Shown one piece after another: positions 1 through 64,000 of a stretch of DNA of 64,000 bases. The notes below the pieces were generated by a model. The model had not been told where the DNA came from and searched no databases. It saw nothing but the letters and a program-made list of their open reading frames with translations. Location of the stretch: assembly GCF_900452395.1 (NCBI RefSeq), contig NZ_UGNV01000001.1, positions 1,079,501 to 1,143,500 on the forward strand, written 5' to 3'. Within the stretch, counting starts at the first letter, position 1. Every line of letters begins with the position of its first letter. The position numbers and the translations under genes were made by a program. The DNA is from Legionella beliardensis (lineage in GTDB: Bacteria > Pseudomonadota > Gammaproteobacteria > Legionellales > Legionellaceae).

Positions 1-1887
1 AGCTAAAATAAATGCCTGTCCTTTAGGTAAAGAGATAATATCATCTTGCCCAATCATAGGAACTGAAGAACTTTGCACCCTATCCTCATTAGTCGTATTA
101 AAATAGACCCCATCCTTCCCATGCGGCGTATCACTTACTATAGACGCCTGTGTATGCCCAATAACATCAACTTGAGGCAGCATTTTAACTAATAGATTGG
201 CTGTTTCTTCATTCTTAACACGCAACATAATAAGCGTATTAAAATTTCCTTCAGAAACTTCAGCCTTAGCTCTCGAGCCAAGAGCAACCTCCATATCTTG
301 AATAGTTTGAGCATAAGCAGTAACTTGAAATCCAGCGCCGCCCGCCTTATTAAGAATTTTTACAAAGGAATCTTGGATAATTTCTGATAATTCATCACAA
401 TGTAGGTTTAAAGTATAGTGAGCATTGGGTTTTTTATAGATTTTGCCAGCGGTAGAGACTAGATCGGATAAGAAAGCTTTACCAACTGCTTGAGCAATAT
501 TGGGATTCGTTAGACTATCTAAACCAATATAAAGCACTTTTTTATTTTTAATGACATCCATTAACTCAATATCATAAAGTTGTGGTTTTGAAGACAAGAT
601 TTTAGAAGCATTACTATTATTGATTTCAGATAATACAGGCCCCACACTGGCTGTTATTTTGTCATAGTAATGTTTATCCATAATGGCTGCGTCGTAAAGA
701 TCTATGAGAATCTGGTCGTGCAGGGCTTCAGCATTATTGTTTTTAATGGTTTTGTTGATGTGATCTTTAACGTATTGAATGACAGCTTGATGGCGCTCCA
801 TACGGGACTTTGTTCTATTATTTTTGCCAATTTTACTGTCATGTTCTTCAATAATGTCTTTAATCACTTGACGGTAGTTAGAGTAGTGATTGGGTAAGAT
901 AGTGTCCGCATAAGCCATTAATAGCTGATCAAGTCGGCTAATATAAAAGGCGATTGATTGATAAGTTATAGGTTGCTTCATTTCTTCAAGGCAGATAGCA
1001 ACAATATTGACATATTTCCAGGCAAAAGCGGCAAATTGTTTACCTTCACCTTCAGCTGATATAGCGTCGGTAATGCGTGTAGCAACTTCACTAATTTGAT
1101 CATAATTTTTGAGTGGATTATATCGAGCGGATTGCTCAGGAAAACCTAGATGAACGATTTTGAAATCTTCTAGTCGCCCAGCTACCTCGCAGGCAGCTAT
1201 CATATCTCGCACTAACTCTTGATCACCTTTAGGATCCACAACAATGACGGCATCGCCATTTCTAATGTCTTGATTAATGAGAATACTAGCTAATCGCGTT
1301 TTGCCAACTCGAGTAGTGCCTACTACAAAAGTATGGCCTACGCGTACATTTTGGGGAATGTATATTAGTTTGTCCTCTTCACCAACACCATGAAGAAAAG
1401 GGTTACCGCCAACTGGCGGATCGGGTCTAAATGGATTGAGTTTTGATGGATTGTTAAGCCATTTGGCTAACCTTGTACGCTCATGGTTTCGGCAAAATTG
1501 TCTAGCAAAGCGATAAAAATAGCTTCGCTGTATAAATTTCTCATTTCTAACCTGTTTAATCTGATGCAATCGTTGTGTATGACTAGGCCGCCAACGAAAA
1601 CCTCGGCCTAAAAATAGCCAGTTTTTAGATAAAGGAATTTCTGAAGTTGATAGAGCATAAGTTGGCATGGCTAAAAGCCTGCGATGGTAGCGTTTCACTT
1701 TGATAGCCTGCCACCCTCTATATATCCCTGGAATTAAAAGCGTAATAGCTGCATATCTACTCATACCTTGAGTTAATAAGAAGAGGTGGGGCTGGCAATA
1801 AGCTAGTAGAGCTAAGGATAAACACGTGATTGCTGACCAAGCTTCTGTAGGTTCGCGCAACAAATTGTTAATAGGATAATCTTTCAT
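1..1887 (-). CDS. traD: TraD-like conjugative coupling ATPase (partial at window edge)
   Basis: This is the VirD4/TraD-type coupling protein that links the relaxosome to the secretion channel at the inner membrane. The visible 629 residues begin at the ATG at 1887 and run off the left edge without a stop. Two membrane segments near the N-terminus (about residues 15-60) precede an ATPase domain. The Walker A motif GTTRVGKTR has its lysine at residue 196, a first acidic strand VVDPKGD follows near residue 220, and a second one, HCDELSEI, lies near 495. The layout matches the SXT/TOL TraD family (TIGR03743). It sits one base downstream of a small membrane-protein gene and is the last visible gene of the tra operon. 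The missing C-terminus leaves its full length unknown. Confidence 0.92.
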   Translation of the reverse strand, partial: MKDYPINNLLREPTEAWSAITCLSLALLAYCQPHLFLLTQGMSRYAAITLLIPGIYRGWQAIKVKRYHRRLLAMPTYALSTSEIPLSKNWLFLGRGFRWRPSHTQRLHQIKQVRNEKFIQRSYFYRFARQFCRNHERTRLAKWLNNPSKLNPFRPDPPVGGNPFLHGVGEEDKLIYIPQNVRVGHTFVVGTTRVGKTRLASILINQDIRNGDAVIVVDPKGDQELVRDMIAACEVAGRLEDFKIVHLGFPEQSARYNPLKNYDQISEVATRITDAISAEGEGKQFAAFAWKYVNIVAICLEEMKQPITYQSIAFYISRLDQLLMAYADTILPNHYSNYRQVIKDIIEEHDSKIGKNNRTKSRMERHQAVIQYVKDHINKTIKNNNAEALHDQILIDLYDAAIMDKHYYDKITASVGPVLSEINNSNASKILSSKPQLYDIELMDVIKNKKVLYIGLDSLTNPNIAQAVGKAFLSDLVSTAGKIYKKPNAHYTLNLHCDELSEIIQDSFVKILNKAGGAGFQVTAYAQTIQDMEVALGSRAKAEVSEGNFNTLIMLRVKNEETANLLVKMLPQVDVIGHTQASIVSDTPHGKDGVYFNTTNEDRVQSSSVPMIGQDDIISLPKGQAFILA

Positions 1888-1888
1888 A

Positions 1889-2212
1889 CTATCTCCATAT
1901 CATAAGCGCATCTATGAATATGAAAATGGTAAGTAAATACCAACGTATATTTAATGCTGAACTTAATTGTGGTGGTGATAACTGATTTTGAGTTTGTAGC
2001 CGTGTAATGAGCTTTGGCCATAGCCAAACTAAGGCTAAGTAAAATAGTCCATGTAAGATAATAAACACTGGTTGATTATTGGTTAAAACATGTTGCCACT
2101 GGGCGAAGGAGTTTTTATTAATCAGTAAGGGAGCAAGTATGAACAATGCTAGGATTGGTAAAATGGCTTGAAGCAGTATTATAATGGTTGAACGGATATA
2201 GTGTTTGATCAT
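1889..2212 (-). CDS. Small inner-membrane protein of the conjugation operon
   Basis: The product is about 107 residues with three hydrophobic stretches (roughly residues 8-30, 45-65 and 88-106), so it is probably an inner-membrane protein. I chose the internal ATG at 2212 because a GGAG Shine-Dalgarno sequence lies about 9 bases upstream. The longer reading from 2296 would be antisense to a separate plus-strand ORF and its added residues are not hydrophobic. The gene lies between traG and traD and ends just before the traD start, so it is translated with them. I do not recognise its family; a role in anchoring TraD or the channel is only inferred from position. Confidence 0.6.
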   Translation of the reverse strand: MIKHYIRSTIIILLQAILPILALFILAPLLINKNSFAQWQHVLTNNQPVFIILHGLFYLALVWLWPKLITRLQTQNQLSPPQLSSALNIRWYLLTIFIFIDALMIWR

Positions 2213-2226
2213 AAGGATAACTCCAC

Positions 2227-2391
2227 ATGCAAAAAGTATTTCGTTTGTTAGCTGTCGTGCTTGAGGCGTTTGTGGGCATAGCGGACGATAAGCCAAATAA
2301 AAGCCGCCTGACGGTCTACGAAGCTCGGGAAAAATTGGATAAGGGCTCGATCAGTATTCGTGAATACAACGAATCTCTTGAATCTAAATAA
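2227..2391 (+). CDS. Small plus-strand ORF inside the minus-strand tra operon
   Basis: A 54-codon reading frame runs against the direction of the surrounding tra genes and fills the gap between traG and the small membrane gene. It begins with ATG, has an AGGA about 10 bases upstream, and ends TAA six bases before the traG stop. The C-terminal half is charged and helical, including REKLDKGSISIREYNESL, which resembles a short SHOCT-like helix pair. I do not recognise a function. It may be a regulator or a chance frame; the tight fit between the neighbouring coding regions is the main argument in its favour. Confidence 0.45.
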   Translation: MQKVFRLLAVVLEAFVGIADDKPNKSRLTVYEAREKLDKGSISIREYNESLESK

Positions 2392-2396
2392 ATTGT

Positions 2397-3950
2397 TCAT
2401 TTAAGACCTTTTGATAGCAGTTTGACTCCGGCTTTTGCTACCTCCATTCCTGATTGACTCATGCTTTCGCTATGACGCTCAGATCCACTAATTAAATCCA
2501 TTAGGCCCGCGCCAGCTTCACCACCAAAATGGCTAGATAATCTTAACAATAAGATAGGAGCAACAAAGTAAAAAAGCACAGCCATATTCTTCATTGCGGC
2601 AATAGCTTCATTCTCATCGAGTGGATCAAGTACTGAACGTTCAATAAAGCCGACTAGGTGCCAAAGGTATTGAAGAAAGATAGCCATAACAAATAATGCA
2701 CATAAGCTGCCTAGTGCTTTTGGGCTGTAGCAACTTAAAGCCAATACCATTGGGGTTAAAATAATTAAAAAGAACATAAAAAACGCTTGCATTACTGGCA
2801 AGGTTTGCATAATAGATTCGCGTTTTAAGGGCGTGGATGTCCAGAATTTTACCCACTGTCCAGCATTAACTAAGTTATGAGTAATAGCTGAACCAACTTT
2901 TCCATTGCCATTATCTATCAGATTGGCAACTGAATTTATTTGTAGATCTTTGCTTTCACTTAAAAGCATTTTTGCAATGAAATCTTCAGCACTAATATCA
3001 GCTTTCCAGGCTTTAGGATGTTTTATCTTATACTGACGTACTCGCTCAAGCATGACATAGTAGTTTAAATGTCGATTAAAAAAGCTGGCTTTATTGGATA
3101 CATCAACAAGATCATTTCTGAGTTTGTTCCACCATTGTTGACAGCTAGGGTAACCATCTTCTGGTAACTGTTCTGGCGGTATATCACCACGGTTAGCTGC
3201 TTTTTCAAGATTGGAATTTGGCGCTTGCTTAAAAGTGAAACCTGGTACTGGCTGGCGTGCATGGAGTCTGCTGTAATACATGTTTTGTAGAATTTTAGAA
3301 CCCATCCAATTTAAATCATCTTCGCCGCCATAGAGTTTAAGCATAGGATCTAGTTCACTAGCTTCATGTTTTTCACTATTAAACTGAGTTTTCGCCTCAA
3401 TAAAGCATTGCCTATGAAATTCTAAGGCTTGTTTGCGTACACCTTGAGGTAAATAAGTTGATACTAAATCGCCTTGAATAGATTGTAAGCTATCAGTACA
3501 GCCAGTTACTTTCATGATACTGTAAGTAAAGCTAGACATAAAATTTTGAATGATGGCAAAGCCTATGGGCATTTTGACTTGTTTAGTCAGTAGATCAGAA
3601 AAAGCTTCGTCATAGGTCGTTCCACTATCACCAATGACTGCGGTTGTTGTGTTTTTTAATCCGCATAATGGTTTAAATTGTAGAGCAGTAGTTTCTAGTG
3701 GAACACAAGGATATACAAATAAACTACAAATAAGAAAGGTCACTGCTAATTCATATAAAAAATTATTTAAGGCATGTTCAGTAGCGTAGAAAGCGCCTGC
3801 TGGATTAAGCACATTTTTAAGAAAGCGATAGCCAATGGCTAAAAACCCAAGATATAAAAGCCCTGTTTGCCACAGAGCATTAAACAGAATTTCATATTGT
3901 TGCCATCCTAAATAGGTGGTGTAAAGAGATAAAGGATTAAATACAACCAT
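2397..3950 (-). CDS. traG: TraG-like mating-pair protein (N-terminal domain type)
   Basis: This 517-residue membrane protein resembles the TraG_N region of F-type TraG, which acts in mating-pair formation and stabilisation. Hydrophobic segments cluster near the N-terminus (about residues 25-45 and 65-85) and in the C-terminal third (about 390-470). The long soluble part between them has several cysteines, as expected for a periplasmic loop. It lacks the C-terminal half found in F TraG (over 900 residues), as is usual for GI-type ICEs. It begins only two bases downstream of the preceding gene's stop, so it is in the same operon. The family call rests on membrane topology and position after the TraU and TIGR03755-like genes. 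Confidence 0.8.
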   Translation of the reverse strand: MVVFNPLSLYTTYLGWQQYEILFNALWQTGLLYLGFLAIGYRFLKNVLNPAGAFYATEHALNNFLYELAVTFLICSLFVYPCVPLETTALQFKPLCGLKNTTTAVIGDSGTTYDEAFSDLLTKQVKMPIGFAIIQNFMSSFTYSIMKVTGCTDSLQSIQGDLVSTYLPQGVRKQALEFHRQCFIEAKTQFNSEKHEASELDPMLKLYGGEDDLNWMGSKILQNMYYSRLHARQPVPGFTFKQAPNSNLEKAANRGDIPPEQLPEDGYPSCQQWWNKLRNDLVDVSNKASFFNRHLNYYVMLERVRQYKIKHPKAWKADISAEDFIAKMLLSESKDLQINSVANLIDNGNGKVGSAITHNLVNAGQWVKFWTSTPLKRESIMQTLPVMQAFFMFFLIILTPMVLALSCYSPKALGSLCALFVMAIFLQYLWHLVGFIERSVLDPLDENEAIAAMKNMAVLFYFVAPILLLRLSSHFGGEAGAGLMDLISGSERHSESMSQSGMEVAKAGVKLLSKGLK

Positions 3951-3952
3951 TA

Positions 3953-5320
3953 CTAAGTTCCTTTATTTTCTTTAAAATAAATAGCGCCGTTTTTGACAGT
4001 AGGTTGCTCGTGATCTTGGCCAGGGATGTTTTGATTTCGTGCTTGGTGGCGAATGTCCATAATCGTGCCTAATGTTTCAGTCATCATTTTTTTACGAACA
4101 TCATTTTCAAAAGACAAAGAGTGAATATCATCATCAAGTTTTTTCAGCGCAAAAAGTACCATAGTCATGGCAGGTTTTAAGTTTTGTACTTCCTGAACTT
4201 GTAGTCCAGCTTGTAAAATACGGCGCATCATTAACGCCTTATCTAACATATTCTGAACAGCGATTTCTTCTGCTAATTTTGATACGGTGAGCATTTGCTC
4301 TTCGCGTGGTAAATGCTGAATGGTAATGATAATTTCATCGGTTATTAATAAATTAGAAGCACTCACTTTACGTAGGTTATCTTCAGTGATAATCCAGGTA
4401 CCATTGACTAAATTCCATAGTGCTTTCGCAATATTTTGGCTGCAGGTATTGGCATTAGCGCAGCTTTGTAAAAGAGTAGAAAGTCCAATGCCTGCTTTGG
4501 CGTCATGATTCTTTTTGTTTTCACTGGTACTTACTTGAATATCTCCTAAAACCTTAACAGCCCAATTGGCAGCATCATTAGGTGTAGGCCAACTTTGTGT
4601 CATGGGCGTTTTGGCTTCTGGTTTATCAAGCGAATCTAAAGGTTTTCTTTCTAGGAGAATGTTGTAGCCTGCAATAACTACGTCATTAATCACTTTAATA
4701 GGACGTTGGAATTTACCACCAGCATTGCCTTTTTCATGACCAATCCAAGGCAAGCCATACTCATCGCGTTTTTGTGCGATGCTTTTAGCGGTCTCTGTAA
4801 CATCCACATTTTCTTTTTTCGCACGCTTGTAAGCCTCAAGCCATCCTTGACTATCTGATACTGATAACATGCCTTCCATAGGCGATTGGTTTTGTTCAAG
4901 CGCTTGTTTGACTTCTTGGCAATCTTTAACCCTAAGAGTAAATTCGTTTTGTGCACTAGATGCAGCATTTTGCAGAACATTGTATAAAGCAGGCATTGAT
5001 TGTTGCAGCTTATAAAGAGGGAAGCCTGCGACTGCTCCTTTTAAGTTATCAATAACGCCACTAGGAATGTTTAGAGCTGACTTTTTTAAGTCTTGAAACG
5101 TATTGGTAATGGAAACTACCGGATTAAAACCACTACACGAAAATCCAATCCGCCCCTTAATGTCAGCACCGATGCGTAAAGTTTGATCTTTATTTACTGG
5201 TGGAACGAATAAATTGGACATTCCTCCTAATTCATAATAATAATCCGACTGGCTAGGCATAAAGCTTCCAGCATTAATTACTGTAGGGATAAGCAAAGTA
5301 AAGAATAGTGATTTTTTCAT
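3953..5320 (-). CDS. ICE conjugation protein, TIGR03755-like, periplasmic
   Basis: The 455-residue product starts with a clear signal peptide (hydrophobic core at residues 4-14) and is otherwise soluble, so it should be exported to the periplasm. Size, place between the TraU-like and TraG-like genes, and cysteines in the N-terminal third fit the integrating conjugative element family TIGR03755 (PFL_4711 type), a functional counterpart of F TraH. In F-type systems this group of proteins works in pilus assembly and retraction. The gene begins nine bases after the stop of the TraU-like gene. The family assignment is by recognition only. Confidence 0.72.
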   Translation of the reverse strand: MKKSLFFTLLIPTVINAGSFMPSQSDYYYELGGMSNLFVPPVNKDQTLRIGADIKGRIGFSCSGFNPVVSITNTFQDLKKSALNIPSGVIDNLKGAVAGFPLYKLQQSMPALYNVLQNAASSAQNEFTLRVKDCQEVKQALEQNQSPMEGMLSVSDSQGWLEAYKRAKKENVDVTETAKSIAQKRDEYGLPWIGHEKGNAGGKFQRPIKVINDVVIAGYNILLERKPLDSLDKPEAKTPMTQSWPTPNDAANWAVKVLGDIQVSTSENKKNHDAKAGIGLSTLLQSCANANTCSQNIAKALWNLVNGTWIITEDNLRKVSASNLLITDEIIITIQHLPREEQMLTVSKLAEEIAVQNMLDKALMMRRILQAGLQVQEVQNLKPAMTMVLFALKKLDDDIHSLSFENDVRKKMMTETLGTIMDIRHQARNQNIPGQDHEQPTVKNGAIYFKENKGT

Positions 5321-5329
5321 GGCATAGTC

Positions 5330-6319
5330 CTATCTCTTTTGAGGGTGTCCCACCTTAGGGGAAGTTAAAAAATTGATGAGTTTGCCCTTGTGCTGAATGC
5401 AGCCACGGTATTTTCGCCAAAGAACAAATACATAATTCCCATGGCCAGCTTTCTCATCTTTTGTACCAAAGTCTTGTGGGTCACCAGGGTGGATATTACG
5501 ATTAAAAGGGTATACTTCTTGCCAGATTACTTTAGTATTTTTGGGGTCATAAGTTACATTAGCAATAACGCAATTTTTACCACATGAATTACGAGTTGAT
5601 TTGGTGACATGAAGAGGACTGTTATTAGTAACAATATCCGCTGCATGCATAGCAGCAACAACTGACGCTCTATAATTATAAGGTTGTGTTACACGCATTA
5701 ATCTTGGAATTTCAGAACCCCATTGTTGAGAAAAGGTGCCAATTTCATGGTTGATTAATAGGTGTGGATGAGTTCCCATATATAATAATTCAGCCACTTC
5801 TGTCCTATCCATAACGGCATCAGCTTCAGCAAGGTAGTAAGGTGTGCCAAAGCCTGTTTCCGGTTTATGCGACAGATAAGGAATACGGTAGAATGCAGCA
5901 GGGCTACCAATGACATCAACGATACGAGTACGTTCATCATTGATATGAAGATCAGTGGCTTGTCCGCTATCATTGCCAAAGCCAAGGGTGGAGCCAGTGG
6001 CTGCTTTATAAGCTTGCTGATAAACAGCTCTGGCTGTTTTATTTTCGTAGAGTGTTCTTATTTCCAGCCAGGGATTTTCTTCTGGCTTATTGCTTACAGT
6101 AATAACTAAATCTGGTAAAAATTGTTCAATGGCTGGCGTTACAAAAAACTTTGGTGGCGAGTGGCCTACACGCCAAGCACAAGATCCAATGACTTTATAA
6201 TGACTGTTGTGAAATAGTTTTTCTAAAACACGGGTGGCAAGAGTGAATGTGTTAATAGGATGTGGTGGGCTAGTGCTTTCTATAGCAAATGATAGTTTAG
6301 TCATAAAAATAAGCCCCAT
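5330..6319 (-). CDS. traU: TraU-like mating-pair protein (TIGR03756-like)
   Basis: This exported protein resembles TraU of F-like systems as found in GI-type ICEs (TIGR03756). Several cysteines (for example in GSCAWR and SCGKNC) suit a periplasmic, disulphide-bonded protein. A hydrophobic stretch followed by LSFA, a plausible signal-peptidase site, precedes the mature region. The open frame extends to 6430, but that would overlap traC by over 130 bases. The ATG at 6319 retains only part of the signal-like stretch, and another ATG at 6304 overlaps the traC stop in the manner of translational coupling. The true start is therefore uncertain between 6304, 6319 and a non-standard upstream codon. 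Confidence 0.75.
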   Translation of the reverse strand: MGLIFMTKLSFAIESTSPPHPINTFTLATRVLEKLFHNSHYKVIGSCAWRVGHSPPKFFVTPAIEQFLPDLVITVSNKPEENPWLEIRTLYENKTARAVYQQAYKAATGSTLGFGNDSGQATDLHINDERTRIVDVIGSPAAFYRIPYLSHKPETGFGTPYYLAEADAVMDRTEVAELLYMGTHPHLLINHEIGTFSQQWGSEIPRLMRVTQPYNYRASVVAAMHAADIVTNNSPLHVTKSTRNSCGKNCVIANVTYDPKNTKVIWQEVYPFNRNIHPGDPQDFGTKDEKAGHGNYVFVLWRKYRGCIQHKGKLINFLTSPKVGHPQKR

Positions 6320-9044
6320 TATGAGTAGATGTTTTAGGTTGCTCGAGCTTTTGGGCCATGAGTTCGGCAGCAGCAAGAACATCATGTTCTTTCTCCAGTT
6401 CATTGCGGGCAGCTTTTTCGTTCTTTTCATTCATGAGAAGAGCTAGTAGATATCGAGGCGGTATCACCCGAAATAATCCTTGGTAACGAGAGCCAAGCAA
6501 TACAGCTTCAGAGTAAAAACCCTTTTGTGAGTCAATATCTCGAATGAGGGCTTCTTGTTGCGGAGTTAGTGTTTTAAATTTTTTAATATTGGCAAGTTCA
6601 TTTTCATCTAGCCCTAAGACAATCCAGGTTTCAATTAGGGATAAAATCTTGGTGGCTTTATCAGAACTCATATCAGCTATATTTTGAGTTAAAGGAATTA
6701 ACCAAAGGCCAAGCTTACGCGCTACTTTAGCGATTAAAGTGGCATAAGACACAATCACATCAATTTCAAATTGCAGATGTGCTTCATCAATAATTAGAAA
6801 CATCGGTCTTGTTTCATTTTGAGTGCGTTCAGCCAAAGCTAAAATTCTTGGTAACAGCGACACCATGACTAACGCTAATTTTCCTCTATCATCTTTAATG
6901 GCCGAAATATCAATATGAAAAATATCAAAGTCGTCCAGGGGTTCAGTAGGAACATTGAAAAATCGAGATTTAGCTGTGTTAATGACATAACTTTTTAACC
7001 TATCGGCCATGTCTTGCAGGCGCTCTTTTTTGCGTGCAATAGTTTCAACGGCAATACGTTTTTCAAAAGCGCTTAACACATGCTCGGTTAGCATTTGGGG
7101 GACTTGCTTTTGAACAGATTCATAAATCGCATCACTTAGAATTTCTATAAGCAATGTTTCATCAGCCAGGGTAAAACCTTCTTCTTCACGAACATTTGCT
7201 TCTGTAATCATGGTTCTTAAAGCTAAACAAAGTTCTGCTAAATAAGAGCGAGACTCGTTATGGCAATTTAATTCTTCATTTGATGCTTGCAGGGATTGCT
7301 CTACTTTTAATTTTTGCAACTGCTGAGCAATCATTTCAGAATGCTCACTAATTTCAGGTAAAGCTTTATAGGCATCGCAAAAAGGATTTAGTGGTATGGC
7401 TTGTTCTTTCTGATTAGAAAGCAATAATTGCTTTACTTTTAGATTGTGTTTTTGACAATGCATTAACATGCGGTCAAAGGAATTTCCCATTTCAAATAGC
7501 ACTACACGAGCATTTTTTATAGCCAATAGCGATTGAATCATCCAGCCAATTAATACAGATTTACCTCCACCAGAATTGGCAAAGATTGCGCAATGCGAAT
7601 TTTGACTAATGAAGTCATGATGTAGTAAATCAAAGAAAACAGGTTCACCTAAGCGATTGAAAAAAGGAAAGCAGGGTAGATGCCTTGCCCCTTGATTACG
7701 GCCATAAACAGGTAAGAGCGCGGCTAACTCAGTGGCATACATTAAGCGATCAAAACAAAGGTATTTCCGTGCATAATGAGGATCAAAATTAAAAGGAAGC
7801 GCATTAAGCCAGGAGTTGAGTGGGTGAATATCATAGGCTGAATGAATAAGGGGTATTTTTGCTTCATTAAATAGGTTGTGCAGTTGCTTCTCTATATTTT
7901 GAGCATCAAGATCATCTTTCGCCTGGTAGAAAACAGCTTGATTGACCCAAAATAGGCGATTGCCAGTACTTAACTCATTACGAGCTGCTTTAATATCATT
8001 TCTTACTTCTTGTGGCTTTAAGCTTGTACCAACAACACCTTTTTCAAGTCGCGATAAATGCGCATCCAAATTGGCATCATGACTAAATACGACTTGAATA
8101 GTGTAGATGCTACCTTCTGGTAAAATATCTAGAAGGGCATAGCAATGTTTAGGATTAGCTTGCTGTCTCTCCCGAGAAACTAAACCAATAGTAGGCGCTT
8201 CTTTCAACCCATCGACATATAATATTCGTTGTTTAACGCCTTCAAAAATAAACCCTTTGTCATCACTTTGGGGCGGCGAGAAAAAAACATTTTGAGCTAG
8301 ATTAAATCCGGCTGGGATAGGAATTGGATAGGGATATTGCGTTAAAATTTTTTCAGCAGATTTAGGATTAAACCAGCGTACCCACCATTGATAATAATCT
8401 TGCCCTTTAAGACGTTTTATTTCTAATCCCGGTGAGCGAAGTTTTGCTTCAATTTGGTTGATAACTTCTTGGTGCTCTTGAAAAGTCTGCTCTCTACTGA
8501 GAGTGGTTTGATGTAGCTGACGGTAAAATAATACTCTAATTCTTCGCCTACGACCGCGATAGGGGGAACCTGTTTTAGGATCAATGAACAATCCTTCCGG
8601 CCTAGTCATTTTAGTGTAGAGATCTTGCAAACGTTGCAAGTAATCTTGAGTTAATGAGCTCTTTTTAAGCGGCTCAGAAATTTGAGCTTTGATATGTTCT
8701 ATAACTGGAGCAAGACAATACTCGTCTTGTACAAATATCTGCATGACCCAAGGATCAACAGCGTATAATGGAACTACCGAAGCAAAGGTGTCGCGAATTT
8801 TATTAAACACCGCTTGCAAATAGTCAGGCGAAGCAGCTTCTGCTGGAATATCGCCTAATTCAAATCCTGAACCTAAACTTTTGCCATCAGCAAATAAAAA
8901 TACTTGTTCTTGTTCATTAAAATCAACAATGGCAAGCCTATCTGCAAAAGAAGGTAGCGGATTGGTATAACTCTTTTTAATCTCTTGTTCTTTAATGGCT
9001 TGGGGGTTTGTTTCGCCAAGCAACCAATTGGCTAAGCGTTTCAT
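6297..9044 (-). CDS. traC: TraC/VirB4-family conjugation ATPase
   Basis: This 915-residue ATPase powers assembly of the type IV secretion apparatus at the inner membrane. The N-terminal half resembles the TraC_F region. The ATPase core carries Walker A NSGGGKS (lysine 495) and Walker B FLIIDEAH (aspartate 753, glutamate 754). A late motif around PLTQNIADM corresponds to the conserved glutamine of VirB4 enzymes. Length and context match TIGR03744 (PFL_4706 type). It is preceded nine bases upstream by the conjugation lipoprotein gene and overlaps the start of the TraU-like gene. No damage is visible. Confidence 0.93.
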   Translation of the reverse strand: MKRLANWLLGETNPQAIKEQEIKKSYTNPLPSFADRLAIVDFNEQEQVFLFADGKSLGSGFELGDIPAEAASPDYLQAVFNKIRDTFASVVPLYAVDPWVMQIFVQDEYCLAPVIEHIKAQISEPLKKSSLTQDYLQRLQDLYTKMTRPEGLFIDPKTGSPYRGRRRRIRVLFYRQLHQTTLSREQTFQEHQEVINQIEAKLRSPGLEIKRLKGQDYYQWWVRWFNPKSAEKILTQYPYPIPIPAGFNLAQNVFFSPPQSDDKGFIFEGVKQRILYVDGLKEAPTIGLVSRERQQANPKHCYALLDILPEGSIYTIQVVFSHDANLDAHLSRLEKGVVGTSLKPQEVRNDIKAARNELSTGNRLFWVNQAVFYQAKDDLDAQNIEKQLHNLFNEAKIPLIHSAYDIHPLNSWLNALPFNFDPHYARKYLCFDRLMYATELAALLPVYGRNQGARHLPCFPFFNRLGEPVFFDLLHHDFISQNSHCAIFANSGGGKSVLIGWMIQSLLAIKNARVVLFEMGNSFDRMLMHCQKHNLKVKQLLLSNQKEQAIPLNPFCDAYKALPEISEHSEMIAQQLQKLKVEQSLQASNEELNCHNESRSYLAELCLALRTMITEANVREEEGFTLADETLLIEILSDAIYESVQKQVPQMLTEHVLSAFEKRIAVETIARKKERLQDMADRLKSYVINTAKSRFFNVPTEPLDDFDIFHIDISAIKDDRGKLALVMVSLLPRILALAERTQNETRPMFLIIDEAHLQFEIDVIVSYATLIAKVARKLGLWLIPLTQNIADMSSDKATKILSLIETWIVLGLDENELANIKKFKTLTPQQEALIRDIDSQKGFYSEAVLLGSRYQGLFRVIPPRYLLALLMNEKNEKAARNELEKEHDVLAAAELMAQKLEQPKTSTHNGAYFYD

Positions 9045-9053
9045 TATGCCTCC

Positions 9054-9401
9054 TTAGTATAGTTCTGATGCCAAGGCATATTGGTTTTGCTTGTAAAGAA
9101 AAAAACGAGTTGTATAGGATGGTTTTATAATTTGCTCGTCGCCTAACTGCGCAACGTGAGCAAACACATGAATTGGTATTTCTGGATTAGGTAATTGCTT
9201 AAATTCTTCACCTAGATCATTAAAATTTACGCGCTGATAAACAGGTTTTTGTATGGGCTGTTGCAAGCTTTGCTGATACAGTTGGCTAACAGTTAAACCT
9301 TGTTCAGGAATCGCGCCTTTAGATATCTTGGCAGTGGAACAAGCACTCAAAGATAAACTAGCGCAAAGCATTGTCAAAATTCTTTTGTTGATGGTAACCA
9401 T
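9054..9401 (-). CDS. Conjugation-associated lipoprotein (TIGR03751-like)
   Basis: The 115-residue product has a lipoprotein signal peptide with lipobox LSAC, so cysteine 21 should be lipidated and the protein anchored in the outer membrane. A short lipoprotein between the TraB-like and TraC-like genes is typical of GI-type systems and matches TIGR03751 (VirB7/TraV-like role in the outer-membrane core complex). The start overlaps the end of the upstream gene by about 44 bases, indicating coupled translation. The short soluble part has no other motif I recognise. Confidence 0.78.
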   Translation of the reverse strand: MVTINKRILTMLCASLSLSACSTAKISKGAIPEQGLTVSQLYQQSLQQPIQKPVYQRVNFNDLGEEFKQLPNPEIPIHVFAHVAQLGDEQIIKPSYTTRFFLYKQNQYALASELY

Positions 9402-10617
9402 AATCTAATACTCTCCCATGGTTTTCTTTATCAATAGCGATGGTTTGACTGAAATGAAGACTAAGTTGATTGGGTATAAAGCCCAAATGCGTACGGATGC
9501 TGGCAGGGACAAAGACCATATCAAAGCTACCTTGGGTTCTTTTCTCAAGCCAGTCGGTAATTTTTTGAGTACCTTCGCTGGTGGCGCCACCTGCTGCAAA
9601 ATGGGCTAATTCACCTGTAGGAGTTGTAATAGCAGAGCCGCCTTCGGCTTGGTAACTCATTTGCCATTTAGATAGAGCAGTTCCTGCGCCCTGAATGCCA
9701 CCGGCTGCCATAAAAGCTGCTAGTACGCTAGGGGCGTTAGTAACATATTGCCCTTTAATACAAGGATTACCGAACTGAGTGGTTAAATAACCGATACTGT
9801 CATTATTAACTAGCTCAGCGGAGTTTTTCATTTGCTCTTGGCCGACACTAACAAAATGTCCATCTTCAAAAACAAATAAAGCGGAGGTGACATAAGCACG
9901 AACACAGCTAATGTTATCGAGAAAAGAGCCTACACCAATTGCGTAGCCACTGATTTTCATGCCAGTAATTTCTTCTGGCAATTGCATGCCATTGGCTGTC
10001 ATTAGGTTTCCTCGGCTCACAATTGCCGTAAAAGGAAACAAAGGCTGCATGAGTTTACCTTCAACGGGTACTTCACCGATTAAGGCAGACAACAGATTGA
10101 CTTTGCTAAAATCGCTGCCAGCTGGAATGGTATAAAAAGGTGTTTTACTAGGGGCTTTTTCTTTAGGGGAAGAATTAAATTCAGTAAGCAATTTGCTTTC
10201 TGGTGGAGCTTTATCTAGTAAACTATCTAAATCTTTTATTTGGCCGGATACAGAAGTTTTACTTTCCTGCATTGGGTAAGATTTTGTTTGATGCTCAGTT
10301 AGAGAAGTAAGCTGATCTTTTAACACCTGTAGCTCATCTTTGAAAGAGTGGCTAATTTCCGCTGAGGGCTGTTTTAATTGTTTTTGCAGTGATTTATTTT
10401 CCTTTTGCATTTGTTCTAACTTCTTTTCTGTTTCTAATAAACGTGCTGAAACATCACGGATGTTGTCATTGAATTGACTGGTGATAGCTTCATTAAAATT
10501 ATTGAGGTTGGGCGTGTTATCATTAATAGGTGTATTTTGCCGGCTATTAATAAGAATCAGAATCACAGCAAAGACGACTGAACCTGCTAAAATTTTAATG
10601 CCATTATTTTTGTTCAT
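9358..10617 (-). CDS. traB: TraB/VirB10-like protein (TIGR03752-like)
   Basis: The 419-residue product has one N-terminal membrane anchor (about residues 8-24), a long coiled coil rich in Q, K and E (about 50-110), and a C-terminal beta-rich domain, the usual VirB10/TraB layout spanning inner and outer membranes. In GI-type ICEs this corresponds to TIGR03752 (PFL_4705 type). The C-terminal domain includes a run of small residues around AFMAAGGIQGAGTALS, which suits the helix that forms the outer-membrane pore in VirB10 proteins. It overlaps its upstream neighbour by four bases and its downstream lipoprotein gene by 44, so the group is probably translated as a unit. Confidence 0.85.
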   Translation of the reverse strand: MNKNNGIKILAGSVVFAVILILINSRQNTPINDNTPNLNNFNEAITSQFNDNIRDVSARLLETEKKLEQMQKENKSLQKQLKQPSAEISHSFKDELQVLKDQLTSLTEHQTKSYPMQESKTSVSGQIKDLDSLLDKAPPESKLLTEFNSSPKEKAPSKTPFYTIPAGSDFSKVNLLSALIGEVPVEGKLMQPLFPFTAIVSRGNLMTANGMQLPEEITGMKISGYAIGVGSFLDNISCVRAYVTSALFVFEDGHFVSVGQEQMKNSAELVNNDSIGYLTTQFGNPCIKGQYVTNAPSVLAAFMAAGGIQGAGTALSKWQMSYQAEGGSAITTPTGELAHFAAGGATSEGTQKITDWLEKRTQGSFDMVFVPASIRTHLGFIPNQLSLHFSQTIAIDKENHGRVLDYGYHQQKNFDNALR

Positions 10618-11390
10618 CGGCTATACCTCGCACGTTGAGTAAGCGCTTCTGCAAAAGGTCGCTCAGACACTAAAAAAACCGTTGTACTTTCATGTTGATT
10701 ACGTGGCGGTAATGTACTTTTGGGATAAACGCTGGCAGTTTGCCAATGGCCCATCAGCTTGTTGAATTTCAGTTTTACTGATTTATTGAGTAAGTTTTTT
10801 AAATCAATTGCGGTGACATACAGATTACCTCCACTCCATGAAGCGAGAGGATGAGCTTCAATACTAGCCCCATAAAATAAGGGAATAGTTTTAGTGGTTT
10901 GCATAGGAGTACGGTAAATTCCCTCAGGAATTTCTCTTACGCGCTCAGGTGAGTACAAGGCTTGAATGGCAAAACGAGTTAGCTGTATGGCGTTATATTC
11001 ATAGTGGTTAGAATCTACAAGGTGAGTATTTTTAGGTGCGTCAATTAGAATTTCAATAGGTGTACTGTTAATTGCTTTTTCATCTGCCTTAAGGTTAAGA
11101 ATGATTACTTCACCTTCAGGCAATAACTGAACAATTAGACGAGAGTCTTTGAATGCTTCTCTAGCGGTTAAATACAAACTACTTCTAACTTTTAGAATAT
11201 CTAGGTTAGCGCTAAGTTGCTGGTCAATTACTTTAACATCTTGAGGAAATTGAACGAGCCTTTCTTTACTAATAGGCAATTCAATTGTTAAGGGAACTTT
11301 TTCCCAAACTAGATGTTCGCTTTGTAGAGCATAGCTTAGATTTGTGAGTACAAAACCCAAAGCAAGTTGCAGTAATTTAATGAGTTTCAT
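10614..11390 (-). CDS. TraK/VirB9-like protein (TIGR03749, DUF3438)
   Basis: The product is an exported protein of about 258 residues with a signal peptide (residues 1-21). It matches in size and position the DUF3438/TIGR03749 family (PFL_4704 type), the GI-type counterpart of secretin-like TraK/VirB9 in the outer-membrane core complex. I place the start at the ATG at 11390 because a strong GGAGGG lies five bases upstream. That makes its first 14 bases overlap the end of the upstream TraE-like gene, a common form of translational coupling; the longer frame to 11408 has no ribosome site. The C-terminal part is rich in beta strands. Confidence 0.83.
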   Translation of the reverse strand: MKLIKLLQLALGFVLTNLSYALQSEHLVWEKVPLTIELPISKERLVQFPQDVKVIDQQLSANLDILKVRSSLYLTAREAFKDSRLIVQLLPEGEVIILNLKADEKAINSTPIEILIDAPKNTHLVDSNHYEYNAIQLTRFAIQALYSPERVREIPEGIYRTPMQTTKTIPLFYGASIEAHPLASWSGGNLYVTAIDLKNLLNKSVKLKFNKLMGHWQTASVYPKSTLPPRNQHESTTVFLVSERPFAEALTQRARYSR

Positions 11391-12033
11391 GATGTCCCTC
11401 CGTTTCAACTAGTAAATCTTGTAAGCGCGCTTCAGGACGGGTATAGCCATCAAGAGCTAATTGGAAAGGATTGTGTAAGCGTGAGAGATTGAGTTTGACA
11501 ACACGAAGATGGTAGGCCACTATTTTATCTGCAATGACCATGGCGTTATTGTCTTTAAGTCTTTGAGTGATACGTAATATTAGTTTGACCTCCCAAGCGT
11601 CAGGTCCAATTTTTTTAATATCTTGCGGCTCCATAAAACGATAAAGGCTTGCAACTTGAGTACGGTCAAAGAGTTGCGCATTTTTATAAGCTTTAAGCGC
11701 GTCATTTAGTAACTGCTCGTGACGCGGAGTAAAATAATAATGAAAAGATTTAATGTTCTGATTAAATTCTTCGTTGCCTCTATTAGACCAGCTGTAAAGC
11801 GTTGGCATTAAGGAAGCAGCAAAACCTTGCACGTATTCACTGGAAATTTCACCTGCTTTCATCAACCCACCGTTAGTTGCCATAGTTGGACTAAGCCAAA
11901 ACTCATAGCGTCTGGGTATAGTCATCAAGCTTATAATTAAGGTCAAAAGTAGAATGAATAAAACACCAATAAAGGCCAACAATAATCGGTTATGGTGTTG
12001 GAGACTGTCGATTTTTTTCCAATAGTTAAACAT
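11377..12033 (-). CDS. TraE/VirB8-like protein (TIGR03746, DUF2895)
   Basis: This 218-residue protein has a single N-terminal membrane helix (about residues 18-40) followed by a periplasmic domain, the bitopic layout of VirB8/TraE proteins that scaffold the inner-membrane complex. It corresponds by size and neighbours to DUF2895/TIGR03746 (PFL_4703 type). The ATG at 12033 has TTGGAG seven bases upstream and overlaps the preceding gene's stop by eight bases, so I prefer it to the slightly longer frame from 12045. Confidence 0.83.
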   Translation of the reverse strand: MFNYWKKIDSLQHHNRLLLAFIGVLFILLLTLIISLMTIPRRYEFWLSPTMATNGGLMKAGEISSEYVQGFAASLMPTLYSWSNRGNEEFNQNIKSFHYYFTPRHEQLLNDALKAYKNAQLFDRTQVASLYRFMEPQDIKKIGPDAWEVKLILRITQRLKDNNAMVIADKIVAYHLRVVKLNLSRLHNPFQLALDGYTRPEARLQDLLVETEGHHETH

Positions 12034-12388
12034 GTGGCACTCCAACAGATTTATTTTTTTGCCATTGACCCTGATAGTGAATCCATGGTGAGTGCTTGAG
12101 CCTTAATCGCACCAGCCAGTGAATAGTCTGCTTCATTAAATAGCCATAAGGCTTACCTGCCTTAATGCGCGCGATTCCTTTAGGCCATACGGTAATAGAA
12201 AGAATGAATCCGATTACAAAACCAATGCAGCCGAAAGCTAGCGGAAATCTAACCGTTATTCCTAGTAGAATAAAAATAAGTGTGGTTATTGGAGTTGTAG
12301 TGATCACTATCCAGAATAATTCACGCAGACTTAAGCCTTTCCAAGCTGGAAAGTCGTGTGAGAGATGGCGCGAAGAAGGCTGAGTCAT
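12026..12388 (-). CDS. TraL/VirB3-like membrane protein (TIGR03750, DUF3487)
   Basis: The 120-residue product has two adjacent membrane helices (about residues 27-48 and 50-70) and a basic C-terminal tail, matching DUF3487/TIGR03750 (PFL_4701 type). Such small proteins are thought to play the VirB3/TraL role at the base of the pilus machinery together with TraC. The phrase HLSHDFPAWKGLSLREL at the N-terminus is of the kind seen in this family. The gene lies 11 bases downstream of the DUF2976 gene. Confidence 0.82.
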   Translation of the reverse strand: MTQPSSRHLSHDFPAWKGLSLRELFWIVITTTPITTLIFILLGITVRFPLAFGCIGFVIGFILSITVWPKGIARIKAGKPYGYLMKQTIHWLVRLRLKHSPWIHYQGQWQKNKSVGVPHV

Positions 12389-12399
12389 TGATCAATCTC

Positions 12400-12765
12400 C
12401 TATATTTTAAACTTTGTAATCATGGTGTAACCCACATACCCAGAAGCAATGCTGATGGCTAAGTATGTGATACCCATAACAGCAAAGGTGCCGAAGGCTA
12501 CCATTGATCCGTCGTTCTTTTTAGATTCTTCAATACCGTGTTGTACAGTAGTAATAAATTTAATGAAGGTCACGACAGCGGTGATAAAGAGTAGTAAGCC
12601 TAAACCTTGTTTGACATAATTTCCGGTCACGGACATCATGTTTTTTGAGCCATCGCCAATGTTGTCCGCATCAGAAATTTTAGGAAACCAGGTATCTGCC
12701 AATAGCACTGGCGTATAAAGTAGATGAACTGCTCCAAGGTAGGTAGCACGTAGCATTGTTTTCAT
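12400..12765 (-). CDS. Candidate pilin-like membrane protein (TIGR03745, DUF2976)
   Basis: The 121-residue product has an N-terminal signal-like segment ending near LADTW and two further hydrophobic helices (about 50-70 and 90-112), the layout of DUF2976/TIGR03745 (PFL_4702 type). A signal plus two hydrophobic helices resembles VirB2-like pilins, and this family has been proposed as the pilin of GI-type systems; that role is inferred here. It overlaps the upstream DUF3262 gene by four bases (ATGA type). Confidence 0.8.
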   Translation of the reverse strand: MKTMLRATYLGAVHLLYTPVLLADTWFPKISDADNIGDGSKNMMSVTGNYVKQGLGLLLFITAVVTFIKFITTVQHGIEESKKNDGSMVAFGTFAVMGITYLAISIASGYVGYTMITKFKI

Positions 12766-13028
12766 GTTGTCTCCTTAACAAATAAAACTAAGATAAAAAT
12801 CATTAATCCAATCACGAGCCTGATTAACCGCGAACCTAGATGAATCAAATAACTTTGTTTTTGTTTTTCTTCAGCGCCCATCATGTGATTCACCGACCAC
12901 ATGACTGCCAGGATCACTAACGCTATGGCAATAAAGCGGATACTGCTGGAAAAATCTTGTGGCGAAATATTGTTGCTTGCTTGTTTAAAGGTGGTAGCAA
13001 AAAGTCTTGCAATTTCGTCCTTACTCAT
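12762..13028 (-). CDS. Small conjugation membrane protein (TIGR03758, DUF3262)
   Basis: The 88-residue product has two hydrophobic helices (about residues 30-45 and 66-84) around a short charged loop, matching DUF3262/TIGR03758. The gene shares its end with the next gene by four bases and starts at the stop of the RAQPRD gene, so the three are translationally linked. Like its neighbour it is a candidate pilin or pilus-base subunit, but only position and topology support this. Confidence 0.78.
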   Translation of the reverse strand: MSKDEIARLFATTFKQASNNISPQDFSSSIRFIAIALVILAVMWSVNHMMGAEEKQKQSYLIHLGSRLIRLVIGLMIFILVLFVKETT

Positions 13029-13354
13029 CAGGGTTTCCTTACAAAATCCATTTCTAATGGTTTAATTTTGCGAGGCGCAATAATGGGTTGATTAATGTAA
13101 TCAATAAGACCATTGCGAATATTTAGTAGATCTTCTTTAAGCCCAGCATGATGCTGACCTTGAGCATCCTCGAATGACTCGATTTGTAATTGAATACGAT
13201 CATTAGGTGTTATCTGCGTTTGTGCTTCGTCAAGAAGCGGCATAATGGCATTAATTTGATTAATAATACGTACTAAAGTTTCATTTAAATCAGGATTATT
13301 GGCTGAACACTGCAGGCTTATTATCATTAAGGCTAAACTAATTATTCGTTTCAT
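13028..13354 (-). CDS. RAQPRD-family integrative conjugative element protein
   Basis: The 108-residue exported protein belongs to the RAQPRD family (TIGR01690), named for a motif that is diverged here to QTQITPNDRIQL. The family's second signature, a D-A-Q-G-x-x-H-x-G-L-x-E-D-L pattern, is well conserved at about residues 62-76, followed by the D-Y-I-N-x-P pattern. A signal peptide occupies residues 1-18. The molecular role is unknown; it occurs in GI-type ICE operons beside the small membrane subunits, as here. Confidence 0.85.
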   Translation of the reverse strand: MKRIISLALMIISLQCSANNPDLNETLVRIINQINAIMPLLDEAQTQITPNDRIQLQIESFEDAQGQHHAGLKEDLLNIRNGLIDYINQPIIAPRKIKPLEMDFVRKP

Positions 13355-13362
13355 GTTTCTCT

Positions 13363-13995
13363 CTATAAATACTTCTTAAAGCGACAAACTGTCATTGCCA
13401 CCATTAAGCCCATTAACAAGCTAATAGGAGTAAAGACATACCCAGGAGTAATGCTGATTGGCAAAGCAAGCCAAAGCATGAGCAAAATAAGTAGTATCTT
13501 TTTTAAGTAATAATTAAGTTTGTGAAAGACATAAGAAGACTCACGACCCAGACAAGCTGTGCGAATTGCTCTTTGGTTTAAGCCATCAACCAGGCCTGCA
13601 ACCATGGCCAGCGTAAATAGAGGTATAGCCGCAAACAAAATAATGATTTTGACTAAAAGGCATTGACTAATTAATACAATAAGTTGGAAGAATTGCTGCG
13701 ATTTTTGAAGCAAGTCTGCAGCAAAATCATTGAGAGTTAATTTGCTTAAATAAGGAATAGTTAATACCCAATTTGGCTTATCTTTAAAGGGAAAGGCTGC
13801 CAATAAGGAACCTTGATAAACAGGAGTAATTGCGTCTCTCTGCATAGCGATGAGGTTATCAATTTTAGCAAACGCATAGGGGTAACCGTGGAGTAACCAT
13901 AGGTATATTGCCCAGAGCATTAACGTTAGCCAACCTAAGAAAAGCATTAAGGTTAATTGCAGGGTTAGTTGTCTAGAATGTTGATTTACTGCCAT
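13363..13995 (-). CDS. ICE membrane protein, DUF4400/TIGR03747-like
   Basis: The 210-residue protein has about four membrane helices (residues 13-33, 100-130, 160-178 and 183-205) with a soluble loop after the first. Size, topology and place between the TIGR03765-like and RAQPRD genes match DUF4400/TIGR03747 (PFL_4697 type). A central segment NQRAIRTACLGRESSYVFH between helices resembles the conserved cytoplasmic loop of this family. In other GI-type ICEs this gene lies beside traD; here traD has moved to the far end of the operon. Confidence 0.78.
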   Translation of the reverse strand: MAVNQHSRQLTLQLTLMLFLGWLTLMLWAIYLWLLHGYPYAFAKIDNLIAMQRDAITPVYQGSLLAAFPFKDKPNWVLTIPYLSKLTLNDFAADLLQKSQQFFQLIVLISQCLLVKIIILFAAIPLFTLAMVAGLVDGLNQRAIRTACLGRESSYVFHKLNYYLKKILLILLMLWLALPISITPGYVFTPISLLMGLMVAMTVCRFKKYL

Positions 13996-14417
13996 ACATC
14001 CCTCTTAGCAATGACTAAGGGATAATGTTTTTCATGAATGTAATCAAACAGTGGATCAACATTAACTGGTAGTAGCGGTAATTTAAACTTTTCCTGCAGA
14101 GCTATAATGGTTTCAAAATTGCTTACATTGGTAATAAACCCTATGGCCTGTATGGATTTTAATTGTGCTTGATGTTGCTCTAGCCATGCGATGGACATCT
14201 TATCTGCGCCTATCACAAATAAGTTTATGTTAAATAAATTAGCATCTAATATTTTATGAGTGATTTTTCCTACGGTTGCTTTGCTCTTTGCAGGTATGCC
14301 TATTGGACTAGATAAGCCTAGTTTCAATGAGGCATCATCTTGCGACAGCGATAGAGGGATTACATCTATGCTATAGGCGTTTAAAGTCACTAATAACAAG
14401 AGCAAAATTCTAATCAT
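13986..14417 (-). CDS. ICE protein, TIGR03765-like
   Basis: The 143-residue exported protein (signal peptide residues 1-15) has the segments PIGIPAKSKATVG and KLPLLPVNVDP, typical of TIGR03765 (PFL_4695 type), whose function is unknown. It overlaps the DUF4400 gene by ten bases and begins at the stop of the TIGR03759-like gene. These two exported proteins are usually adjacent in GI-type elements. Confidence 0.78.
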   Translation of the reverse strand: MIRILLLLLVTLNAYSIDVIPLSLSQDDASLKLGLSSPIGIPAKSKATVGKITHKILDANLFNINLFVIGADKMSIAWLEQHQAQLKSIQAIGFITNVSNFETIIALQEKFKLPLLPVNVDPLFDYIHEKHYPLVIAKRDVWQ

Positions 14418-15238
14418 TAAAATCTCCCTAAATCGACGACTTGTGAGCTTCTACCGTTAGACAACAAGAGCAATGGAGTTTGTTTCTTATCAAGTTTTAA
14501 GCTTTCGTACTGTTGGTTTCCTGGGTTTAAGGTAATTCGCTGGTTATTCACCAATTCGATAGGAAGCTGATGTGTGTTAGCCCAAAGTTGAATAGCACTG
14601 TTGTCCATATCGAGAAAGAGTAAGTTGAGTCTAGTGTTTGGCGTACGATTAATTGCATCAATCAATTGCAGCAGAATAGTGGTTACCGAATCATCTTCTC
14701 TTACAAACAAATAAAGTATTTCTCCAGCATTTAAGTTGATTGGCTGATGCGCGTAGGGCGAGTAGGGAGATGGATCAAAATCACCAACGACAGGCACATC
14801 TTTAAAAAGTTTGTTATAGGCATGGTAAAAAGCATTATTCCAGGCTATATTTTGCGCTACCTTTTGTGCTTCTTGAAGGGCGGCAAGCTCTGCAAAATGC
14901 GCTCGTTCAGTGTCATCTCTAGCGTTGAGCCCCAGAATATCAACTGGTGTCATATGTAAATCTTTGTAATAAGTCCCGCTTCTACTTTGCATTAATTGCA
15001 GATAGCGTTTTTCTTCTGATTCGCTTAGACCCCAAACTCTAGCTTCTTGCCTTTGCACATCATTGAGTTGGAAATCTTTGTCCTCAATTACTTCATCGTG
15101 AAACTCAGCCAGACCTGCTTTAACCAAAGCATTATTGGTAGTTTGTATAGGCGGGGTAATAATAGTTGGAATATATAAACCGGCTATAGATTGATAACTT
15201 AAAACTAAACCAATTATTAGCGTAAATAGTTTATGCAT
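14417..15238 (-). CDS. ICE protein, TIGR03759-like
   Basis: The 273-residue exported protein has a signal peptide (residues 1-18) and the block WGLSESEEKRYLQLMQ followed by LTPVDILGLNARDD-like residues, which I associate with TIGR03759 (PFL_4693 type). Function is unknown. The C-terminal part (about 165-270) has alternating strands and helices that could form a thioredoxin-like or Rossmann-like fold. It overlaps the upstream gene by eight bases. Confidence 0.78.
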   Translation of the reverse strand: MHKLFTLIIGLVLSYQSIAGLYIPTIITPPIQTTNNALVKAGLAEFHDEVIEDKDFQLNDVQRQEARVWGLSESEEKRYLQLMQSRSGTYYKDLHMTPVDILGLNARDDTERAHFAELAALQEAQKVAQNIAWNNAFYHAYNKLFKDVPVVGDFDPSPYSPYAHQPINLNAGEILYLFVREDDSVTTILLQLIDAINRTPNTRLNLLFLDMDNSAIQLWANTHQLPIELVNNQRITLNPGNQQYESLKLDKKQTPLLLLSNGRSSQVVDLGRF

Positions 15239-15815
15239 GGTTCACCTCTTGACGATTTAATTGAACCAATACGCGTGCTTTATCGGAGTTTTCAAACTCT
15301 ATAGTTTGTTTGGCAAAATCAATATCTAAAACTTTCCATCCAGCTAACGAGTCACCTTTTTCTAGTGCTTGTGTTTTGTAATCGTAAGCTACTGATGCAA
15401 CCGAAATTTCTTGAATGCTATCAATACTTAAAACGTCAAAGGGTAACTGATCGATAGAAAGCATTTTGATAGGTTGTTTTTTTTCATCTAAATGGCGTAA
15501 AAGATCAGTAATTCTTTCGAGTTGTTTTTTTATAGCAACTTGTTCGGTAGTGAATATATTGCCTAATTGATGATCATCTCTGTTCTGTAGTTGCTGAATG
15601 AATCCACTTAACTGTTTGAGGTTTGCAGTAATAGGTGATAAATCGAGTTGATCAGTAGGCTTTTGTAATTGTTTCTGTAGGTTATTTAGACGTTTATCAA
15701 GTACATTAAATTCGTTGTCATAAGTAGCAACGTGGGTTTTTGTACACATAAACGCCATTAGCAATCCATTTAATAAAAGTAGACTAAGCCATTTAATATC
15801 AAGATACTTTTTCAT
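15231..15815 (-). CDS. Inner-membrane protein with coiled coil, PilP-like end
   Basis: The 194-residue product has one N-terminal membrane segment (about residues 8-25), a helical region rich in Q, L and K (35-110), and a C-terminal beta domain with a GDSLAGWKVLDID block. That block recalls PilP-like or TcpP-type domains of pilus systems, but I do not recognise the family. It overlaps both neighbours by a few bases (PilL-like upstream, TIGR03759-like downstream). Position suggests a structural or pilus-linking role. Confidence 0.6.
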   Translation of the reverse strand: MKKYLDIKWLSLLLLNGLLMAFMCTKTHVATYDNEFNVLDKRLNNLQKQLQKPTDQLDLSPITANLKQLSGFIQQLQNRDDHQLGNIFTTEQVAIKKQLERITDLLRHLDEKKQPIKMLSIDQLPFDVLSIDSIQEISVASVAYDYKTQALEKGDSLAGWKVLDIDFAKQTIEFENSDKARVLVQLNRQEVNHA

Positions 15816-16225
15816 TTTGCCCTCCTTGTAATGAGAGCAAAATTAATTTCTCTTAATAGGTCATCCTGTTTAAGGCCAAATAGATTCTGGCCAACCAGTA
15901 CAGTAAGCCCATCTGCTATCTTTAAAGGGCCTAAATGTCTGTTAATTTGCGGAAGTGGCTGTTGAAAAATCTGCTGAAGGCTTTCGCTTCGCTTTTCTTT
16001 AGGAGCAAGATGATATCCGGAGTATCGCAGCCAATACTCTACTGCCTCTCCTATAGTTTGTATGGAGCGAGGAAAGTTAATCTGTTGAACAGCCTTTAAT
16101 GGATTAACCTGTGCAGCTAGAGGTTGATTACTTATGGTCGCATAACGGCTAATTTGTGTAACATCTGCAGAATAAATTTGTAGGTTACATAAAGTTAAAC
16201 TGACTATCATGCCTCTTCTAAACAT
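15812..16225 (-). CDS. PilL-type conjugation protein (TIGR03748-like)
   Basis: The 137-residue exported protein has the layout of the N-terminal PilL region in GI-type ICEs (TIGR03748). It contains ISRYATI and NPLKAVQQINFP, a TIGEAVEYWLRYSGYHLAP block, then QPLPQINRHLGPLKIADGLTVLVG. The middle block resembles the STN-like fold that in secretin-associated proteins lies in the periplasm. It is the first structural tra gene after csrT, with AGAGG as ribosome site. Confidence 0.8.
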   Translation of the reverse strand: MFRRGMIVSLTLCNLQIYSADVTQISRYATISNQPLAAQVNPLKAVQQINFPRSIQTIGEAVEYWLRYSGYHLAPKEKRSESLQQIFQQPLPQINRHLGPLKIADGLTVLVGQNLFGLKQDDLLREINFALITRRAK

Positions 16226-16233
16226 AACTACCT

Positions 16234-16452
16234 CTAATGCTTATATCCCTTTTTGTTATCTCGTTTTTCTTGAGTAATACTGTGTTGGGCAACAACTTTC
16301 CTGATAAAAATTTCTTTACGATCAACCTCAATATTTTTTGGCGCTCGTACACCAATGCCGATCAGCCCATCTTTTTCGTGAAGTAAGGTAATTTTGATTC
16401 TTCCTTTATCAATGTAAATTTCCTCACCAATACGTCTAATTAAAATCAACAT
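16234..16452 (-). CDS. csrT: CsrA-family RNA-binding regulator, CsrT type
   Basis: This 72-residue CsrA paralogue starts MLILIRRIGEEIYI and contains the IGVRAPKNIEVDRKEI core, with the conserved arginine in the VDRKE segment (family residue R44). CsrA proteins bind GGA motifs in mRNA leaders as dimers and alter translation or stability. ICE-borne copies in Legionella are called CsrT/LvrC and lie between lvrB and the tra genes, as here. The start has AGGAG seven bases upstream and overlaps the lvrB stop by seven bases. It probably regulates either the ICE's own transfer genes or host traits. Confidence 0.92.
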   Translation of the reverse strand: MLILIRRIGEEIYIDKGRIKITLLHEKDGLIGIGVRAPKNIEVDRKEIFIRKVVAQHSITQEKRDNKKGYKH

Positions 16453-16967
16453 AACTTGTTCTCCTGATATCTTTTAGTTAGCGTTTCCAGCATTTGACGA
16501 ACATGAAATTTAACAATCTTAGGATCTGATTTTTTATGTAATTCAGACTTAGGTTGTAAGGCTTCTTGCCGTGCTTGAATGCTTTTTTTAAAGGCCATAC
16601 AAATCTCTGTAAAAACCGGCAAAGTAGGGGGTGCACGAAGCGTTTTTTTTGTTTTTTCTAAAGCCATTTTAAGAATTTGATCATCAAATTCTTGCAAGCT
16701 ATCAGACCACTCACGTTTGGCTGTCTCTAGCAGTGTTGGACTGCTATAGGCCGATAGCCAAAGGCAGCCATATATCGCATTAAAGCGTATAAAAAGAGTA
16801 TCTATCCGTTTGTCACTATTTCCTTGATGAACCGAATTGAATGATGTTTCTGCTGATTTCTGAAGGTTGGATGTCTTCACAGTCGAAGTAGAAGCTCGCA
16901 TCTTTGCATGATTCAGCGAGGATATCTGCTGCTGACTTTCTGCGAGTATTTGTTTGATTGTTTGCAT
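16446..16967 (-). CDS. lvrB: LvrB-like protein resembling phage replication protein P
   Basis: The 173-residue product resembles the lambda P family (PF06992) that loads the host helicase at a phage origin. The FIRFNAIYGCLWLSAY block (about 60-75), a tryptophan before the next helix, and PPTLPVFTEICMAF (about 110-124) follow that family's order. Position between lvrA and csrT identifies it as LvrB. The ATG at 16967 has AAGGAG eight bases upstream, so its first 152 bases overlap the end of lvrA in another frame. The replication role is inferred. Confidence 0.68.
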   Translation of the reverse strand: MQTIKQILAESQQQISSLNHAKMRASTSTVKTSNLQKSAETSFNSVHQGNSDKRIDTLFIRFNAIYGCLWLSAYSSPTLLETAKREWSDSLQEFDDQILKMALEKTKKTLRAPPTLPVFTEICMAFKKSIQARQEALQPKSELHKKSDPKIVKFHVRQMLETLTKRYQENKLC

Positions 16968-17718
16968 GTATTTTCTCCTTTGTTCGTATAGCTAATGGTT
17001 CATCCTTCCAACACTGTTGGGCTAGCCAATTAACAGGAAATTTCCATTTAGGAACCCATTCTCCAGCCAGTTCTAGTTCTTCACGGTTTTGAATTTGCGC
17101 TTGTAGAGAATCCATGATGTATTGGAACAATTCTTCATTAGGATTTAATTTATAAAACTCTTGGAATGCTCTAGTTTCATCTTGCTTCTGTGGATAAAGC
17201 GACCAAAATTTTTGAAATTGTTGCTGTACATACACACACTTATTTTTTGAGTTATGAGGTGTGTCGGGTTTTATATTTGTTAATGTGTCGGCTTTTTGAA
17301 AACTGTTACTGTAATTAATTGATTTAAAATAATTTCTATTGTTCTGGTTTGTGTTGGGTAGCTGTGTCGGGTTTGTGTCGGGTTTATTTTGAACACACAA
17401 ATCCGAATTAGCTAAAAGGCATTTTAAAATAAGTTGCTTATCAGTAGATTGGATATCAACAAGTCCAGCTCTTTCTAGCGCACAGATGATTCGCCGTAAT
17501 TGTTGGCGGCTAGGACTTCCAGAATACTCAAAACCTTGATGAGGCTCTACATACAAAATTTCGGCAAGAGATTGATAACTAATTCTGCGCTTAATGCCTA
17601 CTAAACAAGTATTACGATCCATATAAGGACGAATTCCTAGCAGATAAGCTGATTGCTGGATATATGGCAATCCCATTAGTGCTGATAATTCCTCATTAGT
17701 CACAAATAAAAATCCCAT
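16816..17718 (-). CDS. lvrA: LvrA-like protein, winged helix plus phage-O-like C-terminal block
   Basis: The 300-residue protein begins with a winged-helix region (about residues 1-105, including SRQQLRRIICALERAGLVDI). It ends with a block around FWSLYPQKQDE and WKFPVNWLAQQCWKDE (about 165-240) seen in phage and plasmid replication initiators of the DnaT/protein O kind. The linker is rich in N, T and S. It is the first gene of the minus-strand operon and is divergent from lvrR, as in known lvrRABC loci. Together with LvrB it may form an O/P-like replication initiation pair; this is inference from motif order. Confidence 0.7.
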   Translation of the reverse strand: MGFLFVTNEELSALMGLPYIQQSAYLLGIRPYMDRNTCLVGIKRRISYQSLAEILYVEPHQGFEYSGSPSRQQLRRIICALERAGLVDIQSTDKQLILKCLLANSDLCVQNKPDTNPTQLPNTNQNNRNYFKSINYSNSFQKADTLTNIKPDTPHNSKNKCVYVQQQFQKFWSLYPQKQDETRAFQEFYKLNPNEELFQYIMDSLQAQIQNREELELAGEWVPKWKFPVNWLAQQCWKDEPLAIRTKEKIHANNQTNTRRKSAADILAESCKDASFYFDCEDIQPSEISRNIIQFGSSRK

Positions 17719-17886
17719 TTTTCTTATTTCTTCCTCTATTCAACAGTTCAGAGAACAGCGCTTGCACTATCAAATAATTTCAATTAATATCAACTAATAA
17801 CACGAAACGTGTTTTTGTTATCTCATTGTAAATACACGCTTTTTAGTGTCAATGGGGTCTTTCTAAGTGATATTAAATGAACTTAA
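17719..17886. promoter_or_regulatory. Divergent lvrR/lvrA promoter-operator region
   Basis: This gap separates the divergent lvrR and lvrA genes. It contains a 15-bp inverted repeat at 17799-17813 (AACACG, spacer AAA, CGTGTT), a good candidate operator for the adjacent XRE repressor. A weaker ACAC...GTGT pair follows near 17833. On the minus strand TTGATA followed 16 bases later by GATAGT could drive lvrA. Just before lvrR the sequence TAAATGAACT is partly repeated and no Shine-Dalgarno is visible, so lvrR may be read from a leaderless message. Confidence 0.55.
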
Positions 17887-18153
17887 ATGAACATGAAAAA
17901 AATTATTGGCAATAGGATTGCGCAAGCTAGAAAGGTAAATGGACTAACGATTAAGGTTCTTGCTGAGAAGACAGGACTTGGGCCTACTCGAATTGGGAAT
18001 TGGGAGCAGGGGACTCGAAGCCCTGGGCCAGAAGAGGCTAAGATTTTATCTAGGGCATTACAAGTTGCGGCTTCGTGGTTGCTTTGCTTAACGGATGATC
18101 CACGAGGGGAATGGTTTTCTAATCCTAAAGTAACGGTCATAGAAAATGAATGA
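17887..18153 (+). CDS. lvrR: XRE-family repressor, LvrR-like
   Basis: The 88-residue protein is a single helix-turn-helix domain of the XRE/Cro-CI type (residues 5-62: IAQARKVNGLTIKVLAEKTG, then GPTRIGNWEQGTRSPGPEEAKILSRAL). It has no peptidase-like tail, so it is probably not self-cleaved. Its position divergent from lvrA and at the head of the conjugation operon is that of LvrR, the phage-type repressor of Legionella ICEs. It probably binds the inverted repeat in the upstream gap. ATG codons at 17887 and 17893 are both possible starts. Confidence 0.82.
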   Translation: MNMKKIIGNRIAQARKVNGLTIKVLAEKTGLGPTRIGNWEQGTRSPGPEEAKILSRALQVAASWLLCLTDDPRGEWFSNPKVTVIENE

Positions 18154-18302
18154 TTGTTATAATAATGCGAATAGGCCGAATAATTAATTTACTAAATAAT
18201 CTTTTAGTTTAGACTTGCTCTAATTAAGCCTTCTAATAAGTCAAAGTGAAAAATATTAAACTATAATGAGCAATATAATCACAGATGATTATAGAGGCTT
18301 AC

Positions 18303-19094
18303 ATGGAAAGTATTATTCAACTAGATAATATTTATTATCGCTCTAAAAAGAGAATTAAAGAGCTGGGTGAAGTATTTACTCCCGATAGCTATACAGAAGC
18401 TATGTTAAGTCTTTTAGCACATGATAAAAATTTTTCCTGGGCAAATGAAAACACAGTATTCTTTGAACCTTGTTGTGGTCATGGAAATATTGTTTTAGTT
18501 ATTTTTTCAAAGCGTTTGGAAGCGTTTTTTTATAATTCAAAAAGGTATTCTAAAAATTACTCTGCTTTCTATGCTGTTGCTAATGCTATAAATACACTCT
18601 GGGCAATTGATATTGATTCACAAAATATTGCTGATTGTCGCTCTCGGCTATTCAGAAAATCCCTAGATTTTTTAAAAAATAAATTAAAGATTTCAGATTA
18701 TGAGAAACTTATTAATAGAGATAAAAATTTCTTTGCTCATTTATTATGTTCTATTTACTGGCATATTCATGAAAATGAAATGTTATCTGCGGTAGAAAAA
18801 AATAAAAAGCACTCAAAACTAAATGCTCAAAAAACTAAAGCGAGTGCAGGGTGGTTGAATAAAAATAAAATTCGCCCTCTCAATTTTCAATTAACTTGGA
18901 CAGCATATTTTGTACAGCAAATAGCAAAAAATTCTACGCCTATCTTATTTAAAAAAGCCATGAAATTTATTGAGGACATTAATTCTAACTACGGTACTAA
19001 AAATAAAGCTTTTGACTTTGCTAAAAATTTATACGGAGTAAAACAAAATAGAGAAATGGATTTAGAGGGAAGATGCAACCAAATTTTACATTAA
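18303..19094 (+). CDS. N6-adenine methyltransferase-like protein, N-terminal half type
   Basis: The 263-residue product starts at the ATG at 18303 (GAGG six bases upstream). It has GEVFTP near residue 23, the AdoMet-binding motif FFEPCCGHGN (E55), and WAIDIDSQNIADCRSRL (about 100), the usual order for type I/IIG N6-adenine methylases. It has no NPPY catalytic motif, which normally follows in one chain. The next gene, overlapping by 22 bases, supplies NPPY together with its own motif I. This protein may be a split or regulatory methylase subunit. It is the first gene of a three-gene cargo cluster of ICE1. Confidence 0.68.
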   Translation: MESIIQLDNIYYRSKKRIKELGEVFTPDSYTEAMLSLLAHDKNFSWANENTVFFEPCCGHGNIVLVIFSKRLEAFFYNSKRYSKNYSAFYAVANAINTLWAIDIDSQNIADCRSRLFRKSLDFLKNKLKISDYEKLINRDKNFFAHLLCSIYWHIHENEMLSAVEKNKKHSKLNAQKTKASAGWLNKNKIRPLNFQLTWTAYFVQQIAKNSTPILFKKAMKFIEDINSNYGTKNKAFDFAKNLYGVKQNREMDLEGRCNQILH

Positions 19095-20530
19095 AAAATG
19101 CTCATGTTGTAGATATTTTAGGAAATATAATTGGAAGAGACCAACAAATAATGACGATGGAAAAATCTTGTAATTTGGTATCTCTCCTAGATATTAATGA
19201 TTTCCTAGATGAGAAGGTGGTTTTCTTTGATCCTTTTTGTAAGGCGGGAGAAATACTTTTGGCTTGTGCTTTTGTCAGTTGTTGGAATAAAAGTAAGGTT
19301 ATAGGAATCCCAATAGACTTGAGCAGTGTAAAAAAAGAATTATATGTGGATAGCCGTTATTTTGGTTTATCTCCTGATGAAAGGCACTATAGGTTAAGCC
19401 TAAGAACATTTTTAGGTAATGAAAATTCTCATATAGAGAAATACAACAAAATTATTAGAAATGGAAATTATTTATCAGAGGTTGATGGTCGACTAAATAA
19501 GCAAGAATTTATTAAGGAGTTACATAATATGCTTGATTATATAAGTTCTAGCTCTAAACCTAAAAAAATTATAGCGGTTGGAAATCCACCATATCAAGAA
19601 AATTATGGGGGGCAAAAAACTAATACAGGCGCAAACCCTATTTATCATTTTCTTTTAGAAGCCTTAATAGATTCAAATAGAATTGATCAATTTATTATGG
19701 TTATCCCTTCTAGGTGGTTTGCTGGTGGTAGAGGGAACTCATTGAAAAATTTTGCTTACAAGATTCGAAAATCAAAGAAAGTAAGGCAGATTTATGATTT
19801 TCAAGATTCAAGATCTATTTTTCCAGCTGTTGATGTTAAGGGGGGCGTTTGTTTTATTCACTGGGATGCCAACTATTTTGGAGATACATTATTTCATAGC
19901 CATGGCCAAGATGATGCTGAATATATTGACATATCTAGTGGCCAAATAATTATTCGAGATAAGCTTGCAAGATCAATTATAAATAAAGTTACCAAAAAAA
20001 CTTCAATATATATTTCTGATCGCGCTTGGTCATGGAACCCATTCAATTTGGCGAGTAACTATTTTGAAAAAAATGCAAATGACCAAGAAAAAGATGCTAT
20101 TGAGTGTTTCACAAAGCGTAAGGTGATTAAGAAAATTAATAGGGCAAAGATAAGTAAAAATATAGATAAAATAGATAGTTACAAGGTTGTAGTTCCTAAA
20201 GCTGTTAGTAAAGGTGGGATACCGTATAGGCCTGACCAAATTTTTATATTAGGTAAGGGGCAAATTTGCACTGAAACTTTTATGGTTATAGATTCATTTT
20301 ACTCGTGGCATGATGCTGAAGAACTACGAAACTATCTAAATAGTGATCTGGTAAGATTTCTTGTAAGTGTCAAAAAAATTACTCAAGACATAACCAAAGA
20401 TACGTGGTGTTTAGTACCCGACATTACAATTGTAAGAGGTTTAGGGAAAGAAGAATTATATAATTTTTTCCATTTAAACGAAGAAGAAGTTAATTATATA
20501 AGACAGAAGGTTCATTTATGGAAAAGATAG
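19073..20530 (+). CDS. Eco57I-like N6-adenine DNA methyltransferase
   Basis: The 485-residue protein carries a variant AdoMet motif FFDPFCKAGE (about residues 51-60) and the catalytic NPPY motif at N171-Y174, followed by Q-E-N and a long region like the target-recognition part of Eco57I-type enzymes (VIPSRWFAGG near residue 212). It probably methylates adenine in a defined DNA target. Translation is coupled on both sides: it overlaps the upstream gene by 22 bases and the downstream helicase gene by 13. A GGGAA ribosome site precedes the ATG. Confidence 0.78.
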   Translation: MQPNFTLKNAHVVDILGNIIGRDQQIMTMEKSCNLVSLLDINDFLDEKVVFFDPFCKAGEILLACAFVSCWNKSKVIGIPIDLSSVKKELYVDSRYFGLSPDERHYRLSLRTFLGNENSHIEKYNKIIRNGNYLSEVDGRLNKQEFIKELHNMLDYISSSSKPKKIIAVGNPPYQENYGGQKTNTGANPIYHFLLEALIDSNRIDQFIMVIPSRWFAGGRGNSLKNFAYKIRKSKKVRQIYDFQDSRSIFPAVDVKGGVCFIHWDANYFGDTLFHSHGQDDAEYIDISSGQIIIRDKLARSIINKVTKKTSIYISDRAWSWNPFNLASNYFEKNANDQEKDAIECFTKRKVIKKINRAKISKNIDKIDSYKVVVPKAVSKGGIPYRPDQIFILGKGQICTETFMVIDSFYSWHDAEELRNYLNSDLVRFLVSVKKITQDITKDTWCLVPDITIVRGLGKEELYNFFHLNEEEVNYIRQKVHLWKR

Positions 20531-22992
20531 AACCACTGGAACTATATGCCTATGCCACACCGTCCGATCTGGAAAAAGGACGAGTAAAAGTTGGCCATAC
20601 TAAAATTGGAGGGCATAGAGATAGAATCAGGCAGCAGTTTGGTACTAGTAATGCTGAATATCCAGAATATATCTTAGTAGGCGAACTTCCATTAGGTAAA
20701 AGAGATCATCATGTACATGCACAGTTAATAAAAAATGGTATAAGGAAAGTTGAACACAGTCCAGGAAAAGAATTTTTCTATGCAACATTTGATGATGTTA
20801 AAAGAGCATATAATGAGATCGTTTATGGGAGTCACCGGCGTGACAATTATAAACTTAGAGATGAACAAAAACAGGCTGTTGAAAGAGCTAAAAAATGGTT
20901 TCTAAAAGAATACTCCGATGAAGTAATTAGAGGTGCAACCTATCCTAATCGTTTCTTAATTAATGCCAAGATGCGTTTTGGGAAATGTTTTACAAGTTTA
21001 CATTTAGCTAAAGCTCTCAATGCAAAGAGAGTCTTAGTGGTTACTTATAAACCTGATGTCATAGGTGAGTGGCTTGATGCTGTAAATGAACATGTTGATT
21101 TTGAAGGTTGGGTAGGCATTCGTGCTAAAGCTAAATCAAAAATATCAATAGATCCATGTCTAGATACTCATTCTGATTTTCACATATATGACAATCCTAT
21201 TTTACTATGTGTATCACTTCAAGATTTATGGATTGATAAATATGGAAATACTAAAGAAAGATTACAAAAAATACCTAGAATAAGATGGGATTTAATAATT
21301 TTTGATGAAGTTCATTATGGTAGTAGAACTGAAAGGGCAAGCTATATTTTAAATCAATTGAATTATAAATATAGACTAGATTTATCAGGAACTCCGTTTA
21401 AACTAATTGAATTTGATGATTTCTGCGCTCAACAAGTATTTACTTACAGTTATATTGATGAACAGGAAAAGAAGAAAGAAGAAATAGCCAGCGATCCACA
21501 AGACATTAAAGAAAAAATTTATCGTTTAATGCCAAATCTTAATATCTCAGCTATTGAAATAACAGAAAAGGATATTGCAGAGCAAAGAGATACTTTTGAA
21601 ACAGATGATATTGATTTTTCCTTAAACAAATTATTCCAAACGGATGAAGCAGGGCGTTTCTCTTTTAATGATGCTGTTGATCATTTTATTGATGGGTTAA
21701 CTAGATCAGATCACAGTGCCCGATCAATTAGTGTTTTTGGAAAATTAGCACAAAAATTAAATTGTCCTCCTAAACGTCATACTGTTTGGTGGTTAAGACG
21801 AGTCGATTCAATTAAGGCATTAATTAACAAGCTTCATGTTCATCCTTATTTCTCCAATTTTGTTTTAATTGATGCATCTGGCTCAGATACAGCTAAAAGT
21901 GAAAATGAGCGAATCATAGTACGGGAAAAATCAAAAGTTGAGCAGGCAATTAAAGATGTCAATAATACTCCCAACAAATTAGGAACAATCACATTAACCT
22001 GTGGAAGATTTTTAACAGGTGTTACCATTAAGGAGTGGGACAGTATCCTTGTTTTAAATGATACCCAGTCTGCTGAATCCTATTTTCAAGCAATCTTTAG
22101 AGTGCAGTCTAGATGGATTAGTGAAAAGACACATGAAATAATAAAACCTACTGCTTGGGTATTCGATTTTGCTATTAGTAGATGCCTTACTGTTACATAT
22201 GATTGCGCTAGTAATATTGCTGATCAACTTGCTAGTTATGAAGGAACAAATAGCAATGATAATAATCTTGATATTATAACGCAGAAATTATGTGATACTT
22301 TAGATATAAAAAGGTTTTATGAAGGTGATTTAGTAAGCACGCCTACGACTGCTAAAGATATTTTTGAAGTCCTCAATCATGAAGGTTCAAAGATTGCTCT
22401 TGCACGAAGGATTACCTCGGATTTTTTGGTAAATTTTGCGCAGTTAAAATTTGTTGATAATAGACTTCTTGAAATTTTGGGTAAAATAAAAGGTTATAGA
22501 ACACAGAATGTTGCGGACATTAGTGCAGAAAAACTTGTTCAAATTGGTATAGATGCTGAGCGTTTAAATGAAATTAAGTCTGATCCTAATCTTGCTAGCG
22601 AAGTCAAGGAAGAGATTATTGAGGGTTTTTGTGAAAGAGATGAAGACAAGGAGCGCAAAACTTATAAGAGATGGTATGCAACTCAAATTAAGCGTTTAGC
22701 TATTTGTATGGCTGATTTTATATACATGACCTATGAGAGAGAAACCAACATTAGTGATGTAATAGAAACAAAATCCCCACAATTTTTTGAGGTAATGACT
22801 GGTATATCGAAGGATGACTTTTCTGAGCTCTGCAATAAAGGCTTTATAAAAACATCGCCTTTAAATCGAATTGTCAGAGAGTTTAAAGATCAAGAAACTA
22901 CTTCACTGAATCCAGAAGAATATATTCTGATGAATATTATTCCTCTAGTATCTGTTGGTAGCCTAAGCCGAACAAATATAAGCGATAATTAA
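20518..22992 (+). CDS. GIY-YIG nuclease-superfamily 2 helicase fusion
   Basis: The 824-residue protein begins with a T5orf172-like GIY-YIG domain (about residues 5-100): YAYATPSDLEKGRVKVGHT, then RIRQQF, HVHAQL and GKEFFYATF. An SF2 helicase core follows. Its motif I, NAKMRFGKCFTS, has lysine 156; motif II DEVH starts at 263; SGTPF is at 290; and a motif VI-like segment QAIFRVQSRW lies near 530. This is the architecture of a restriction translocase-nuclease. With the two upstream methylase genes it forms a probable restriction-modification or defence cluster. The ribosome site AGAAGG lies inside the preceding gene. Confidence 0.78.
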   Translation: MEKIEPLELYAYATPSDLEKGRVKVGHTKIGGHRDRIRQQFGTSNAEYPEYILVGELPLGKRDHHVHAQLIKNGIRKVEHSPGKEFFYATFDDVKRAYNEIVYGSHRRDNYKLRDEQKQAVERAKKWFLKEYSDEVIRGATYPNRFLINAKMRFGKCFTSLHLAKALNAKRVLVVTYKPDVIGEWLDAVNEHVDFEGWVGIRAKAKSKISIDPCLDTHSDFHIYDNPILLCVSLQDLWIDKYGNTKERLQKIPRIRWDLIIFDEVHYGSRTERASYILNQLNYKYRLDLSGTPFKLIEFDDFCAQQVFTYSYIDEQEKKKEEIASDPQDIKEKIYRLMPNLNISAIEITEKDIAEQRDTFETDDIDFSLNKLFQTDEAGRFSFNDAVDHFIDGLTRSDHSARSISVFGKLAQKLNCPPKRHTVWWLRRVDSIKALINKLHVHPYFSNFVLIDASGSDTAKSENERIIVREKSKVEQAIKDVNNTPNKLGTITLTCGRFLTGVTIKEWDSILVLNDTQSAESYFQAIFRVQSRWISEKTHEIIKPTAWVFDFAISRCLTVTYDCASNIADQLASYEGTNSNDNNLDIITQKLCDTLDIKRFYEGDLVSTPTTAKDIFEVLNHEGSKIALARRITSDFLVNFAQLKFVDNRLLEILGKIKGYRTQNVADISAEKLVQIGIDAERLNEIKSDPNLASEVKEEIIEGFCERDEDKERKTYKRWYATQIKRLAICMADFIYMTYERETNISDVIETKSPQFFEVMTGISKDDFSELCNKGFIKTSPLNRIVREFKDQETTSLNPEEYILMNIIPLVSVGSLSRTNISDN

Positions 22993-23002
22993 TAAATATT
23001 TT

Positions 23003-24289
23003 TCAGAAAGAATATCTGACTATTTGTTTTCGCTCATATATGTATTTTGCTTTCATCATTATGAAAGTGCCAGCCACTAGGGTAAAAACGAGCAGAGAGG
23101 GTGAGGAGGCAACACCTGTTTTCTTCACCAGCATTAATGAAAGTAGTGGAGCGAGTCCAGCTGATAAGCTTGCTGCGGTTGAATAGAGTACTGACAAAAC
23201 AGTACAACGTAAATTAATTGGAAACATTTCAGCTAACATAACGGGCACAGTAGCATAGTAAGCGCCAGCGGGGATCGCAATTAATGATTGCCCTAATATA
23301 AATTTATAAATATTATCGCTAGATAAGCAATAAAAGAAAGGCTGTGAAAGTATAAGAAGCCCTATAGTTGCAGCGATGACTATCTTTTCTCGATTAATTC
23401 TATCAGATAATTTTCCAAATAAAGGAAATACAGCTAGTAATACTATTAGTGAAATGATGTTAGAGGTAAGAATTTGATGGCTCTGCAGATTACCATATAA
23501 GTGAGCTTGCATGGGACCATAAATAAAAATTTGAAAAGTAGTTGTAACACCTAGGCAACTTAAAATAAATACATAAAGAGATTGAATCTTATTACTTTTT
23601 ATATAATTTACCGATTCAGAAAGTAAATTTTTAAAATTAGGCTTTGGCTTTTCAGCGTAAAACATGATGTATTCCATACTCTCAGGAATGCATAAACGGA
23701 TATATAATCCTATGGATGATCCTAAAAGCGCGAGTATAAAAGGTACGCGCCAAATTAACCAATCATGTTCAGGGTAGTGGTTAGTAAAGTATGTAACAAC
23801 TAATGCAATCAGTGATGCTACTAACATCCCTGACATAGCGCCGAAAGAAGCCCAACTTCCGGAGTATCCTTTTTTTGATGCCTCAGCATTTTCGATTAGG
23901 TAAGCAGCTGAGTTTAAGTATTCTGCGCCGCAAGAAAAACTTTGAATAATTCTTAGAATTAATAAAGTAATAACAGAATACATTCCTATCATACTGTTTG
24001 TTGGTATAAAGCCAATTAGAGTTGTGGATACTCCCATGGTAAGAATAGAGCAGGCTAGGATTATTTTTCTACCATAGATATCAGATAATAATCCCATCAA
24101 AATAGCGCCTAATGGCCTAGCTAAATACCCGGTGAAGAAAGTCAAAAATACAAGAAATAACCCTTGAGACGTATCTCCCATCAGATATTTAGCAATGTAA
24201 ACGGATAGTAAGCCGCAAATAGCCATATCAAAGGACTCAACTAAATTACCGAGTGCACCTGCTAGAATGATTCGAGTTTGATGTTTCAT
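23003..24289 (-). CDS. MFS transporter, metabolite:H+ symporter type
   Basis: The 428-residue protein has about twelve membrane helices and motifs of the ProP/ShiA-like metabolite:H+ symporter group. These include GYLARPLGAILMGLLSDIYGRK after helix 2 (the MFS G-x-L-x-D-x-x-G-R-K motif) and a matching LFGKLSDRINREK in the second half. The substrate is unknown; this family takes up small organic acids, betaines or proline. It follows the peptide deformylase gene by three bases and is the last gene of a four-gene minus-strand unit that begins with an XRE regulator. Confidence 0.82.
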   Translation of the reverse strand: MKHQTRIILAGALGNLVESFDMAICGLLSVYIAKYLMGDTSQGLFLVFLTFFTGYLARPLGAILMGLLSDIYGRKIILACSILTMGVSTTLIGFIPTNSMIGMYSVITLLILRIIQSFSCGAEYLNSAAYLIENAEASKKGYSGSWASFGAMSGMLVASLIALVVTYFTNHYPEHDWLIWRVPFILALLGSSIGLYIRLCIPESMEYIMFYAEKPKPNFKNLLSESVNYIKSNKIQSLYVFILSCLGVTTTFQIFIYGPMQAHLYGNLQSHQILTSNIISLIVLLAVFPLFGKLSDRINREKIVIAATIGLLILSQPFFYCLSSDNIYKFILGQSLIAIPAGAYYATVPVMLAEMFPINLRCTVLSVLYSTAASLSAGLAPLLSLMLVKKTGVASSPSLLVFTLVAGTFIMMKAKYIYERKQIVRYSF

Positions 24290-24292
24290 AAA

Positions 24293-24811
24293 TTAAGCCT
24301 GTTTTTTTTGTAACTCTGATCTTGTGGTTAAGGATTCTTCATCTATGTGGTCAAAGAATAATAAACCGTTGAGATGATCTATTTCATGTTGAAGAATTCT
24401 AGCTTCTAGTCCAGTAGCTTTCTTAGTTATTCTGTTACCGTCTATGTCGAAACCGGTATATTCAATTTCCATAGCGCGGGGAACTTGACCCATTAATTCA
24501 CCACAATTTAAGCATCCTTCATAATCTGTTTGAATTTCATCTGAAAGAACTTTGTAAGAAGGATTAATTAAAGCAGTATCTGGAATAGGGTATTCAGGTT
24601 GCCTGCGCTTAGTATAGTTCGTTCCAAATACGATGACTCGTTTACTAACCCCAATTTGAGGAGCTGCGACACCTACTGCACCTTGTTCAGCCATAATATC
24701 AAACATATCTTTAGTAAGTTGTTTAAGCCAATCACTGCCGAATTCTGCTTCTAATACAGCTTCTGCAGTTTGTCTTAAAATTGGATCGTTTTTATCTAGA
24801 AGTTTTTTCAT
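24293..24811 (-). CDS. def: Peptide deformylase (accessory copy)
   Basis: The 172-residue protein has all three deformylase motifs: GVAAPQIG (about 47-54), EGCLNC with cysteine 100, and QHEIDHL with histidines 142 and 146 and glutamate 143. These residues bind the metal and remove formyl groups from N-terminal methionine. The second motif is EGCLNCG rather than the common EGCLS. A deformylase on an ICE would be an extra copy; possible roles are inhibitor resistance or processing of a specific peptide. It overlaps the upstream gene by 20 bases. Confidence 0.9.
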   Translation of the reverse strand: MKKLLDKNDPILRQTAEAVLEAEFGSDWLKQLTKDMFDIMAEQGAVGVAAPQIGVSKRVIVFGTNYTKRRQPEYPIPDTALINPSYKVLSDEIQTDYEGCLNCGELMGQVPRAMEIEYTGFDIDGNRITKKATGLEARILQHEIDHLNGLLFFDHIDEESLTTRSELQKKQA

Positions 24812-25406
24812 AGAGTTCCCGATTATTAATAATTAACTTTAGTTTTGGTTTTGTTGTATAACACTTTTTTTGGTCAGGAAAAGGTACAAATTCTTTAATT
24901 TCTCTCAAGCAATACTTACCCAAAGCAAGTAGTTTATTGCACTGACTAGGTTCTTTTTTCTGAATGAGAAAATTTTCTCTTTTGAAGCCGAAAGAAAATA
25001 TAGCTCTATAGTCTGCAAAGTTTGTTGGGATTGAGATTCCCATTGTTAAGGCTTGGCTCTGCTGCTTATATTGCTTTAGAAGGGCTGCATTCTCTAGACA
25101 AAGAAGTTCTGCCCATAGTTTAGGCAGTTCTTGATAAATAAAATCAGCTTGATAACTACCGTCATATTGCCAAAGCCCTTTTTCAATTAAATTTTGCTCT
25201 ATAGAAGGCTTTGAAGATAAAAAAAAGAGTTGCCCGTTTTGATTAATTAAAGCAATTGATATGTAGTCTGTCTCGAGTTGTCCTAACACATTAGAGAACA
25301 ATCGGCGTAATATTACATAATGTTCAAAAAGAAAATCTTTCGCTTCATGATGAAGCGTAATTTGTACAGCTGTTACATCCATATTAACCAACTTCTTAAA
25401 TGACAT
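24792..25406 (-). CDS. Unknown protein between XRE regulator and deformylase
   Basis: The product is about 204 residues if read from the ATG at 25406, which overlaps the stop of the upstream regulator; a frame to 25463 is open but lies inside the regulator gene. I do not recognise the family. Residues 20-150 alternate strands and helices (YVILRRLFSNVLGQLETDYISIALINQ), which could be a PAS/GAF-like sensor fold. The C-terminus is basic. Translation coupling to both neighbours suggests it works with the regulator and deformylase. Confidence 0.6.
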   Translation of the reverse strand: MSFKKLVNMDVTAVQITLHHEAKDFLFEHYVILRRLFSNVLGQLETDYISIALINQNGQLFFLSSKPSIEQNLIEKGLWQYDGSYQADFIYQELPKLWAELLCLENAALLKQYKQQSQALTMGISIPTNFADYRAIFSFGFKRENFLIQKKEPSQCNKLLALGKYCLREIKEFVPFPDQKKCYTTKPKLKLIINNRELYEKTSR

Positions 25407-25884
25407 GGGTGTATTTTTTATGTTTCTCTTTGTAGGAAGAAATAGAACTAATAGCCAAGTCAATTATTTTTAATAAATTACTTTTAGAAGTATCAATTGA
25501 ACGCACTTCTTTAATTAATTCTAATACGAAATCAGCATAGTCGTCAGCATTATCTGTATCTTCTCGATATAGTTGATGGCTTTTTTTCAAAATGTAATAA
25601 AGTAATTCTTCATCTATAGGCTGAGCTTGTAATTCAGTGCTATTTTCTCCAAAGAGCAGCCATCCTGCAGAAACGTTTAAATGTTTAGCAATCTCTTTAA
25701 TTTTTTCATAATCAGGTAAGGCATCGCCACGGATATATCGTCTACAGATCTGTTCAGAAGCGCCAGAAAATTGCGAGAGGGTCTGAATACATATGCCGCT
25801 AGGGGATCTACTAGCTGTAAAACCTTTCGCTTTCATAGCTTCGATTAACCTATTTGAGAATTCTTTATACTTCTCTAGCCCCAT
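25396..25884 (-). CDS. XRE-family transcriptional regulator
   Basis: The 162-residue protein has an N-terminal helix-turn-helix of the XRE type (about residues 22-75: LSQFSGASEQICRRYIRGDALPDYEKIKEIAKHL, then SAGWLLFG). The C-terminal helical region is acidic. It heads the minus-strand unit regulator-unknown-deformylase-MFS and is divergent from a short plus-strand gene at 26100, so it may control both directions. Confidence 0.8.
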   Translation of the reverse strand: MGLEKYKEFSNRLIEAMKAKGFTASRSPSGICIQTLSQFSGASEQICRRYIRGDALPDYEKIKEIAKHLNVSAGWLLFGENSTELQAQPIDEELLYYILKKSHQLYREDTDNADDYADFVLELIKEVRSIDTSKSNLLKIIDLAISSISSYKEKHKKYTHVI

Positions 25885-26099
25885 AATTAATAAATTCCTA
25901 AATTTTTTAAACAGAAATTAACATATAAATTAATATCATTCAATTTCGAATAATATATTAATTTTACTTTCCATAAAAAAATACTTGATAATAATTTTAA
26001 TATTGTATTAATATTAGTTTCGCAAATGATTACACTTGGTGAAGAACAAAGTTGTAAATTGCTACTAATAAAAATTAAGATGTAACAGGAGTAACATAG
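25885..26099. promoter_or_regulatory. AT-rich divergent promoter region
   Basis: This gap separates the XRE regulator (minus) from the 26100 gene (plus). It is very AT-rich and contains near-palindromes such as AATATT...AATATT at 25999-26015 and ATTAAT-containing repeats around 25936-25975, possible operators for the adjacent regulator. The composition makes chance palindromes likely, so confidence is low. Confidence 0.35.
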
Positions 26100-26387
26100 A
26101 TGTACCAAGACTTAAAACTAAGTATATATCAAGATATAATTCAATATTTACTTGATAACACCGATTACAATTTAAAAAAAATAGCTAGCCTTTCTAATTG
26201 TTCAATAGAAATTATTCACACTCTCTATAGGGATAATTCTTTTCTGCGTGATTTTGCTTCAGAAATTCATCTGATTAGATTGTTTCTGACTCTTTTTGAA
26301 ATAGAAAAAAGATATGGGAAACAAAAATCCTTTTCTCCTCACAGGAAGGAATGGCAATTTATCAATACTTCTAGGGCAATAAATTAA
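26100..26387 (+). CDS. Small hypothetical protein near AlpA-like gene
   Basis: The 95-residue product has a well-placed AGGAG ribosome site and is predicted to be mostly helical (YLLDNTDYNLKKIASLSNCSIEIIHTLYRD resembles a helix-turn-helix). I do not recognise the family. It is followed 27 bases later by an AlpA-like gene in the same direction and may act with it in regulating excision. Confidence 0.55.
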   Translation: MYQDLKLSIYQDIIQYLLDNTDYNLKKIASLSNCSIEIIHTLYRDNSFLRDFASEIHLIRLFLTLFEIEKRYGKQKSFSPHRKEWQFINTSRAIN

Positions 26388-26414
26388 ATTAAAAATATTT
26401 GAAGAGATGTTGTT

Positions 26415-26615
26415 ATGCAGTATTTAAAATTTCAAGAATTATCACAAAAAATTTTATTTATTACTGATGTAGAAAAAATGATTGGCCGTAATAGGCTTAC
26501 GCTAAGGCGCTGGTGGATGGAAGGAAAATTTCCTAGACCGGTTAAATTAAACGGTAGGACTTTAGCGTGGCATACGGAAACAATAAACAGTTGGATTAAT
26601 AAAAATGTCCAATAA
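26415..26615 (+). CDS. AlpA-family regulator / excisionase-like
   Basis: This 66-residue protein has the AlpA/Xis-like winged helix (VEKMIGRNRLTLRRWWMEGKFPRPVKLNGRTLAWHTETINSWI). In P4-type and ICE systems such proteins activate integrase expression or direct excision. It lies about 2.3 kb from the ICE1 integrase and is the likely recombination directionality factor. Confidence 0.8.
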   Translation: MQYLKFQELSQKILFITDVEKMIGRNRLTLRRWWMEGKFPRPVKLNGRTLAWHTETINSWINKNVQ

Positions 26616-26620
26616 TCTTT

Positions 26621-26648
26621 AACCTAAGCGTCATGTGACGTTTAGGTT
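26621..26648. terminator. Long imperfect palindrome after the AlpA-like gene
   Basis: AACCTAA-G-CGTCA-TG-TGACG-T-TTAGGTT forms a stem of 12 pairs with one mismatch. It lies a few bases after the AlpA-like stop, consistent with a terminator, although no long T-run follows on the plus strand. An operator is the alternative. Confidence 0.5.
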
Positions 26649-26751
26649 AATAAAATGGTTTTAAGATTTTATAAAAAAGAAGAGTAGTTTAGGATTTACT
26701 AGGAAGTAATGGCTTATCTATTAGCTATTATGTAATTTAAAGGAAATATGT

Positions 26752-27309
26752 ATGTATCGTCTAAATCATTATTCAATTATTTTAATTACTACCTATATTT
26801 TAGCCTTTTTAGCCATGCAAATTGGCGCCCAAAATAGCTGGATAGTGGGATTAACAAGTCTTCCAGTGATCATCTTAACAGTGTTGTGGTCAGAAAGAGT
26901 AATTCCCATCAATAATGACTTAAATCGATCAACATTTAACCGAGATATGTTTATTATTGCGTATAGCTGCTTATTAGCATTTGTTGCGTCTTTAATATTT
27001 CAGAGTAATAACGTAGATGCCAGAGGTTGGTGGCCTTTGGTTATTGTGATTGGCGCAATGTATGGCATCTTAATTGGTTTAATATACGCTGCGTTTGCAA
27101 CGTTACTGCGTAAAGAACATGATTCTTATACAAATAAATTTGGCATTGCATTATTTTTAGGTTATTTCGTTATTAGCTTGTTACCTCTCTATTTTAACTT
27201 TGCTTCTTTTAGCCAAACTCACCTATTTATCTCTTTTATCATTCTTCTATTGGGTTTTCATCTGCTAATTTGTTTAGGTGCTCAATTAACCCGAAAACAT
27301 CGTTCATAA
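26752..27309 (+). CDS. Multi-pass membrane protein, paralogue of the 48129 gene
   Basis: The 185-residue product has five or six membrane helices. An AGGA ribosome site lies seven bases before the ATG. It shares the pattern R-D-x-x-I-I-x-Y-S-x-L-L-A, S-L-I-F, W-W-P/C-W-P, G-L-I and Y-T-N with the membrane protein encoded at 48129-48734, so the two are paralogues. Function is unknown. The secreted NlpC/P60-like gene follows after 29 bases and is probably cotranscribed. Confidence 0.65.
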   Translation: MYRLNHYSIILITTYILAFLAMQIGAQNSWIVGLTSLPVIILTVLWSERVIPINNDLNRSTFNRDMFIIAYSCLLAFVASLIFQSNNVDARGWWPLVIVIGAMYGILIGLIYAAFATLLRKEHDSYTNKFGIALFLGYFVISLLPLYFNFASFSQTHLFISFIILLLGFHLLICLGAQLTRKHRS

Positions 27310-27338
27310 GTTTTACAACAATAAAAAGGAAGGGAAAA

Positions 27339-28709
27339 TTGAATAAGAAAATTCTTATACTAATGATAGCTGCTATTGCAAGTCAGGCGGATGCAAGGAA
27401 ACCATTAGCTTCAGGTGACATTGTAGGCAGAGATTTGTTAATTCCTGGCGCTGGCTGGATAGGACATGTTGGTCTCGGAACAGGAGATGATGTTGGATTA
27501 CCTACGCAAATAATAATCGAAGTTCTAAATGAAAGCCCAGTAGTACAATTGAATAACCTTACTAATTTTAGAGCTCGCTCTAGATATTGGGGAAGTAGAT
27601 CAGGACTAGGCGATTATTCTACAGGAACTTACAATGCGCTTGTGGAAGCTTATCATCAAAGTTGGTGGTGCCCAACTTATTCATCTTCCACTGCCTATGT
27701 TATTGGTCAGGGAAATCCTTATACTAGGCAGCCAACGAAATGTGGTATGTGGCGATGTGACACTTTTATAGCCTGGGATTTCTATAGTGCAGGGTTTCCA
27801 CAAATAATGAATAATCGGATTATGTTGCCACTTAATGTCTATAATACGTTTCCGTATGCAAATGGAGATACGATTACTAAGATAAATAATGTTGAAGATA
27901 AGACCCCTCTTATTCACGATAAAGATAAACAATTTTTTGAGCTCTCTGCTGATGAATTAAATAACCTATCTTACGAAAAATTTGTTGAGCTAGCTGATAT
28001 TCCATTAAGTGAAGAAACGCCTACTCATATTGCAGTAGAGTGGGAATTTGCAGCTAATAAGAATGTAAATAGTACAAAGAGAGGTATATTTATTGATAGA
28101 TTATCTATATCAAATGAGCAAGATGTTATTTCAAGGTTCCTAGAAATGTATAAACGAGATTCTAATCCAGAAATCCGCTCAAAATTAATTCAAGGTATAA
28201 TGATTTATTATCAAAATAATCGTGAGCAAACTGATAATACACTTGATGATGAATTACTTAAACAGTTTTACTCCGGATTATTAAATCAAAAATTAGCTCG
28301 TAATGATGCTGACAAGGTTATTCGGGGCTATATCGATTTTCATTCACCTGAAGAAATTATGAATCATAGGGTAGATGTTGAAAAACAAATGATTGGGATT
28401 GAACCGCGCTTAGAGCTTGGTTTAAGGCATGAGCTTGCCTATAAGTCAAAAGAGTTAGAAAAAATCTATATTACCTCAATAATTAAGATGTTGAAAAAGC
28501 ATCAAAGATCGGATTTAGATGGTATGTTTTTCGGGATGACCAATATATGGTTTAAAAATCTTAAAGATGGTGAGTCTATAGAGAAAATTAAATCTTATAT
28601 GAAATTATCAAAGAAAAAATACATGAATGTTAGGCCTGGTAACGAAGATTTGTATGCTGATGTCGCCAGAATATCTTTTCAAGAATTAAATAAAAGCTTA
28701 ATACTCTAA
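27339..28709 (+). CDS. Secreted protein with permuted NlpC/P60-like domain
   Basis: Translation most likely starts at TTG 27339, after an AGGAAGGG ribosome site, giving a 456-residue protein with a signal peptide ending QADA. The early part has GWIGHVGLGTGD and then CGMWRCDTFIAW, which in that His-then-Cys order fits circularly permuted NlpC/P60 (YiiX/LRAT-like) cysteine hydrolases. These cut amide or ester bonds in cell wall or lipids. The C-terminal 270 residues are helical and unrecognised. It may target bacterial envelopes or host substrates. Confidence 0.6.
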   Translation: MNKKILILMIAAIASQADARKPLASGDIVGRDLLIPGAGWIGHVGLGTGDDVGLPTQIIIEVLNESPVVQLNNLTNFRARSRYWGSRSGLGDYSTGTYNALVEAYHQSWWCPTYSSSTAYVIGQGNPYTRQPTKCGMWRCDTFIAWDFYSAGFPQIMNNRIMLPLNVYNTFPYANGDTITKINNVEDKTPLIHDKDKQFFELSADELNNLSYEKFVELADIPLSEETPTHIAVEWEFAANKNVNSTKRGIFIDRLSISNEQDVISRFLEMYKRDSNPEIRSKLIQGIMIYYQNNREQTDNTLDDELLKQFYSGLLNQKLARNDADKVIRGYIDFHSPEEIMNHRVDVEKQMIGIEPRLELGLRHELAYKSKELEKIYITSIIKMLKKHQRSDLDGMFFGMTNIWFKNLKDGESIEKIKSYMKLSKKKYMNVRPGNEDLYADVARISFQELNKSLIL

Positions 28710-28851
28710 TAAAGATAAATATAATATGGGCTCTCTTAAAATTGTTAAAGTAGAAGGTAATAATTTAGAGAGCTTATATGAATTATGTTTTATATTTAAC
28801 TCTTGAAAATTGAAGGCATGACTTTAATATTCGTCATAATTTATAAATAAA

Positions 28852-28898
28852 AACCGCCAAGGTTACGCAAGAGTGGAGACTCATTAGGCGTGGCGGTT
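28852..28898. terminator. Bidirectional terminator between convergent genes
   Basis: AACCGCCA at 28852 pairs with TGGCGGTT at 28891, with further pairing inside the loop (ACGC/GCG and GAGT/ACTC). On the minus strand the stem is followed by TTTTTATTTAT, a good intrinsic terminator just beyond the ICE1 integrase stop. The plus-strand gene 27339-28709 ends about 140 bases earlier and may also stop here. Confidence 0.65.
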
Positions 28899-28905
28899 AT
28901 GTTAA

Positions 28906-30120
28906 TTAAATGATACATAATTCCTCTTCTTTTGGCAAAGGGGTCTGACATGTAAGATATGTTTTGATGCATGTTGCCCATTTTTCAAGTGCTTCTCTTC
29001 TTTGTGGTAACATTTCATTTTTATTATAAGTTGCCATAATCTTAGGCATTTTGTGGCCAAGACATTTTTCAATCACGACAGGATCTACCAGCAAGGTTTC
29101 ACCGAGCTGAGTTGCAAACGTTCGCCTTAAATCATGAGCAGTCCATTCTGGAATACCTATTTTTGCCTGAATCCGCCTAATTGCTCTAGGTAGCGCATTT
29201 TCATCGAGCGGCTTACCTTCAATTAAGCCTGAAAGTACAAAAGGAGAATCACTAATTTCTCTAAGCTCATTAAAAATAGATTTTGTTAGGTCAGTTAAAT
29301 GAATTTTAACTGTGATTCCACCTTTATTATGCTCAGGGGGCACTATCCAAAGGGAATTGGCGAAATCAATTTGGCTCCACTGAGCTAAGCGTATTTCAGC
29401 TGTTCTGACTCCTGTAAGAATAATTATTTTTATGGCGCTTCTAGTTTGAATTGACATCTGGCATTGTGAGCTATCTAAAAAATGCCAAATTTTTTTAATT
29501 TCATCTAGGTTTAAATAACGTTCACGATGCTTTTCTAACCCGCCAATATCGCGAGCACGAATATTAGAAGCCGGGTTTGTTTGCATGCTTCCTCTACTTA
29601 CTGCGTAATTGAAGACTTGCTTTAATGTACTTAAAACTCGGTTTGCTTGAATGGGAGCACCGCGTTTAACAATAATGTCTAATGCATTAGATATATCCAA
29701 GGGCTGCAATTTATTTAAACTAAAATGTCCGAATAAAGGAATAATGTCAGCTTCAATTTGTTGTTTTATTTGTAGAGGTTTTTTGCGGTTTTTGACTACG
29801 TAGTGGTTATACCAATCATTAATTAATTTCTCTACATTATAAGCATCTTTTAACTTTTCTAGCCTACTATGTTCAATAGGATTAATTCCTTGTTCTTTTA
29901 ATCCTTGCACAGTAAACAGAAGTTCTCTAGCTTGTTTAAGGCTAAGAGCAGGGTACTTACCTAAAGTCATTTTTTGGCGCTTACCATTTAAAGTAAAGCG
30001 ATAAATCCAAGACTTACTACCGCCTGGCATAACTCGGATTCCAAGGCCGCTCGATTCTATTTTTTCATACCAGTTACTCTCAGGCTTGAGATTTTTAATA
30101 AAGCTATCGATAAATTTCAT
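28906..30120 (-). CDS. int: P4-type tyrosine integrase of ICE1
   Basis: The 404-residue integrase has an N-terminal DUF4102 arm-binding domain (SGLGIRVMPGGSKSWIYRF near residues 25-45), a SAM-like core-binding domain and the catalytic domain. Catalytic residues are visible in LTGVRTAEIRLAQW (Arg), AHDLRRTFATQLG (His-x-x-Arg) and ATYNKNEML (Tyr). The ATG at 30120 with AGGGA six bases upstream is preferred over longer frames. The gene begins 170 bases from the att site at 30290-30334, the usual arrangement for self-integration at a tRNA end. Confidence 0.9.
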   Translation of the reverse strand: MKFIDSFIKNLKPESNWYEKIESSGLGIRVMPGGSKSWIYRFTLNGKRQKMTLGKYPALSLKQARELLFTVQGLKEQGINPIEHSRLEKLKDAYNVEKLINDWYNHYVVKNRKKPLQIKQQIEADIIPLFGHFSLNKLQPLDISNALDIIVKRGAPIQANRVLSTLKQVFNYAVSRGSMQTNPASNIRARDIGGLEKHRERYLNLDEIKKIWHFLDSSQCQMSIQTRSAIKIIILTGVRTAEIRLAQWSQIDFANSLWIVPPEHNKGGITVKIHLTDLTKSIFNELREISDSPFVLSGLIEGKPLDENALPRAIRRIQAKIGIPEWTAHDLRRTFATQLGETLLVDPVVIEKCLGHKMPKIMATYNKNEMLPQRREALEKWATCIKTYLTCQTPLPKEEELCII

Positions 30121-30135
30121 AATCATCCCTAATAC

Positions 30136-30160
30136 TTTTGGTACCAATTTTGGTACCGGC
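30136..30160. repeat. GGTACC repeat pair upstream of integrase 1
   Basis: TTTTGGTACC occurs twice with 12-base spacing between the integrase start and the att core. It may be an arm-type binding site of integrase 1. Only two copies are present and no matching copy was seen at the other end of the element, which is outside the window. Confidence 0.35.
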
Positions 30161-30289
30161 AATTATGTTTATTTATGATATCAGATGAACTAAAATGAAA
30201 TCTATAGAATGGATAAAATCCTTATTAAATAAGGAATTGTCCGGTTATTTGATATTTTTTGATAATATTTGATATTGATAGAAAATAGT

Positions 30290-30334
30290 CTCGTAATCAA
30301 TAGGCCAGCGGTTCGATTCCGCTCAACGGCATAG
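30290..30334 (+). other. attR: Attachment site: 3' half of tRNA-Thr(CGU)
   Basis: This 45-bp sequence is identical to 42785-42829. It reads as the 3' part of a tRNA: anticodon loop CTCGTAA (anticodon CGU, threonine), variable loop, T-arm AGCGG-TTCGATT-CCGCT, and acceptor end CAACGGC-A. No 5' half precedes it, so it is not a functional tRNA gene but the duplicated end left by integration. It marks the junction between ICE1 and the second element. Confidence 0.85.
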
Positions 30335-30376
30335 TAAAATCAATAACTTACGTATTTCAATTTTCATTTTCGTTTT

Positions 30377-30398
30377 GCGTGTCGAATATGTGTCGAAG
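30377..30398 (+). repeat. Left-end arm-type repeats of element 2
   Basis: Two copies of GTGTCGAA spaced 11 bp apart lie 42 bp inside the left end of element 2. The 22-bp unit is identical to 42643-42664 near integrase 2 at the other end. Spacing of one helical turn suggests integrase arm-binding sites. Apart from this and the attachment site, nothing else stands out in 30163-30507. Confidence 0.6.
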
Positions 30399-30507
30399 TT
30401 TGGCTCAGAAATTCGCTCACTTATATTTTAGAATTTCTAAGCTTTAGTGCTATCTTTTAACTAAAGGACTGTAAAAATTAAAACTTAGGGCCTTGTTTGA
30501 GAAATAG

Positions 30508-31980
30508 GTGATTGTGCAATTTTTTAAGGAAAATAAATTGCGAATAAGTCAAGTGTTTAACCTTAATAAATCTCAAGCTGAGCTAGATTTTATAGATATT
30601 GAGCTTGAGACCGATATTAGCTTGTTCTTAGATCCTCATTTTCTGGCTAATAAAAATGATCGATGGTCTCAAGAGGCTACAAGGACTATAAGAAGCTTTT
30701 TTCAGCACTTGTTAAATTTACTTATCTCTCATCAACTGGACCATGCGAAACAGTTGTTTCAAAATCTCTATGAACCGAATGAGACGTGCTTAGGTTTGTC
30801 TAAAAGAAAACCACAAGGTCATGGGGTAGGTCCTAAAGATACAAATAAAATTTTTGAAAATATTCTTCAGAGCAAAGCTATGAAGTCAGGTTTAGTAGGC
30901 GATTTAGAAGATTTTATAATTTTTGTAGATAATTTTAATAAAGATAAGCTTTCTGATATGACAACAAATATTATTAGAATGCACTTAATAAATTATACAC
31001 AAGAACAATGCCAATTATGGAACATTCCTTTAACCTCGTCTATTCAAAGTGGGCCGTTTTGGAATAAATCAGCTAATAGTTGGAATAATATTTATACAGA
31101 AATGCTTGTAATCGATAGTAAACGCTACTTGTTAGTTCCTAAAGGTGTTGTAAGTTACATTAAAGAATACACTCATCAGAGATTTCATAGATACTTTGCA
31201 CTACATTTTTTACAACAAGAACATCTTCGCCTTAATACAGCATTAGTTCAAATGAGAAAAAGAAAGGATGGAAGTATTGAACGCTATGTTACTAAAAAGA
31301 GCTTAATTGAAAACGAATTACCTGGAACGAAATATGATTTAAATGCCTTTGTAGAAAAACACCCGCAGATTTTTCAAGATTTTAAAAATGCAATGAAAAA
31401 GCCGAGTGTTTCACTCGAAAATAAAGATTTTTCTAAAGTAGAGATAACCGAAATTGCTGCATTTCTTAAAGATAAACTAATTGCTATTCCTCTGGGGCAT
31501 AAGGGTGCTACGCAGTTCCATGACTGTATAATTGGAATATTAGAGTTATTGTTCTATCCAGAACTTATTTGCCCACAAAAAGAACATGAAATACATAATG
31601 GTAGGAAGAGAATAGATATCACTTTTGATAATGCGGCCCGAAATGGATTATTTTTTGAGCTGAGTAAAAGCCTATCTTGTCAGTTTCTTTTTATAGAGTG
31701 TAAGAATTATAAAGGGGATCCTAAAAATCCTGAGCTAGATCAACTTTCAGGTAGATTTTCTCCCAATAGAGGTAAAGTTGGTATCTTAGTATGTAGAGAA
31801 ATAGATAATTTATCTTTGTTTTGCAAACGTTGTTCTGATACCTATAAGGATGATCGTGGTTTAATATTACCTTTAATGGATACAGATCTTTTAGAAGTGC
31901 TTGACAGTTATTTAGAAGGAAGACCTAAACAATTAAGTGAAATGTTACGATTAAGACGTAGAAATATTCAAATAAATTAG
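30508..31980 (+). CDS. Putative PD-(D/E)XK nuclease protein of element 2
   Basis: The 490-residue product starts at a GTG with no better ATG nearby. The N-terminal 300 residues are helical and unrecognised. The C-terminal part has KRIDITFD (about 370) and FLFIECKNYKG (about 395), the D...ExK spacing of restriction-endonuclease-like folds, followed by a glutamine-containing helix. It is followed by a membrane protein and a methyltransferase gene in the same direction. A defence role is inferred from the nuclease motif and island location. Confidence 0.6.
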   Translation: MIVQFFKENKLRISQVFNLNKSQAELDFIDIELETDISLFLDPHFLANKNDRWSQEATRTIRSFFQHLLNLLISHQLDHAKQLFQNLYEPNETCLGLSKRKPQGHGVGPKDTNKIFENILQSKAMKSGLVGDLEDFIIFVDNFNKDKLSDMTTNIIRMHLINYTQEQCQLWNIPLTSSIQSGPFWNKSANSWNNIYTEMLVIDSKRYLLVPKGVVSYIKEYTHQRFHRYFALHFLQQEHLRLNTALVQMRKRKDGSIERYVTKKSLIENELPGTKYDLNAFVEKHPQIFQDFKNAMKKPSVSLENKDFSKVEITEIAAFLKDKLIAIPLGHKGATQFHDCIIGILELLFYPELICPQKEHEIHNGRKRIDITFDNAARNGLFFELSKSLSCQFLFIECKNYKGDPKNPELDQLSGRFSPNRGKVGILVCREIDNLSLFCKRCSDTYKDDRGLILPLMDTDLLEVLDSYLEGRPKQLSEMLRLRRRNIQIN

Positions 31981-32035
31981 ACTTTTATCCTAATATTATA
32001 ACTTCAATATTACTATTAAGTTAAGGTTTCGCAGG

Positions 32036-32692
32036 ATGCAAAATTTAATAAAATATGTATTGATTACTTTTCTAATAATAACCTTTGCTACTGCTATTTT
32101 AGCTTTATGTGGAGTTACATATTTATGGTTAAATAGAGATTTACAGGATTTGCCTTATCTTAATGTTTTGTTGGGAGCTTCTATCCTCGAAATATCTGCA
32201 GTTGTAATCACCTTTTTCAAAAAAGGATTAAAATACATTCCTGAAACCCATACCAATAAGAATAAAGAAGAGACAATTGCTTTTATGAAACAATTTATTT
32301 CTTCAGGAACTAGCGCAACCATTTTAAGTAATCGAGCTTCCTGGCTAACAGAAAATGAGGATTTAATTAAATTAATCAATGATAAAACTCATGAGGGAAT
32401 TAAAATAGAAATTATAACTAATCAAAAGTTACAGGATGAGATTAGAAATAAACTACCAAAAGTAGATTTCCTTACTAATAAATATTTCTCAACATCACGT
32501 TTTACTTTAATAAATACAAATAGAAGTGGATGTGAAAAACTAGCTATTGCAAAGGGTATTCATCCAGAACATGAGATTACTGTCTTTGACAATACTAATG
32601 GGCCACAAATGATTGGCATGGCTAAGGATATTATTAAATTTGCCAAGGAGAAACAGAAATGCCTAGAAGATGGAATAACGCAGCAAACTTAA
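32036..32692 (+). CDS. Membrane-anchored protein with PLD-like fold (tentative)
   Basis: The 218-residue product has two membrane helices at the N-terminus (about 8-30 and 42-62) and a cytoplasmic domain of about 140 residues. The order ISSGTSATILSNR, GIKIEIIT, SRFTLINTN, KLAIAKGIH and EITVFDN resembles the half-repeat of phospholipase-D-like domains, but the HxK catalytic motif is absent. It could be a sensor or an inactive PLD-like protein. The next gene overlaps its end by 34 bases, implying coupled translation. Confidence 0.5.
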   Translation: MQNLIKYVLITFLIITFATAILALCGVTYLWLNRDLQDLPYLNVLLGASILEISAVVITFFKKGLKYIPETHTNKNKEETIAFMKQFISSGTSATILSNRASWLTENEDLIKLINDKTHEGIKIEIITNQKLQDEIRNKLPKVDFLTNKYFSTSRFTLINTNRSGCEKLAIAKGIHPEHEITVFDNTNGPQMIGMAKDIIKFAKEKQKCLEDGITQQT

Positions 32693-33366
32693 GAAAAAGA
32701 CAGATTGAGTCTGGGCTTGATATCACTTTTAGCTGCATTTTCATGCCAATATTTGTGAAGTTAATTAAAGAGGCGAAGCCTCATAAAGTATTAGAGATAG
32801 GAGCTGGAACGGGACATATATCAAAAGAACTATCTAAATTTGATTTTGAAATTGTAGCGTTAGAACCCTCTGATGGGATGTATAAAGTAGCAAATCAGGT
32901 TCTGCTAGATAGTGGTGTCTCCTTGTTAAGATCTCAAATAGAGGATCTGGATTCTAGTAAAAAATTTGAAGTAATTTTTTCACATATGGTAGCCCATGTG
33001 ATAGATAATATTGATGAATTCTTTAAGAATATTTCAATGCATTTATATCCGAATTCTACTTTTATATTCTCAATACCTCATCCCTGCTTTTATAATAGTT
33101 ATAAAAAAATATTAGATGATAATACATACAACTATATGAATGAGATTAGCCAAGAGATCTCATTTTCTATTAGTAAAGATAAGGAAAATTTAATAACAAA
33201 TGTCCCTTACCATCATAGGCCTTTGTCCTTTTATATAAATACCCTTAGTAAAAATAAACTTATTCTAAAAAAGCTAGTAGAGATTTATCCAACTGACGAG
33301 ATCCAAATGTTATATGGATCGTTCTGGCATGAGCCTCGATATTGTTTATTTATTTGCGAAAATTAA
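32659..33366 (+). CDS. Class I SAM-dependent methyltransferase
   Basis: The 235-residue protein has the AdoMet-binding motif VLEIGAGTGH (about 45-54), an acidic residue at the end of strand 2 (VALEPSDGM) and the later FEVIFSHMVAHVI block, typical of UbiE/Methyltransf_11-type enzymes. These act on small molecules or proteins rather than DNA. The final IPHPCF segment resembles family members acting on small metabolites. It ends the nuclease/membrane-protein/methyltransferase unit. Confidence 0.75.
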   Translation: MPRRWNNAANLRKRQIESGLDITFSCIFMPIFVKLIKEAKPHKVLEIGAGTGHISKELSKFDFEIVALEPSDGMYKVANQVLLDSGVSLLRSQIEDLDSSKKFEVIFSHMVAHVIDNIDEFFKNISMHLYPNSTFIFSIPHPCFYNSYKKILDDNTYNYMNEISQEISFSISKDKENLITNVPYHHRPLSFYINTLSKNKLILKKLVEIYPTDEIQMLYGSFWHEPRYCLFICEN

Positions 33367-33673
33367 TATATATCATTGTCAATAAAAGGCGAAATTATAG
33401 CAAGCGTAGATACTATCTTAAAATAAATTAATATGTCGCATCAGCCCGAATTCTGAAGAATCCTACCAGCACAAATTAGGGTGCATAGGTTGGTTCTCGG
33501 TCCAACATAATTACCTATCATTTCTCAAAACTTTGATTGCCTGCTTAAGCAAGTTAGTTTGTTCATAATTACATTATATTCAACAAAAATGAACGATAAT
33601 TCATTAGACAATAAATAATCGGGTAAAAAACATAAAAAGGCTACCAGTATCTTTTAAGCCTATTAAAATCAAC

Positions 33674-33733
33674 TGGGACATTTGGGACAAGCGGAGCATT
33701 CGCATAAAAACAGGCTAAAACCTGTCCCATTTT
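33674..33733. repeat. TGGGACA iteron block 1
   Basis: Two direct TGGGACA copies 9 bp apart and one inverted copy about 40 bp on. The whole 60-bp block is repeated with small changes at 34318-34378, and further copies occur at 34391-34406 and 36820-36906. They flank the AlpA/DUF927 replication module and look like replication iterons or regulator sites. Confidence 0.65.
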
Positions 33734-33791
33734 TTAAAATACTCATTAATACAACTAGGACAATACATGGCGAAAAGCATTCTTTCACTAT

Positions 33792-33819
33792 TTGTTCGCT
33801 GTTCGCGAACAGCGAACAA
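33792..33819. repeat. Perfect 28-bp palindrome
   Basis: The sequence centred on GTTCG|CGAAC is a perfect 14+14 bp palindrome with an internal GTTCGC repeat. It lies just downstream of the orphan mazE gene, where a toxin gene would be expected. It may be a terminator, an operator or a mobile-element scar. Confidence 0.6.
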
Positions 33820-33847
33820 TCTTACTAAAGATGACTATGTCCTTCTA

Positions 33848-34102
33848 TTATTCGTTCTCATTTAATTTAAACGAAGCAAGCAAATCTGCATGGCCTGTTT
33901 CTGCAGATAATCCCTTAATCAGATCAACTTCTTTAAATGGAAAGTGATTTCTCTTTTTTGCTTTAACGACAGTGAAGCCCTTTTCAGTAATTTCTACGTC
34001 AACTTCAGTTCCTTCTTTAAATTGAGGTATTTCACGCATTGGACCACTGATACGTAAAGCTAAGCTATTACCCCATTTTTGAATTTTCGTATGTATTTTC
34101 AT
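33848..34102 (-). CDS. Orphan MazE/AbrB-family antitoxin
   Basis: The 84-residue protein begins MKIHTKIQKWGNSLALRI, the swapped-hairpin AbrB fold of MazE/PemI antitoxins, and ends with an acidic tail of the kind that wraps the toxin. The start at 34102 fits the family best. The expected MazF/PemK toxin gene is missing on either side; downstream there is only the 28-bp palindrome. A degenerate copy of the C-terminal half lies at 54438-54596. It may neutralise a toxin encoded elsewhere. Confidence 0.8.
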   Translation of the reverse strand: MKIHTKIQKWGNSLALRISGPMREIPQFKEGTEVDVEITEKGFTVVKAKKRNHFPFKEVDLIKGLSAETGHADLLASFKLNENE

Positions 34103-34690
34103 TTTGTGCACGATATGTCATTCAGTTTTGTAACTAATTATAATATTTATGTAATAACTAATAGAAATGTTTCAAGCTCTTCCTGCAATTATTAAATAAT
34201 TTCTTTGGTCTGATCGATGCCTATACTGCCATACAATGAAAACGCTATTAAATGTAGGTTCTAACAGTTGATGAGCTTTAGTGAACTTAGGCAATTTCAT
34301 AATATTCATAAAAAACACTGGGACATTTGGGACAAGCGGGACACTCATATAAACACAGGTAAACACTGTCCCATTTTAAAAAATATCGGCTGGGACAAAT
34401 GGGACAATTCACCTTAAGAAAAAATTTTCACTATCAAACAGTATCAAATAAGCACATTTAAGATCACCAATTTTAAAGTGCTTGACTCTTATTATCCTCT
34501 AAAGTAATAATCTCTACGGACTTTGAGAAAGCCTTAATTAACGTTAATAATTAAGCTTTTAGGATAATATCAAAGAATCCCCAGTCTCTTTTACCGCATT
34601 TAAGCAGATAAAGAGTCAACTGGTTTTCAAACAGCATGGACGCTGGTGGACGGCATTAAGCTGATTGATCATCATTTGACGAGGTTATCC
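34103..34690. other. Non-coding stretch with second iteron block, candidate origin
   Basis: No gene is supported. The stretch between mazE and the AlpA-like gene contains the second TGGGACA block and is otherwise AT-rich (34410-34600). An AT-rich region next to iterons upstream of a primase-like gene is the layout of a replication origin; this is inference. Confidence 0.45.
34318..34406. repeat. TGGGACA iteron block 2
   Basis: TGGGACA lies at 34319, 34328 and, in the form CGGGACA, near 34336, all on the plus strand at 9-base spacing. An inverted copy follows at 34368 and two more direct copies at 34391 and 34400. The first 60 bp duplicate block 1. Confidence 0.65.
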
Positions 34691-34966
34691 ATGTCTAATA
34701 CTAAACTTTCTCGTTTACAACTTTTAAACGAATTTGAATCTGCACCACATTCTTCTTTATTTAATCAACAAACCTTAGCTGCTGTTTTAAGTTGCTCTAC
34801 TCAACTTTTAGAACGCAATCGTTGGGCAGGCACTGGCATTCCCTATCTTAAAATTGGCCGCAAGGTTTTATATCGCAAAAGTGATGTTTTGGCATTTCTA
34901 GAGCAGCAACGAGTCTATTGTTCAACTAGCGATGAAGGGCGAAGCCTAGCGCTGGTTAACGGATAA
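34691..34966 (+). CDS. AlpA-like helix-turn-helix regulator of element 2
   Basis: The 91-residue protein has a HTH_17/AlpA-type domain (TLAAVLSCSTQLLERNRWAGTGIPYLKIGRKVLYRKSDVLAFLEQQ). The ATG at 34691 has GAGG seven bases upstream. It directly precedes the DUF927 gene, an arrangement common in P4-like satellites and small integrative elements. It may regulate replication, excision or the TGGGACA sites. Confidence 0.78.
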   Translation: MSNTKLSRLQLLNEFESAPHSSLFNQQTLAAVLSCSTQLLERNRWAGTGIPYLKIGRKVLYRKSDVLAFLEQQRVYCSTSDEGRSLALVNG

Positions 34967-35000
34967 AATCAATAAAAATAGATTTCTGTTCAAGAAGGGG

Positions 35001-36803
35001 ATGATGTCTACGGAAATTGTGCCTTTCATGAACGCTGTTGGAGAAAGAGTCATGAGTCAAAATCAAATTATTAATATCAAAAATAAAGCGGGTAGCTCCT
35101 CTGTCATTTGTGAGTACGCTGGTGGTCACTTTAAGTTAACGGAAAAGGGTATCTCTTTTCTTGGCAATGATAAAGATGGTAACCCAATGGCACCACGCTG
35201 GATTTGTTCACCGCTCTATGTCATCGCTAAAACTCGTGATGCTAAAAGTGGTGAGTGGGGGCGTTTATTAGAGTGGCAAGATGACGATGGCATTATCCAT
35301 CAATGGGCAATGCCGTTATCACTACTGCAAGGGGATTCCTCTGAAGTGAGACGAGAGTTAGCTAATCTTGGCTTATCTATCTCACCAAATAAAATTGCTC
35401 GGGATTTGCTAGCTACCTATCTACAAGTGTTTCCGGTGGAGGCGAGGGCACGTTGCGTTGATAAATTGGGTTGGCATGGTGAAACCTTTATCACGGCATC
35501 GCAAGCAATAGGTAATTCGTCAGAAAGAATTGTTTTTCAAAATACCAATGCCATTGAATCTGCCTTGTCTGTATCAGGTAGCGTTGAGGATTGGCGAGAC
35601 ACTATTGGTGCGCTCTCTGCTGGAAACTCACGCCTGGTTTTTGCTATTTCAGCGGCCTTCGCACCAACATTAACAACCATTGCCGGTGAAGATTCGGGTG
35701 GGTTTCATTTTCGAGGTGCTTCTTCATGTGGTAAGAGTACTGCTTTAAAAGTCGCCGCTTCAGTTTGGGGCAATCCACAGGCTTATTGCCGTTTATAGCG
35801 CAGCACTGCGAATGGCCTTGAAGGATTAGCTGCACTTCATAATGATGGGTTGTTAATTTTGGACGAATTAAGCCAAATGGATCCCAAAGAAGCAGGGGAG
35901 GCGGCTTATTTACTGGCTAATGGTCAAGGAAAAACAAGAGCCACTCGGCAGGGAATAGCAAAGCCCGCGTCTCGTTGGTCACTGTTTTTTCTCTCAGCTG
36001 GTGAAGAATCTCTCATGTCTTTAATGGCGAGAATCGGACAGCGAACTAACGTTGGGCAGGAAATTCGGTTAGCTGATATTGAAGCAGATGCTGGTTTTCA
36101 TATGGGTATTTTTGAAAATATTCATAATCAACTAAGCCCCGCTACAATGGCGCTATCCTTAAAGGAATATTCCGGCAAGTATTACGGCGCAGTTGGCCTG
36201 GAATGGTTAAAAAAAGTAGTCGCTAATCGCCAGGCTATTGCCAGTAAGATAAATGGTTTAATACAGGAATTTATAAACAAGCTTGCTATAGCAAATGCGA
36301 CTGGTCAGATTATACGCGTAGCACGACGTTTTGCTTTAGTGGCCATTGCCGGTGAATTGGCTAGTCATTATGGATTAACAGGTTGGGAAAAAGGCGAATC
36401 ATTTTCTGCAGCGCAAAAATGCTTTAACGTTTGGTTAGACGCGTTTGGCAGCGAAGGGAATCGGGAAGATAGAGCAATACTCGCTCAAGTACGGGCCTTT
36501 TTTGAATCACATGGCGCCAGCCGCTTTGATAATGTAAGAACGCCTAATAATGAACGCGTTTTAAATCGTGCTGGCTTTTATTCAACTGACGATGAAGGCT
36601 ATCGGGTTTATATGGTTTTAACGGAAGTCTTTAAAAAAGAGTTGTGCCTTGGCTTTGAGCCTAGAATAGTTGTTCGAGTATTGATGAATGAAGGCTGGTT
36701 AAGACCTGCAGCCGATGGACTGCCTACCCATAAACCAAGGATTAGAGGAGTGGGAACGCCCAGAGTCTATAAATTCACTGATAAAATCTGGGGTGGTGAG
36801 TAA
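35001..36803 (+). pseudogene. DUF927 primase/helicase-like gene with in-frame amber stop
   Basis: Reading through one TAG at 35796-35798 gives a single frame of 600 codons that matches DUF927 proteins along its length. The first half includes Walker A GASSCGKST (about residue 250); the second has GLLILDELSQMDPKEAG as Walker B and a conserved SAGEESL segment. In the family the residue at the stop is usually tryptophan (W-R-x-T-x-N-x-L-E-G), so TGG to TAG is the simplest change. The gene would normally replicate the element. Without a suppressor it yields a truncated protein that separates the two ATP-binding motifs. Confidence 0.82.
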
Positions 36804-36819
36804 ATTATTAAATAAAAGA

Positions 36820-36906
36820 TTGTCCCATAAATTTTAACTGATGGGACAATATGGGACAGCGTGAATCCAGTACTAATGCGCTGTCCCAAGTGTCCCAGTT
36901 GTCCCA
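36820..36906. repeat. TGGGACA iteron block 3, overlapping a coding end
   Basis: Copies of TGGGACA in both orientations occur at 36820, 36842, 36852, 36882, 36891 and 36900, spaced mostly 9-10 bp apart. The last three lie within the final codons of the minus-strand recombinase-like gene, where they encode its GTTGTLGT tail. Confidence 0.65.
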
Positions 36907-37724
36907 GCCGATTTTACATCCTTAAGATATAACCATAACGTATTACGCGATTTTATTCCCATTTCATATTGTATCAATAAGCAAGTTTTATAGTTACCAT
37001 GCTCCGCCAGCAAGCTTGCATACATTTGTTGCGCATACAAATGGCGCCAGCTTTTAGCGCTCGATAGGCGATGTTTGGCTAGAGCGCTGCGCCATCTTAA
37101 GCGGATTTCTTCATAGGGTATTATTTTTATGAGGCTATCTCGTCTACCAGTTAACTGATTAAAAAAGTTTACAAGTAAGCGTTGATTTGTTGTTCGATAA
37201 GGGATATGACGGTCGCTCGAGTTAAACGCAATATCTCTGGTAATCCAAAAATGATCATCTTGAACCTGGATGTGCGGTTTTATTGTAATGGCTTCTCGAA
37301 AGGTTAACCCAAACTCAGTTTGCAATGCCATAATGATTCGAGCGTATGGATCAGTGATTGATTTCCAAATATCTGCTTTAACATGTAACTTACGCTTTTT
37401 GCGTTTAATAGGACGTATTAAGTTAAGCGATTTGTTATCAATATTGCCAACAGGACACTCACATAGAGCCAAGAAACGGCGAATGATGGTCATATAGCGC
37501 ATGATTGTCACGGGATTAATCTTGCGCTTTTTCCAATAAGAAACTAGTTCGGTAATATGTTGCGTGTTTAGGGCTTGCCAGGTAGGTGGTACTTGCCGAA
37601 TAGCAAATAAATCATCAATCATTTTATGAATAACATAAGCACGATGCTTGCGATAAAGGTACTTACCTTGCCTGTCAAATTTTATTTGTTGATTAGCGAA
37701 TTGTCTCAATGATTGTGTACGCAT
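36873..37724 (-). CDS. Tyrosine-recombinase-like protein (Integrase_1/PF12835 type)
   Basis: The 283-residue protein resembles the phage-integrase-like family PF12834/PF12835. An N-terminal core-binding domain (about 1-120) is followed by a catalytic domain with GLTFREAIT (Arg), WRHLYAQQMY (His) and RNTLWLYL (Tyr). It is a second recombinase within element 2, separate from the terminal integrase, with AGGTGA as ribosome site. A hammerhead ribozyme lies about 330 bases upstream in the same transcript direction. Its C-terminal residues are encoded by iterons. It may act in resolution or excision. Confidence 0.68.
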   Translation of the reverse strand: MRTQSLRQFANQQIKFDRQGKYLYRKHRAYVIHKMIDDLFAIRQVPPTWQALNTQHITELVSYWKKRKINPVTIMRYMTIIRRFLALCECPVGNIDNKSLNLIRPIKRKKRKLHVKADIWKSITDPYARIIMALQTEFGLTFREAITIKPHIQVQDDHFWITRDIAFNSSDRHIPYRTTNQRLLVNFFNQLTGRRDSLIKIIPYEEIRLRWRSALAKHRLSSAKSWRHLYAQQMYASLLAEHGNYKTCLLIQYEMGIKSRNTLWLYLKDVKSAGTTGTLGTAH

Positions 37725-38008
37725 AGTTCACCTGCGAAAGTATTTTAAATAAATGTTTGCCCTGAGTGCTGTTTAGTGTTGGTCGAGCAGCTCACTCGCT
37801 AGTGAAACTCGGCAAAGCCGTAAAGCTCGAAGTAGGGGGCAAAGCAATCGTTATGAGGCAAACGATATGGCCATAACTAAGTTTTTTGGTGGTTTTTCTC
37901 CTATTAATGTAGTTGAGTAGATTAGATAAAACGAAAGAGTTTTATCCGCCATCCATTTCATATTGAACAATGATTTAGCTCTATCGAACGACAGAGTTCC
38001 TTAAAGGT

Positions 38009-38054
38009 TTCCCGACTAAACGTCTAACCATGAAATTAGGGAATAAGCATGGTT
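38009..38054 (-). ncRNA. Conserved hairpin and possible pseudoknot 3' of ribozyme A
   Basis: On the minus strand AACCATG pairs with CATGGTT (7 bp) and the loop holds TTCCCTAATTT. A conserved ACGTTTAGTCGGGAA follows, whose GGGAA can pair with TTCCC in the loop. The same layout with compensating changes occurs at 45355-45398, so it is probably a structured RNA. Confidence 0.55.
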
Positions 38055-38057
38055 TTA

Positions 38058-38109
38058 GTATAAGACGCCTAAACGTTTCGCCGGATTTCCACCGGCTCAT
38101 CAGTCATAC
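38058..38109 (-). ncRNA. Type I hammerhead ribozyme (A)
   Basis: The minus strand reads, 5' to 3': GTATGA (stem I), CTGATGA core, GCCGG-TGGAAAT-CCGGC (stem II), GAA core, ACGT-TTAG-GCGT (stem III), C at the cleavage site, and TTATAC closing stem I with six pairs including one G-U. Every invariant core base is present (C3, U4, G5, A6, G8, A9, G12, A13, A14, A15.1-U16.1, C17). Predicted cleavage is between 38064 and 38063. It is a type I form open at stem I, located between the FRG gene and the recombinase-like gene and in their direction. Confidence 0.85.
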
Positions 38110-38242
38110 TTCATTTAGAAAAGTAGCAAAGTGCAGATCTTGAAACAAGGGGTTTCACAGGGATTTTTGTCCTATCTTATTTGGTGCGTTAGTACAGAAG
38201 GCTTTCTAGGGCAGGTAGCAATTGGGTAGTTAATGGAAAAAT

Positions 38243-38278
38243 TTCTGCGTCACTGCAGAAAATTGCAGTGACGCAGAA
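38243..38278. terminator. Perfect 15-bp hairpin downstream of the FRG gene
   Basis: TTCTGCGTCACTGCA pairs completely with TGCAGTGACGCAGAA around a GAAAAT loop. It lies about 90 bases past the stop of the minus-strand FRG gene and may terminate it. No clear T-run follows on that strand, so another role is possible. Confidence 0.5.
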
Positions 38279-38367
38279 CTTATAAATAAAAAATTTTCGA
38301 TTTTATAATTATTCTTCTAAAAATGTATAATTTTTATAATGACTTATACACTACGCGTTCTGGACGT

Positions 38368-39342
38368 TTATTTGAATTTGATTAAGCAGTTTAATAGTAA
38401 ATTTTTTAATTTAACAAATAAATTTTTCTTAGATGGTATAACTTCTTGGCTTATTGTAAATAATATCCCTCCTCCAAATGCTCTAGTAGATATAAGAGAG
38501 TTACAGTGACGGACACTGCCTTCTAATCCCGTAAATAATTTTTGATAGTTTATATTTTGAGCGTGTAATTTATCTATGAAGGATTTTCGTTTATTACATG
38601 ATATATAAATTTTTCTGAAATACTTGGTAAAAATTTTAAGGTTATCTGAAATTATTTTTTCAAACGTTTGCTCTATAGTTATTTTGGTAAATATACCTTC
38701 TTGGTTTTTCATTCTTAGATTATTAGCATTTACAGGAAAGATTATATTTATTTGATTTAAAGCTTTATCAGGCAAATTTTTGTTTAGAACATATAATGCT
38801 CGATACGGAAAGGCTTTATCCCATTGTTCAGGCTCAAAACAAAAGTAAAGTGCATTATTAATGTTTTGTGTCCAGTCTAAATATTCTGTATTTAGTCCAT
38901 AATGTTGTCCAATTTCCCATAGTGATTGTTCTTCTAACTCATGGATTTCCTTAATAGTTAATTCATATTCAGCATTTATATGTAATTTATTATCTTTGCT
39001 TTTTCCTGCTTCATTTATTAAAGCTGTTTGAAATTGAGCTAGGTATTTATCTAGTTCAATTTTTCTGGGAAAACCTCCTATATATTTTCGGTGCAGAGTT
39101 GGGCATAATTTCCATGTAGGATTTTCATGACCTCTGAATATAAGATTTTTTTCTATTTTGAGAGAATTAATTAGATTATTAATATCCTCTACTCGATTAA
39201 CAGGGATTACGCATTCTGGATAAATTTCTTCAAGAACATAGCTCTTCCAAGAGCTAAAAATAGGAATTTTTTCATAAAAATCTTTATCTCTATATTTTTT
39301 ATTAATGTCTTTTTCATAAGCTATTAAAATATCTTGGGACAT
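38368..39342 (-). CDS. FRG-domain protein
   Basis: The 324-residue protein contains an FRG domain at about residues 50-130, with LIFRGHENPTWKLCPTLHR near its start and a later tyrosine- and tryptophan-rich part (LWEIGQHYGLNTEYLDWTQN). FRG domains occur often in bacterial defence and mobile-element proteins; their biochemical role is not settled. The coding region is AT-rich even for this window. It may be an antiphage protein of element 2. Confidence 0.78.
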   Translation of the reverse strand: MSQDILIAYEKDINKKYRDKDFYEKIPIFSSWKSYVLEEIYPECVIPVNRVEDINNLINSLKIEKNLIFRGHENPTWKLCPTLHRKYIGGFPRKIELDKYLAQFQTALINEAGKSKDNKLHINAEYELTIKEIHELEEQSLWEIGQHYGLNTEYLDWTQNINNALYFCFEPEQWDKAFPYRALYVLNKNLPDKALNQINIIFPVNANNLRMKNQEGIFTKITIEQTFEKIISDNLKIFTKYFRKIYISCNKRKSFIDKLHAQNINYQKLFTGLEGSVRHCNSLISTRAFGGGILFTISQEVIPSKKNLFVKLKNLLLNCLIKFK

Positions 39343-39566
39343 TTTATAAGTATAAGAAAATAATCATCTCTATCGTTATCTAAATAAAAAACTTTAGCAT
39401 TTCTTCTTTCCACTATGCATGAGATAAAACTTTTATAAATTAAATTTAAACTTATAAATAAATTATCAATTTTGTATTTAGGAGTATTAAAGATTTAAAT
39501 AATCCTAATTTTATGTTAATAACTTGCTTGAGCTAAAATTAAATTAGTAACCTTGGATCAATTAAA

Positions 39567-39818
39567 ATGAAAGAAAATAATTTTCCAACTTCTAAAAGTT
39601 ACTATTTAACAATCCAGGAAGCTGCAGAAATTTTAAATGTTTCGCTTTCTTACATTAAAAAGCTTTTAGAGGAAGGGAAGATTTCATTTAATAAAGTAGA
39701 GCACAGACTAATTCTCGCTAGTGATTTAAAGAAATTTAAAGACGATGCCTTACAGGAAAGTAAGGAATCATTGCAAAATTTAGTCGATCAAGCTCAGTTT
39801 TTAGACATAGGATACTAA
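39567..39818 (+). CDS. Excisionase-family (HTH_17) DNA-binding protein
   Basis: The 83-residue protein has a MerR-like/HTH_17 domain (YLTIQEAAEILNVSLSYIKKLLEEGKISFNKVEHRLILASDLKKF) with an acidic tail. Similar proteins serve as excisionases or as antitoxins for PIN toxins. No toxin gene follows on the plus strand. It may be the directionality factor of element 2 or an orphan antitoxin. Confidence 0.7.
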   Translation: MKENNFPTSKSYYLTIQEAAEILNVSLSYIKKLLEEGKISFNKVEHRLILASDLKKFKDDALQESKESLQNLVDQAQFLDIGY

Positions 39819-39877
39819 TAAATAGGAGTTGTTAATTTGGTACACGCTGTGTTCCATTTTTGTTTTAATATTCGCAA

Positions 39878-40876
39878 TTAACTATTAGTTTCATTATCTC
39901 GGATTAAATTAATAATGAGTTGAATCATGACATCTTTTTGAGCAGGATCACTTTGTGCTACGAGAAGGGCTATAGCGACTAACGCATTATCATTAATCTT
40001 AACTTCACCGCTACGTTTTAAATGATGTTTATTTAGTTGTAAAAACCAGATAAACATAAAGGCCCCAATACGTTTATTACCATCAGCGAAAGGATGATTT
40101 TTGATAATGAAATACAACAAATGAGCTGCTTGTTCTTCAATGCTAGGGTACAAATACTCACCTCCAAAGCTTTGTACAATATTTCCAAGAATCCCTTTGA
40201 AGCTTTCATCTTTAGGCCTACCAAATAAAGGAGTTGCCTCATTTGCGTTAATTAATCTTTGTTTTAAATCCTCTATGGCCTTAATAGCTGAGGCATAATT
40301 TATTTCGCAAGTAATATTAGTATTCAGTTTTCCTGCGGGAAAGTTACCTGTGTCGTATTGGTTTAATAAAATGAAGGTATGGGCGTAATTCGTTAAAATA
40401 GATAAAAGGCCATTAGCCTCTATTTCATTCAATGCAGTTAATTGAGCTTGTTGAAAAAGATTTAAGGTATTTTTCAATTCTAACAATTGTTGCTCTTGCT
40501 TTTGCAGGCGACTGCGATCAAGGGCATAACCACGTACTAAATATTCTTTTAAAACATTATTTGCCCAAATACGAAATTGAGTTCCTTGTTTTGATTTAAC
40601 GCGATAACCAACAGAAATAATAACATCTAAGTTGTAAAGTTGTGTTTTATAGGTTTTTCCGTCTGCGGCAGTTGTCAAGGATTCCTTGACAACTGAATTT
40701 GCATCCAGTTCTCCCTCTTTAAAAATATTGTTTATATGTAAACTTATATTTTGTTTCGTTTTCTTAAATAATTCGACCATTTGAGCTTGGCTAAGCCAAA
40801 CCGTCTCACCCTCTAACTGCACTTCGGTATGAATACTATTATCTTTATCCGTGTAAATTAATACAGATTTCTTCAT
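39878..40876 (-). CDS. rhuM: RhuM-Fic fusion (Fic/Doc AMP-transferase-like)
   Basis: The 332-residue protein joins an N-terminal RhuM domain (WLSQAQMVELFKKTKQNISLHINNIF, then RIWANNVLKEYLVRG) to a C-terminal Fic domain with HPFADGNKR, the complete catalytic Fic motif. Fic enzymes transfer AMP or other nucleotides to proteins and can act as toxins. I see no clear inhibitory SxxxEG motif. The ATG at 40876 with AGGT upstream is preferred. A degenerate fragment of the same Fic region lies at 51634-51700. Confidence 0.85.
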   Translation of the reverse strand: MKKSVLIYTDKDNSIHTEVQLEGETVWLSQAQMVELFKKTKQNISLHINNIFKEGELDANSVVKESLTTAADGKTYKTQLYNLDVIISVGYRVKSKQGTQFRIWANNVLKEYLVRGYALDRSRLQKQEQQLLELKNTLNLFQQAQLTALNEIEANGLLSILTNYAHTFILLNQYDTGNFPAGKLNTNITCEINYASAIKAIEDLKQRLINANEATPLFGRPKDESFKGILGNIVQSFGGEYLYPSIEEQAAHLLYFIIKNHPFADGNKRIGAFMFIWFLQLNKHHLKRSGEVKINDNALVAIALLVAQSDPAQKDVMIQLIINLIRDNETNS

Positions 40877-41015
40877 TTTTGAACCTATTAAATACAAGTA
40901 GAGATGATGCCTTAAACTATTATTTTATATTCTTTATCTCTTTTAATCATTCAAAGAATAGGTAGGTATCAGATTATCATTGCAAATTTTTATAATTCTT
41001 TTCGGCAGAACAATA

Positions 41016-41069
41016 GAAAAAACAAGAGCCTCCGGAGAGGCTCTGCGCCCTAGGAGAAAAGTCCTAGGG
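41016..41069 (-). terminator. Tandem hairpin terminator of integrase 2
   Basis: Two hairpins lie in series: CCCTAGGA...TCCTAGGG (41048-41069) and AGAGCCTC-CGGA-GAGGCTCT (41025-41044). Read on the minus strand, the second is followed by TGTTTTTTC, a good intrinsic terminator downstream of the integrase gene. Confidence 0.7.
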
Positions 41070-41358
41070 GAAGTAGTCTTATAATTATACCTAAAAATTA
41101 TAATAGCTAGCAATTTTGGTAATTGTGGTTATTTCTATTTAATAGACTTACAAAATCCCGAAGGAAAGAATTTTCTAAGGGCGCAATATACAAACTTTGT
41201 TTGTGGCGAAAAAATATACTTATTTCCTATTAAAATTAGACAAGATGGGCTTAAATGTATTTGGTACGCAGTGCGTTCCATTTTATTTGTTAAAGGTCTT
41301 TTCCATCTACGAGCTTTTTTATTTTCCACGCATAACAGTACACAATAATAAAATCAAC
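41070..41358. other. Non-coding stretch between terminator and integrase 2
   Basis: I see no supported gene here. Short open frames on both strands lack ribosome sites and have unlikely composition. It is part of the 40877-41358 gap between rhuM and the integrase gene. Confidence 0.5.
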
Positions 41359-42606
41359 TTAATTTGGAAGACACTGTCTGCCAATTTGTTGGATTGCAAT
41401 CACGTCAGCCGATTTAACGACTCCCATACACTTTAAAATATAATCCGTAATCAATTGCATCGGTTTTCTCAACCGCTCCACATCCGCAATAATATAACCT
41501 GCAGTAACATCACTCGTCATTTTGTGATTCAGCAAGCGTTTAAGCGCATAAGCTGGAATATCTAAACTTTCTGCAATGGTAATAAACGTTCTTCTTAAAT
41601 CATGCACTGTAAATTGAATGCCTGTTAGTTCAGTGACTTTAGTCATTTGTCTGCGCGGCTCAATAATGTGGCCCGCGGTTCCCGCGCCTGGAAAGACGTA
41701 ATTGTTTATGCGACTGTCGTATCGCGCTTGCAGTAAGTTATGGAGAAAGTCAGAAAGGGGTAGGGTGTGGTTGTCGCGATTTTTAGTGTCGTGGATGATT
41801 AATGTCTTTGCCTTTAAATCAATTTGATTCCATTGCAATGTTGCTGCTTCTTGGCGACGTAAGCCGGTGAATAAAATTAATAGTAGGTAATCACGGAGCG
41901 TCTTATTTGGTAATTGCTCAAGAGCATTATACCATGGCGATAGTTCGTGTGACTTGATAAGGGTTTGGCGGCGTTCAATGCGATACCAAGCGCGAGTTTG
42001 TGATAAACGTCTAACCGGGTTTTCGGGAATAAGTGATTTACCTTCAGCGTCTTCATATTGTCCACTCGCAAAATTAAATAGGGCACGTAAAACGCGCATG
42101 GATAAATTGGCATAAGCCTCACCATGAGCTTCGCCTAATTTTTGATGGTGTTTAGCAATCTTGTCTTTAGTAATCGAAATCAGGGGTTTATTCATCCAGC
42201 TTGAGAAGCCTTTGGTTAGGATCTGTTTGTAGTTGATAAGGGTGCTTTGCTTTAAGGATTTTCGTGCTTGGAGGTAATCATTAAATACTTCCTGTAAGGT
42301 GATTTCTCGCATTTTGGAGGTTTTCTTCTGCGCTACAGGGTCAAAGCCCATTGCAATTTGACCAAGCAGCTTTTGGGCTTCTTTACGGGCCATTTCGACA
42401 GTTAATTCTGGATAACGTCCTAACGTAATCCGACTCAGTTTATTCTTAATAATTTTTTCAACAAAAAACGCTTTGGTGCCGCCTGAAGTCACTCGCACAC
42501 CAAACCCTTTCATATTGTCATCGTAATAACGCTTTTGTGCGGATTTACCATTTTGGGTACTTAAAGGGATGGGCAATTTATCTACAACTGATTTAGTAAT
42601 TTTCAT
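41359..42606 (-). CDS. int: P4-type tyrosine integrase of element 2
   Basis: The 415-residue protein has a DUF4102 arm-binding domain (FGVRVTSGGTKAFFVE near residue 35), a core-binding domain (about 100-190), and the catalytic residues in FTGLRRQEAATLQW (Arg), VHDLRRTFITIAE (His-x-x-Arg) and TAGYIIADVERL (Tyr). It starts 180 bases from the att copy at 42785 with AGGAAA as ribosome site. It is a paralogue of the ICE1 integrase, and both elements use the same tRNA 3' sequence. Confidence 0.92.
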   Translation of the reverse strand: MKITKSVVDKLPIPLSTQNGKSAQKRYYDDNMKGFGVRVTSGGTKAFFVEKIIKNKLSRITLGRYPELTVEMARKEAQKLLGQIAMGFDPVAQKKTSKMREITLQEVFNDYLQARKSLKQSTLINYKQILTKGFSSWMNKPLISITKDKIAKHHQKLGEAHGEAYANLSMRVLRALFNFASGQYEDAEGKSLIPENPVRRLSQTRAWYRIERRQTLIKSHELSPWYNALEQLPNKTLRDYLLLILFTGLRRQEAATLQWNQIDLKAKTLIIHDTKNRDNHTLPLSDFLHNLLQARYDSRINNYVFPGAGTAGHIIEPRRQMTKVTELTGIQFTVHDLRRTFITIAESLDIPAYALKRLLNHKMTSDVTAGYIIADVERLRKPMQLITDYILKCMGVVKSADVIAIQQIGRQCLPN

Positions 42607-42620
42607 TTAAATTTTCCTAA

Positions 42621-42664
42621 GCGTGTCGAATACGTGTCGAAGGCGTGTCGAATATGTGTCGAAG
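42621..42664. repeat. Right-end arm-type repeats of element 2
   Basis: Four copies of GTGTCGAA start at 42623, 42634, 42645 and 42656, exactly 11 bp apart. The last two form a 22-bp unit identical to 30377-30398. They lie between integrase 2 and its att core, as expected for integrase arm sites. The remainder of 42607-43053 is AT-rich and shows nothing else recognisable. Confidence 0.65.
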
Positions 42665-42784
42665 AATTGGTTAAAATTTGTTAAAAGAACTTATAACTTA
42701 TTATAATGATTACTTGTTGTAAATAAAAGGTTTTTAAAAGAAATTAAAAGAATGTCGAAGTGCTTAAAATGCCCAATTTTGTAA

Positions 42785-42829
42785 CTCGTAATCAATAGGC
42801 CAGCGGTTCGATTCCGCTCAACGGCATAG
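42785..42829 (+). other. attR: Attachment site: second tRNA-Thr 3' copy
   Basis: A perfect 45-bp copy of 30290-30334, beginning at the anticodon loop CTCGTAA and ending after the acceptor end CAACGGC-A-TAG. It marks the right end of element 2. The sequence upstream does not continue the anticodon stem, so this is not an intact tRNA gene. Confidence 0.85.
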
Positions 42830-43053
42830 AGTTTATAAGGTTTTTATACTGGTAGTTAAATTTTCATAATCATTCGGGTACACTTAACAGAATTTCTAGA
42901 ATCTGGGTCTTTCATTATTATATAAGCTATATTTTATACGTATTAGCAATTCCACAGTACCTAACTTAAAATTTTTATTAGTCTTTTATTAAAAATAAAT
43001 AAATTATTAAACTTCTCTATAAATAGTCTTAGCTTTTGCATGGAGCGATAGAG

Positions 43054-43745
43054 ATGAATTCAGAAAACATAATTTCTGTAGATACAGAAGTTTTAAAAAG
43101 CTCAGTAGAAAAATTTGTAGAAAATGTTACTAAGCCGGCTTTCGGCATTGTCACTAAAAAAGAACTAGAATTTATAATTTTCGAATTTATGAATGATATC
43201 AAGGACTATTAATAGTCCTCTTCAACATTTGGTTTAATGACTGAGCTTGGTATAACGAAAGCAAGGGCATCACGACTACTTTATGATTACGAAGTAAGAA
43301 AATTCAAAGATATAGATCCTGATCAAAAAATTAAAGCGGCTTTGTCAAAGGCAACATTTGCAAAAGATGGTGATTACTTCGTATTAGAAATAGAAAGTAA
43401 TTTATTACAAGCTTTTCTTAGAGAAAAATTAAAGAATTTAGACCATATTTCTGATGGCTCTTTCAGTCAATCAATTGTAAGAATAAACCTAGATGCTGTT
43501 GCATCATTAATTTCTGAATATATCCCTGATAAAGAAAAAGATAGAATAAAACAAGCATTAACCAAAGCTGGCGCGCCTGATAATTCACTTAAGGAGTATT
43601 AAAGTCTATTTTAAAAACATCAAGCTCAAAAATTTTAGGTGGAAGTGCTGATCAATTAATAGAGAAATCAGCTGATCTGATAACAGATTTATGCTCTAAT
43701 ATTTTAGATAAAGATAGCTGGAAAAAATATCTTTACAATAAATGA
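43054..43745 (+). pseudogene. Decayed gene in three fragments
   Basis: A 52-codon frame (43054-43212) stops at TAATAG. The same frame then continues as a 121-codon frame (43237-43602) that reads like a helix-turn-helix continuation (TELGITKARASRLLYDYEVRKF). After a further frame change, a third piece (to 43745) contains ILGGSADQLIEKSADLITD. The three pieces together look like one protein of about 220 residues broken by stops and a single-base shift. I do not recognise its family. Confidence 0.5.
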
Positions 43746-43877
43746 ATTAAGGTGATTAATTTTATGGTGAGTATCTAACGGTATTAAAACTCTTTTAGAG
43801 GTAATTTAAAACCTAAGTAAGTTCATTAGAATTTTTACCTTAAAAATTAAGAAATAGTGTTAGTTGTATATTAAATT

Positions 43878-43898
43878 AAACCCCTTAAACAGGGGCTT
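43878..43898 (-). terminator. Hairpin downstream of ardA
   Basis: CCCC at 43881 pairs with GGGG at 43892, extended by flanking A-T pairs. It lies about 100 bases past the ardA stop in the direction of transcription. The T-run is weak. Nothing else is visible in 43746-43997. Confidence 0.45.
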
Positions 43899-43997
43899 AA
43901 TACCTTGAAAAAATATGTATCTCACCATTCGCTTCAACCGAACAATAATCACTAAGAAACAAATCACGAGCAAACGCTTCGCAATCGAAATAACTAA

Positions 43998-44402
43998 TTA
44001 ATTATCCGGTATTGCATGGCTATAGCATTCTTCCAAAATATGCCAGGCAAAATCAATTTCAGAATCGTAACAACCTACATAATCATCAGTCATCATGGTT
44101 TGAGCTTCTTTAAAACCAACATCTGCAATGAGTGCTTGTCCTAACTCACCATAAGTAGCTATAAAGTCAGCACATTGAGTGATGGTTTCTAAGTCTTCAT
44201 ACTCACTGAGATTGATGTTGCCAAAACCTTCATAATCATGAATCGTATAGTCGCCAACGTCCTCTGTCATGCTTTGAGCTAACATTGTTTGGATTTCTTC
44301 ACTTATCTCGTCTGTACCTTGATTAGCGTTAATCCAAGTGCCATGTAAAATGCCATGGTTATAAGAAGCCAGGCATGCCACATAAATGCTTGGGGTAAGC
44401 AT
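43998..44402 (-). CDS. ardA: ArdA-like antirestriction protein
   Basis: The 134-residue protein begins TPSIYVACLASYNHGILHGTWI and contains YTIHDYEGFGNINLSEYED, both hallmarks of ArdA DNA mimics that inhibit type I restriction enzymes. It is acidic, as the family is. It is shorter than typical ArdA (about 165 residues), so the C-terminal domain may be reduced. AGGAG lies seven bases before the ATG. It follows ssb, a usual pairing in conjugative elements. Confidence 0.85.
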   Translation of the reverse strand: MLTPSIYVACLASYNHGILHGTWINANQGTDEISEEIQTMLAQSMTEDVGDYTIHDYEGFGNINLSEYEDLETITQCADFIATYGELGQALIADVGFKEAQTMMTDDYVGCYDSEIDFAWHILEECYSHAIPDN

Positions 44403-44468
44403 TATTTTCTCCTTAAATAAAAGATGCCTGAGCAAACTAAGTAGATAGCTTGCTCATGACTTAGAAGG

Positions 44469-44894
44469 TTAAAAGGGGACATTTGTTGTAGATGCGTTTT
44501 CTTGTAATATTTCGCGCATTGCTAACATGTGTTGCTCAGCTAAGGCAGTTGTCTTTTGACTAGCTTTGGCTTGCCCTAACAACTGAATATTACTCACCAC
44601 AATACTAATGGAGTGGCGGTTATTACCGTCTTCATCAGTCCAGGGATTAGAGCGAAGTTTGCCTTCGATAAAGACCAAACTTCCTTTCTGTAAATACTCA
44701 ATAACTTTAGTTAAAATGCCAAAAAAGACAAGCTGGTGCCATTCAGCGCGAGTATGCCATTCCTCTTTAATTTTGAATGATTCATTCGTGGCAAGAGTCG
44801 CGGTTACAAATGTTTGTCCACTTTTACTAGTGATGACTTTAGGCTCTGTACCTAAATGACCAATGAGTTGAATGCGATTTAAAAAAGCAGTCAT
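44469..44894 (-). CDS. ssb: Single-stranded DNA-binding protein
   Basis: The 141-residue protein has the OB-fold signatures of SSB: NRIQLIGHLGTEPKV at the start, ATNESFKIKEEWHTRAEWHQLVFFG in the middle and VFIEGKLRSNPWTDEDGNNRHS. It lacks the acidic D-x-D-x-P-F tip of chromosomal SSB, although it ends in NVPF. Such copies on conjugative elements protect incoming single strands. The ATG follows AGGAG. Confidence 0.9.
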   Translation of the reverse strand: MTAFLNRIQLIGHLGTEPKVITSKSGQTFVTATLATNESFKIKEEWHTRAEWHQLVFFGILTKVIEYLQKGSLVFIEGKLRSNPWTDEDGNNRHSISIVVSNIQLLGQAKASQKTTALAEQHMLAMREILQENASTTNVPF

Positions 44895-44985
44895 TATGTT
44901 CTCCTATTTTTTAATAAAAAGCACAACAGGAAAACTTCCGCAGCAGACAGTTGTTTTTCTGTAGTGCGGATAGACAGTGATTCAA

Positions 44986-45153
44986 TCAATGGTAAGCAGG
45001 CACAGATTGTTTGAAGTCAGAGAGAATGAGGTCAAGCTGTTTAATTTCTGCTAAAGACCACTGCTCACGAAATTGGCGCAGGGTATTCTAACAATAAATT
45101 AATTCAGCCAGTAAATGCTCAATCTCTCGTTCAACAGAATTTGCAGGTTGCAT
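44986..45153 (-). pseudogene. Small gene interrupted by an amber codon
   Basis: A 55-codon frame begins with ATG at 45153 preceded by AAGGAG. It is broken by TAG at 45088-45090 after 21 codons (MQPANSVEREIEHLLAELIYC), then continues to TGA at 44986. The intact product would be a helical protein of unknown family. It is the first gene after hammerhead B and precedes ssb. Confidence 0.5.
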
Positions 45154-45354
45154 GGTATCGCTCCTTTGATACAAAGGAATTGGTTTCCCAAAAGGGAAAG
45201 AGTCAATCCCTTTTGGTTATGCAATGAAAAACCTCACCGATTCATCGGTTGATTTTGCCAAGTTATTAATGAAATTAGGCGTAAGCCTTCCTAGAGTGTA
45301 AGTACTTAAACTTAATCCATGAGTTAAATCCTACAAACGCAGCATTTAACTATA

Positions 45355-45398
45355 TTCCCGACTAAACGTTCTGCCATAAATTAGGGAAGAAGATGGCA
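45355..45398 (-). ncRNA. Conserved hairpin and possible pseudoknot 3' of ribozyme B
   Basis: The minus strand has TGCCAT pairing with ATGGCA, a loop with TTCCCTAATTT, then ACGTTTAGTCGGGAA, whose GGGAA can pair with TTCCC. Stem bases differ from the copy at 38009-38054 but pairing is kept, while loop and tail are conserved. Confidence 0.55.
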
Positions 45399-45402
45399 TT
45401 AT

Positions 45403-45455
45403 CACAAGACTAGGAAACCTAGTTTCACCAGAATTTCACTGGCTTATCAGCTGTG
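45403..45455 (-). ncRNA. Hammerhead-like ribozyme (B), core variant
   Basis: The minus strand reads CACAG, CTGATAA, GCCAG-TGAAATT-CTGGT (stem II), GAA, ACTAGG-TTT-CCTAGT (stem III, six perfect pairs), C, TTGTG (stem I, five pairs). The order and spacing match ribozyme A. The core has A in place of invariant G8, and stem II closes with G-U, so activity is probably low or lost. Predicted cleavage would be between 45408 and 45407. It lies in the leader of the small-gene/ssb/ardA unit. Confidence 0.68.
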
Positions 45456-45869
45456 TCAATTTCATTCTAACAAGCAAAAAAAGAAAAGCAATGGGGGTGT
45501 TCTGGTTGTACCTAAATATACCTATTTGATACTCAAAATTTTTTAAAAGCTCTAGCCAAGGTAACTTTTATATGCTGAAAAACATAAAGTGTATTGTGGT
45601 TAGTTAGTACTTATGTGCAGTACGTTTAGATTTAAGTTTTTACAAGGACTTAATCAGAAATTACTGCACATAATATCCATACTTTCCACTAGACAATCAT
45701 AGTAGCTGCAGGTATTTTAATGAGAGAGATAGTTATAGAGCAAGATACTTATAAAAATAAGGATAGAATTTTGACGAATTAAGTCATGATTTATGCCAAA
45801 TCCAGAATTGCAATGCTATGCGATATTACTTTAATCTTAATATGGAAGTTAGTAAAACTATTAGGAAAA

Positions 45870-47204
45870 TCATTCAGATGCACTAGAGTTTAAGTTAGAC
45901 GAGAAAAACAATTTATATATTAAAAGCATAAAAATACCCGTTAAGGCACAAAAAATACTCGCTAATAGTATACCTAATCGAGCTGAATTAATAAGATTGT
46001 TATTGAATGCTAAATTCGCGATGAAGATAGCCATTGTAAATCCAATACCAGTTAATACACTACTACAAGCTAACAATACCCAATTAAGGTCGCTAGGTCT
46101 CTTTGCTAACCCAAGCAATTCAGCAATAAAACTAAAACTAAAGACCCCTATAGGTTTTCCCAGGATAAATCCCAAAAATACAGCAAGGGTAACTTTATTA
46201 GTAAAATCGGAAAAAGATATTACTACTCCTGCATTAGCTAGCGCAAATAGGGGCAAAATTAGATACCCAATCCAGGGGTGCAAGAGAATTTCAAGTCGCT
46301 CAACTGGAGAAAGGGTTTCACGAGCCGCTACTTCAGCCATGTGTAATGCCTTGCGATCATCTGTATCTCCACTCCAATGCTCTCCTGGTGGATAAGAAAC
46401 CACATGCTCTAAAATTTTATGTAACCGTTTATCACTTATCCAGGCTCCAGTAGGAGTCATTAATCCAAGAATAACGCCAGTAATAGTGGGATGAATACCT
46501 GATGCATCTATTGAAACCCATATTAGAGCTCCAATAAAAAAAAATATAACTATACTGCGAATTCCTAATTTTCTCATGATGTACACGAGAATAAACCCTA
46601 TTAATGATGTAGCAAGAGCTGGCCAAGTAATTCCATTATTATAACCAATAGCTACAACTAAGATTGCGCCAATATCATCAATAATGGCTAATGACAACAT
46701 GAATATCCGAAGGCTTTGAGGAATATGTTTACCAAATAAAGCCAAGCATCCAATCACAAAGGCAGTATCTGTTGCCATAACAATACCCCACCCATTCTGC
46801 CCAGACTCGCCTGCTTGAAGTAAGAGGTAAAATAAAGCAGGTACAATCATCCCACCCAAGGCCGCAATAATAGGAAGAGCCGCTATTTTAGGCTCACGCA
46901 ACTCGCCAAAGACCAATTCTCGCTTTAACTCTAAAGACACAAAAAAGAAAAATAAAGTCATTAATCCATCATTTATCCAGCTATGAATTGAACGAGAAAA
47001 TTCAATATTTCCCACGTGAAAGCCTAAGGAGATATCCCAAATAGATAAAAAAAATTTTGACCAAGGCGAGTTTGCCAATATTATTGATATAAAAGCCGAT
47101 AGTAATAATAAACTAGCTGTGCTTGTTTCAATACGAATAAATCGATCTAAGGGTTTAGATAACCAATGTATAGACTCCTTAGGTAATTGTGGATTTAATG
47201 GCAC
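45870..47204 (-). CDS. nhaA: Na+/H+ antiporter NhaA
   Basis: The 444-residue membrane protein carries the NhaA signatures: NDGLMTLFFFFVSLELKREL, WGIVMATDTAFVIGCLALFG (equivalent of D133) and FMLSLAIIDDIGAI (the D163/D164 pair that binds Na+ or H+). About twelve helices are visible. It exports sodium in exchange for protons and supports pH and salt tolerance. It is alone in its unit and probably chromosomal. Confidence 0.95.
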   Translation of the reverse strand: MPLNPQLPKESIHWLSKPLDRFIRIETSTASLLLLSAFISIILANSPWSKFFLSIWDISLGFHVGNIEFSRSIHSWINDGLMTLFFFFVSLELKRELVFGELREPKIAALPIIAALGGMIVPALFYLLLQAGESGQNGWGIVMATDTAFVIGCLALFGKHIPQSLRIFMLSLAIIDDIGAILVVAIGYNNGITWPALATSLIGFILVYIMRKLGIRSIVIFFFIGALIWVSIDASGIHPTITGVILGLMTPTGAWISDKRLHKILEHVVSYPPGEHWSGDTDDRKALHMAEVAARETLSPVERLEILLHPWIGYLILPLFALANAGVVISFSDFTNKVTLAVFLGFILGKPIGVFSFSFIAELLGLAKRPSDLNWVLLACSSVLTGIGFTMAIFIANLAFNNNLINSARLGILLASIFCALTGIFMLLIYKLFFSSNLNSSASE

Positions 47205-47492
47205 TCAATTATCCTTTTCATTTATGATGCAATAAGTCTAGGCGTAATGCTTGAAGAAAATTTAATTTTTTACGGCTTTCAGAGTCAATAAGAGATATTG
47301 CGCGTGAAGTGCGTAAAATTCCTAATACATTGAATTAATTTACAGAATTCCTTTTTCTATGACAAGTTTATTTAATTCTATTATTTTGATTTCCACCTTC
47401 ATTATCCATAGCTTGTTTTGCTTCATTTTCTTGCGTTTGAATCGACTCTTCAGCCAGCGTAGCCTTGATGCAGCGCAGCGTAATCAAGGTTT
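47205..47492. other. Intergenic stretch ending in a REP palindrome
   Basis: No gene is supported between nhaA and the transposase gene. The right end holds the REP unit at 47463-47489. Confidence 0.5.
47463..47489. repeat. REP palindrome 1 (inverted orientation)
   Basis: A 27-bp stem-loop with arms CCTTGAT and ATCAAGG around a GC-rich centre (CAGCGCAGC). It matches the unit at 48085-48111 in inverted orientation, and the two flank the transposase gene. Confidence 0.75.
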
Positions 47493-48026
47493 CTACTCGC
47501 CAAAGCCAAGATTAGTACTAGGCTCAAATATCAAATCACCCCAATTTTTAGAAATAATCCCTTTCTTTACGTAATGATGAAACGAAGAATAAGGCCAGTG
47601 GTGTAGTGATTTAACTAAACCATGTTTAATAGGATTATAATGGATATAATTAACATGATTTATAAAATCTGCTTCATCTTTGATTGTATGTTCCCAAAAA
47701 CGGCGCTGCCACAGGCAAAATTCATTATGTTTTGTTTTAATTAGTGGTAAGCCTGATTTATGTAGGGATTTTGCAAACAGAGTTTTGATCTTTTTCCACC
47801 TTTGTGAGTAATCTGAATCGCCTATGGGTAGTTGCCAAATCATGTGAAGATGTTCAGGTAAAATGACATAAGCTTTTATTTGAAAGAACTGCTCTGTTCT
47901 CACTTTACCAATTGCTTCTCTAAGTAAATGAATATTCTCAACTAGTAAATTTGATTTCCTATCTTGCAAGGTTACAGTAAAGAAAAATACGCCTCCAGGA
48001 GCAGTACTTCTGCGATAATTTACCAT
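47493..48026 (-). CDS. REP-associated tyrosine transposase (RAYT, Y1_Tnp)
   Basis: The 177-residue protein begins MVNYRRSTAPGGVFFFTVTL, typical of RAYTs. It has the HUH motif in LPEHLHMIWQLP (about 59-70) and the catalytic tyrosine in HVNYIHYNPIKHGLV (about 137-151). These single-strand nucleases act on REP palindromes and can move them. The internal ATG at 48026 matches family length better than 48056. REP units lie on both sides. Confidence 0.9.
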   Translation of the reverse strand: MVNYRRSTAPGGVFFFTVTLQDRKSNLLVENIHLLREAIGKVRTEQFFQIKAYVILPEHLHMIWQLPIGDSDYSQRWKKIKTLFAKSLHKSGLPLIKTKHNEFCLWQRRFWEHTIKDEADFINHVNYIHYNPIKHGLVKSLHHWPYSSFHHYVKKGIISKNWGDLIFEPSTNLGFGE

Positions 48027-48084
48027 TTTGACTTCTTTGCTGGTTGGACGAGTCAATAATAATTTAAAGATTGAAATAAATAAA

Positions 48085-48111
48085 CCTTGATTACGCTGCG
48101 CTGCATCAAGG
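48085..48111. repeat. REP palindrome 2
   Basis: CCTTGATTACGCTGCGCTGCATCAAGG, given here by its arms CCTTGAT and ATCAAGG, lies just upstream of the transposase gene. It is preceded by AAAGATTGAAATAAATAAA, a leader shared with unit 3. Confidence 0.75.
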
Positions 48112-48128
48112 CTACGTAATGATTAGAG

Positions 48129-48734
48129 TTATTTAGAACCCTTGATGAAAGAATAAATCGATCCAATTAAAAAATGTACTAGAGTTAACGCACCAAATAA
48201 TAGCCATATGGTTTCAATGCTTTCAATATATAAAAAGGAAAGGTAGCGCGGATAAAAGGATATAAAAGCAAATAGAGTGAAAGTTAGTATGGCGAAAATA
48301 TTAGTGTATCGCTTATGATTGGTAAGTAATAATTTACATAGGAGAGAATAAACAAAGGCAAAAATTAAGCCATATACCCAGGATATATAAATAATAACTG
48401 GCCAACAACCTTTTACATCACTATTGGTGTAATTAAATATTAAAGACACGAGTGTTGCCAATAAATAACTGTAACTGATTATTAATAAATCTCGTGAAAA
48501 CTCATCTTGCTGCGATAAGTTAGAAGCTGGATTATCTAGAAGCTTTCTCTTTGAGAACAAAGTAGCCATGTAAGCTAATATTAAAGGGCTTACTGTTAAT
48601 AAACCTTCTATTTTATTGGCTAAACTGATATTCATTAAGATAGGAATAGCTAAAAAGGCTATTAATAAGATGAATGAAAAGAGTAAAGATAATTTTTTAG
48701 CTCTAAGATCGGATTTTTCATTGATTTTTAACAT
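48129..48734 (-). CDS. Multi-pass membrane protein, paralogue of the 26752 gene
   Basis: The 201-residue product has six membrane helices. Its central part (R-D-L-L-I-I-S-Y-S-Y-L-L-A, S-L-I-F, G-C-W-P, Y-T-N) aligns with the ICE1 protein at 26752-27309, and a degenerate third copy lies at 51297-51446. Function is unknown. The ATG at 48734 is preferred over the TTG at 48755; neither has a strong ribosome site. A secreted protein gene lies nearby on the other strand. Confidence 0.6.
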   Translation of the reverse strand: MLKINEKSDLRAKKLSLLFSFILLIAFLAIPILMNISLANKIEGLLTVSPLILAYMATLFSKRKLLDNPASNLSQQDEFSRDLLIISYSYLLATLVSLIFNYTNSDVKGCWPVIIYISWVYGLIFAFVYSLLCKLLLTNHKRYTNIFAILTFTLFAFISFYPRYLSFLYIESIETIWLLFGALTLVHFLIGSIYSFIKGSK

Positions 48735-48880
48735 AAGTAATTTTAGCTTATACAATAGAGCATCTGCCTAATTTAACAGTAATATTTATCCCAATAAATA
48801 TTTTTACTAAGTGATTCGAATGAATTGTTAATTTATAGATGCTTGCCCAATGAATAGATTGAAAGATTGAAATAAATAAA

Positions 48881-48907
48881 CCTTGATTACGCTTTGCTGC
48901 ATCAAGG
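48881..48907. repeat. REP palindrome 3, truncating a MaoC gene
   Basis: A variant of the REP unit with GCTTTGCTGC in the centre, preceded by the same AAAGATTGAAATAAATAAA leader as unit 2. It abuts the start of the MaoC-like fragment, which lacks its 5' part. Confidence 0.75.
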
Positions 48908-49129
48908 CTACGCTTGCTAGGTTGGGATAAAGTTAAGTTGTTAGCACCTGTATTTATTGGTGATACTTTATATGCTGAAACAACTATATTAGAAAAAAGA
49001 GAATCTAACTCTAGGCCTAGTCAAGGAATTATAAAGGTTGAAATAATAGGATATACCCAAAATAAACAGGCTGTAATCTCTTTTGAGAGAAATATTCTCA
49101 TTCCTAAGCCGCTTATAAATAGGGGTTAA
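48908..49129 (+). pseudogene. MaoC-like dehydratase, C-terminal fragment
   Basis: The 71 codons after the REP unit encode GWDKVKLLAPVFIGDTLYAETTILEKRES and later SFERNILIPKP, the C-terminal half of a MaoC/hot-dog-fold dehydratase. The N-terminal half with the active-site aspartate and histidine is absent. The boundary coincides with REP unit 3, so insertion or a REP-linked deletion removed it. Confidence 0.7.
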
Positions 49130-49197
49130 AAGTAAATTTACGAAAATTAATAATGCTAAGATTAATTGATGGAATCGAAATTAAAATAAAAAATAAT

Positions 49198-49947
49198 ATG
49201 AAGAAAATAATAATTGCATTAAGCCTTATACCTATAGTCACATTTGCTATCACAAATGAGCAAAAAGAAGCAATGTTAAAGGCTAGTATTGAAGTGCTCA
49301 AAAAGCAGGGCCTAGTCACACCTAATTCTGGTGTTCAGGTTTTGTCAAGGCAGGAACTAATGTCATCTGATTGGCAGAAGAAAAAAGAATTAGAGCAGCC
49401 ACATCAATTAAAAACTAAAGGTTATATTCACGAAACGTCTAATCGTGCTTATGAGCTATTACACTTCCAAGAAGTTATTAAGCGTAATAAAGCAATAGAA
49501 GCAAAAATGCATAGACCTGATGAATCACATATGCGACATCATGTAGATGATATGCTTATGGCTTACCAATATGTTGGCGTTCCTCAAAGTGAAATGACAG
49601 AATTCATTGGTATAGCGCCTGCTGGAACTTATGTTAAAGAACCTGCGATGGGTTGGTCAGGCGCAGTTGAGTTTTTCAAAACTAGTTTTGGAACCTGTGC
49701 TTATATTGAGAATAATCTAACTATTTCTCATGGTGCGGTTCGAGTAGCTGAAGAGGATGCAACTTCTGATGTTAATGGCAAAGTAACTCTGGTTGATGTA
49801 AGAGGCAATGAAAATTCAGGTTTCTTGTATCAAGTTGAATGGTTTGATAATAATTTTATTCGTACTTTAGAATGTGCTAATGAAAAATATTCGCCAGATA
49901 TAACAAAGGCAGTAATAGAGCTTGCCATACGAACTGATAAAGCTTAA
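49198..49947 (+). CDS. Secreted protein of unknown function
   Basis: The 249-residue product has a signal peptide (MKKIIIALSLIPIVTFA). The mature part is charged and helical for the first 110 residues and then more beta-rich (APAGTYVKEPAMGWSGAVEFFKTSFGTCAYIENN). I do not recognise the family; the pattern is of the small periplasmic or secreted proteins common in Legionella. I choose the ATG at 49198 because the signal peptide starts there, although no ribosome site is evident. Confidence 0.65.
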   Translation: MKKIIIALSLIPIVTFAITNEQKEAMLKASIEVLKKQGLVTPNSGVQVLSRQELMSSDWQKKKELEQPHQLKTKGYIHETSNRAYELLHFQEVIKRNKAIEAKMHRPDESHMRHHVDDMLMAYQYVGVPQSEMTEFIGIAPAGTYVKEPAMGWSGAVEFFKTSFGTCAYIENNLTISHGAVRVAEEDATSDVNGKVTLVDVRGNENSGFLYQVEWFDNNFIRTLECANEKYSPDITKAVIELAIRTDKA

Positions 49948-49955
49948 TTAATAGA

Positions 49956-50229
49956 AAGCGTAGGTCGGGCGCTTCGCCCATAGCCGTCAGGCTAAGCAAA
50001 TAGTTCTTTTAGAACCATAGAAAATAATATGTTTAGAATACTGACGGCTTCGCAGCAGAGGTAAGTTTGGGCACTTTTTGGAACGAAGGTGTGCATGGAT
50101 GCACAACATCGAGCCGCATGGATGGTTTCGGCGCTTCCAAAAAGGGACCAAATTTATCTCTGCCTGCCTCAATCTTGACTCTTGGACGCTTAGCCTGACG
50201 GCCATGGGCGATGCGCCCGACCTACGCTT
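49956..50229. repeat. Palindromic element with 42-bp terminal inverted repeats
   Basis: AAGCGTAGGTCGGGCGC... at 49956-49997 is the inverted counterpart of 50188-50229, with two mismatches in 42 bp. An inner inverted repeat (near 50061-50081 and 50135-50166) allows a long folded structure. No transposase is encoded. The flanks AGAAAGCG and CTTGCTAT give no clear target duplication. It resembles a MITE or a large REP-like element. Confidence 0.7.
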
Positions 50230-50243
50230 GCTATTTAATGTGT

Positions 50244-51149
50244 TTAGCTTATATTTTCCAGGTTTGTCCTATTCTCATCAACTAACATAGCAGATTCCTT
50301 AGGTTTGATGGTTTTGCCTTTTTTTAGTACCAGTAATTTATTTATCTCAACGCCTATAAATAATATTTGTGAGGAAAAATAAAACCAAATTAAAATAATA
50401 ATCACCGAACTGGCAGCGCCAAATATGGAGATTCGGCCGCTGTTGTTAATGTAGTAACTAACAATAAATTTCCCTAAGCTAAATAAAATGGCTGTAATAA
50501 AAGCGCCTATCCATACGTCCTTCCAGTCAAGGATAACGTCGGGTAATATTTTAAATAGCATGGCAAAAAGTACGGTAATGATGAGGAAAGAAACGACATA
50601 TTCTAGGCGCATGAAAAAGTATACATTGCCACCAAACATCTCAATAAGAAAACTACTCATCGCAGCAAGGGCGACACTTAGCACCATTGAAACTAACAGA
50701 AGAAGGGCAATACCCAAAACCATGCTAAAAGACAGGAAACGGTCTTTAATAACATTAAGCAATCCTCTGCCTGGTTTAGGCATTACGCCCCAAATTCGAT
50801 TTAATCCATTTTGCAGTTCCGCAAAAACTCTGGTGGTACCAAAAATTAGTAAAGCAATACCAATGAGCTGAGGCATCCTACTCTTACCAGCCTGTTGGCT
50901 ATTTTCTATCATGGTTTGAATTTGTAACGCAGCTTTTGCCCCTACCAAGTCAGAGGCATGCTCTAAAATACGGCCTTGTGCTGCAGCTTCGCCTAAGAAA
51001 AAACCAATAAGAACAATGCAGATAAGCAAGATTGGTGCAAGTGAAAAAACAGTATAGAAGGCTAATGCCGCTGACAAACTGGAGACCCGGTCTATACGCC
51101 AGAGTTTAACCAACTCTTTAATTGACTGCCAAACGTTTCTAATGTCCAT
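50244..51149 (-). CDS. YihY/BrkB-family membrane protein
   Basis: The 301-residue protein has six membrane helices and the YihY/virulence factor BrkB pattern: DRVSSLSAALAFYTVFSLAPILLI at the start, LQNGLNRIWGVMPKPGRG in the first loop and GAASSVIIILIWFYFSSQILFIGVEIN near the end. Members are inner-membrane proteins of unclear function, once annotated as ribonuclease BN. It is complete and looks chromosomal. Confidence 0.88.
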   Translation of the reverse strand: MDIRNVWQSIKELVKLWRIDRVSSLSAALAFYTVFSLAPILLICIVLIGFFLGEAAAQGRILEHASDLVGAKAALQIQTMIENSQQAGKSRMPQLIGIALLIFGTTRVFAELQNGLNRIWGVMPKPGRGLLNVIKDRFLSFSMVLGIALLLLVSMVLSVALAAMSSFLIEMFGGNVYFFMRLEYVVSFLIITVLFAMLFKILPDVILDWKDVWIGAFITAILFSLGKFIVSYYINNSGRISIFGAASSVIIILIWFYFSSQILFIGVEINKLLVLKKGKTIKPKESAMLVDENRTNLENIS

Positions 51150-51296
51150 ATTATAGATTCCATAGTAAATGAAACGAGGTTAGACCACTTTCAGCAAGCT
51201 ATCCTAATAAATCTACTTACTTCTAAGATCGACAATAATCGTATCGCTATTTTTAATATCTTAATTAATTATAAACTACTATATAGCAGCTCATGA

Positions 51297-51446
51297 TGAT
51301 GGAATTATTTAGGATGCTTTATAAAAAAATAAATTGATCCAATTAAAAAATTTACTAGGATTAACGCGCCAGATAATAGCCATATTGTTTTAATGCTTTC
51401 AATATATAAAAAGGAAATATAGCGAGGGTAGAAGGAAATGAAACCC
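51297..51446 (-). pseudogene. Remnant of a 48129-type membrane protein gene
   Basis: The segment matches 48129-48260 closely at DNA level (for example ATTAACGCGCCAGATAATAG against the intact copy) but breaks off where the dispersed repeat begins. Only the C-terminal coding part remains. Confidence 0.7.
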
Positions 51447-51448
51447 GG

Positions 51449-51490
51449 GTTCCGGTCCTTTGGACCTGCACCCAGGCTACATTTACTGCA
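51449..51490. repeat. Dispersed repeat copy 1
   Basis: CCGGTCCTTTGGACCTGCACC with flanking CCCGGGTT and CAGGCTAC resembles 63771-63813. The core CGGTCC...GGACC is palindromic. Confidence 0.5.
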
Positions 51491-51633
51491 TATCCTAGTA
51501 CCACCACCTTAGCCTGATTCTTAGGGGGTGCGTAGCGGATTAGCAGGCTCCATTATTTTATCAAACTTACTCTGTCAACAGGCAAGGGTAATATTTCTAT
51601 GCGCGCTAAGATGGTTGCAGCTATAGCAGCGAA

Positions 51634-51700
51634 AGGATAGTTCTTGATAATGAAATACAACAAAGGAGCTGCTTGTTCTTCAATGCTAGGATCAAATAAT
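51634..51700 (-). pseudogene. Fragment of a RhuM-Fic gene
   Basis: About 65 bases (AAAGGATAGTTCTTGATAAT onward) match 40085-40155 in the Fic domain of rhuM with few changes, then diverge. It shows that a second copy was once present outside element 2. Confidence 0.65.
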
Positions 51701-51926
51701 CAACGATAAAGCTTTTTACAATTGCACTGCGCCCGCGTTGCTCACTTACCTGAAAATTTTACGCTATAAGCAGCGAGCTCTCTAGGCTAACTTTAAGTAT
51801 TGTATTGAGATTATTAAATTTTAAATGCATTTTCCAAATTTACCTAACTTAGCTATTTTAATTTAAGCTTCCCTTAATAAACGGGGCAATATAATAGCCG
51901 AACCATAAGTTTATAGGATGTAATGC

Positions 51927-54335
51927 ATGAAGTTTTCTCTTCAATATAAAAATAAAGTTGTTATCACATTAGAAATAGGCGAATTTAGCCAAGCAATGAA
52001 TATTCCCTTATTAACCAGATCTAATATTCTAACTATAAAATTTCCTGGCAAAACCAATTGGTACAATTCTGAAATTGGTACAGAAATACATAATAAATTA
52101 GAGGAAATATTAAAGCAAAATGGTGTTGTAAGTAAGGCTAATTTTGCTGGTGTGCCTTATTTTAAGGTCTCTGAACATAAAGGTACAACAAATTTTTCTA
52201 GTTCGAGCCAGGAAGTAGTCCTACACATGATGATTGCTGTATGGAAATTCATGCAGGAAAATTCTAATGATATTACACTCTTAGAAAGAGATTATTATAA
52301 CAGTGACTATACCCGTTTATATGAGACTAATCGCATTGATCGTAATCAATTTAATGATTATGTTAATACAGCATTTGCGTCTCTAACAGCACCAAGAAGA
52401 AACCTTATTACAGCCTATGAGCAATACCAAGAGAGCATTTTAACATTACAGGGTGAGCTAAATAAATTTAAATCTAATCTAACAGGTATTTCCTCAAAAT
52501 ATAAAAATACAGGTTATTTAAAGCAAATTACGAGTGATTTTGCAGCTCAGATCAATAATGTATTTAAAGATAAAATATGCTTAACTCCATTAGTTAAGCA
52601 TGAGGTAGCAAAAGTTATTTCTGAAACTTATCAGAAAGCGGTTGTTGCGCATAAAAAAAATAGCTTTTTTGGCCGAATCGGATGGTCAAGTAGTGATTTT
52701 GCCACTGATCTAAGTAAAGCGTTTAAAAAATTCTTACTAGCAGATGGCGTTGATAGTCAAATGATTGCCGCAGTCAAAGCTTCAAATCCTATTGAGATTT
52801 GTTATCATACTGCAGAGTATTACTTTAATTTAGTTAAATCAAAACCTAGAGAATTAACAAATTTTCATATGCAGGCGGCGCGGTATCTTAAATTAGCTGT
52901 GGATCTTGATAATGGAAGTCATGTTGCCAGCTTTATGGAAAAAATAGACAGGCGATTTATAGCAGAAAGCGCCAAAATTTCTGAGCATATTGCCCTGCAT
53001 GTCATAAGAACTCCTAAGCTTCGTAAAGATTTAACTCCATATCAGTTAGGAGATATTATTTATTCTACTAATTGGTCAGAAGAAAAGGCAAATGAAGTTA
53101 TACATATTATTGCAGGGCCTCCGCCTTTAATTGATACATTTTCTCAATTAGAAAGGCTTTGTGGTAGTTTTTCTTCAGCAAATCTTACTATTCTCACTAA
53201 GCCTTCTTTGCTTGAATTACAAAAAGTAGGTTATACGCATATTGGTTATGTGTTGCGTGGTGCTTATGGCGCTTTAATAAAAAATATTGATTCTTGTGAG
53301 ACTGTTTCAGCAGAGCTAATAGACTTCATAGACATCGCTAAAGAAAGCGATAATGCTGTAAAAGAATACAATAGTCATTATACAGGTTTATATGAGTTAA
53401 GTGAGAAGTACGCTACTGTTTTAAAAAAATTAGAAGAAAAAGCGTTAGAAGGGCATACAGATTTTCAAGTGTTAGTCGGGCAATTATATAGAAGCTCAAA
53501 TCCATTTACTCCAAAAAATACAGAAAAGGCATGTGAATTCTTGCTAATGGCTGTGTTCAATAATGAGGAAAGGGCTTTACAAGAGTTACTTGAGATGGAT
53601 GCTGCTGAAAGCGATGACTCAATTAAATATAGTTTGGGTAAAATTTACTTAGATAGGTTGGATTTTGATAAAGCATTTGACTATTTTTCCCAAGTAACTT
53701 CAGCATCGAAACATTATGATGAAGCTATGTTTGAATGTGGAAATATTAAATATTGTATTTCTAAAGATAAAGCTGAAGCATATAGTTTATTCGCTAAAAT
53801 AAATCCTGATAAAAAATATCATTTATCTGTACTGCTGGAGTCTTGCCGTGACAGAGTAGGCTCTAATCCTTCTATAACAGATATTTATGCAGTGCAGAAA
53901 AGGCAGACAATAGACTCAGTGATAGTTTCTGGCCAAGAATTTCCGAAAGATGTTAGAACAGCTCAAGTGTTGTTTGGTAATTCAGAAAATAACAAGGTAA
54001 GCCTTGAGCAATTGGAGAAAGTTTGGGGAGAATATCAAAAAATTAAAAAATCAATTTTTAAGAGAAAGACTAGCTCTGAAACATTAGCTGTTTATAATCA
54101 AGCAAAAAGCCCTATTTATAATGACATCGGTAGATATCGCATTTTATGTGAATATGCATTAGATAAAAAGAATCAACACCGTGAATTTTATAAGCTTTTA
54201 ATAAAAACATTTGGTCAAGATTTCTTTCAAGAAAGAAGTAATAATAGCTCATTAATGTTTCAAACTCCTTTAAATACGTTTAAAGGAAAAGATAGGGACA
54301 GTTCACAAGAATATCGTTCTATCCCGAGGGTTTAA
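51927..54335 (+). CDS. Large effector-like protein, 802 residues
   Basis: The product has no signal peptide or membrane helix. It is mainly helical, with a coiled-coil-like segment (about 165-200) and a C-terminal region with repeat-like helical pairs (about 500-640: SLGKIYLDRLDFDKAFDYFSQVT, then MFECGNIKYCISKDKAEAYSLFAKI) similar to Sel1/TPR units. The C-terminus is polar and charged. In Legionella this size, composition and solitary position are typical of Dot/Icm effectors, but no known domain is visible. The start is not supported by a strong ribosome site. Confidence 0.6.
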   Translation: MKFSLQYKNKVVITLEIGEFSQAMNIPLLTRSNILTIKFPGKTNWYNSEIGTEIHNKLEEILKQNGVVSKANFAGVPYFKVSEHKGTTNFSSSSQEVVLHMMIAVWKFMQENSNDITLLERDYYNSDYTRLYETNRIDRNQFNDYVNTAFASLTAPRRNLITAYEQYQESILTLQGELNKFKSNLTGISSKYKNTGYLKQITSDFAAQINNVFKDKICLTPLVKHEVAKVISETYQKAVVAHKKNSFFGRIGWSSSDFATDLSKAFKKFLLADGVDSQMIAAVKASNPIEICYHTAEYYFNLVKSKPRELTNFHMQAARYLKLAVDLDNGSHVASFMEKIDRRFIAESAKISEHIALHVIRTPKLRKDLTPYQLGDIIYSTNWSEEKANEVIHIIAGPPPLIDTFSQLERLCGSFSSANLTILTKPSLLELQKVGYTHIGYVLRGAYGALIKNIDSCETVSAELIDFIDIAKESDNAVKEYNSHYTGLYELSEKYATVLKKLEEKALEGHTDFQVLVGQLYRSSNPFTPKNTEKACEFLLMAVFNNEERALQELLEMDAAESDDSIKYSLGKIYLDRLDFDKAFDYFSQVTSASKHYDEAMFECGNIKYCISKDKAEAYSLFAKINPDKKYHLSVLLESCRDRVGSNPSITDIYAVQKRQTIDSVIVSGQEFPKDVRTAQVLFGNSENNKVSLEQLEKVWGEYQKIKKSIFKRKTSSETLAVYNQAKSPIYNDIGRYRILCEYALDKKNQHREFYKLLIKTFGQDFFQERSNNSSLMFQTPLNTFKGKDRDSSQEYRSIPRV

Positions 54336-54793
54336 ACTTTTAACATTAGGGATTGAAGTATTCGATAAGGTCTCAAGTCTGTTGATTAAACATCCTGCCA
54401 AACTCAACTGGCCTGAGTTTTTAGCTCAAGACAGTTGCTAGGCTTGCTGCTCAATTTCCCTCAGAGTAAGCGTAGCAAGCAAATCGGCATGGGCAATTTC
54501 TGCAGATAATCGCTGAATAAGCTCAGCTTCTTTAAATGGAAAATGGTTTCTTTTTTTGGCTTAACTACCATAGAGCTTTCTTCAGTGAGAGGAGGGGTTA
54601 GTAAGTAGTTTGGTGTTAAGGTAAACCTGGGATATGGGCTATGCGCTTCTCCCAGGCTTTACTATCCTAGAATTAAAGTGATTAAAACTAAAATAATTTT
54701 TTAAGGTGTTATTAAATTTATTATTTTGTTTGGTAAACAACTTAGAACAAAGGATGATAAAGTGGTAGTTATCAACAAAATATATAGATACTT
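54336..54793. other. Non-coding stretch with mazE remnant and REP-like hairpin
   Basis: No intact gene. It holds a degenerate mazE fragment (54438-54596) and an imperfect palindrome at 54623-54660 (AAACCTGGGA with TCCCAGGCTTT) resembling a REP unit. The remainder is AT-rich. Confidence 0.6.
54438..54596 (-). pseudogene. Degenerate mazE antitoxin fragment
   Basis: Reading the minus strand gives AKKRNHFPFKEAELIQRLSAE followed by AHADLLATL and a TAG at 54438, clearly related to the end of the intact antitoxin at 33848-34102. A one-base shift near 54565 separates it from an upstream MVV-like piece, and the N-terminal half is missing. Confidence 0.75.
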
Positions 54794-55882
54794 ATGAAAA
54801 TAAAGCAATTTTCTTTCTGTGAAAATCCAAATACTGCCATTCTTAGATTAACCAGAAATTTCGGATTAAAAAAAGAAAATGAACCTCCAAATAAGAAGCT
54901 CACCGCAAAGGAAAAAGCTAAAAGAAAGCATGCGTCCCTTGTCTATGAAGAGATGTCTAATCTAATGGAGAAAATGAAAGAGCAGGGAATTAAAGTCATT
55001 ACTGTAGGCGAAGATAAATACATTAAAAACGAAGTGACTTATTTATATCCTGATCAAGTTTTCTTAACTGATACCGGACATTATTTTGTAGATGAAAGTA
55101 AACTTCATTTTGTTCCTGCTTTTTTTAAGTATAAGTCACGTCGAGGTGAAGAAGAAACCCCAACTAAACTTGCAGCAGCGCTTGGCGCAACCATATGGCC
55201 TCTACAGCAATTTGATGAAAAGAAAATTATTTTCGAAGGCGGCGACTTTATACAGGCACCTAACCGTTCATTATTCTTTTTAGGTTATGGCCAAAGGACT
55301 GAAAAGAGGGCCATTGATGCCATGCGCCAAATAATCAAAAAGACGGTTATTCCAATAAAATTACTGCGCAAAGAATTCTTTCACTTAGATTGTTGTGTAT
55401 TACCTCTACCTAATGATGCATTGGTTCTTTATGAAGGGGAATATATCAAAGATGCTAATGGACATTTTATTTTAGATAAAAGGGGCTTGCCGCTGTTGAA
55501 ACCAGGAAGCCAGACTATGACAGAAGCGAGCAGATGTCTTCTGCGTGAGATTTATGATGTAGAGAAAATCATTTTACTCAGTACTGCTGAGGCACTTGCC
55601 TTTGGTGCTAACGCTGTGATTTTAAAAAGTGATACAGATAATCGCTATAAACTATTTGTGAATGGCGATTCTAAAGGACGAGAAATAGAAGAAAGCATTG
55701 CACTTCAAAATCATTTAATTTCTTATTTTTCACACACGAAAACAAAAATACTAGAAGTCACTGAAAATATGATGGATATCTTCGAAGTACCTTATAAGAG
55801 CCTGCATTATTCATATGGGTCTGTTCATTGCACGGTTGAAGAAACTTTTTTGCCACAGATAAATGCTAGTGTGATTACTTAA
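54794..55882 (+). CDS. Guanidine-modifying enzyme homologue (DDAH/deiminase-like)
   Basis: The 362-residue protein has the catalytic pattern of the amidinotransferase/deiminase superfamily: FEGGD with E148, FHLDCC with H197 and SVHCTVEE with C346 near the C-terminus. Such enzymes act on arginine derivatives through a covalent cysteine intermediate. The closest pattern is dimethylarginine dimethylaminohydrolase or a related hydrolase; the exact substrate is unknown. It is a single gene with no clear ribosome site before the ATG. Confidence 0.75.
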   Translation: MKIKQFSFCENPNTAILRLTRNFGLKKENEPPNKKLTAKEKAKRKHASLVYEEMSNLMEKMKEQGIKVITVGEDKYIKNEVTYLYPDQVFLTDTGHYFVDESKLHFVPAFFKYKSRRGEEETPTKLAAALGATIWPLQQFDEKKIIFEGGDFIQAPNRSLFFLGYGQRTEKRAIDAMRQIIKKTVIPIKLLRKEFFHLDCCVLPLPNDALVLYEGEYIKDANGHFILDKRGLPLLKPGSQTMTEASRCLLREIYDVEKIILLSTAEALAFGANAVILKSDTDNRYKLFVNGDSKGREIEESIALQNHLISYFSHTKTKILEVTENMMDIFEVPYKSLHYSYGSVHCTVEETFLPQINASVIT

Positions 55883-55966
55883 AAAAATTTACTTTATCAT
55901 CCTTTTTTACGAAAGCATTTATTAAGTCTCGCATCATTTTTTTGATGCGAGCTTAACAATAAAGGA

Positions 55967-57101
55967 TTATTTAATATCAACGGTATACTTTACAGACTTA
56001 GATAATCCGCTATCGCATTTCGAATACAAATAATAACCAAAACTACCGGGTGTGCCAGGTAAGCTATTATCTGTATAAGAGGTAGCTGAGCCACTCCATA
56101 AAAAACTATCTTTATAGTTATTTACTTGATATTGGTTAATGGGAAGCGATTGCTCAGGAGTTTGCCAGCGTAAAGTGATTGATTTCTTGTCAGCACTATA
56201 GGTCGCACTAATATTGGCAGGAGGCAAACACTGGCCTGAAGATGTTACACGTTTAATTTTATAAATAGGTGGGTTTCTTTGCTCAGATATCGTGTAGTAA
56301 TTCCCAGCCTCATCATAAGTCACTGCTTCACCTTGTGGTTCTGATGGCGCAGGTACAGATACTAACGGTTCTTGCGTAAAGCGGATGACGTCTTGTTGTT
56401 TTAATTTCCTCACTTCATGAATGGTTTCGTAGGTTCTAATTAATAACCCTTCACCATCACGACTCATGTCAGCGCCCGTTATCGTAGACAAAGGAAATTT
56501 GCCGAGGTATTGCAGATAATTGGTTGAGCCGGAAGTGTCCATGGTTTGGAATTCAAAAAATTCCGTTTTTGTAGCCTTGGATATAATATAAAGTTTTTGT
56601 GTTTGTTCGTTAAACATCAAAGCTTCTGCGTTATATCTAGCATTATTGGGGTAAGCAAATTTCATCTTTTTAACAGTAACATCAATATTTTTGCAGCCAG
56701 AAACGCCATTGAGGTTGGGTTCGGGCATGACATTAATGTAATAAGAACTTCTGGCCTTGCCATTATCACCTATATCGCCTAAAAAGAGTGTTTCAAAACC
56801 TTGATAGTTTCCTAAAGCGATGTCTTCAATATCTACATTAGAGGCGCTCTTCATGGTAATTCTTGCACTACAGCTACCATCTTTCAGATTGATGGCATAC
56901 ACTATTGCCGCATTTCCACTGTCGTTATGTACCCATGCAATGCCCGGATTTTTTTTTACTCATTACCAAGCCTGAGGCTTCAACTATGGCAGAATAATTA
57001 ACGGTGACTAATTTAACAGGCTTTTCATAAACAGGAGCTAAGGAATCTGCAAAAATTAAGGGAGAAAATAAAATGAACAACCCAATTTTTAATTTTTTCA
57101 T
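55967..57101 (-). pseudogene. Beta-propeller/FN3 secreted protein with frameshift in an A-run
   Basis: Two frames, 56925-57101 with a signal peptide (MKKLKIGLFILFSPLIFADS) and 55967-56902, join into one protein of about 377 residues if a run of nine A (plus-strand T, 56949-56957) is read as eight. The corrected junction gives SKKNPGIAWVHNDSGNAAIVYAINL. The main part resembles a phytase-like or SdiA-regulated beta-propeller, followed by a fibronectin type III domain (about 290-377). The shift could be a real mutation, a phase-variable tract or a sequencing error. Confidence 0.7.
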
Positions 57102-57147
57102 ATAAGTCCTTAAGTTAATAATCCCAAATAACTGCAAATTTTATTTA

Positions 57148-58809
57148 TTAGCCAAGTCTATTTGTTTTCTCACAAACACCCTTAAAACATTTAGTCATGC
57201 GTTGTTCAGGCATAAACTTCTGTGTAAACCCAGGCTTTAGGTAATTATCATAATTGGTATCATTAGTAAGGTAACGTTTAAAAAAGGCGGTACCATAGAA
57301 AGCTAAAAAGTGTGAAAGTTTATCTTCATCTAAATAACGAGGAAAGTTTCCAGGTGGGATATCAAATACCCAGGGCAATGGATTATAACCGTAAAGGTAT
57401 TCTAGTTGCGTGTTAAAACTTGGGAGCGTTGCTGACCAATAATTAGAAGAGTCTATGACAATATTTGTTAGTGAATAATAATTAGCAGGGATAGTTGTTT
57501 TTGGACAAGTATTTAGTAAATTGCTTAGCCCAGAATTCGTGCTAACACCGCCAAAGAAAAGATTCTCATTGGGTAGAAATGCTTGCGGATTAGGATTTGC
57601 TGCCAAAAATTTAAATTGTGCCTCATAAATTGCACAAAAACTTGAATCTAGCTGATGGGCACTATTTTTAAGAATGACTTCATACTTAGGTGCTTGCTGA
57701 CTAGGGAGTAAATTAAAGACACGATTACGTGCATAAGATGAGTCACCATAAATCGTAAACACTGGCAAGGTAATTGAACGAATATTTTCATTACTGCTAA
57801 CAGGCGCTTCTATATAATCATCGCTTGCACAAGTTTCATAAGGCATAATCGCTTTAAAACGTGGGTTTGCTGCAATACCTAAGGTGTTTGAACCACCGGC
57901 TAAAATTAATGCATTACAAGCACCTAATGAAAAACCTGCGGCACCAAACTGATTAATATTAATATGATTTTGAAAAGATGGCGTATTTGTATCTTGACTA
58001 TTTTTAGTAATTAAATTTTCTACTAAAAAATTAATGTCGGCAATATTATCAGGGGGGATAGTAAAATCAAGATTACTGTAAACATAATCAAGGCTCTGAA
58101 TATTAGGTGCCAATAAATTATAATAATAATTAGTATATCCATTGCCATGATTAAGTGCGGCTACAATAAAGCCATTGTTAGCTAAACGCTCTGCTACTTT
58201 GTAAAATTCAATTGCTTGGCCGCCATTACCATGCGAGTACACAATCACTGGAAAATTACCGGGAGCAACTGGTAAATTTTCAGTTGCAATTTTAGAATAA
58301 AAATTAATTGTTGCCTCACCAGGGCACACCACTTGTGAATAAGGCGGTGGCGGAGGATTGGCGTTGGGGGCAGAGGGTGGAATATTGTTAAATGGTGCAT
58401 TCAGTGCTGTTTTAGCAAGTGGGCCTAGTAGCTCATAATCATTTCTACAATTGGCAATGGTTGTTGGAAAGGGTACATATGGGGGCATATCACTTTCTAC
58501 CGTGTGGTTAAAAGTATATTCAGCTAAGGGACTTGTTACCGTTGATTGGGAAGGGTACCAAATATCAACAATAAAACGTCGGCCACGATTTTCATAAAGT
58601 GAGCGCACAAACGCTTCTTGGAGACCATAACTTTGATAAATACTATCAGGAATAATGACATTGGGTGCTCGACTAAAATCTTGCAAGATAATGCTAGTAT
58701 GTCCTACCCGATACGGGCCTTCTAAAGCCGGGGGTAAAGCAATTGCCCACACAAGCTTAGGTAAAAGATAAATACTCAACGCTAATTTGAGGTAGCCTTT
58801 GCAGCGCAT
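57148..58809 (-). CDS. Secreted alpha/beta hydrolase (PAF-acetylhydrolase/cutinase-like), copy 1
   Basis: The 553-residue protein has a signal peptide (MRCKGYLKLALSIYLLPKLVWA). The catalytic serine lies in GFSLGAC (S294), after VIVYSHGNGG for the oxyanion region and before further blocks with aspartate and histidine (TIYGDSSY, SAHQLDSSFC). It resembles platelet-activating factor acetylhydrolase and dienelactone hydrolase families. It is a paralogue of the divergent copy at 61803, with a shared upstream leader and a 124-bp identical tract. AGGA precedes the ATG. Confidence 0.8.
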   Translation of the reverse strand: MRCKGYLKLALSIYLLPKLVWAIALPPALEGPYRVGHTSIILQDFSRAPNVIIPDSIYQSYGLQEAFVRSLYENRGRRFIVDIWYPSQSTVTSPLAEYTFNHTVESDMPPYVPFPTTIANCRNDYELLGPLAKTALNAPFNNIPPSAPNANPPPPPYSQVVCPGEATINFYSKIATENLPVAPGNFPVIVYSHGNGGQAIEFYKVAERLANNGFIVAALNHGNGYTNYYYNLLAPNIQSLDYVYSNLDFTIPPDNIADINFLVENLITKNSQDTNTPSFQNHININQFGAAGFSLGACNALILAGGSNTLGIAANPRFKAIMPYETCASDDYIEAPVSSNENIRSITLPVFTIYGDSSYARNRVFNLLPSQQAPKYEVILKNSAHQLDSSFCAIYEAQFKFLAANPNPQAFLPNENLFFGGVSTNSGLSNLLNTCPKTTIPANYYSLTNIVIDSSNYWSATLPSFNTQLEYLYGYNPLPWVFDIPPGNFPRYLDEDKLSHFLAFYGTAFFKRYLTNDTNYDNYLKPGFTQKFMPEQRMTKCFKGVCEKTNRLG

Positions 58810-59010
58810 GCTAATCCTTTAGCTTGTGATTAATTCATTTACAGTAAATCAATCCTCTTTTTTTTTCAATGGGTTTTAATCAATGAGACAGCGTGTAAGA
58901 TTATTAAAATATTTATAATGCGTACGCTTAAAAAGGGCAATTTAATAGGCGCTATGTATTACCAAGCCGCCTATAATTAGCGCCTTGGTATTAACATACG
59001 CAATATGACG
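58810..59010. promoter_or_regulatory. Upstream region of hydrolase copy 1
   Basis: About 65 bases before the ATG match the upstream region of copy 2 in inverted orientation (TTTACTGTAAATGAATTAA and CTAAAGGATTAGCATGCGC). The duplication therefore included the promoter side. The rest shows no feature. Confidence 0.55.
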
Positions 59011-61638
59011 TTAAAAGGGTGGGTAAGTGATGCGAATATCTTCTTCAAATCCTATTATAGTGCCTTGACCGGCAGCTACATTATCGACACTGTTATTAGT
59101 TTCGAAAATATCACTGTAAAATTGATAGCCATAAATACCGAAGGCATTACCGCCGCGCTCGTTACTGTTGCCACCTTGCACCAACGTTATCGTGTTGTTA
59201 TTAATAGCCACGTTATCGCCTGAGTTAATGGCTTCAATTCCCACGGCATCGCTGCCAATGTTATTGCCCGTACCGCCATAAATGGCTGAGACATTATTTT
59301 GGGCAATGAGCATGGTGGTATTATCAAGTCCATCATTATAATCATTGAGCGCAAAGATACCTATACCATTACCGCCAATACCGCCCCCATTACCACCCGC
59401 TACTTGGTTAATTGTGTTTTGAATTAAACGAATCCTGCCTCCGAATTCTCCTCGAGCCTGAATGCCCATGGCATTACCGCCTATTGCGTTGTTACCGCCA
59501 GAAACATTAATAATGGTATTTGCTTGTGCGGTTAATGTGCCATAAATTTGAGAAAGTTGAATGCCACTAGCCACGCCGCCCTCAGTTAAGCCATCACCGG
59601 CTGCAATGTTATCAACAATGTTATTATTCACATACGCCTGTCCGCCATAATTAGCAAGGTTAATCCCATTTACTTCATCGGTTTGTGAGCTGCCTCCTAA
59701 AAGCGCTGTTATTGTATTGCTCTCTATGCGGGCACTACCGACTTGATTATTGATGTTAATCCCATTAGTAGTGGTTGAATTCGTCGCATTACCAGACACT
59801 AAATTGGCAATGGCATTATTGCGTACGACAACGTGGCCCTGGCCATTGTTAAACACCATTAGCCCATAAAGCGATTGATTTTGACCGCCATTAAGTGCAC
59901 CGGTTAAGTTAGCGAGAGTATTTTGATTAAAATTAATTAAACCTACGGTTTGGTTTTCACCCCATAGACCATACATAGCTGTATTAATCGTGGGATTAAA
60001 ATCAGTTATCGTATTCTTAGCAATAGTCATACTGCCGCTTTGCTCATTTATTACAGAAATACCATACAAGGCATGATACTCTTGCGCGTCTGTCGTGCTT
60101 AATGCCTCAACTGTATTGCCTACTAGATTAAAATAACCATCACCTACGTTTTGGCCGGCAATGCCATAGACTTGACCTACGAGCGGCTCATCGATATTAA
60201 CCCCGCTACCAATATTGTTGACGCGTGAATTGGTAACGCGAATGTTGGTGCCCACAAGATTCATACCATAGCCAGCACGGGTATTATTGCCAGTAAAGTT
60301 ACGTACTTCGACTGCATTAATCGCCAGTGTACTGACTGGACTTAGGGCATGGCCTGCGACAATGCCGATGGGTTGCCGGGCGCTTGTACCATCCAAGGTT
60401 AAGTTTGCTAAAGTATTATTTCCTTGTAATTCCAATGTCCCATTGATAATCGGTTGATTGCCCAAAGGGGCTGGTGCTCTAAACGCTAAGGTTCGGCCAT
60501 AGATGGACTGGCCGGATAAGATAAATAAATAATGATTATTCGCGCTAATATCAAACAGTCCTTGCTCTAAATAAAGTTTAGGGTCAAGCGTATATTGACT
60601 GATTAAGTTTAAATTCGCTTGATTAAACTGAGTACTGTAACAAGGGTGTTCATACGTACAGCTCATTGGCGTAACAAATGACGTATCACCCGCAGTGCCT
60701 GAAAAAAACCACACATTATCACGAGTCAACACATCCTGGCTGGTTTTAAACCAGGCACGCTCGCTTGGAATAAAACTGCCGGTGTTTAGTGTGCCTAAAT
60801 GGCGCGGTATTTCATCACTTAAGCGGTCAGACAAGTTGGTTTTCGCAGTCGGACTCACGCCTCCTAGTTGCAGCGTTAAGCCCAAAAAAACCGTATTATG
60901 ATGCACATTGTCATAACTATCTGCGAGCTTTAACGTTAATCTTGAAGTCATTGGAATATTAATGCCGCCCTGCACGCCATCAATGGTGTGCATTTTCTCA
61001 GGGGAATAATAATAAGCGCCAATGTAGGGCCGCACGTAATGAAAATTAGCAAACGTATTACCAAGAATGACATCAGCCCCAGGGCCAACGGCTTCAAAAT
61101 AACTGCTTGTATAACTATACTCTTGACGACTATTAAAGTGACTAATGGTTTGGGTCACCGTGCGATGATTAGGTCCATACTTAATTAAGGAGGTTTGTCG
61201 ATTAGCGGGCACATACGCATTTAAGTGAAAATCAACCGTATGACCTAGCCATTCAAGACCCGGATTAAAAACGATGGCATCATGATTAAGTGTTGTTTTG
61301 CTAAAATCGGCAAACGTATAAAGGCCTATAATGCCACCTACACGTACTTCACGAAATCCTAGGCCTGCCGACAAGCCATAGCTGCCTTCTTGACCAACTT
61401 TTGCGTCGAAATTAGAAAAAAGATTATGCATATTTGAGGCACTTAATGGCATAAGAATGTCAGCTAACCCTAGACCGGAACTGCTTCCTTCAAACGCACT
61501 AGCGCCACCAGACAAAGACGCACGCGCCACATGCTTAAGCTCGAGAAAGTCTGTTAAAGTAGCTGCTTTGGCAGAACATGCGAGACATAATAGACAACAT
61601 ACTGTACTCTCAATAAAAGCGCCTTTCCATAAGTGCAT
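59011..61638 (-). CDS. Inverse autotransporter with beta-helix passenger
   Basis: The 875-residue protein has a signal peptide ending SAKA. An inverse-autotransporter-type beta-barrel region (about 30-270) contains GLGFREVRVGGIIGLYTFADFS and VDFHLNAYVPAN. A long passenger (about 300-875) follows, made of repeats like N-N-x-I-x-x-I-x-G-G-x that form a right-handed beta-helix. Such proteins display the C-terminal passenger on the cell surface. AAAGGA precedes the ATG. It lies between the two hydrolase copies and may be an adhesin. Confidence 0.8.
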   Translation of the reverse strand: MHLWKGAFIESTVCCLLCLACSAKAATLTDFLELKHVARASLSGGASAFEGSSSGLGLADILMPLSASNMHNLFSNFDAKVGQEGSYGLSAGLGFREVRVGGIIGLYTFADFSKTTLNHDAIVFNPGLEWLGHTVDFHLNAYVPANRQTSLIKYGPNHRTVTQTISHFNSRQEYSYTSSYFEAVGPGADVILGNTFANFHYVRPYIGAYYYSPEKMHTIDGVQGGINIPMTSRLTLKLADSYDNVHHNTVFLGLTLQLGGVSPTAKTNLSDRLSDEIPRHLGTLNTGSFIPSERAWFKTSQDVLTRDNVWFFSGTAGDTSFVTPMSCTYEHPCYSTQFNQANLNLISQYTLDPKLYLEQGLFDISANNHYLFILSGQSIYGRTLAFRAPAPLGNQPIINGTLELQGNNTLANLTLDGTSARQPIGIVAGHALSPVSTLAINAVEVRNFTGNNTRAGYGMNLVGTNIRVTNSRVNNIGSGVNIDEPLVGQVYGIAGQNVGDGYFNLVGNTVEALSTTDAQEYHALYGISVINEQSGSMTIAKNTITDFNPTINTAMYGLWGENQTVGLINFNQNTLANLTGALNGGQNQSLYGLMVFNNGQGHVVVRNNAIANLVSGNATNSTTTNGININNQVGSARIESNTITALLGGSSQTDEVNGINLANYGGQAYVNNNIVDNIAAGDGLTEGGVASGIQLSQIYGTLTAQANTIINVSGGNNAIGGNAMGIQARGEFGGRIRLIQNTINQVAGGNGGGIGGNGIGIFALNDYNDGLDNTTMLIAQNNVSAIYGGTGNNIGSDAVGIEAINSGDNVAINNNTITLVQGGNSNERGGNAFGIYGYQFYSDIFETNNSVDNVAAGQGTIIGFEEDIRITYPPF

Positions 61639-61802
61639 GAATCAATCCTTTTTATTTTATTAACTGCCCAAGTGGATAGTATTCTTAAACTAATAGAAAT
61701 CATTATTCCTTAGTTTCTTATGTACGTAAATAGTGAAACAAATTGAAAAAAAAAGCAGTTTGCTTTACTGTGAATGAATTAACCATAAGCTAAAGGATTA
61801 GC
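61639..61802. promoter_or_regulatory. Upstream region of hydrolase copy 2
   Basis: The stretch carries the divergent promoters of the autotransporter (minus) and hydrolase copy 2 (plus). The 65 bases before 61803 match the copy 1 leader, with a shared A-run and TTACTGTGAATGAATTAA. Confidence 0.5.
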
Positions 61803-63455
61803 ATGCGCAGTAAGGGGTACTTAAAGTTTACTTGGGGACTCTGCTTTTTATCAAATCTGTTGTGGGCAGTGGCCTTACCGCCGACCTTAGAAGGTTCTTA
61901 TCGTGTGGGTCATACCAGTATTATGTTACAAGACCTAAGCCGCGCACCGCTGATTATTATTCCTGAGATTATTTATCAAAGTTATGGTTCTCAAGAAACT
62001 TTTGTCCGTTCACTTTATGAAAATCGAGGTCGACGTTTTATTGTTGATATTTGGTACCCGACCCAGGCAACAGCAACAAGTCCTTTAGCGGAATATACTT
62101 ATAATCATATGATCGAAAGTGATTTGCCGCCTTTTGTGCCTTTTCCAGCAACTGTTGCTGATTGTGATAACACTAATCCACAGTTGGGTCCTATTGCTAA
62201 GACGTTGCTAAACACCCCTTATGGGCCACCTAATGCACCGGAACCGCCACCTGATGCTCTTCTACCATTGCCACAATTGGTTTGTCCTGCACGTATGCAT
62301 ATTAGTTTTTACTCTAGGCAAGCCGTTGAAAATGTACCCGTTGCCTCTGGGGCCTTTCCAGTGATTGTCTATTCACATGCTTATGGTGGTGATCCATTTG
62401 AATTTTATAAAGTGGCAGAGCGTTTAGCAAATAATGGTTTTATTGTCGCTGCAGCCAATCATGCTGATAATTTACTTAATAATGCCATCGTAAGTTATGC
62501 AGCTCCAAACATTCAAAGTCTTCAGTTTGTCTACAATAATGATACTTTTGCTACGGTCCCACCCGATAATATTGCTGATATTAATTTTCTGGTTGAGAAT
62601 TTAGTCGCTAAAAATACGCAAGATTCTAGTATTCCTTCTTTTCAAAATCACATCAATGTTAATCAATTTGGTGCAGCGGGCTTTTCCTCAGGTGCTTGTA
62701 ATACAGTCATTTTAGCGGGCGGATCAACTACTTTAAATATTGCCCCTAACCCGCGATTTAAAGCCATTATGCCCTATGAAGATTGTGCTGCTTTACCCAT
62801 TGAGGCTCCAGCTAGTAGTAAAGCCAACATTCGTTCAATTACCTTGCCAGTGTTTACGATTTATGGTGACTCATCTTATGCACGTAATCGTGTCTTTAAT
62901 TTACTCCCTAGTCAGCAAGCACCTAAGTATGAAGTCATTCTTAAAAATAGTGTGCATCAGCTAAATTCTTCTCTTTGTAGTTTTTTTGACGCCTCTTTTA
63001 GAGTGCTCGCAACCAATCCCAATTTACAACCGTTGGATACTTTTTTCCTAGGTTATTTTCTTGATAATAATGTATTTGGTTTAAGTAGTTTATTTCTTTA
63101 TTGCCCAAAATCTAATACGCCAGCTAATTATTACACGTTAACTAATATTCTTAATACCCTAGATAATTATTGGTCATCAAATAACAGTTACCTGCAAACA
63201 CGAAATTATATTTTTGGTAGTAGTGTTCCTTGGATATTTGATATACCACCTGGCAATTACCCTCAATTTTTAGATGAGGACAAGGTCTCACAATTTTTAG
63301 CCTTTTATGGCACCGCTTTTTTTAAACGTTACCTTACCAACGATGTTAGTTATGACAACTATCTAAAACCAGAATTTACTCAAAAATTTATGCCTGAGCA
63401 ACGAATGACTAAGTGTTTTGATGGTGTTTGTGAGAAATCAAACAAGAGCCGTTAA
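61803..63455 (+). CDS. Secreted alpha/beta hydrolase, copy 2
   Basis: The 550-residue paralogue of the 57148-58809 product has a signal peptide, VIVYSHAYGG and GFSSGAC with serine 295, and the same C-terminal block (FLAFYGTAFFKRYLTND). The central part diverges (for example SHAYGG for SHGNGG), while 62829-62952 is identical in DNA to copy 1. Both copies keep the catalytic features, so they may differ in substrate. It is transcribed away from the autotransporter. Confidence 0.8.
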   Translation: MRSKGYLKFTWGLCFLSNLLWAVALPPTLEGSYRVGHTSIMLQDLSRAPLIIIPEIIYQSYGSQETFVRSLYENRGRRFIVDIWYPTQATATSPLAEYTYNHMIESDLPPFVPFPATVADCDNTNPQLGPIAKTLLNTPYGPPNAPEPPPDALLPLPQLVCPARMHISFYSRQAVENVPVASGAFPVIVYSHAYGGDPFEFYKVAERLANNGFIVAAANHADNLLNNAIVSYAAPNIQSLQFVYNNDTFATVPPDNIADINFLVENLVAKNTQDSSIPSFQNHINVNQFGAAGFSSGACNTVILAGGSTTLNIAPNPRFKAIMPYEDCAALPIEAPASSKANIRSITLPVFTIYGDSSYARNRVFNLLPSQQAPKYEVILKNSVHQLNSSLCSFFDASFRVLATNPNLQPLDTFFLGYFLDNNVFGLSSLFLYCPKSNTPANYYTLTNILNTLDNYWSSNNSYLQTRNYIFGSSVPWIFDIPPGNYPQFLDEDKVSQFLAFYGTAFFKRYLTNDVSYDNYLKPEFTQKFMPEQRMTKCFDGVCEKSNKSR

Positions 63456-63511
63456 ATGATAACATGTAGCTAAAAGGTTTTTCAGATGAAGGATAGGGAA
63501 TAAAAGCCTGG

Positions 63512-63709
63512 AAATTACTGCGCAAGGTGATTGTAGGCACTTGGCTGTTATTGAATACAGTCTTTATATATGCGGGCACACCATTATGGACGTTTACACC
63601 ATTAACGCCTACGCAACTTACTATTACAGCCAACGATACTGCCACAATTAGCTATCAAATCACTAATCAATCTAAACATACACATACACTCGCTCTGCGT
63701 CCAATTTAG
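63512..63709 (+). pseudogene. N-terminal remnant of a secreted Legionella-type protein
   Basis: The frame encodes a hydrophobic leader (WLLLNTVFIYAGTPLWTF), then LTITANDTATISYQITNQS, and stops at TAG after LALRPI. This pattern is of a family of secreted Legionella proteins that begins T-P-x-W-T-F-T-P-L-T and normally continues for over 150 residues. Only the first 60 or so are left. Confidence 0.5.
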
Positions 63710-63770
63710 GGGGCATCCAAGACACTTAATATAACTAGTTTTAGCAAACATAGTTTGGTTGAAGCAGTGC

Positions 63771-63813
63771 CAAACCCAGATTTCGGTCCTACCGACCTGC
63801 ACCTAGACTATGT
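63771..63813. repeat. Dispersed repeat copy 2
   Basis: CCCAGATTTCGGTCCTACCG with CCTGCACCTAGACTATG resembles 51449-51490. Confidence 0.5.
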
Positions 63814-63943
63814 TGGCTGTTCTTTTCTATAAGGGCTGCAAATTCTTATCAATAAATAATAAACTTGTCGTATTTTTACAATATTTGTTCATTAATCTTA
63901 TTCATAATATGGCTAAGTATTTTATGAAAGGGTTTTTATAATC

Positions 63944-64000
63944 ATGAAAAAATTAGGGTTTTTTGCATTACCAAAATTAAATTTAAATAGCTTAGAAAAA
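63944..64000 (+). CDS. Start of an unidentified gene (partial at window edge)
   Basis: An ATG at 63944 opens a frame of 19 codons to the right edge (MKKLGFFALPKLNLNSLEK). The ribosome site GAAAGGG is about 14 bases upstream, a little far. Too little is visible to identify it. Confidence 0.4.
   Translation, partial: MKKLGFFALPKLNLNSLEK

What the first reader, a model, noticed from the sequence alone, without database searches (positions are those of the whole stretch)
38058..38109. Type I hammerhead ribozyme between FRG and recombinase genes
The minus strand contains every invariant hammerhead core base in the right order (CTGATGA, GAA, cleavable C) with three helices of 6, 5 and 4 pairs. It is type I (open at stem I). 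It lies in a mobile element about 330 bases before a recombinase-like gene in the same direction. Hammerheads near integrase genes of prophages have been described, but their role is unknown. Here cleavage would separate the upstream FRG message from the recombinase leader.
Basis: partly seen in the sequence, partly recalled or inferred. Interest (0 to 1): 0.88.

Follow-up and report, generated by a model that had tools for sequence, protein, structure and literature searches.

The report
Self-cutting RNA at a message's start
A small self-cutting RNA (a hammerhead ribozyme) appears to begin the message of a recombinase-like gene on a Legionella mobile element, followed at once by a folded knot, much as engineers build synthetic gene insulators, which suggests a testable job for a kind of ribozyme whose role in bacteria is unknown.

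Summary
Window 38054-38115 (-) is a type I hammerhead with stems of 6, 5 and 4 pairs and predicted cleavage after 38064. It scores below Rfam's cut-offs, but comparison settles it. A model built from 16 copies finds it in 84 of 143 genomes of the order and in only the window's own of 299 sampled across the phylum. All three stems covary. In 102 of 103 distinct copies the core varies only at the free position N7.

The proposed role, separating an FRG message from the recombinase leader, is not supported. FRG was found before this copy alone of 103, and a terminator-like palindrome at the element's left edge lies between.

In 94 of 103 copies an extended -10 promoter ends 13-16 nt before the core (controls 0.2%), so transcription should begin at the ribozyme's 5' edge. 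Just after the cut lies a covarying hairpin with a probable pseudoknot, whose 3' part is Rfam RAGATH-32.

Best reading: a natural counterpart of the synthetic insulator RiboJ, giving messages a fixed, structured 5'-hydroxyl end. Structure and placement are well supported. Cleavage, start site and function are inferred. Hammerheads before Legionella ardA were already in print.

The parts
38243..38278 (-). Palindrome at the left edge of the element (TTCTGCGTCACTGC-loop-GCAGTGACGCAGAA), terminator-like on the minus strand
   Evidence: Homology among copies begins here; exact matches in the own genome only at four element copies; terminator-like scan hit (2 found, 0.6 expected).
38143..38148 (-). 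Predicted -35 hexamer TTGTTT
   Evidence: TTG at 16-18 nt from an extended -10 in 94 of 103 copies; letters checked.
38120..38128 (-). Predicted extended -10 TGC-TACTTT; predicted transcription start about 38112-38115
   Evidence: Family conservation, letters. The general consensus scan did not list it. Start site inferred.
38054..38115 (-). Type I hammerhead ribozyme; predicted cleavage after C17 at 38064, product starts at 38063
38009..38053 (-). Hairpin P1 (38048-38053 with 38027-38032) and probable loop pseudoknot P2 (UUCCC 38039-38043 with GGGAA 38009-38013) just after the cleavage site
   Evidence: 5 of 5 P1 pairs and 1 of 2 P2 pairs tested change on both sides in 61 distinct rows; 5 standard pairs (G-U counted, best offset) in 94 of 99 parsed copies.
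37971..38031 (-). RAGATH-32 (RF02922), overlapping the 3' part of the hairpin/pseudoknot
   Evidence: 49.6 bits, gathering 41.8.
37755..37848 (-). RAGATH-13 (RF02688), directly before the recombinase-like gene
   Evidence: 91.2 bits, gathering 80.
36873..37724 (-). Rec1: tyrosine-recombinase-fold protein, 283 aa, lacking Arg-I, Lys, His-II and His-III
34646..36803 (+). Other genes of the element: HTH_17 and DUF927 (two ORFs), convergent to rec1
   Evidence: Pfam; shared with the nearest relatives; same set on a free plasmid.
45398..45461 (-). Second hammerhead-like copy, core CUGAUAA (G8 replaced), followed by the same kind of hairpin; before short ORF, ssb and ardA
   Evidence: 44.6 bits with R1; sequence. 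ssb and ardA named by eye from the translations.

Best explanation
A promoter-proximal hammerhead works as a 5'-end processing module, like a natural RiboJ. RNA polymerase starts at the 5' edge of the ribozyme (inferred from the conserved promoter). After about 60-70 nt the RNA folds and cuts itself after C17 (predicted). The roughly 50-nt fragment with the triphosphate end leaves, and the message of rec1 (or ssb/ardA) keeps a 5'-hydroxyl end followed a few nucleotides later by the P1/P2 fold. This gives every transcript, including any read-through from the insertion site, the same structured 5' end, and should shield it from decay that depends on a 5' phosphate (RppH/RNase E; recalled knowledge). 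Shown by comparison: the ribozyme fold, promoter placement and hairpin. Inferred: cleavage, start site, stability and insulation.
For: Stem covariation and free N7. Extended -10 plus TTG -35 in 94 of 103 distinct copies, the -10 ending 13-16 nt before C3 in all 94; the same test passes in 0.23% of 5,150 shuffles and 0.20% of 2,042 downstream positions. It passes in 77 of 78 copies before rec1, 10 of 16 before ssb/ardA and 7 of 9 with no gene recognised. P1/P2 just after the cut: 6 of 7 pairs change on both sides. RiboJ is an sTRSV-derived ribozyme plus a 23-nt hairpin at the promoter junction, and raised transcript about 2-fold and protein 2-10-fold in E. coli (PMC6206723, abstract and passages).
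Against: No RNA data: neither cleavage nor the start site is shown. Rfam's hammerhead models score below cut-off. The window's -35 and -10 (TTGTTT, TACTTT) are far from consensus, and a generic scan misses them while finding two other sites, no more than chance. Copies are related by descent, so 94 of 103 are not 94 independent events. The placement is looser before ssb/ardA (6 of 16 fail). P2 has only one pair with a change on both sides in the aligned test. The window's second copy has lost G8. The RiboJ paper itself leaves open whether its gain comes from stability or translation (passages).
Confidence: 0.6

Rival explanations
1. The ribozyme processes long read-through transcripts, separating an upstream message from the recombinase message.
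For: PMC3088659 (passages) proposes processing of long phage transcripts. The nearest upstream ORF of at least 80 aa points the same way in 45 of 87 flanks of 1 kb or more (22 opposite, 20 none).
Against: The upstream gene is not conserved: FRG in 1 of 103. Terminator-like palindrome in between in the window. A conserved promoter directly before the ribozyme.
Confidence: 0.15
2. The leader (ribozyme, RAGATH-32, RAGATH-13) is a functional non-coding RNA of the element, for example a recombination or replication cofactor, and the ribozyme only trims its 5' end.
For: The about 560-nt leader is conserved between species. L002 keeps palindrome, ribozyme, RAGATH-32 and RAGATH-13 with no recombinase in the 1.5 kb that follow.
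Against: In 78 of 103 copies rec1 is the next gene found, and in 16 others ssb/ardA, these without the RAGATH-13 motif. L002 may simply be a deletion remnant.
Confidence: 0.15
3. A single-strand DNA promoter of a leading region, active on plasmid entry, with the conserved folds serving in DNA rather than RNA.
For: Part of the copies precede ssb and ardA, typical leading-region genes (recalled).
Against: Predicted DNA pairing of the -10/-35 hexamers is no higher than in the rest of the upstream region on either strand (0.46 against 0.49; 0.42 against 0.45; 35 of 103 copies). Free N7 with an otherwise fixed core is the signature of a ribozyme.
Confidence: 0.06
4. A relic: the ribozyme is inherited passively with the element and does nothing now.
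For: The window's second copy has lost G8.
Against: 102 of 103 cores are intact while stems and loops diverge.
Confidence: 0.04

Closest known systems
Bacterial type I hammerhead ribozymes near integrases and ardA (Perreault et al. 2011, PMC3088659; passages read)
   Same: Same ribozyme class; same neighbourhood (integrases, ardA); that paper names ardA immediately downstream of a hammerhead in three strains of Legionella.
   Different: The passages read do not mention a promoter directly before the ribozyme, the hairpin after it, or this recombinase-like family; 'leader' and 'transcription start' do not occur in its main text. Its supplement was not seen.
RiboJ, synthetic ribozyme insulator (PMC6206723, PMC7536230; passages read)
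   Same: Hammerhead (so called in PMC7536230) at the junction of promoter and leader, with a hairpin kept at the new 5' end.
   Different: RiboJ is man-made from a plant satellite RNA. Here the module is natural, the post-cleavage structure has a probable pseudoknot, and no effect on expression has been measured.
RAGATH-32 (RF02922) and RAGATH-13 (RF02688)
   Same: Both reach their gathering scores here, in the order hammerhead, RAGATH-32, RAGATH-13, gene.
   Different: RF02922 starts at 38031, inside the 3' arm of P1; its structure line shows neither P1 nor the pseudoknot (alignment).
Recombinase-fold repressors SroF/YopR of SPbeta-like phages

Membership tests
Hammerhead ribozyme, type I | Core CUGANGA, GAA and cleavable C17 in order | tested here: met
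   Window sequence; CUGANGA in 102 of 103 copies; loose pattern for GAAA and UC17 in 103 of 103.
Hammerhead ribozyme, type I | Three helices around the core | tested here: met
   Covariation in all three stems.
Hammerhead ribozyme, type I | Open at stem I, stems II and III closed by loops | tested here: met
   Sequence topology.
Hammerhead ribozyme, type I | Tertiary contact between stem I and loop II | not tested
   No prediction of this contact was made.
Hammerhead ribozyme, type I | Self-cleavage in Mg2+ | not testable with these tools
   Needs a bench assay; referred.
RAGATH-32 (RF02922) | Rfam gathering score | tested here: met
   49.6 against 41.8 bits.
RAGATH-13 (RF02688) | Rfam gathering score | tested here: met
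   91.2 against 80 bits.
RiboJ-like insulator (works like) | Ribozyme at the junction of promoter and leader | tested here: met
   By sequence in 94 of 103 copies, 10 of 16 before ssb/ardA; the start site itself is not mapped.
RiboJ-like insulator (works like) | Hairpin at the new 5' end after cleavage | tested here: met
   P1.
RiboJ-like insulator (works like) | Context-independent or raised expression | not testable with these tools
   No expression data.
Tyrosine recombinase (Rec1) | Tyrosine-recombinase fold | tested here: met
   AlphaFold model pLDDT 87.3, pTM 0.61; XerA, P2 and lambda integrase among the best matches; integrase N-terminal Pfam domain above cut-off in 2 of 3 relatives scanned, not in the window protein.
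Tyrosine recombinase (Rec1) | Catalytic Arg-I, Lys, His-II, Arg-II, His-III, Tyr (motif recalled) | tested here: not met
   Arg-I is Thr in 17 of 17. In the window protein Lys, His-II and His-III align to Phe, Lys and Ile; Arg-II and Tyr are kept (His-III and Tyr lie beyond the computed alignment and were placed by eye). Not filed as an active recombinase.

The most novel reading that the evidence does not exclude
Nature uses the RiboJ design: mobile elements throughout Legionellaceae start key messages with a hammerhead fused to the promoter, turning triphosphate-ended transcripts into 5'-hydroxyl, pseudoknot-headed messages, so that expression is insulated from insertion site and host 5'-end decay. 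This would give bacterial hammerheads a general function.
Probability: 0.45. Interest if true: 0.82.

Novelty: new variant of a known kind. Interest (0 to 1): 0.62.

Why it matters
The role of hammerheads in bacteria has been open since hundreds were reported, many near integrase genes (PMC3088659). A placement found in 94 of 103 copies, with the predicted start at the ribozyme and a folded 5' end after it, turns that question into a simple mapping test and suggests that the insulator built by synthetic biologists had a natural precedent. It also shows that Rfam's hammerhead models, at their cut-offs, list none of the copies scanned (window and 23 loci) of a family present in 84 of 143 genomes of the order, and that RAGATH-32 is the 3' part of a larger fold tied to the ribozyme.

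Tried and rejected
Rfam gathering scan for a hammerhead: none in the window, in 18 loci or in 5 further loci. RF00163 in the own genome at a lax limit: two matches below cut-off, one of them on the plasmid copy of this family, the window copy not listed; 13 of 14 control genomes also ring at that limit. Single-sequence folding is not informative.

Palindrome as a lox-like recombination site: rejected for now, because the spacer varies in length, related copies (L008, L011, L013) keep the same spacer with different flanks, and no second half-site with at most one mismatch exists in the window. A clean right end of the element was not settled. The right-end repeat occurs 3 times in the own genome.

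Single-strand promoter test: no signal. Ribozyme outside Legionella near related integrases: model R1 finds it in 0 of 7 plasmid loci from other genera and in the one Legionella plasmid (16 records matched, I fetched 8; L151 has only about 430 nt before its gene). Rec1 protein in phages: no match. PDB sequence profile: no match.

Rows: one search used 128 rows (27, 8 of 16, 35, 35 of 59, 23); 25 were identical, leaving 103 distinct. Of the 24 rows not entered, 22 are genome positions already entered (L104 judged so by identical coordinates) and two (L098, L101) are identical in sequence to one entered. The 103 are part of the family: one search lists more matches than I fetched, and its list is itself cut. 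Searches used stricter filters that lose weak matches. Four of 103 could not be parsed for P1/P2. One search picks the best offset and so favours pairing, on a fixed alignment that misplaces some rows, is the fairer count. The 16 Rec1 sequences besides the window's were chosen by hand.

Print searches: (and 86, 90 for RiboJ). They cover open-licence PMC only; the original RAGATH papers did not appear in the search for that word and were not read, so novelty against them is not checked.

Full report
What is there. The minus strand at 38054-38115 holds a complete type I hammerhead: stem I GUAUGA/UUAUAC, core CUGAUGA, stem II GCCGG/CCGGC, GAA, stem III ACGU/GCGU and C17 at 38064. By itself the sequence would not convince: its fold is unremarkable (z -1.5) and Rfam lists no hammerhead at its gathering scores. 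With relaxed limits only RF00008 appears here, at 23.6 of 48.5 bits. RF00163 reaches no cut-off in the genome; its best match, 20.7 bits, lies on the plasmid copy of the same family.

Is it more than chance? The downstream protein has 14 loci in genome contigs: 12 in named or uncultured Legionella, one in a Legionellaceae MAG, and one partial match in a gammaproteobacterial MAG. The DNA directly upstream carries the motif in 12 of the 13 full matches; the thirteenth, L017, has it elsewhere, before ssb. Sixteen copies give 14 distinct rows with 100% of cells paired and 8 of 15 pairs changed on both sides; no shuffle of 500 reaches either, and slid controls pair 24-42%. A covariance model from these copies finds copies not used to build it at 37-91 bits. 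It matches 84 of 143 genomes of the order, and of 299 genomes sampled across the phylum only the window's own. Over 103 distinct copies the core is CUGAUGA 79, CUGAAGA 12, CUGACGA 10, CUGAGGA 1 and CUGAUAA 1. Variation at N7 alone is what the hammerhead consensus allows (recalled). The one exception is the window's own second copy, at 45398-45461.

Neighbourhood. Rfam finds RAGATH-32 at 37971-38031 and RAGATH-13 at 37755-37848 on the same strand. In 78 of 103 copies the first gene recognised downstream is the recombinase-like rec1; in 13 it is ssb, in 3 ardA, and in 9 none of these was found in the stretch held. The ardA setting was already in print: Perreault et al. 2011 say that ardA lies immediately downstream of a hammerhead in three strains of Legionella, and that many bacterial hammerheads are near integrase genes (PMC3088659, passages).

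The element. Homology between copies starts abruptly at the palindrome 38243-38278; flanks further upstream are mostly unrelated, two copies of one genome, L035 and L039, being the exception. In the nearest relatives it runs through rec1 and the convergent DUF927 and HTH genes; others share only the leader and rec1. In Legionella fallonii the set ribozyme, RAGATH-32, RAGATH-13, rec1, DUF927, HTH sits on a 14.6-kb circular plasmid, so this kind of element also exists free. Other copies carry a second recombinase, with the canonical residues, directly after rec1.

Where transcription starts. In 94 of 103 copies there is an extended -10 (TG-n-TA...) with a TTG -35 at 16-18 nt (17 in 81, 16 in 12, 18 in 1), and in all 94 the -10 ends 13-16 nt before C3. 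The same test passes in 0.23% of 5,150 shuffles and 0.20% of 2,042 downstream positions. It passes in 77 of 78 rec1 copies, 10 of 16 ssb/ardA copies and 7 of 9 others. Counting about 7 nt from the -10, the first transcribed base lies at the 5' edge of stem I. In the window the hexamers are TTGTTT and TACTTT, too weak for the generic scan, which found only two other sites, no more than chance. The start site is therefore an inference from conservation, and copies share descent.

What follows the cut. A few nucleotides after C17 begins hairpin P1 (38048-38053 with 38027-38032 here), whose loop can pair with GGGAA at 38009-38013. In 61 distinct rows 93.9% of cells pair (shuffles 89.2%, none of 500 as high), 6 of 7 pairs change on both sides, and slid controls pair 19-53%. 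A freer parse that takes the best offset finds five P1 pairs in 94 of 99 copies. RF02922 starts inside the 3' arm of P1, so the Rfam model covers only the 3' part of this structure.

Mechanism. Promoter, hammerhead at +1, then a hairpin kept at the new 5' end is the layout of the synthetic insulator RiboJ: an sTRSV ribozyme plus a 23-nt hairpin at the promoter junction, which raised transcript about twofold and protein two- to tenfold in E. coli (PMC6206723, abstract and passages; PMC7536230, passages). Its authors suggest stability through the terminal hairpin, and do not exclude translation. I take the natural module to do the same: cut off the triphosphate end, leave a uniform, structured 5'-hydroxyl end, and so standardise and probably stabilise the message whatever DNA the element lands in. 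Protection from RppH/RNase E is recalled knowledge, not tested here.

FRG was found upstream in 1 of 103 copies (flanks of 1-1.5 kb in 87, shorter in 16), it lies outside the conserved element, a terminator-like palindrome stands between, and the promoter is beyond that. The ribozyme would still cut read-through RNA, and 45 of 87 longer flanks do have their nearest ORF in the same direction, so insulation from the flank may be part of the function. A single-strand DNA promoter was tested simply and not supported. A trans-acting leader RNA stays possible, because L002 keeps the whole leader without the gene.

Verdict. Observation confirmed; interpretation partly supported. The ribozymes are new members of a known class. 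The promoter-fused arrangement with the hairpin/pseudoknot is, as far as the papers searched show, a new variant. The original RAGATH papers were not available to check.

Noticed in passing
window 45398-45461 (-): Second hammerhead-like copy before short ORF, ssb and ardA; G8 is A, so probably dead, while the hairpin after it is intact.
   Followed up: partly
window 36873-37724 (-): Recombinase-fold protein lacking four of six catalytic residues in a family where a canonical recombinase often follows in tandem; possibly a regulator or partner subunit.
   Followed up: partly
window 33664-33741 and 34309-34385: The element's right-end repeat (TGTCCC-rich) occurs twice, with a MazE-like antitoxin ORF (33848-34111, family assigned by eye) between, as if cargo were added at a duplicated end.
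   Followed up: no
L035 and L039: Two elements about 180 kb apart in one genome share the left flank up to inside the palindrome loop and then diverge, as if recombination had occurred in the loop.
   Followed up: no
L149 (NZ_LN614829.1): Free 14.6-kb plasmid with the same gene and RNA set as the window's element.
   Followed up: partly
L151, L156: Leaders of related integrase genes in Shewanella and Pleionea plasmids carry an AACACTAAAC-like motif as in RAGATH-13 (seen by eye), without a hammerhead.
   Followed up: no
window 37971-38031 (-): The Rfam RAGATH-32 model begins inside the 3' arm of a conserved hairpin and omits a probable loop pseudoknot.
   Followed up: partly
L118 5477-8734: Three ORFs in a row (335, 331, 420 aa) that look by eye like a recombinase-in-trio element, inserted after the tandem recombinases.
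   Followed up: no
window 37891-37910 (-): A conserved AGGAG ribosome-binding-like motif in the leader with no ATG at the usual distance.
   Followed up: no
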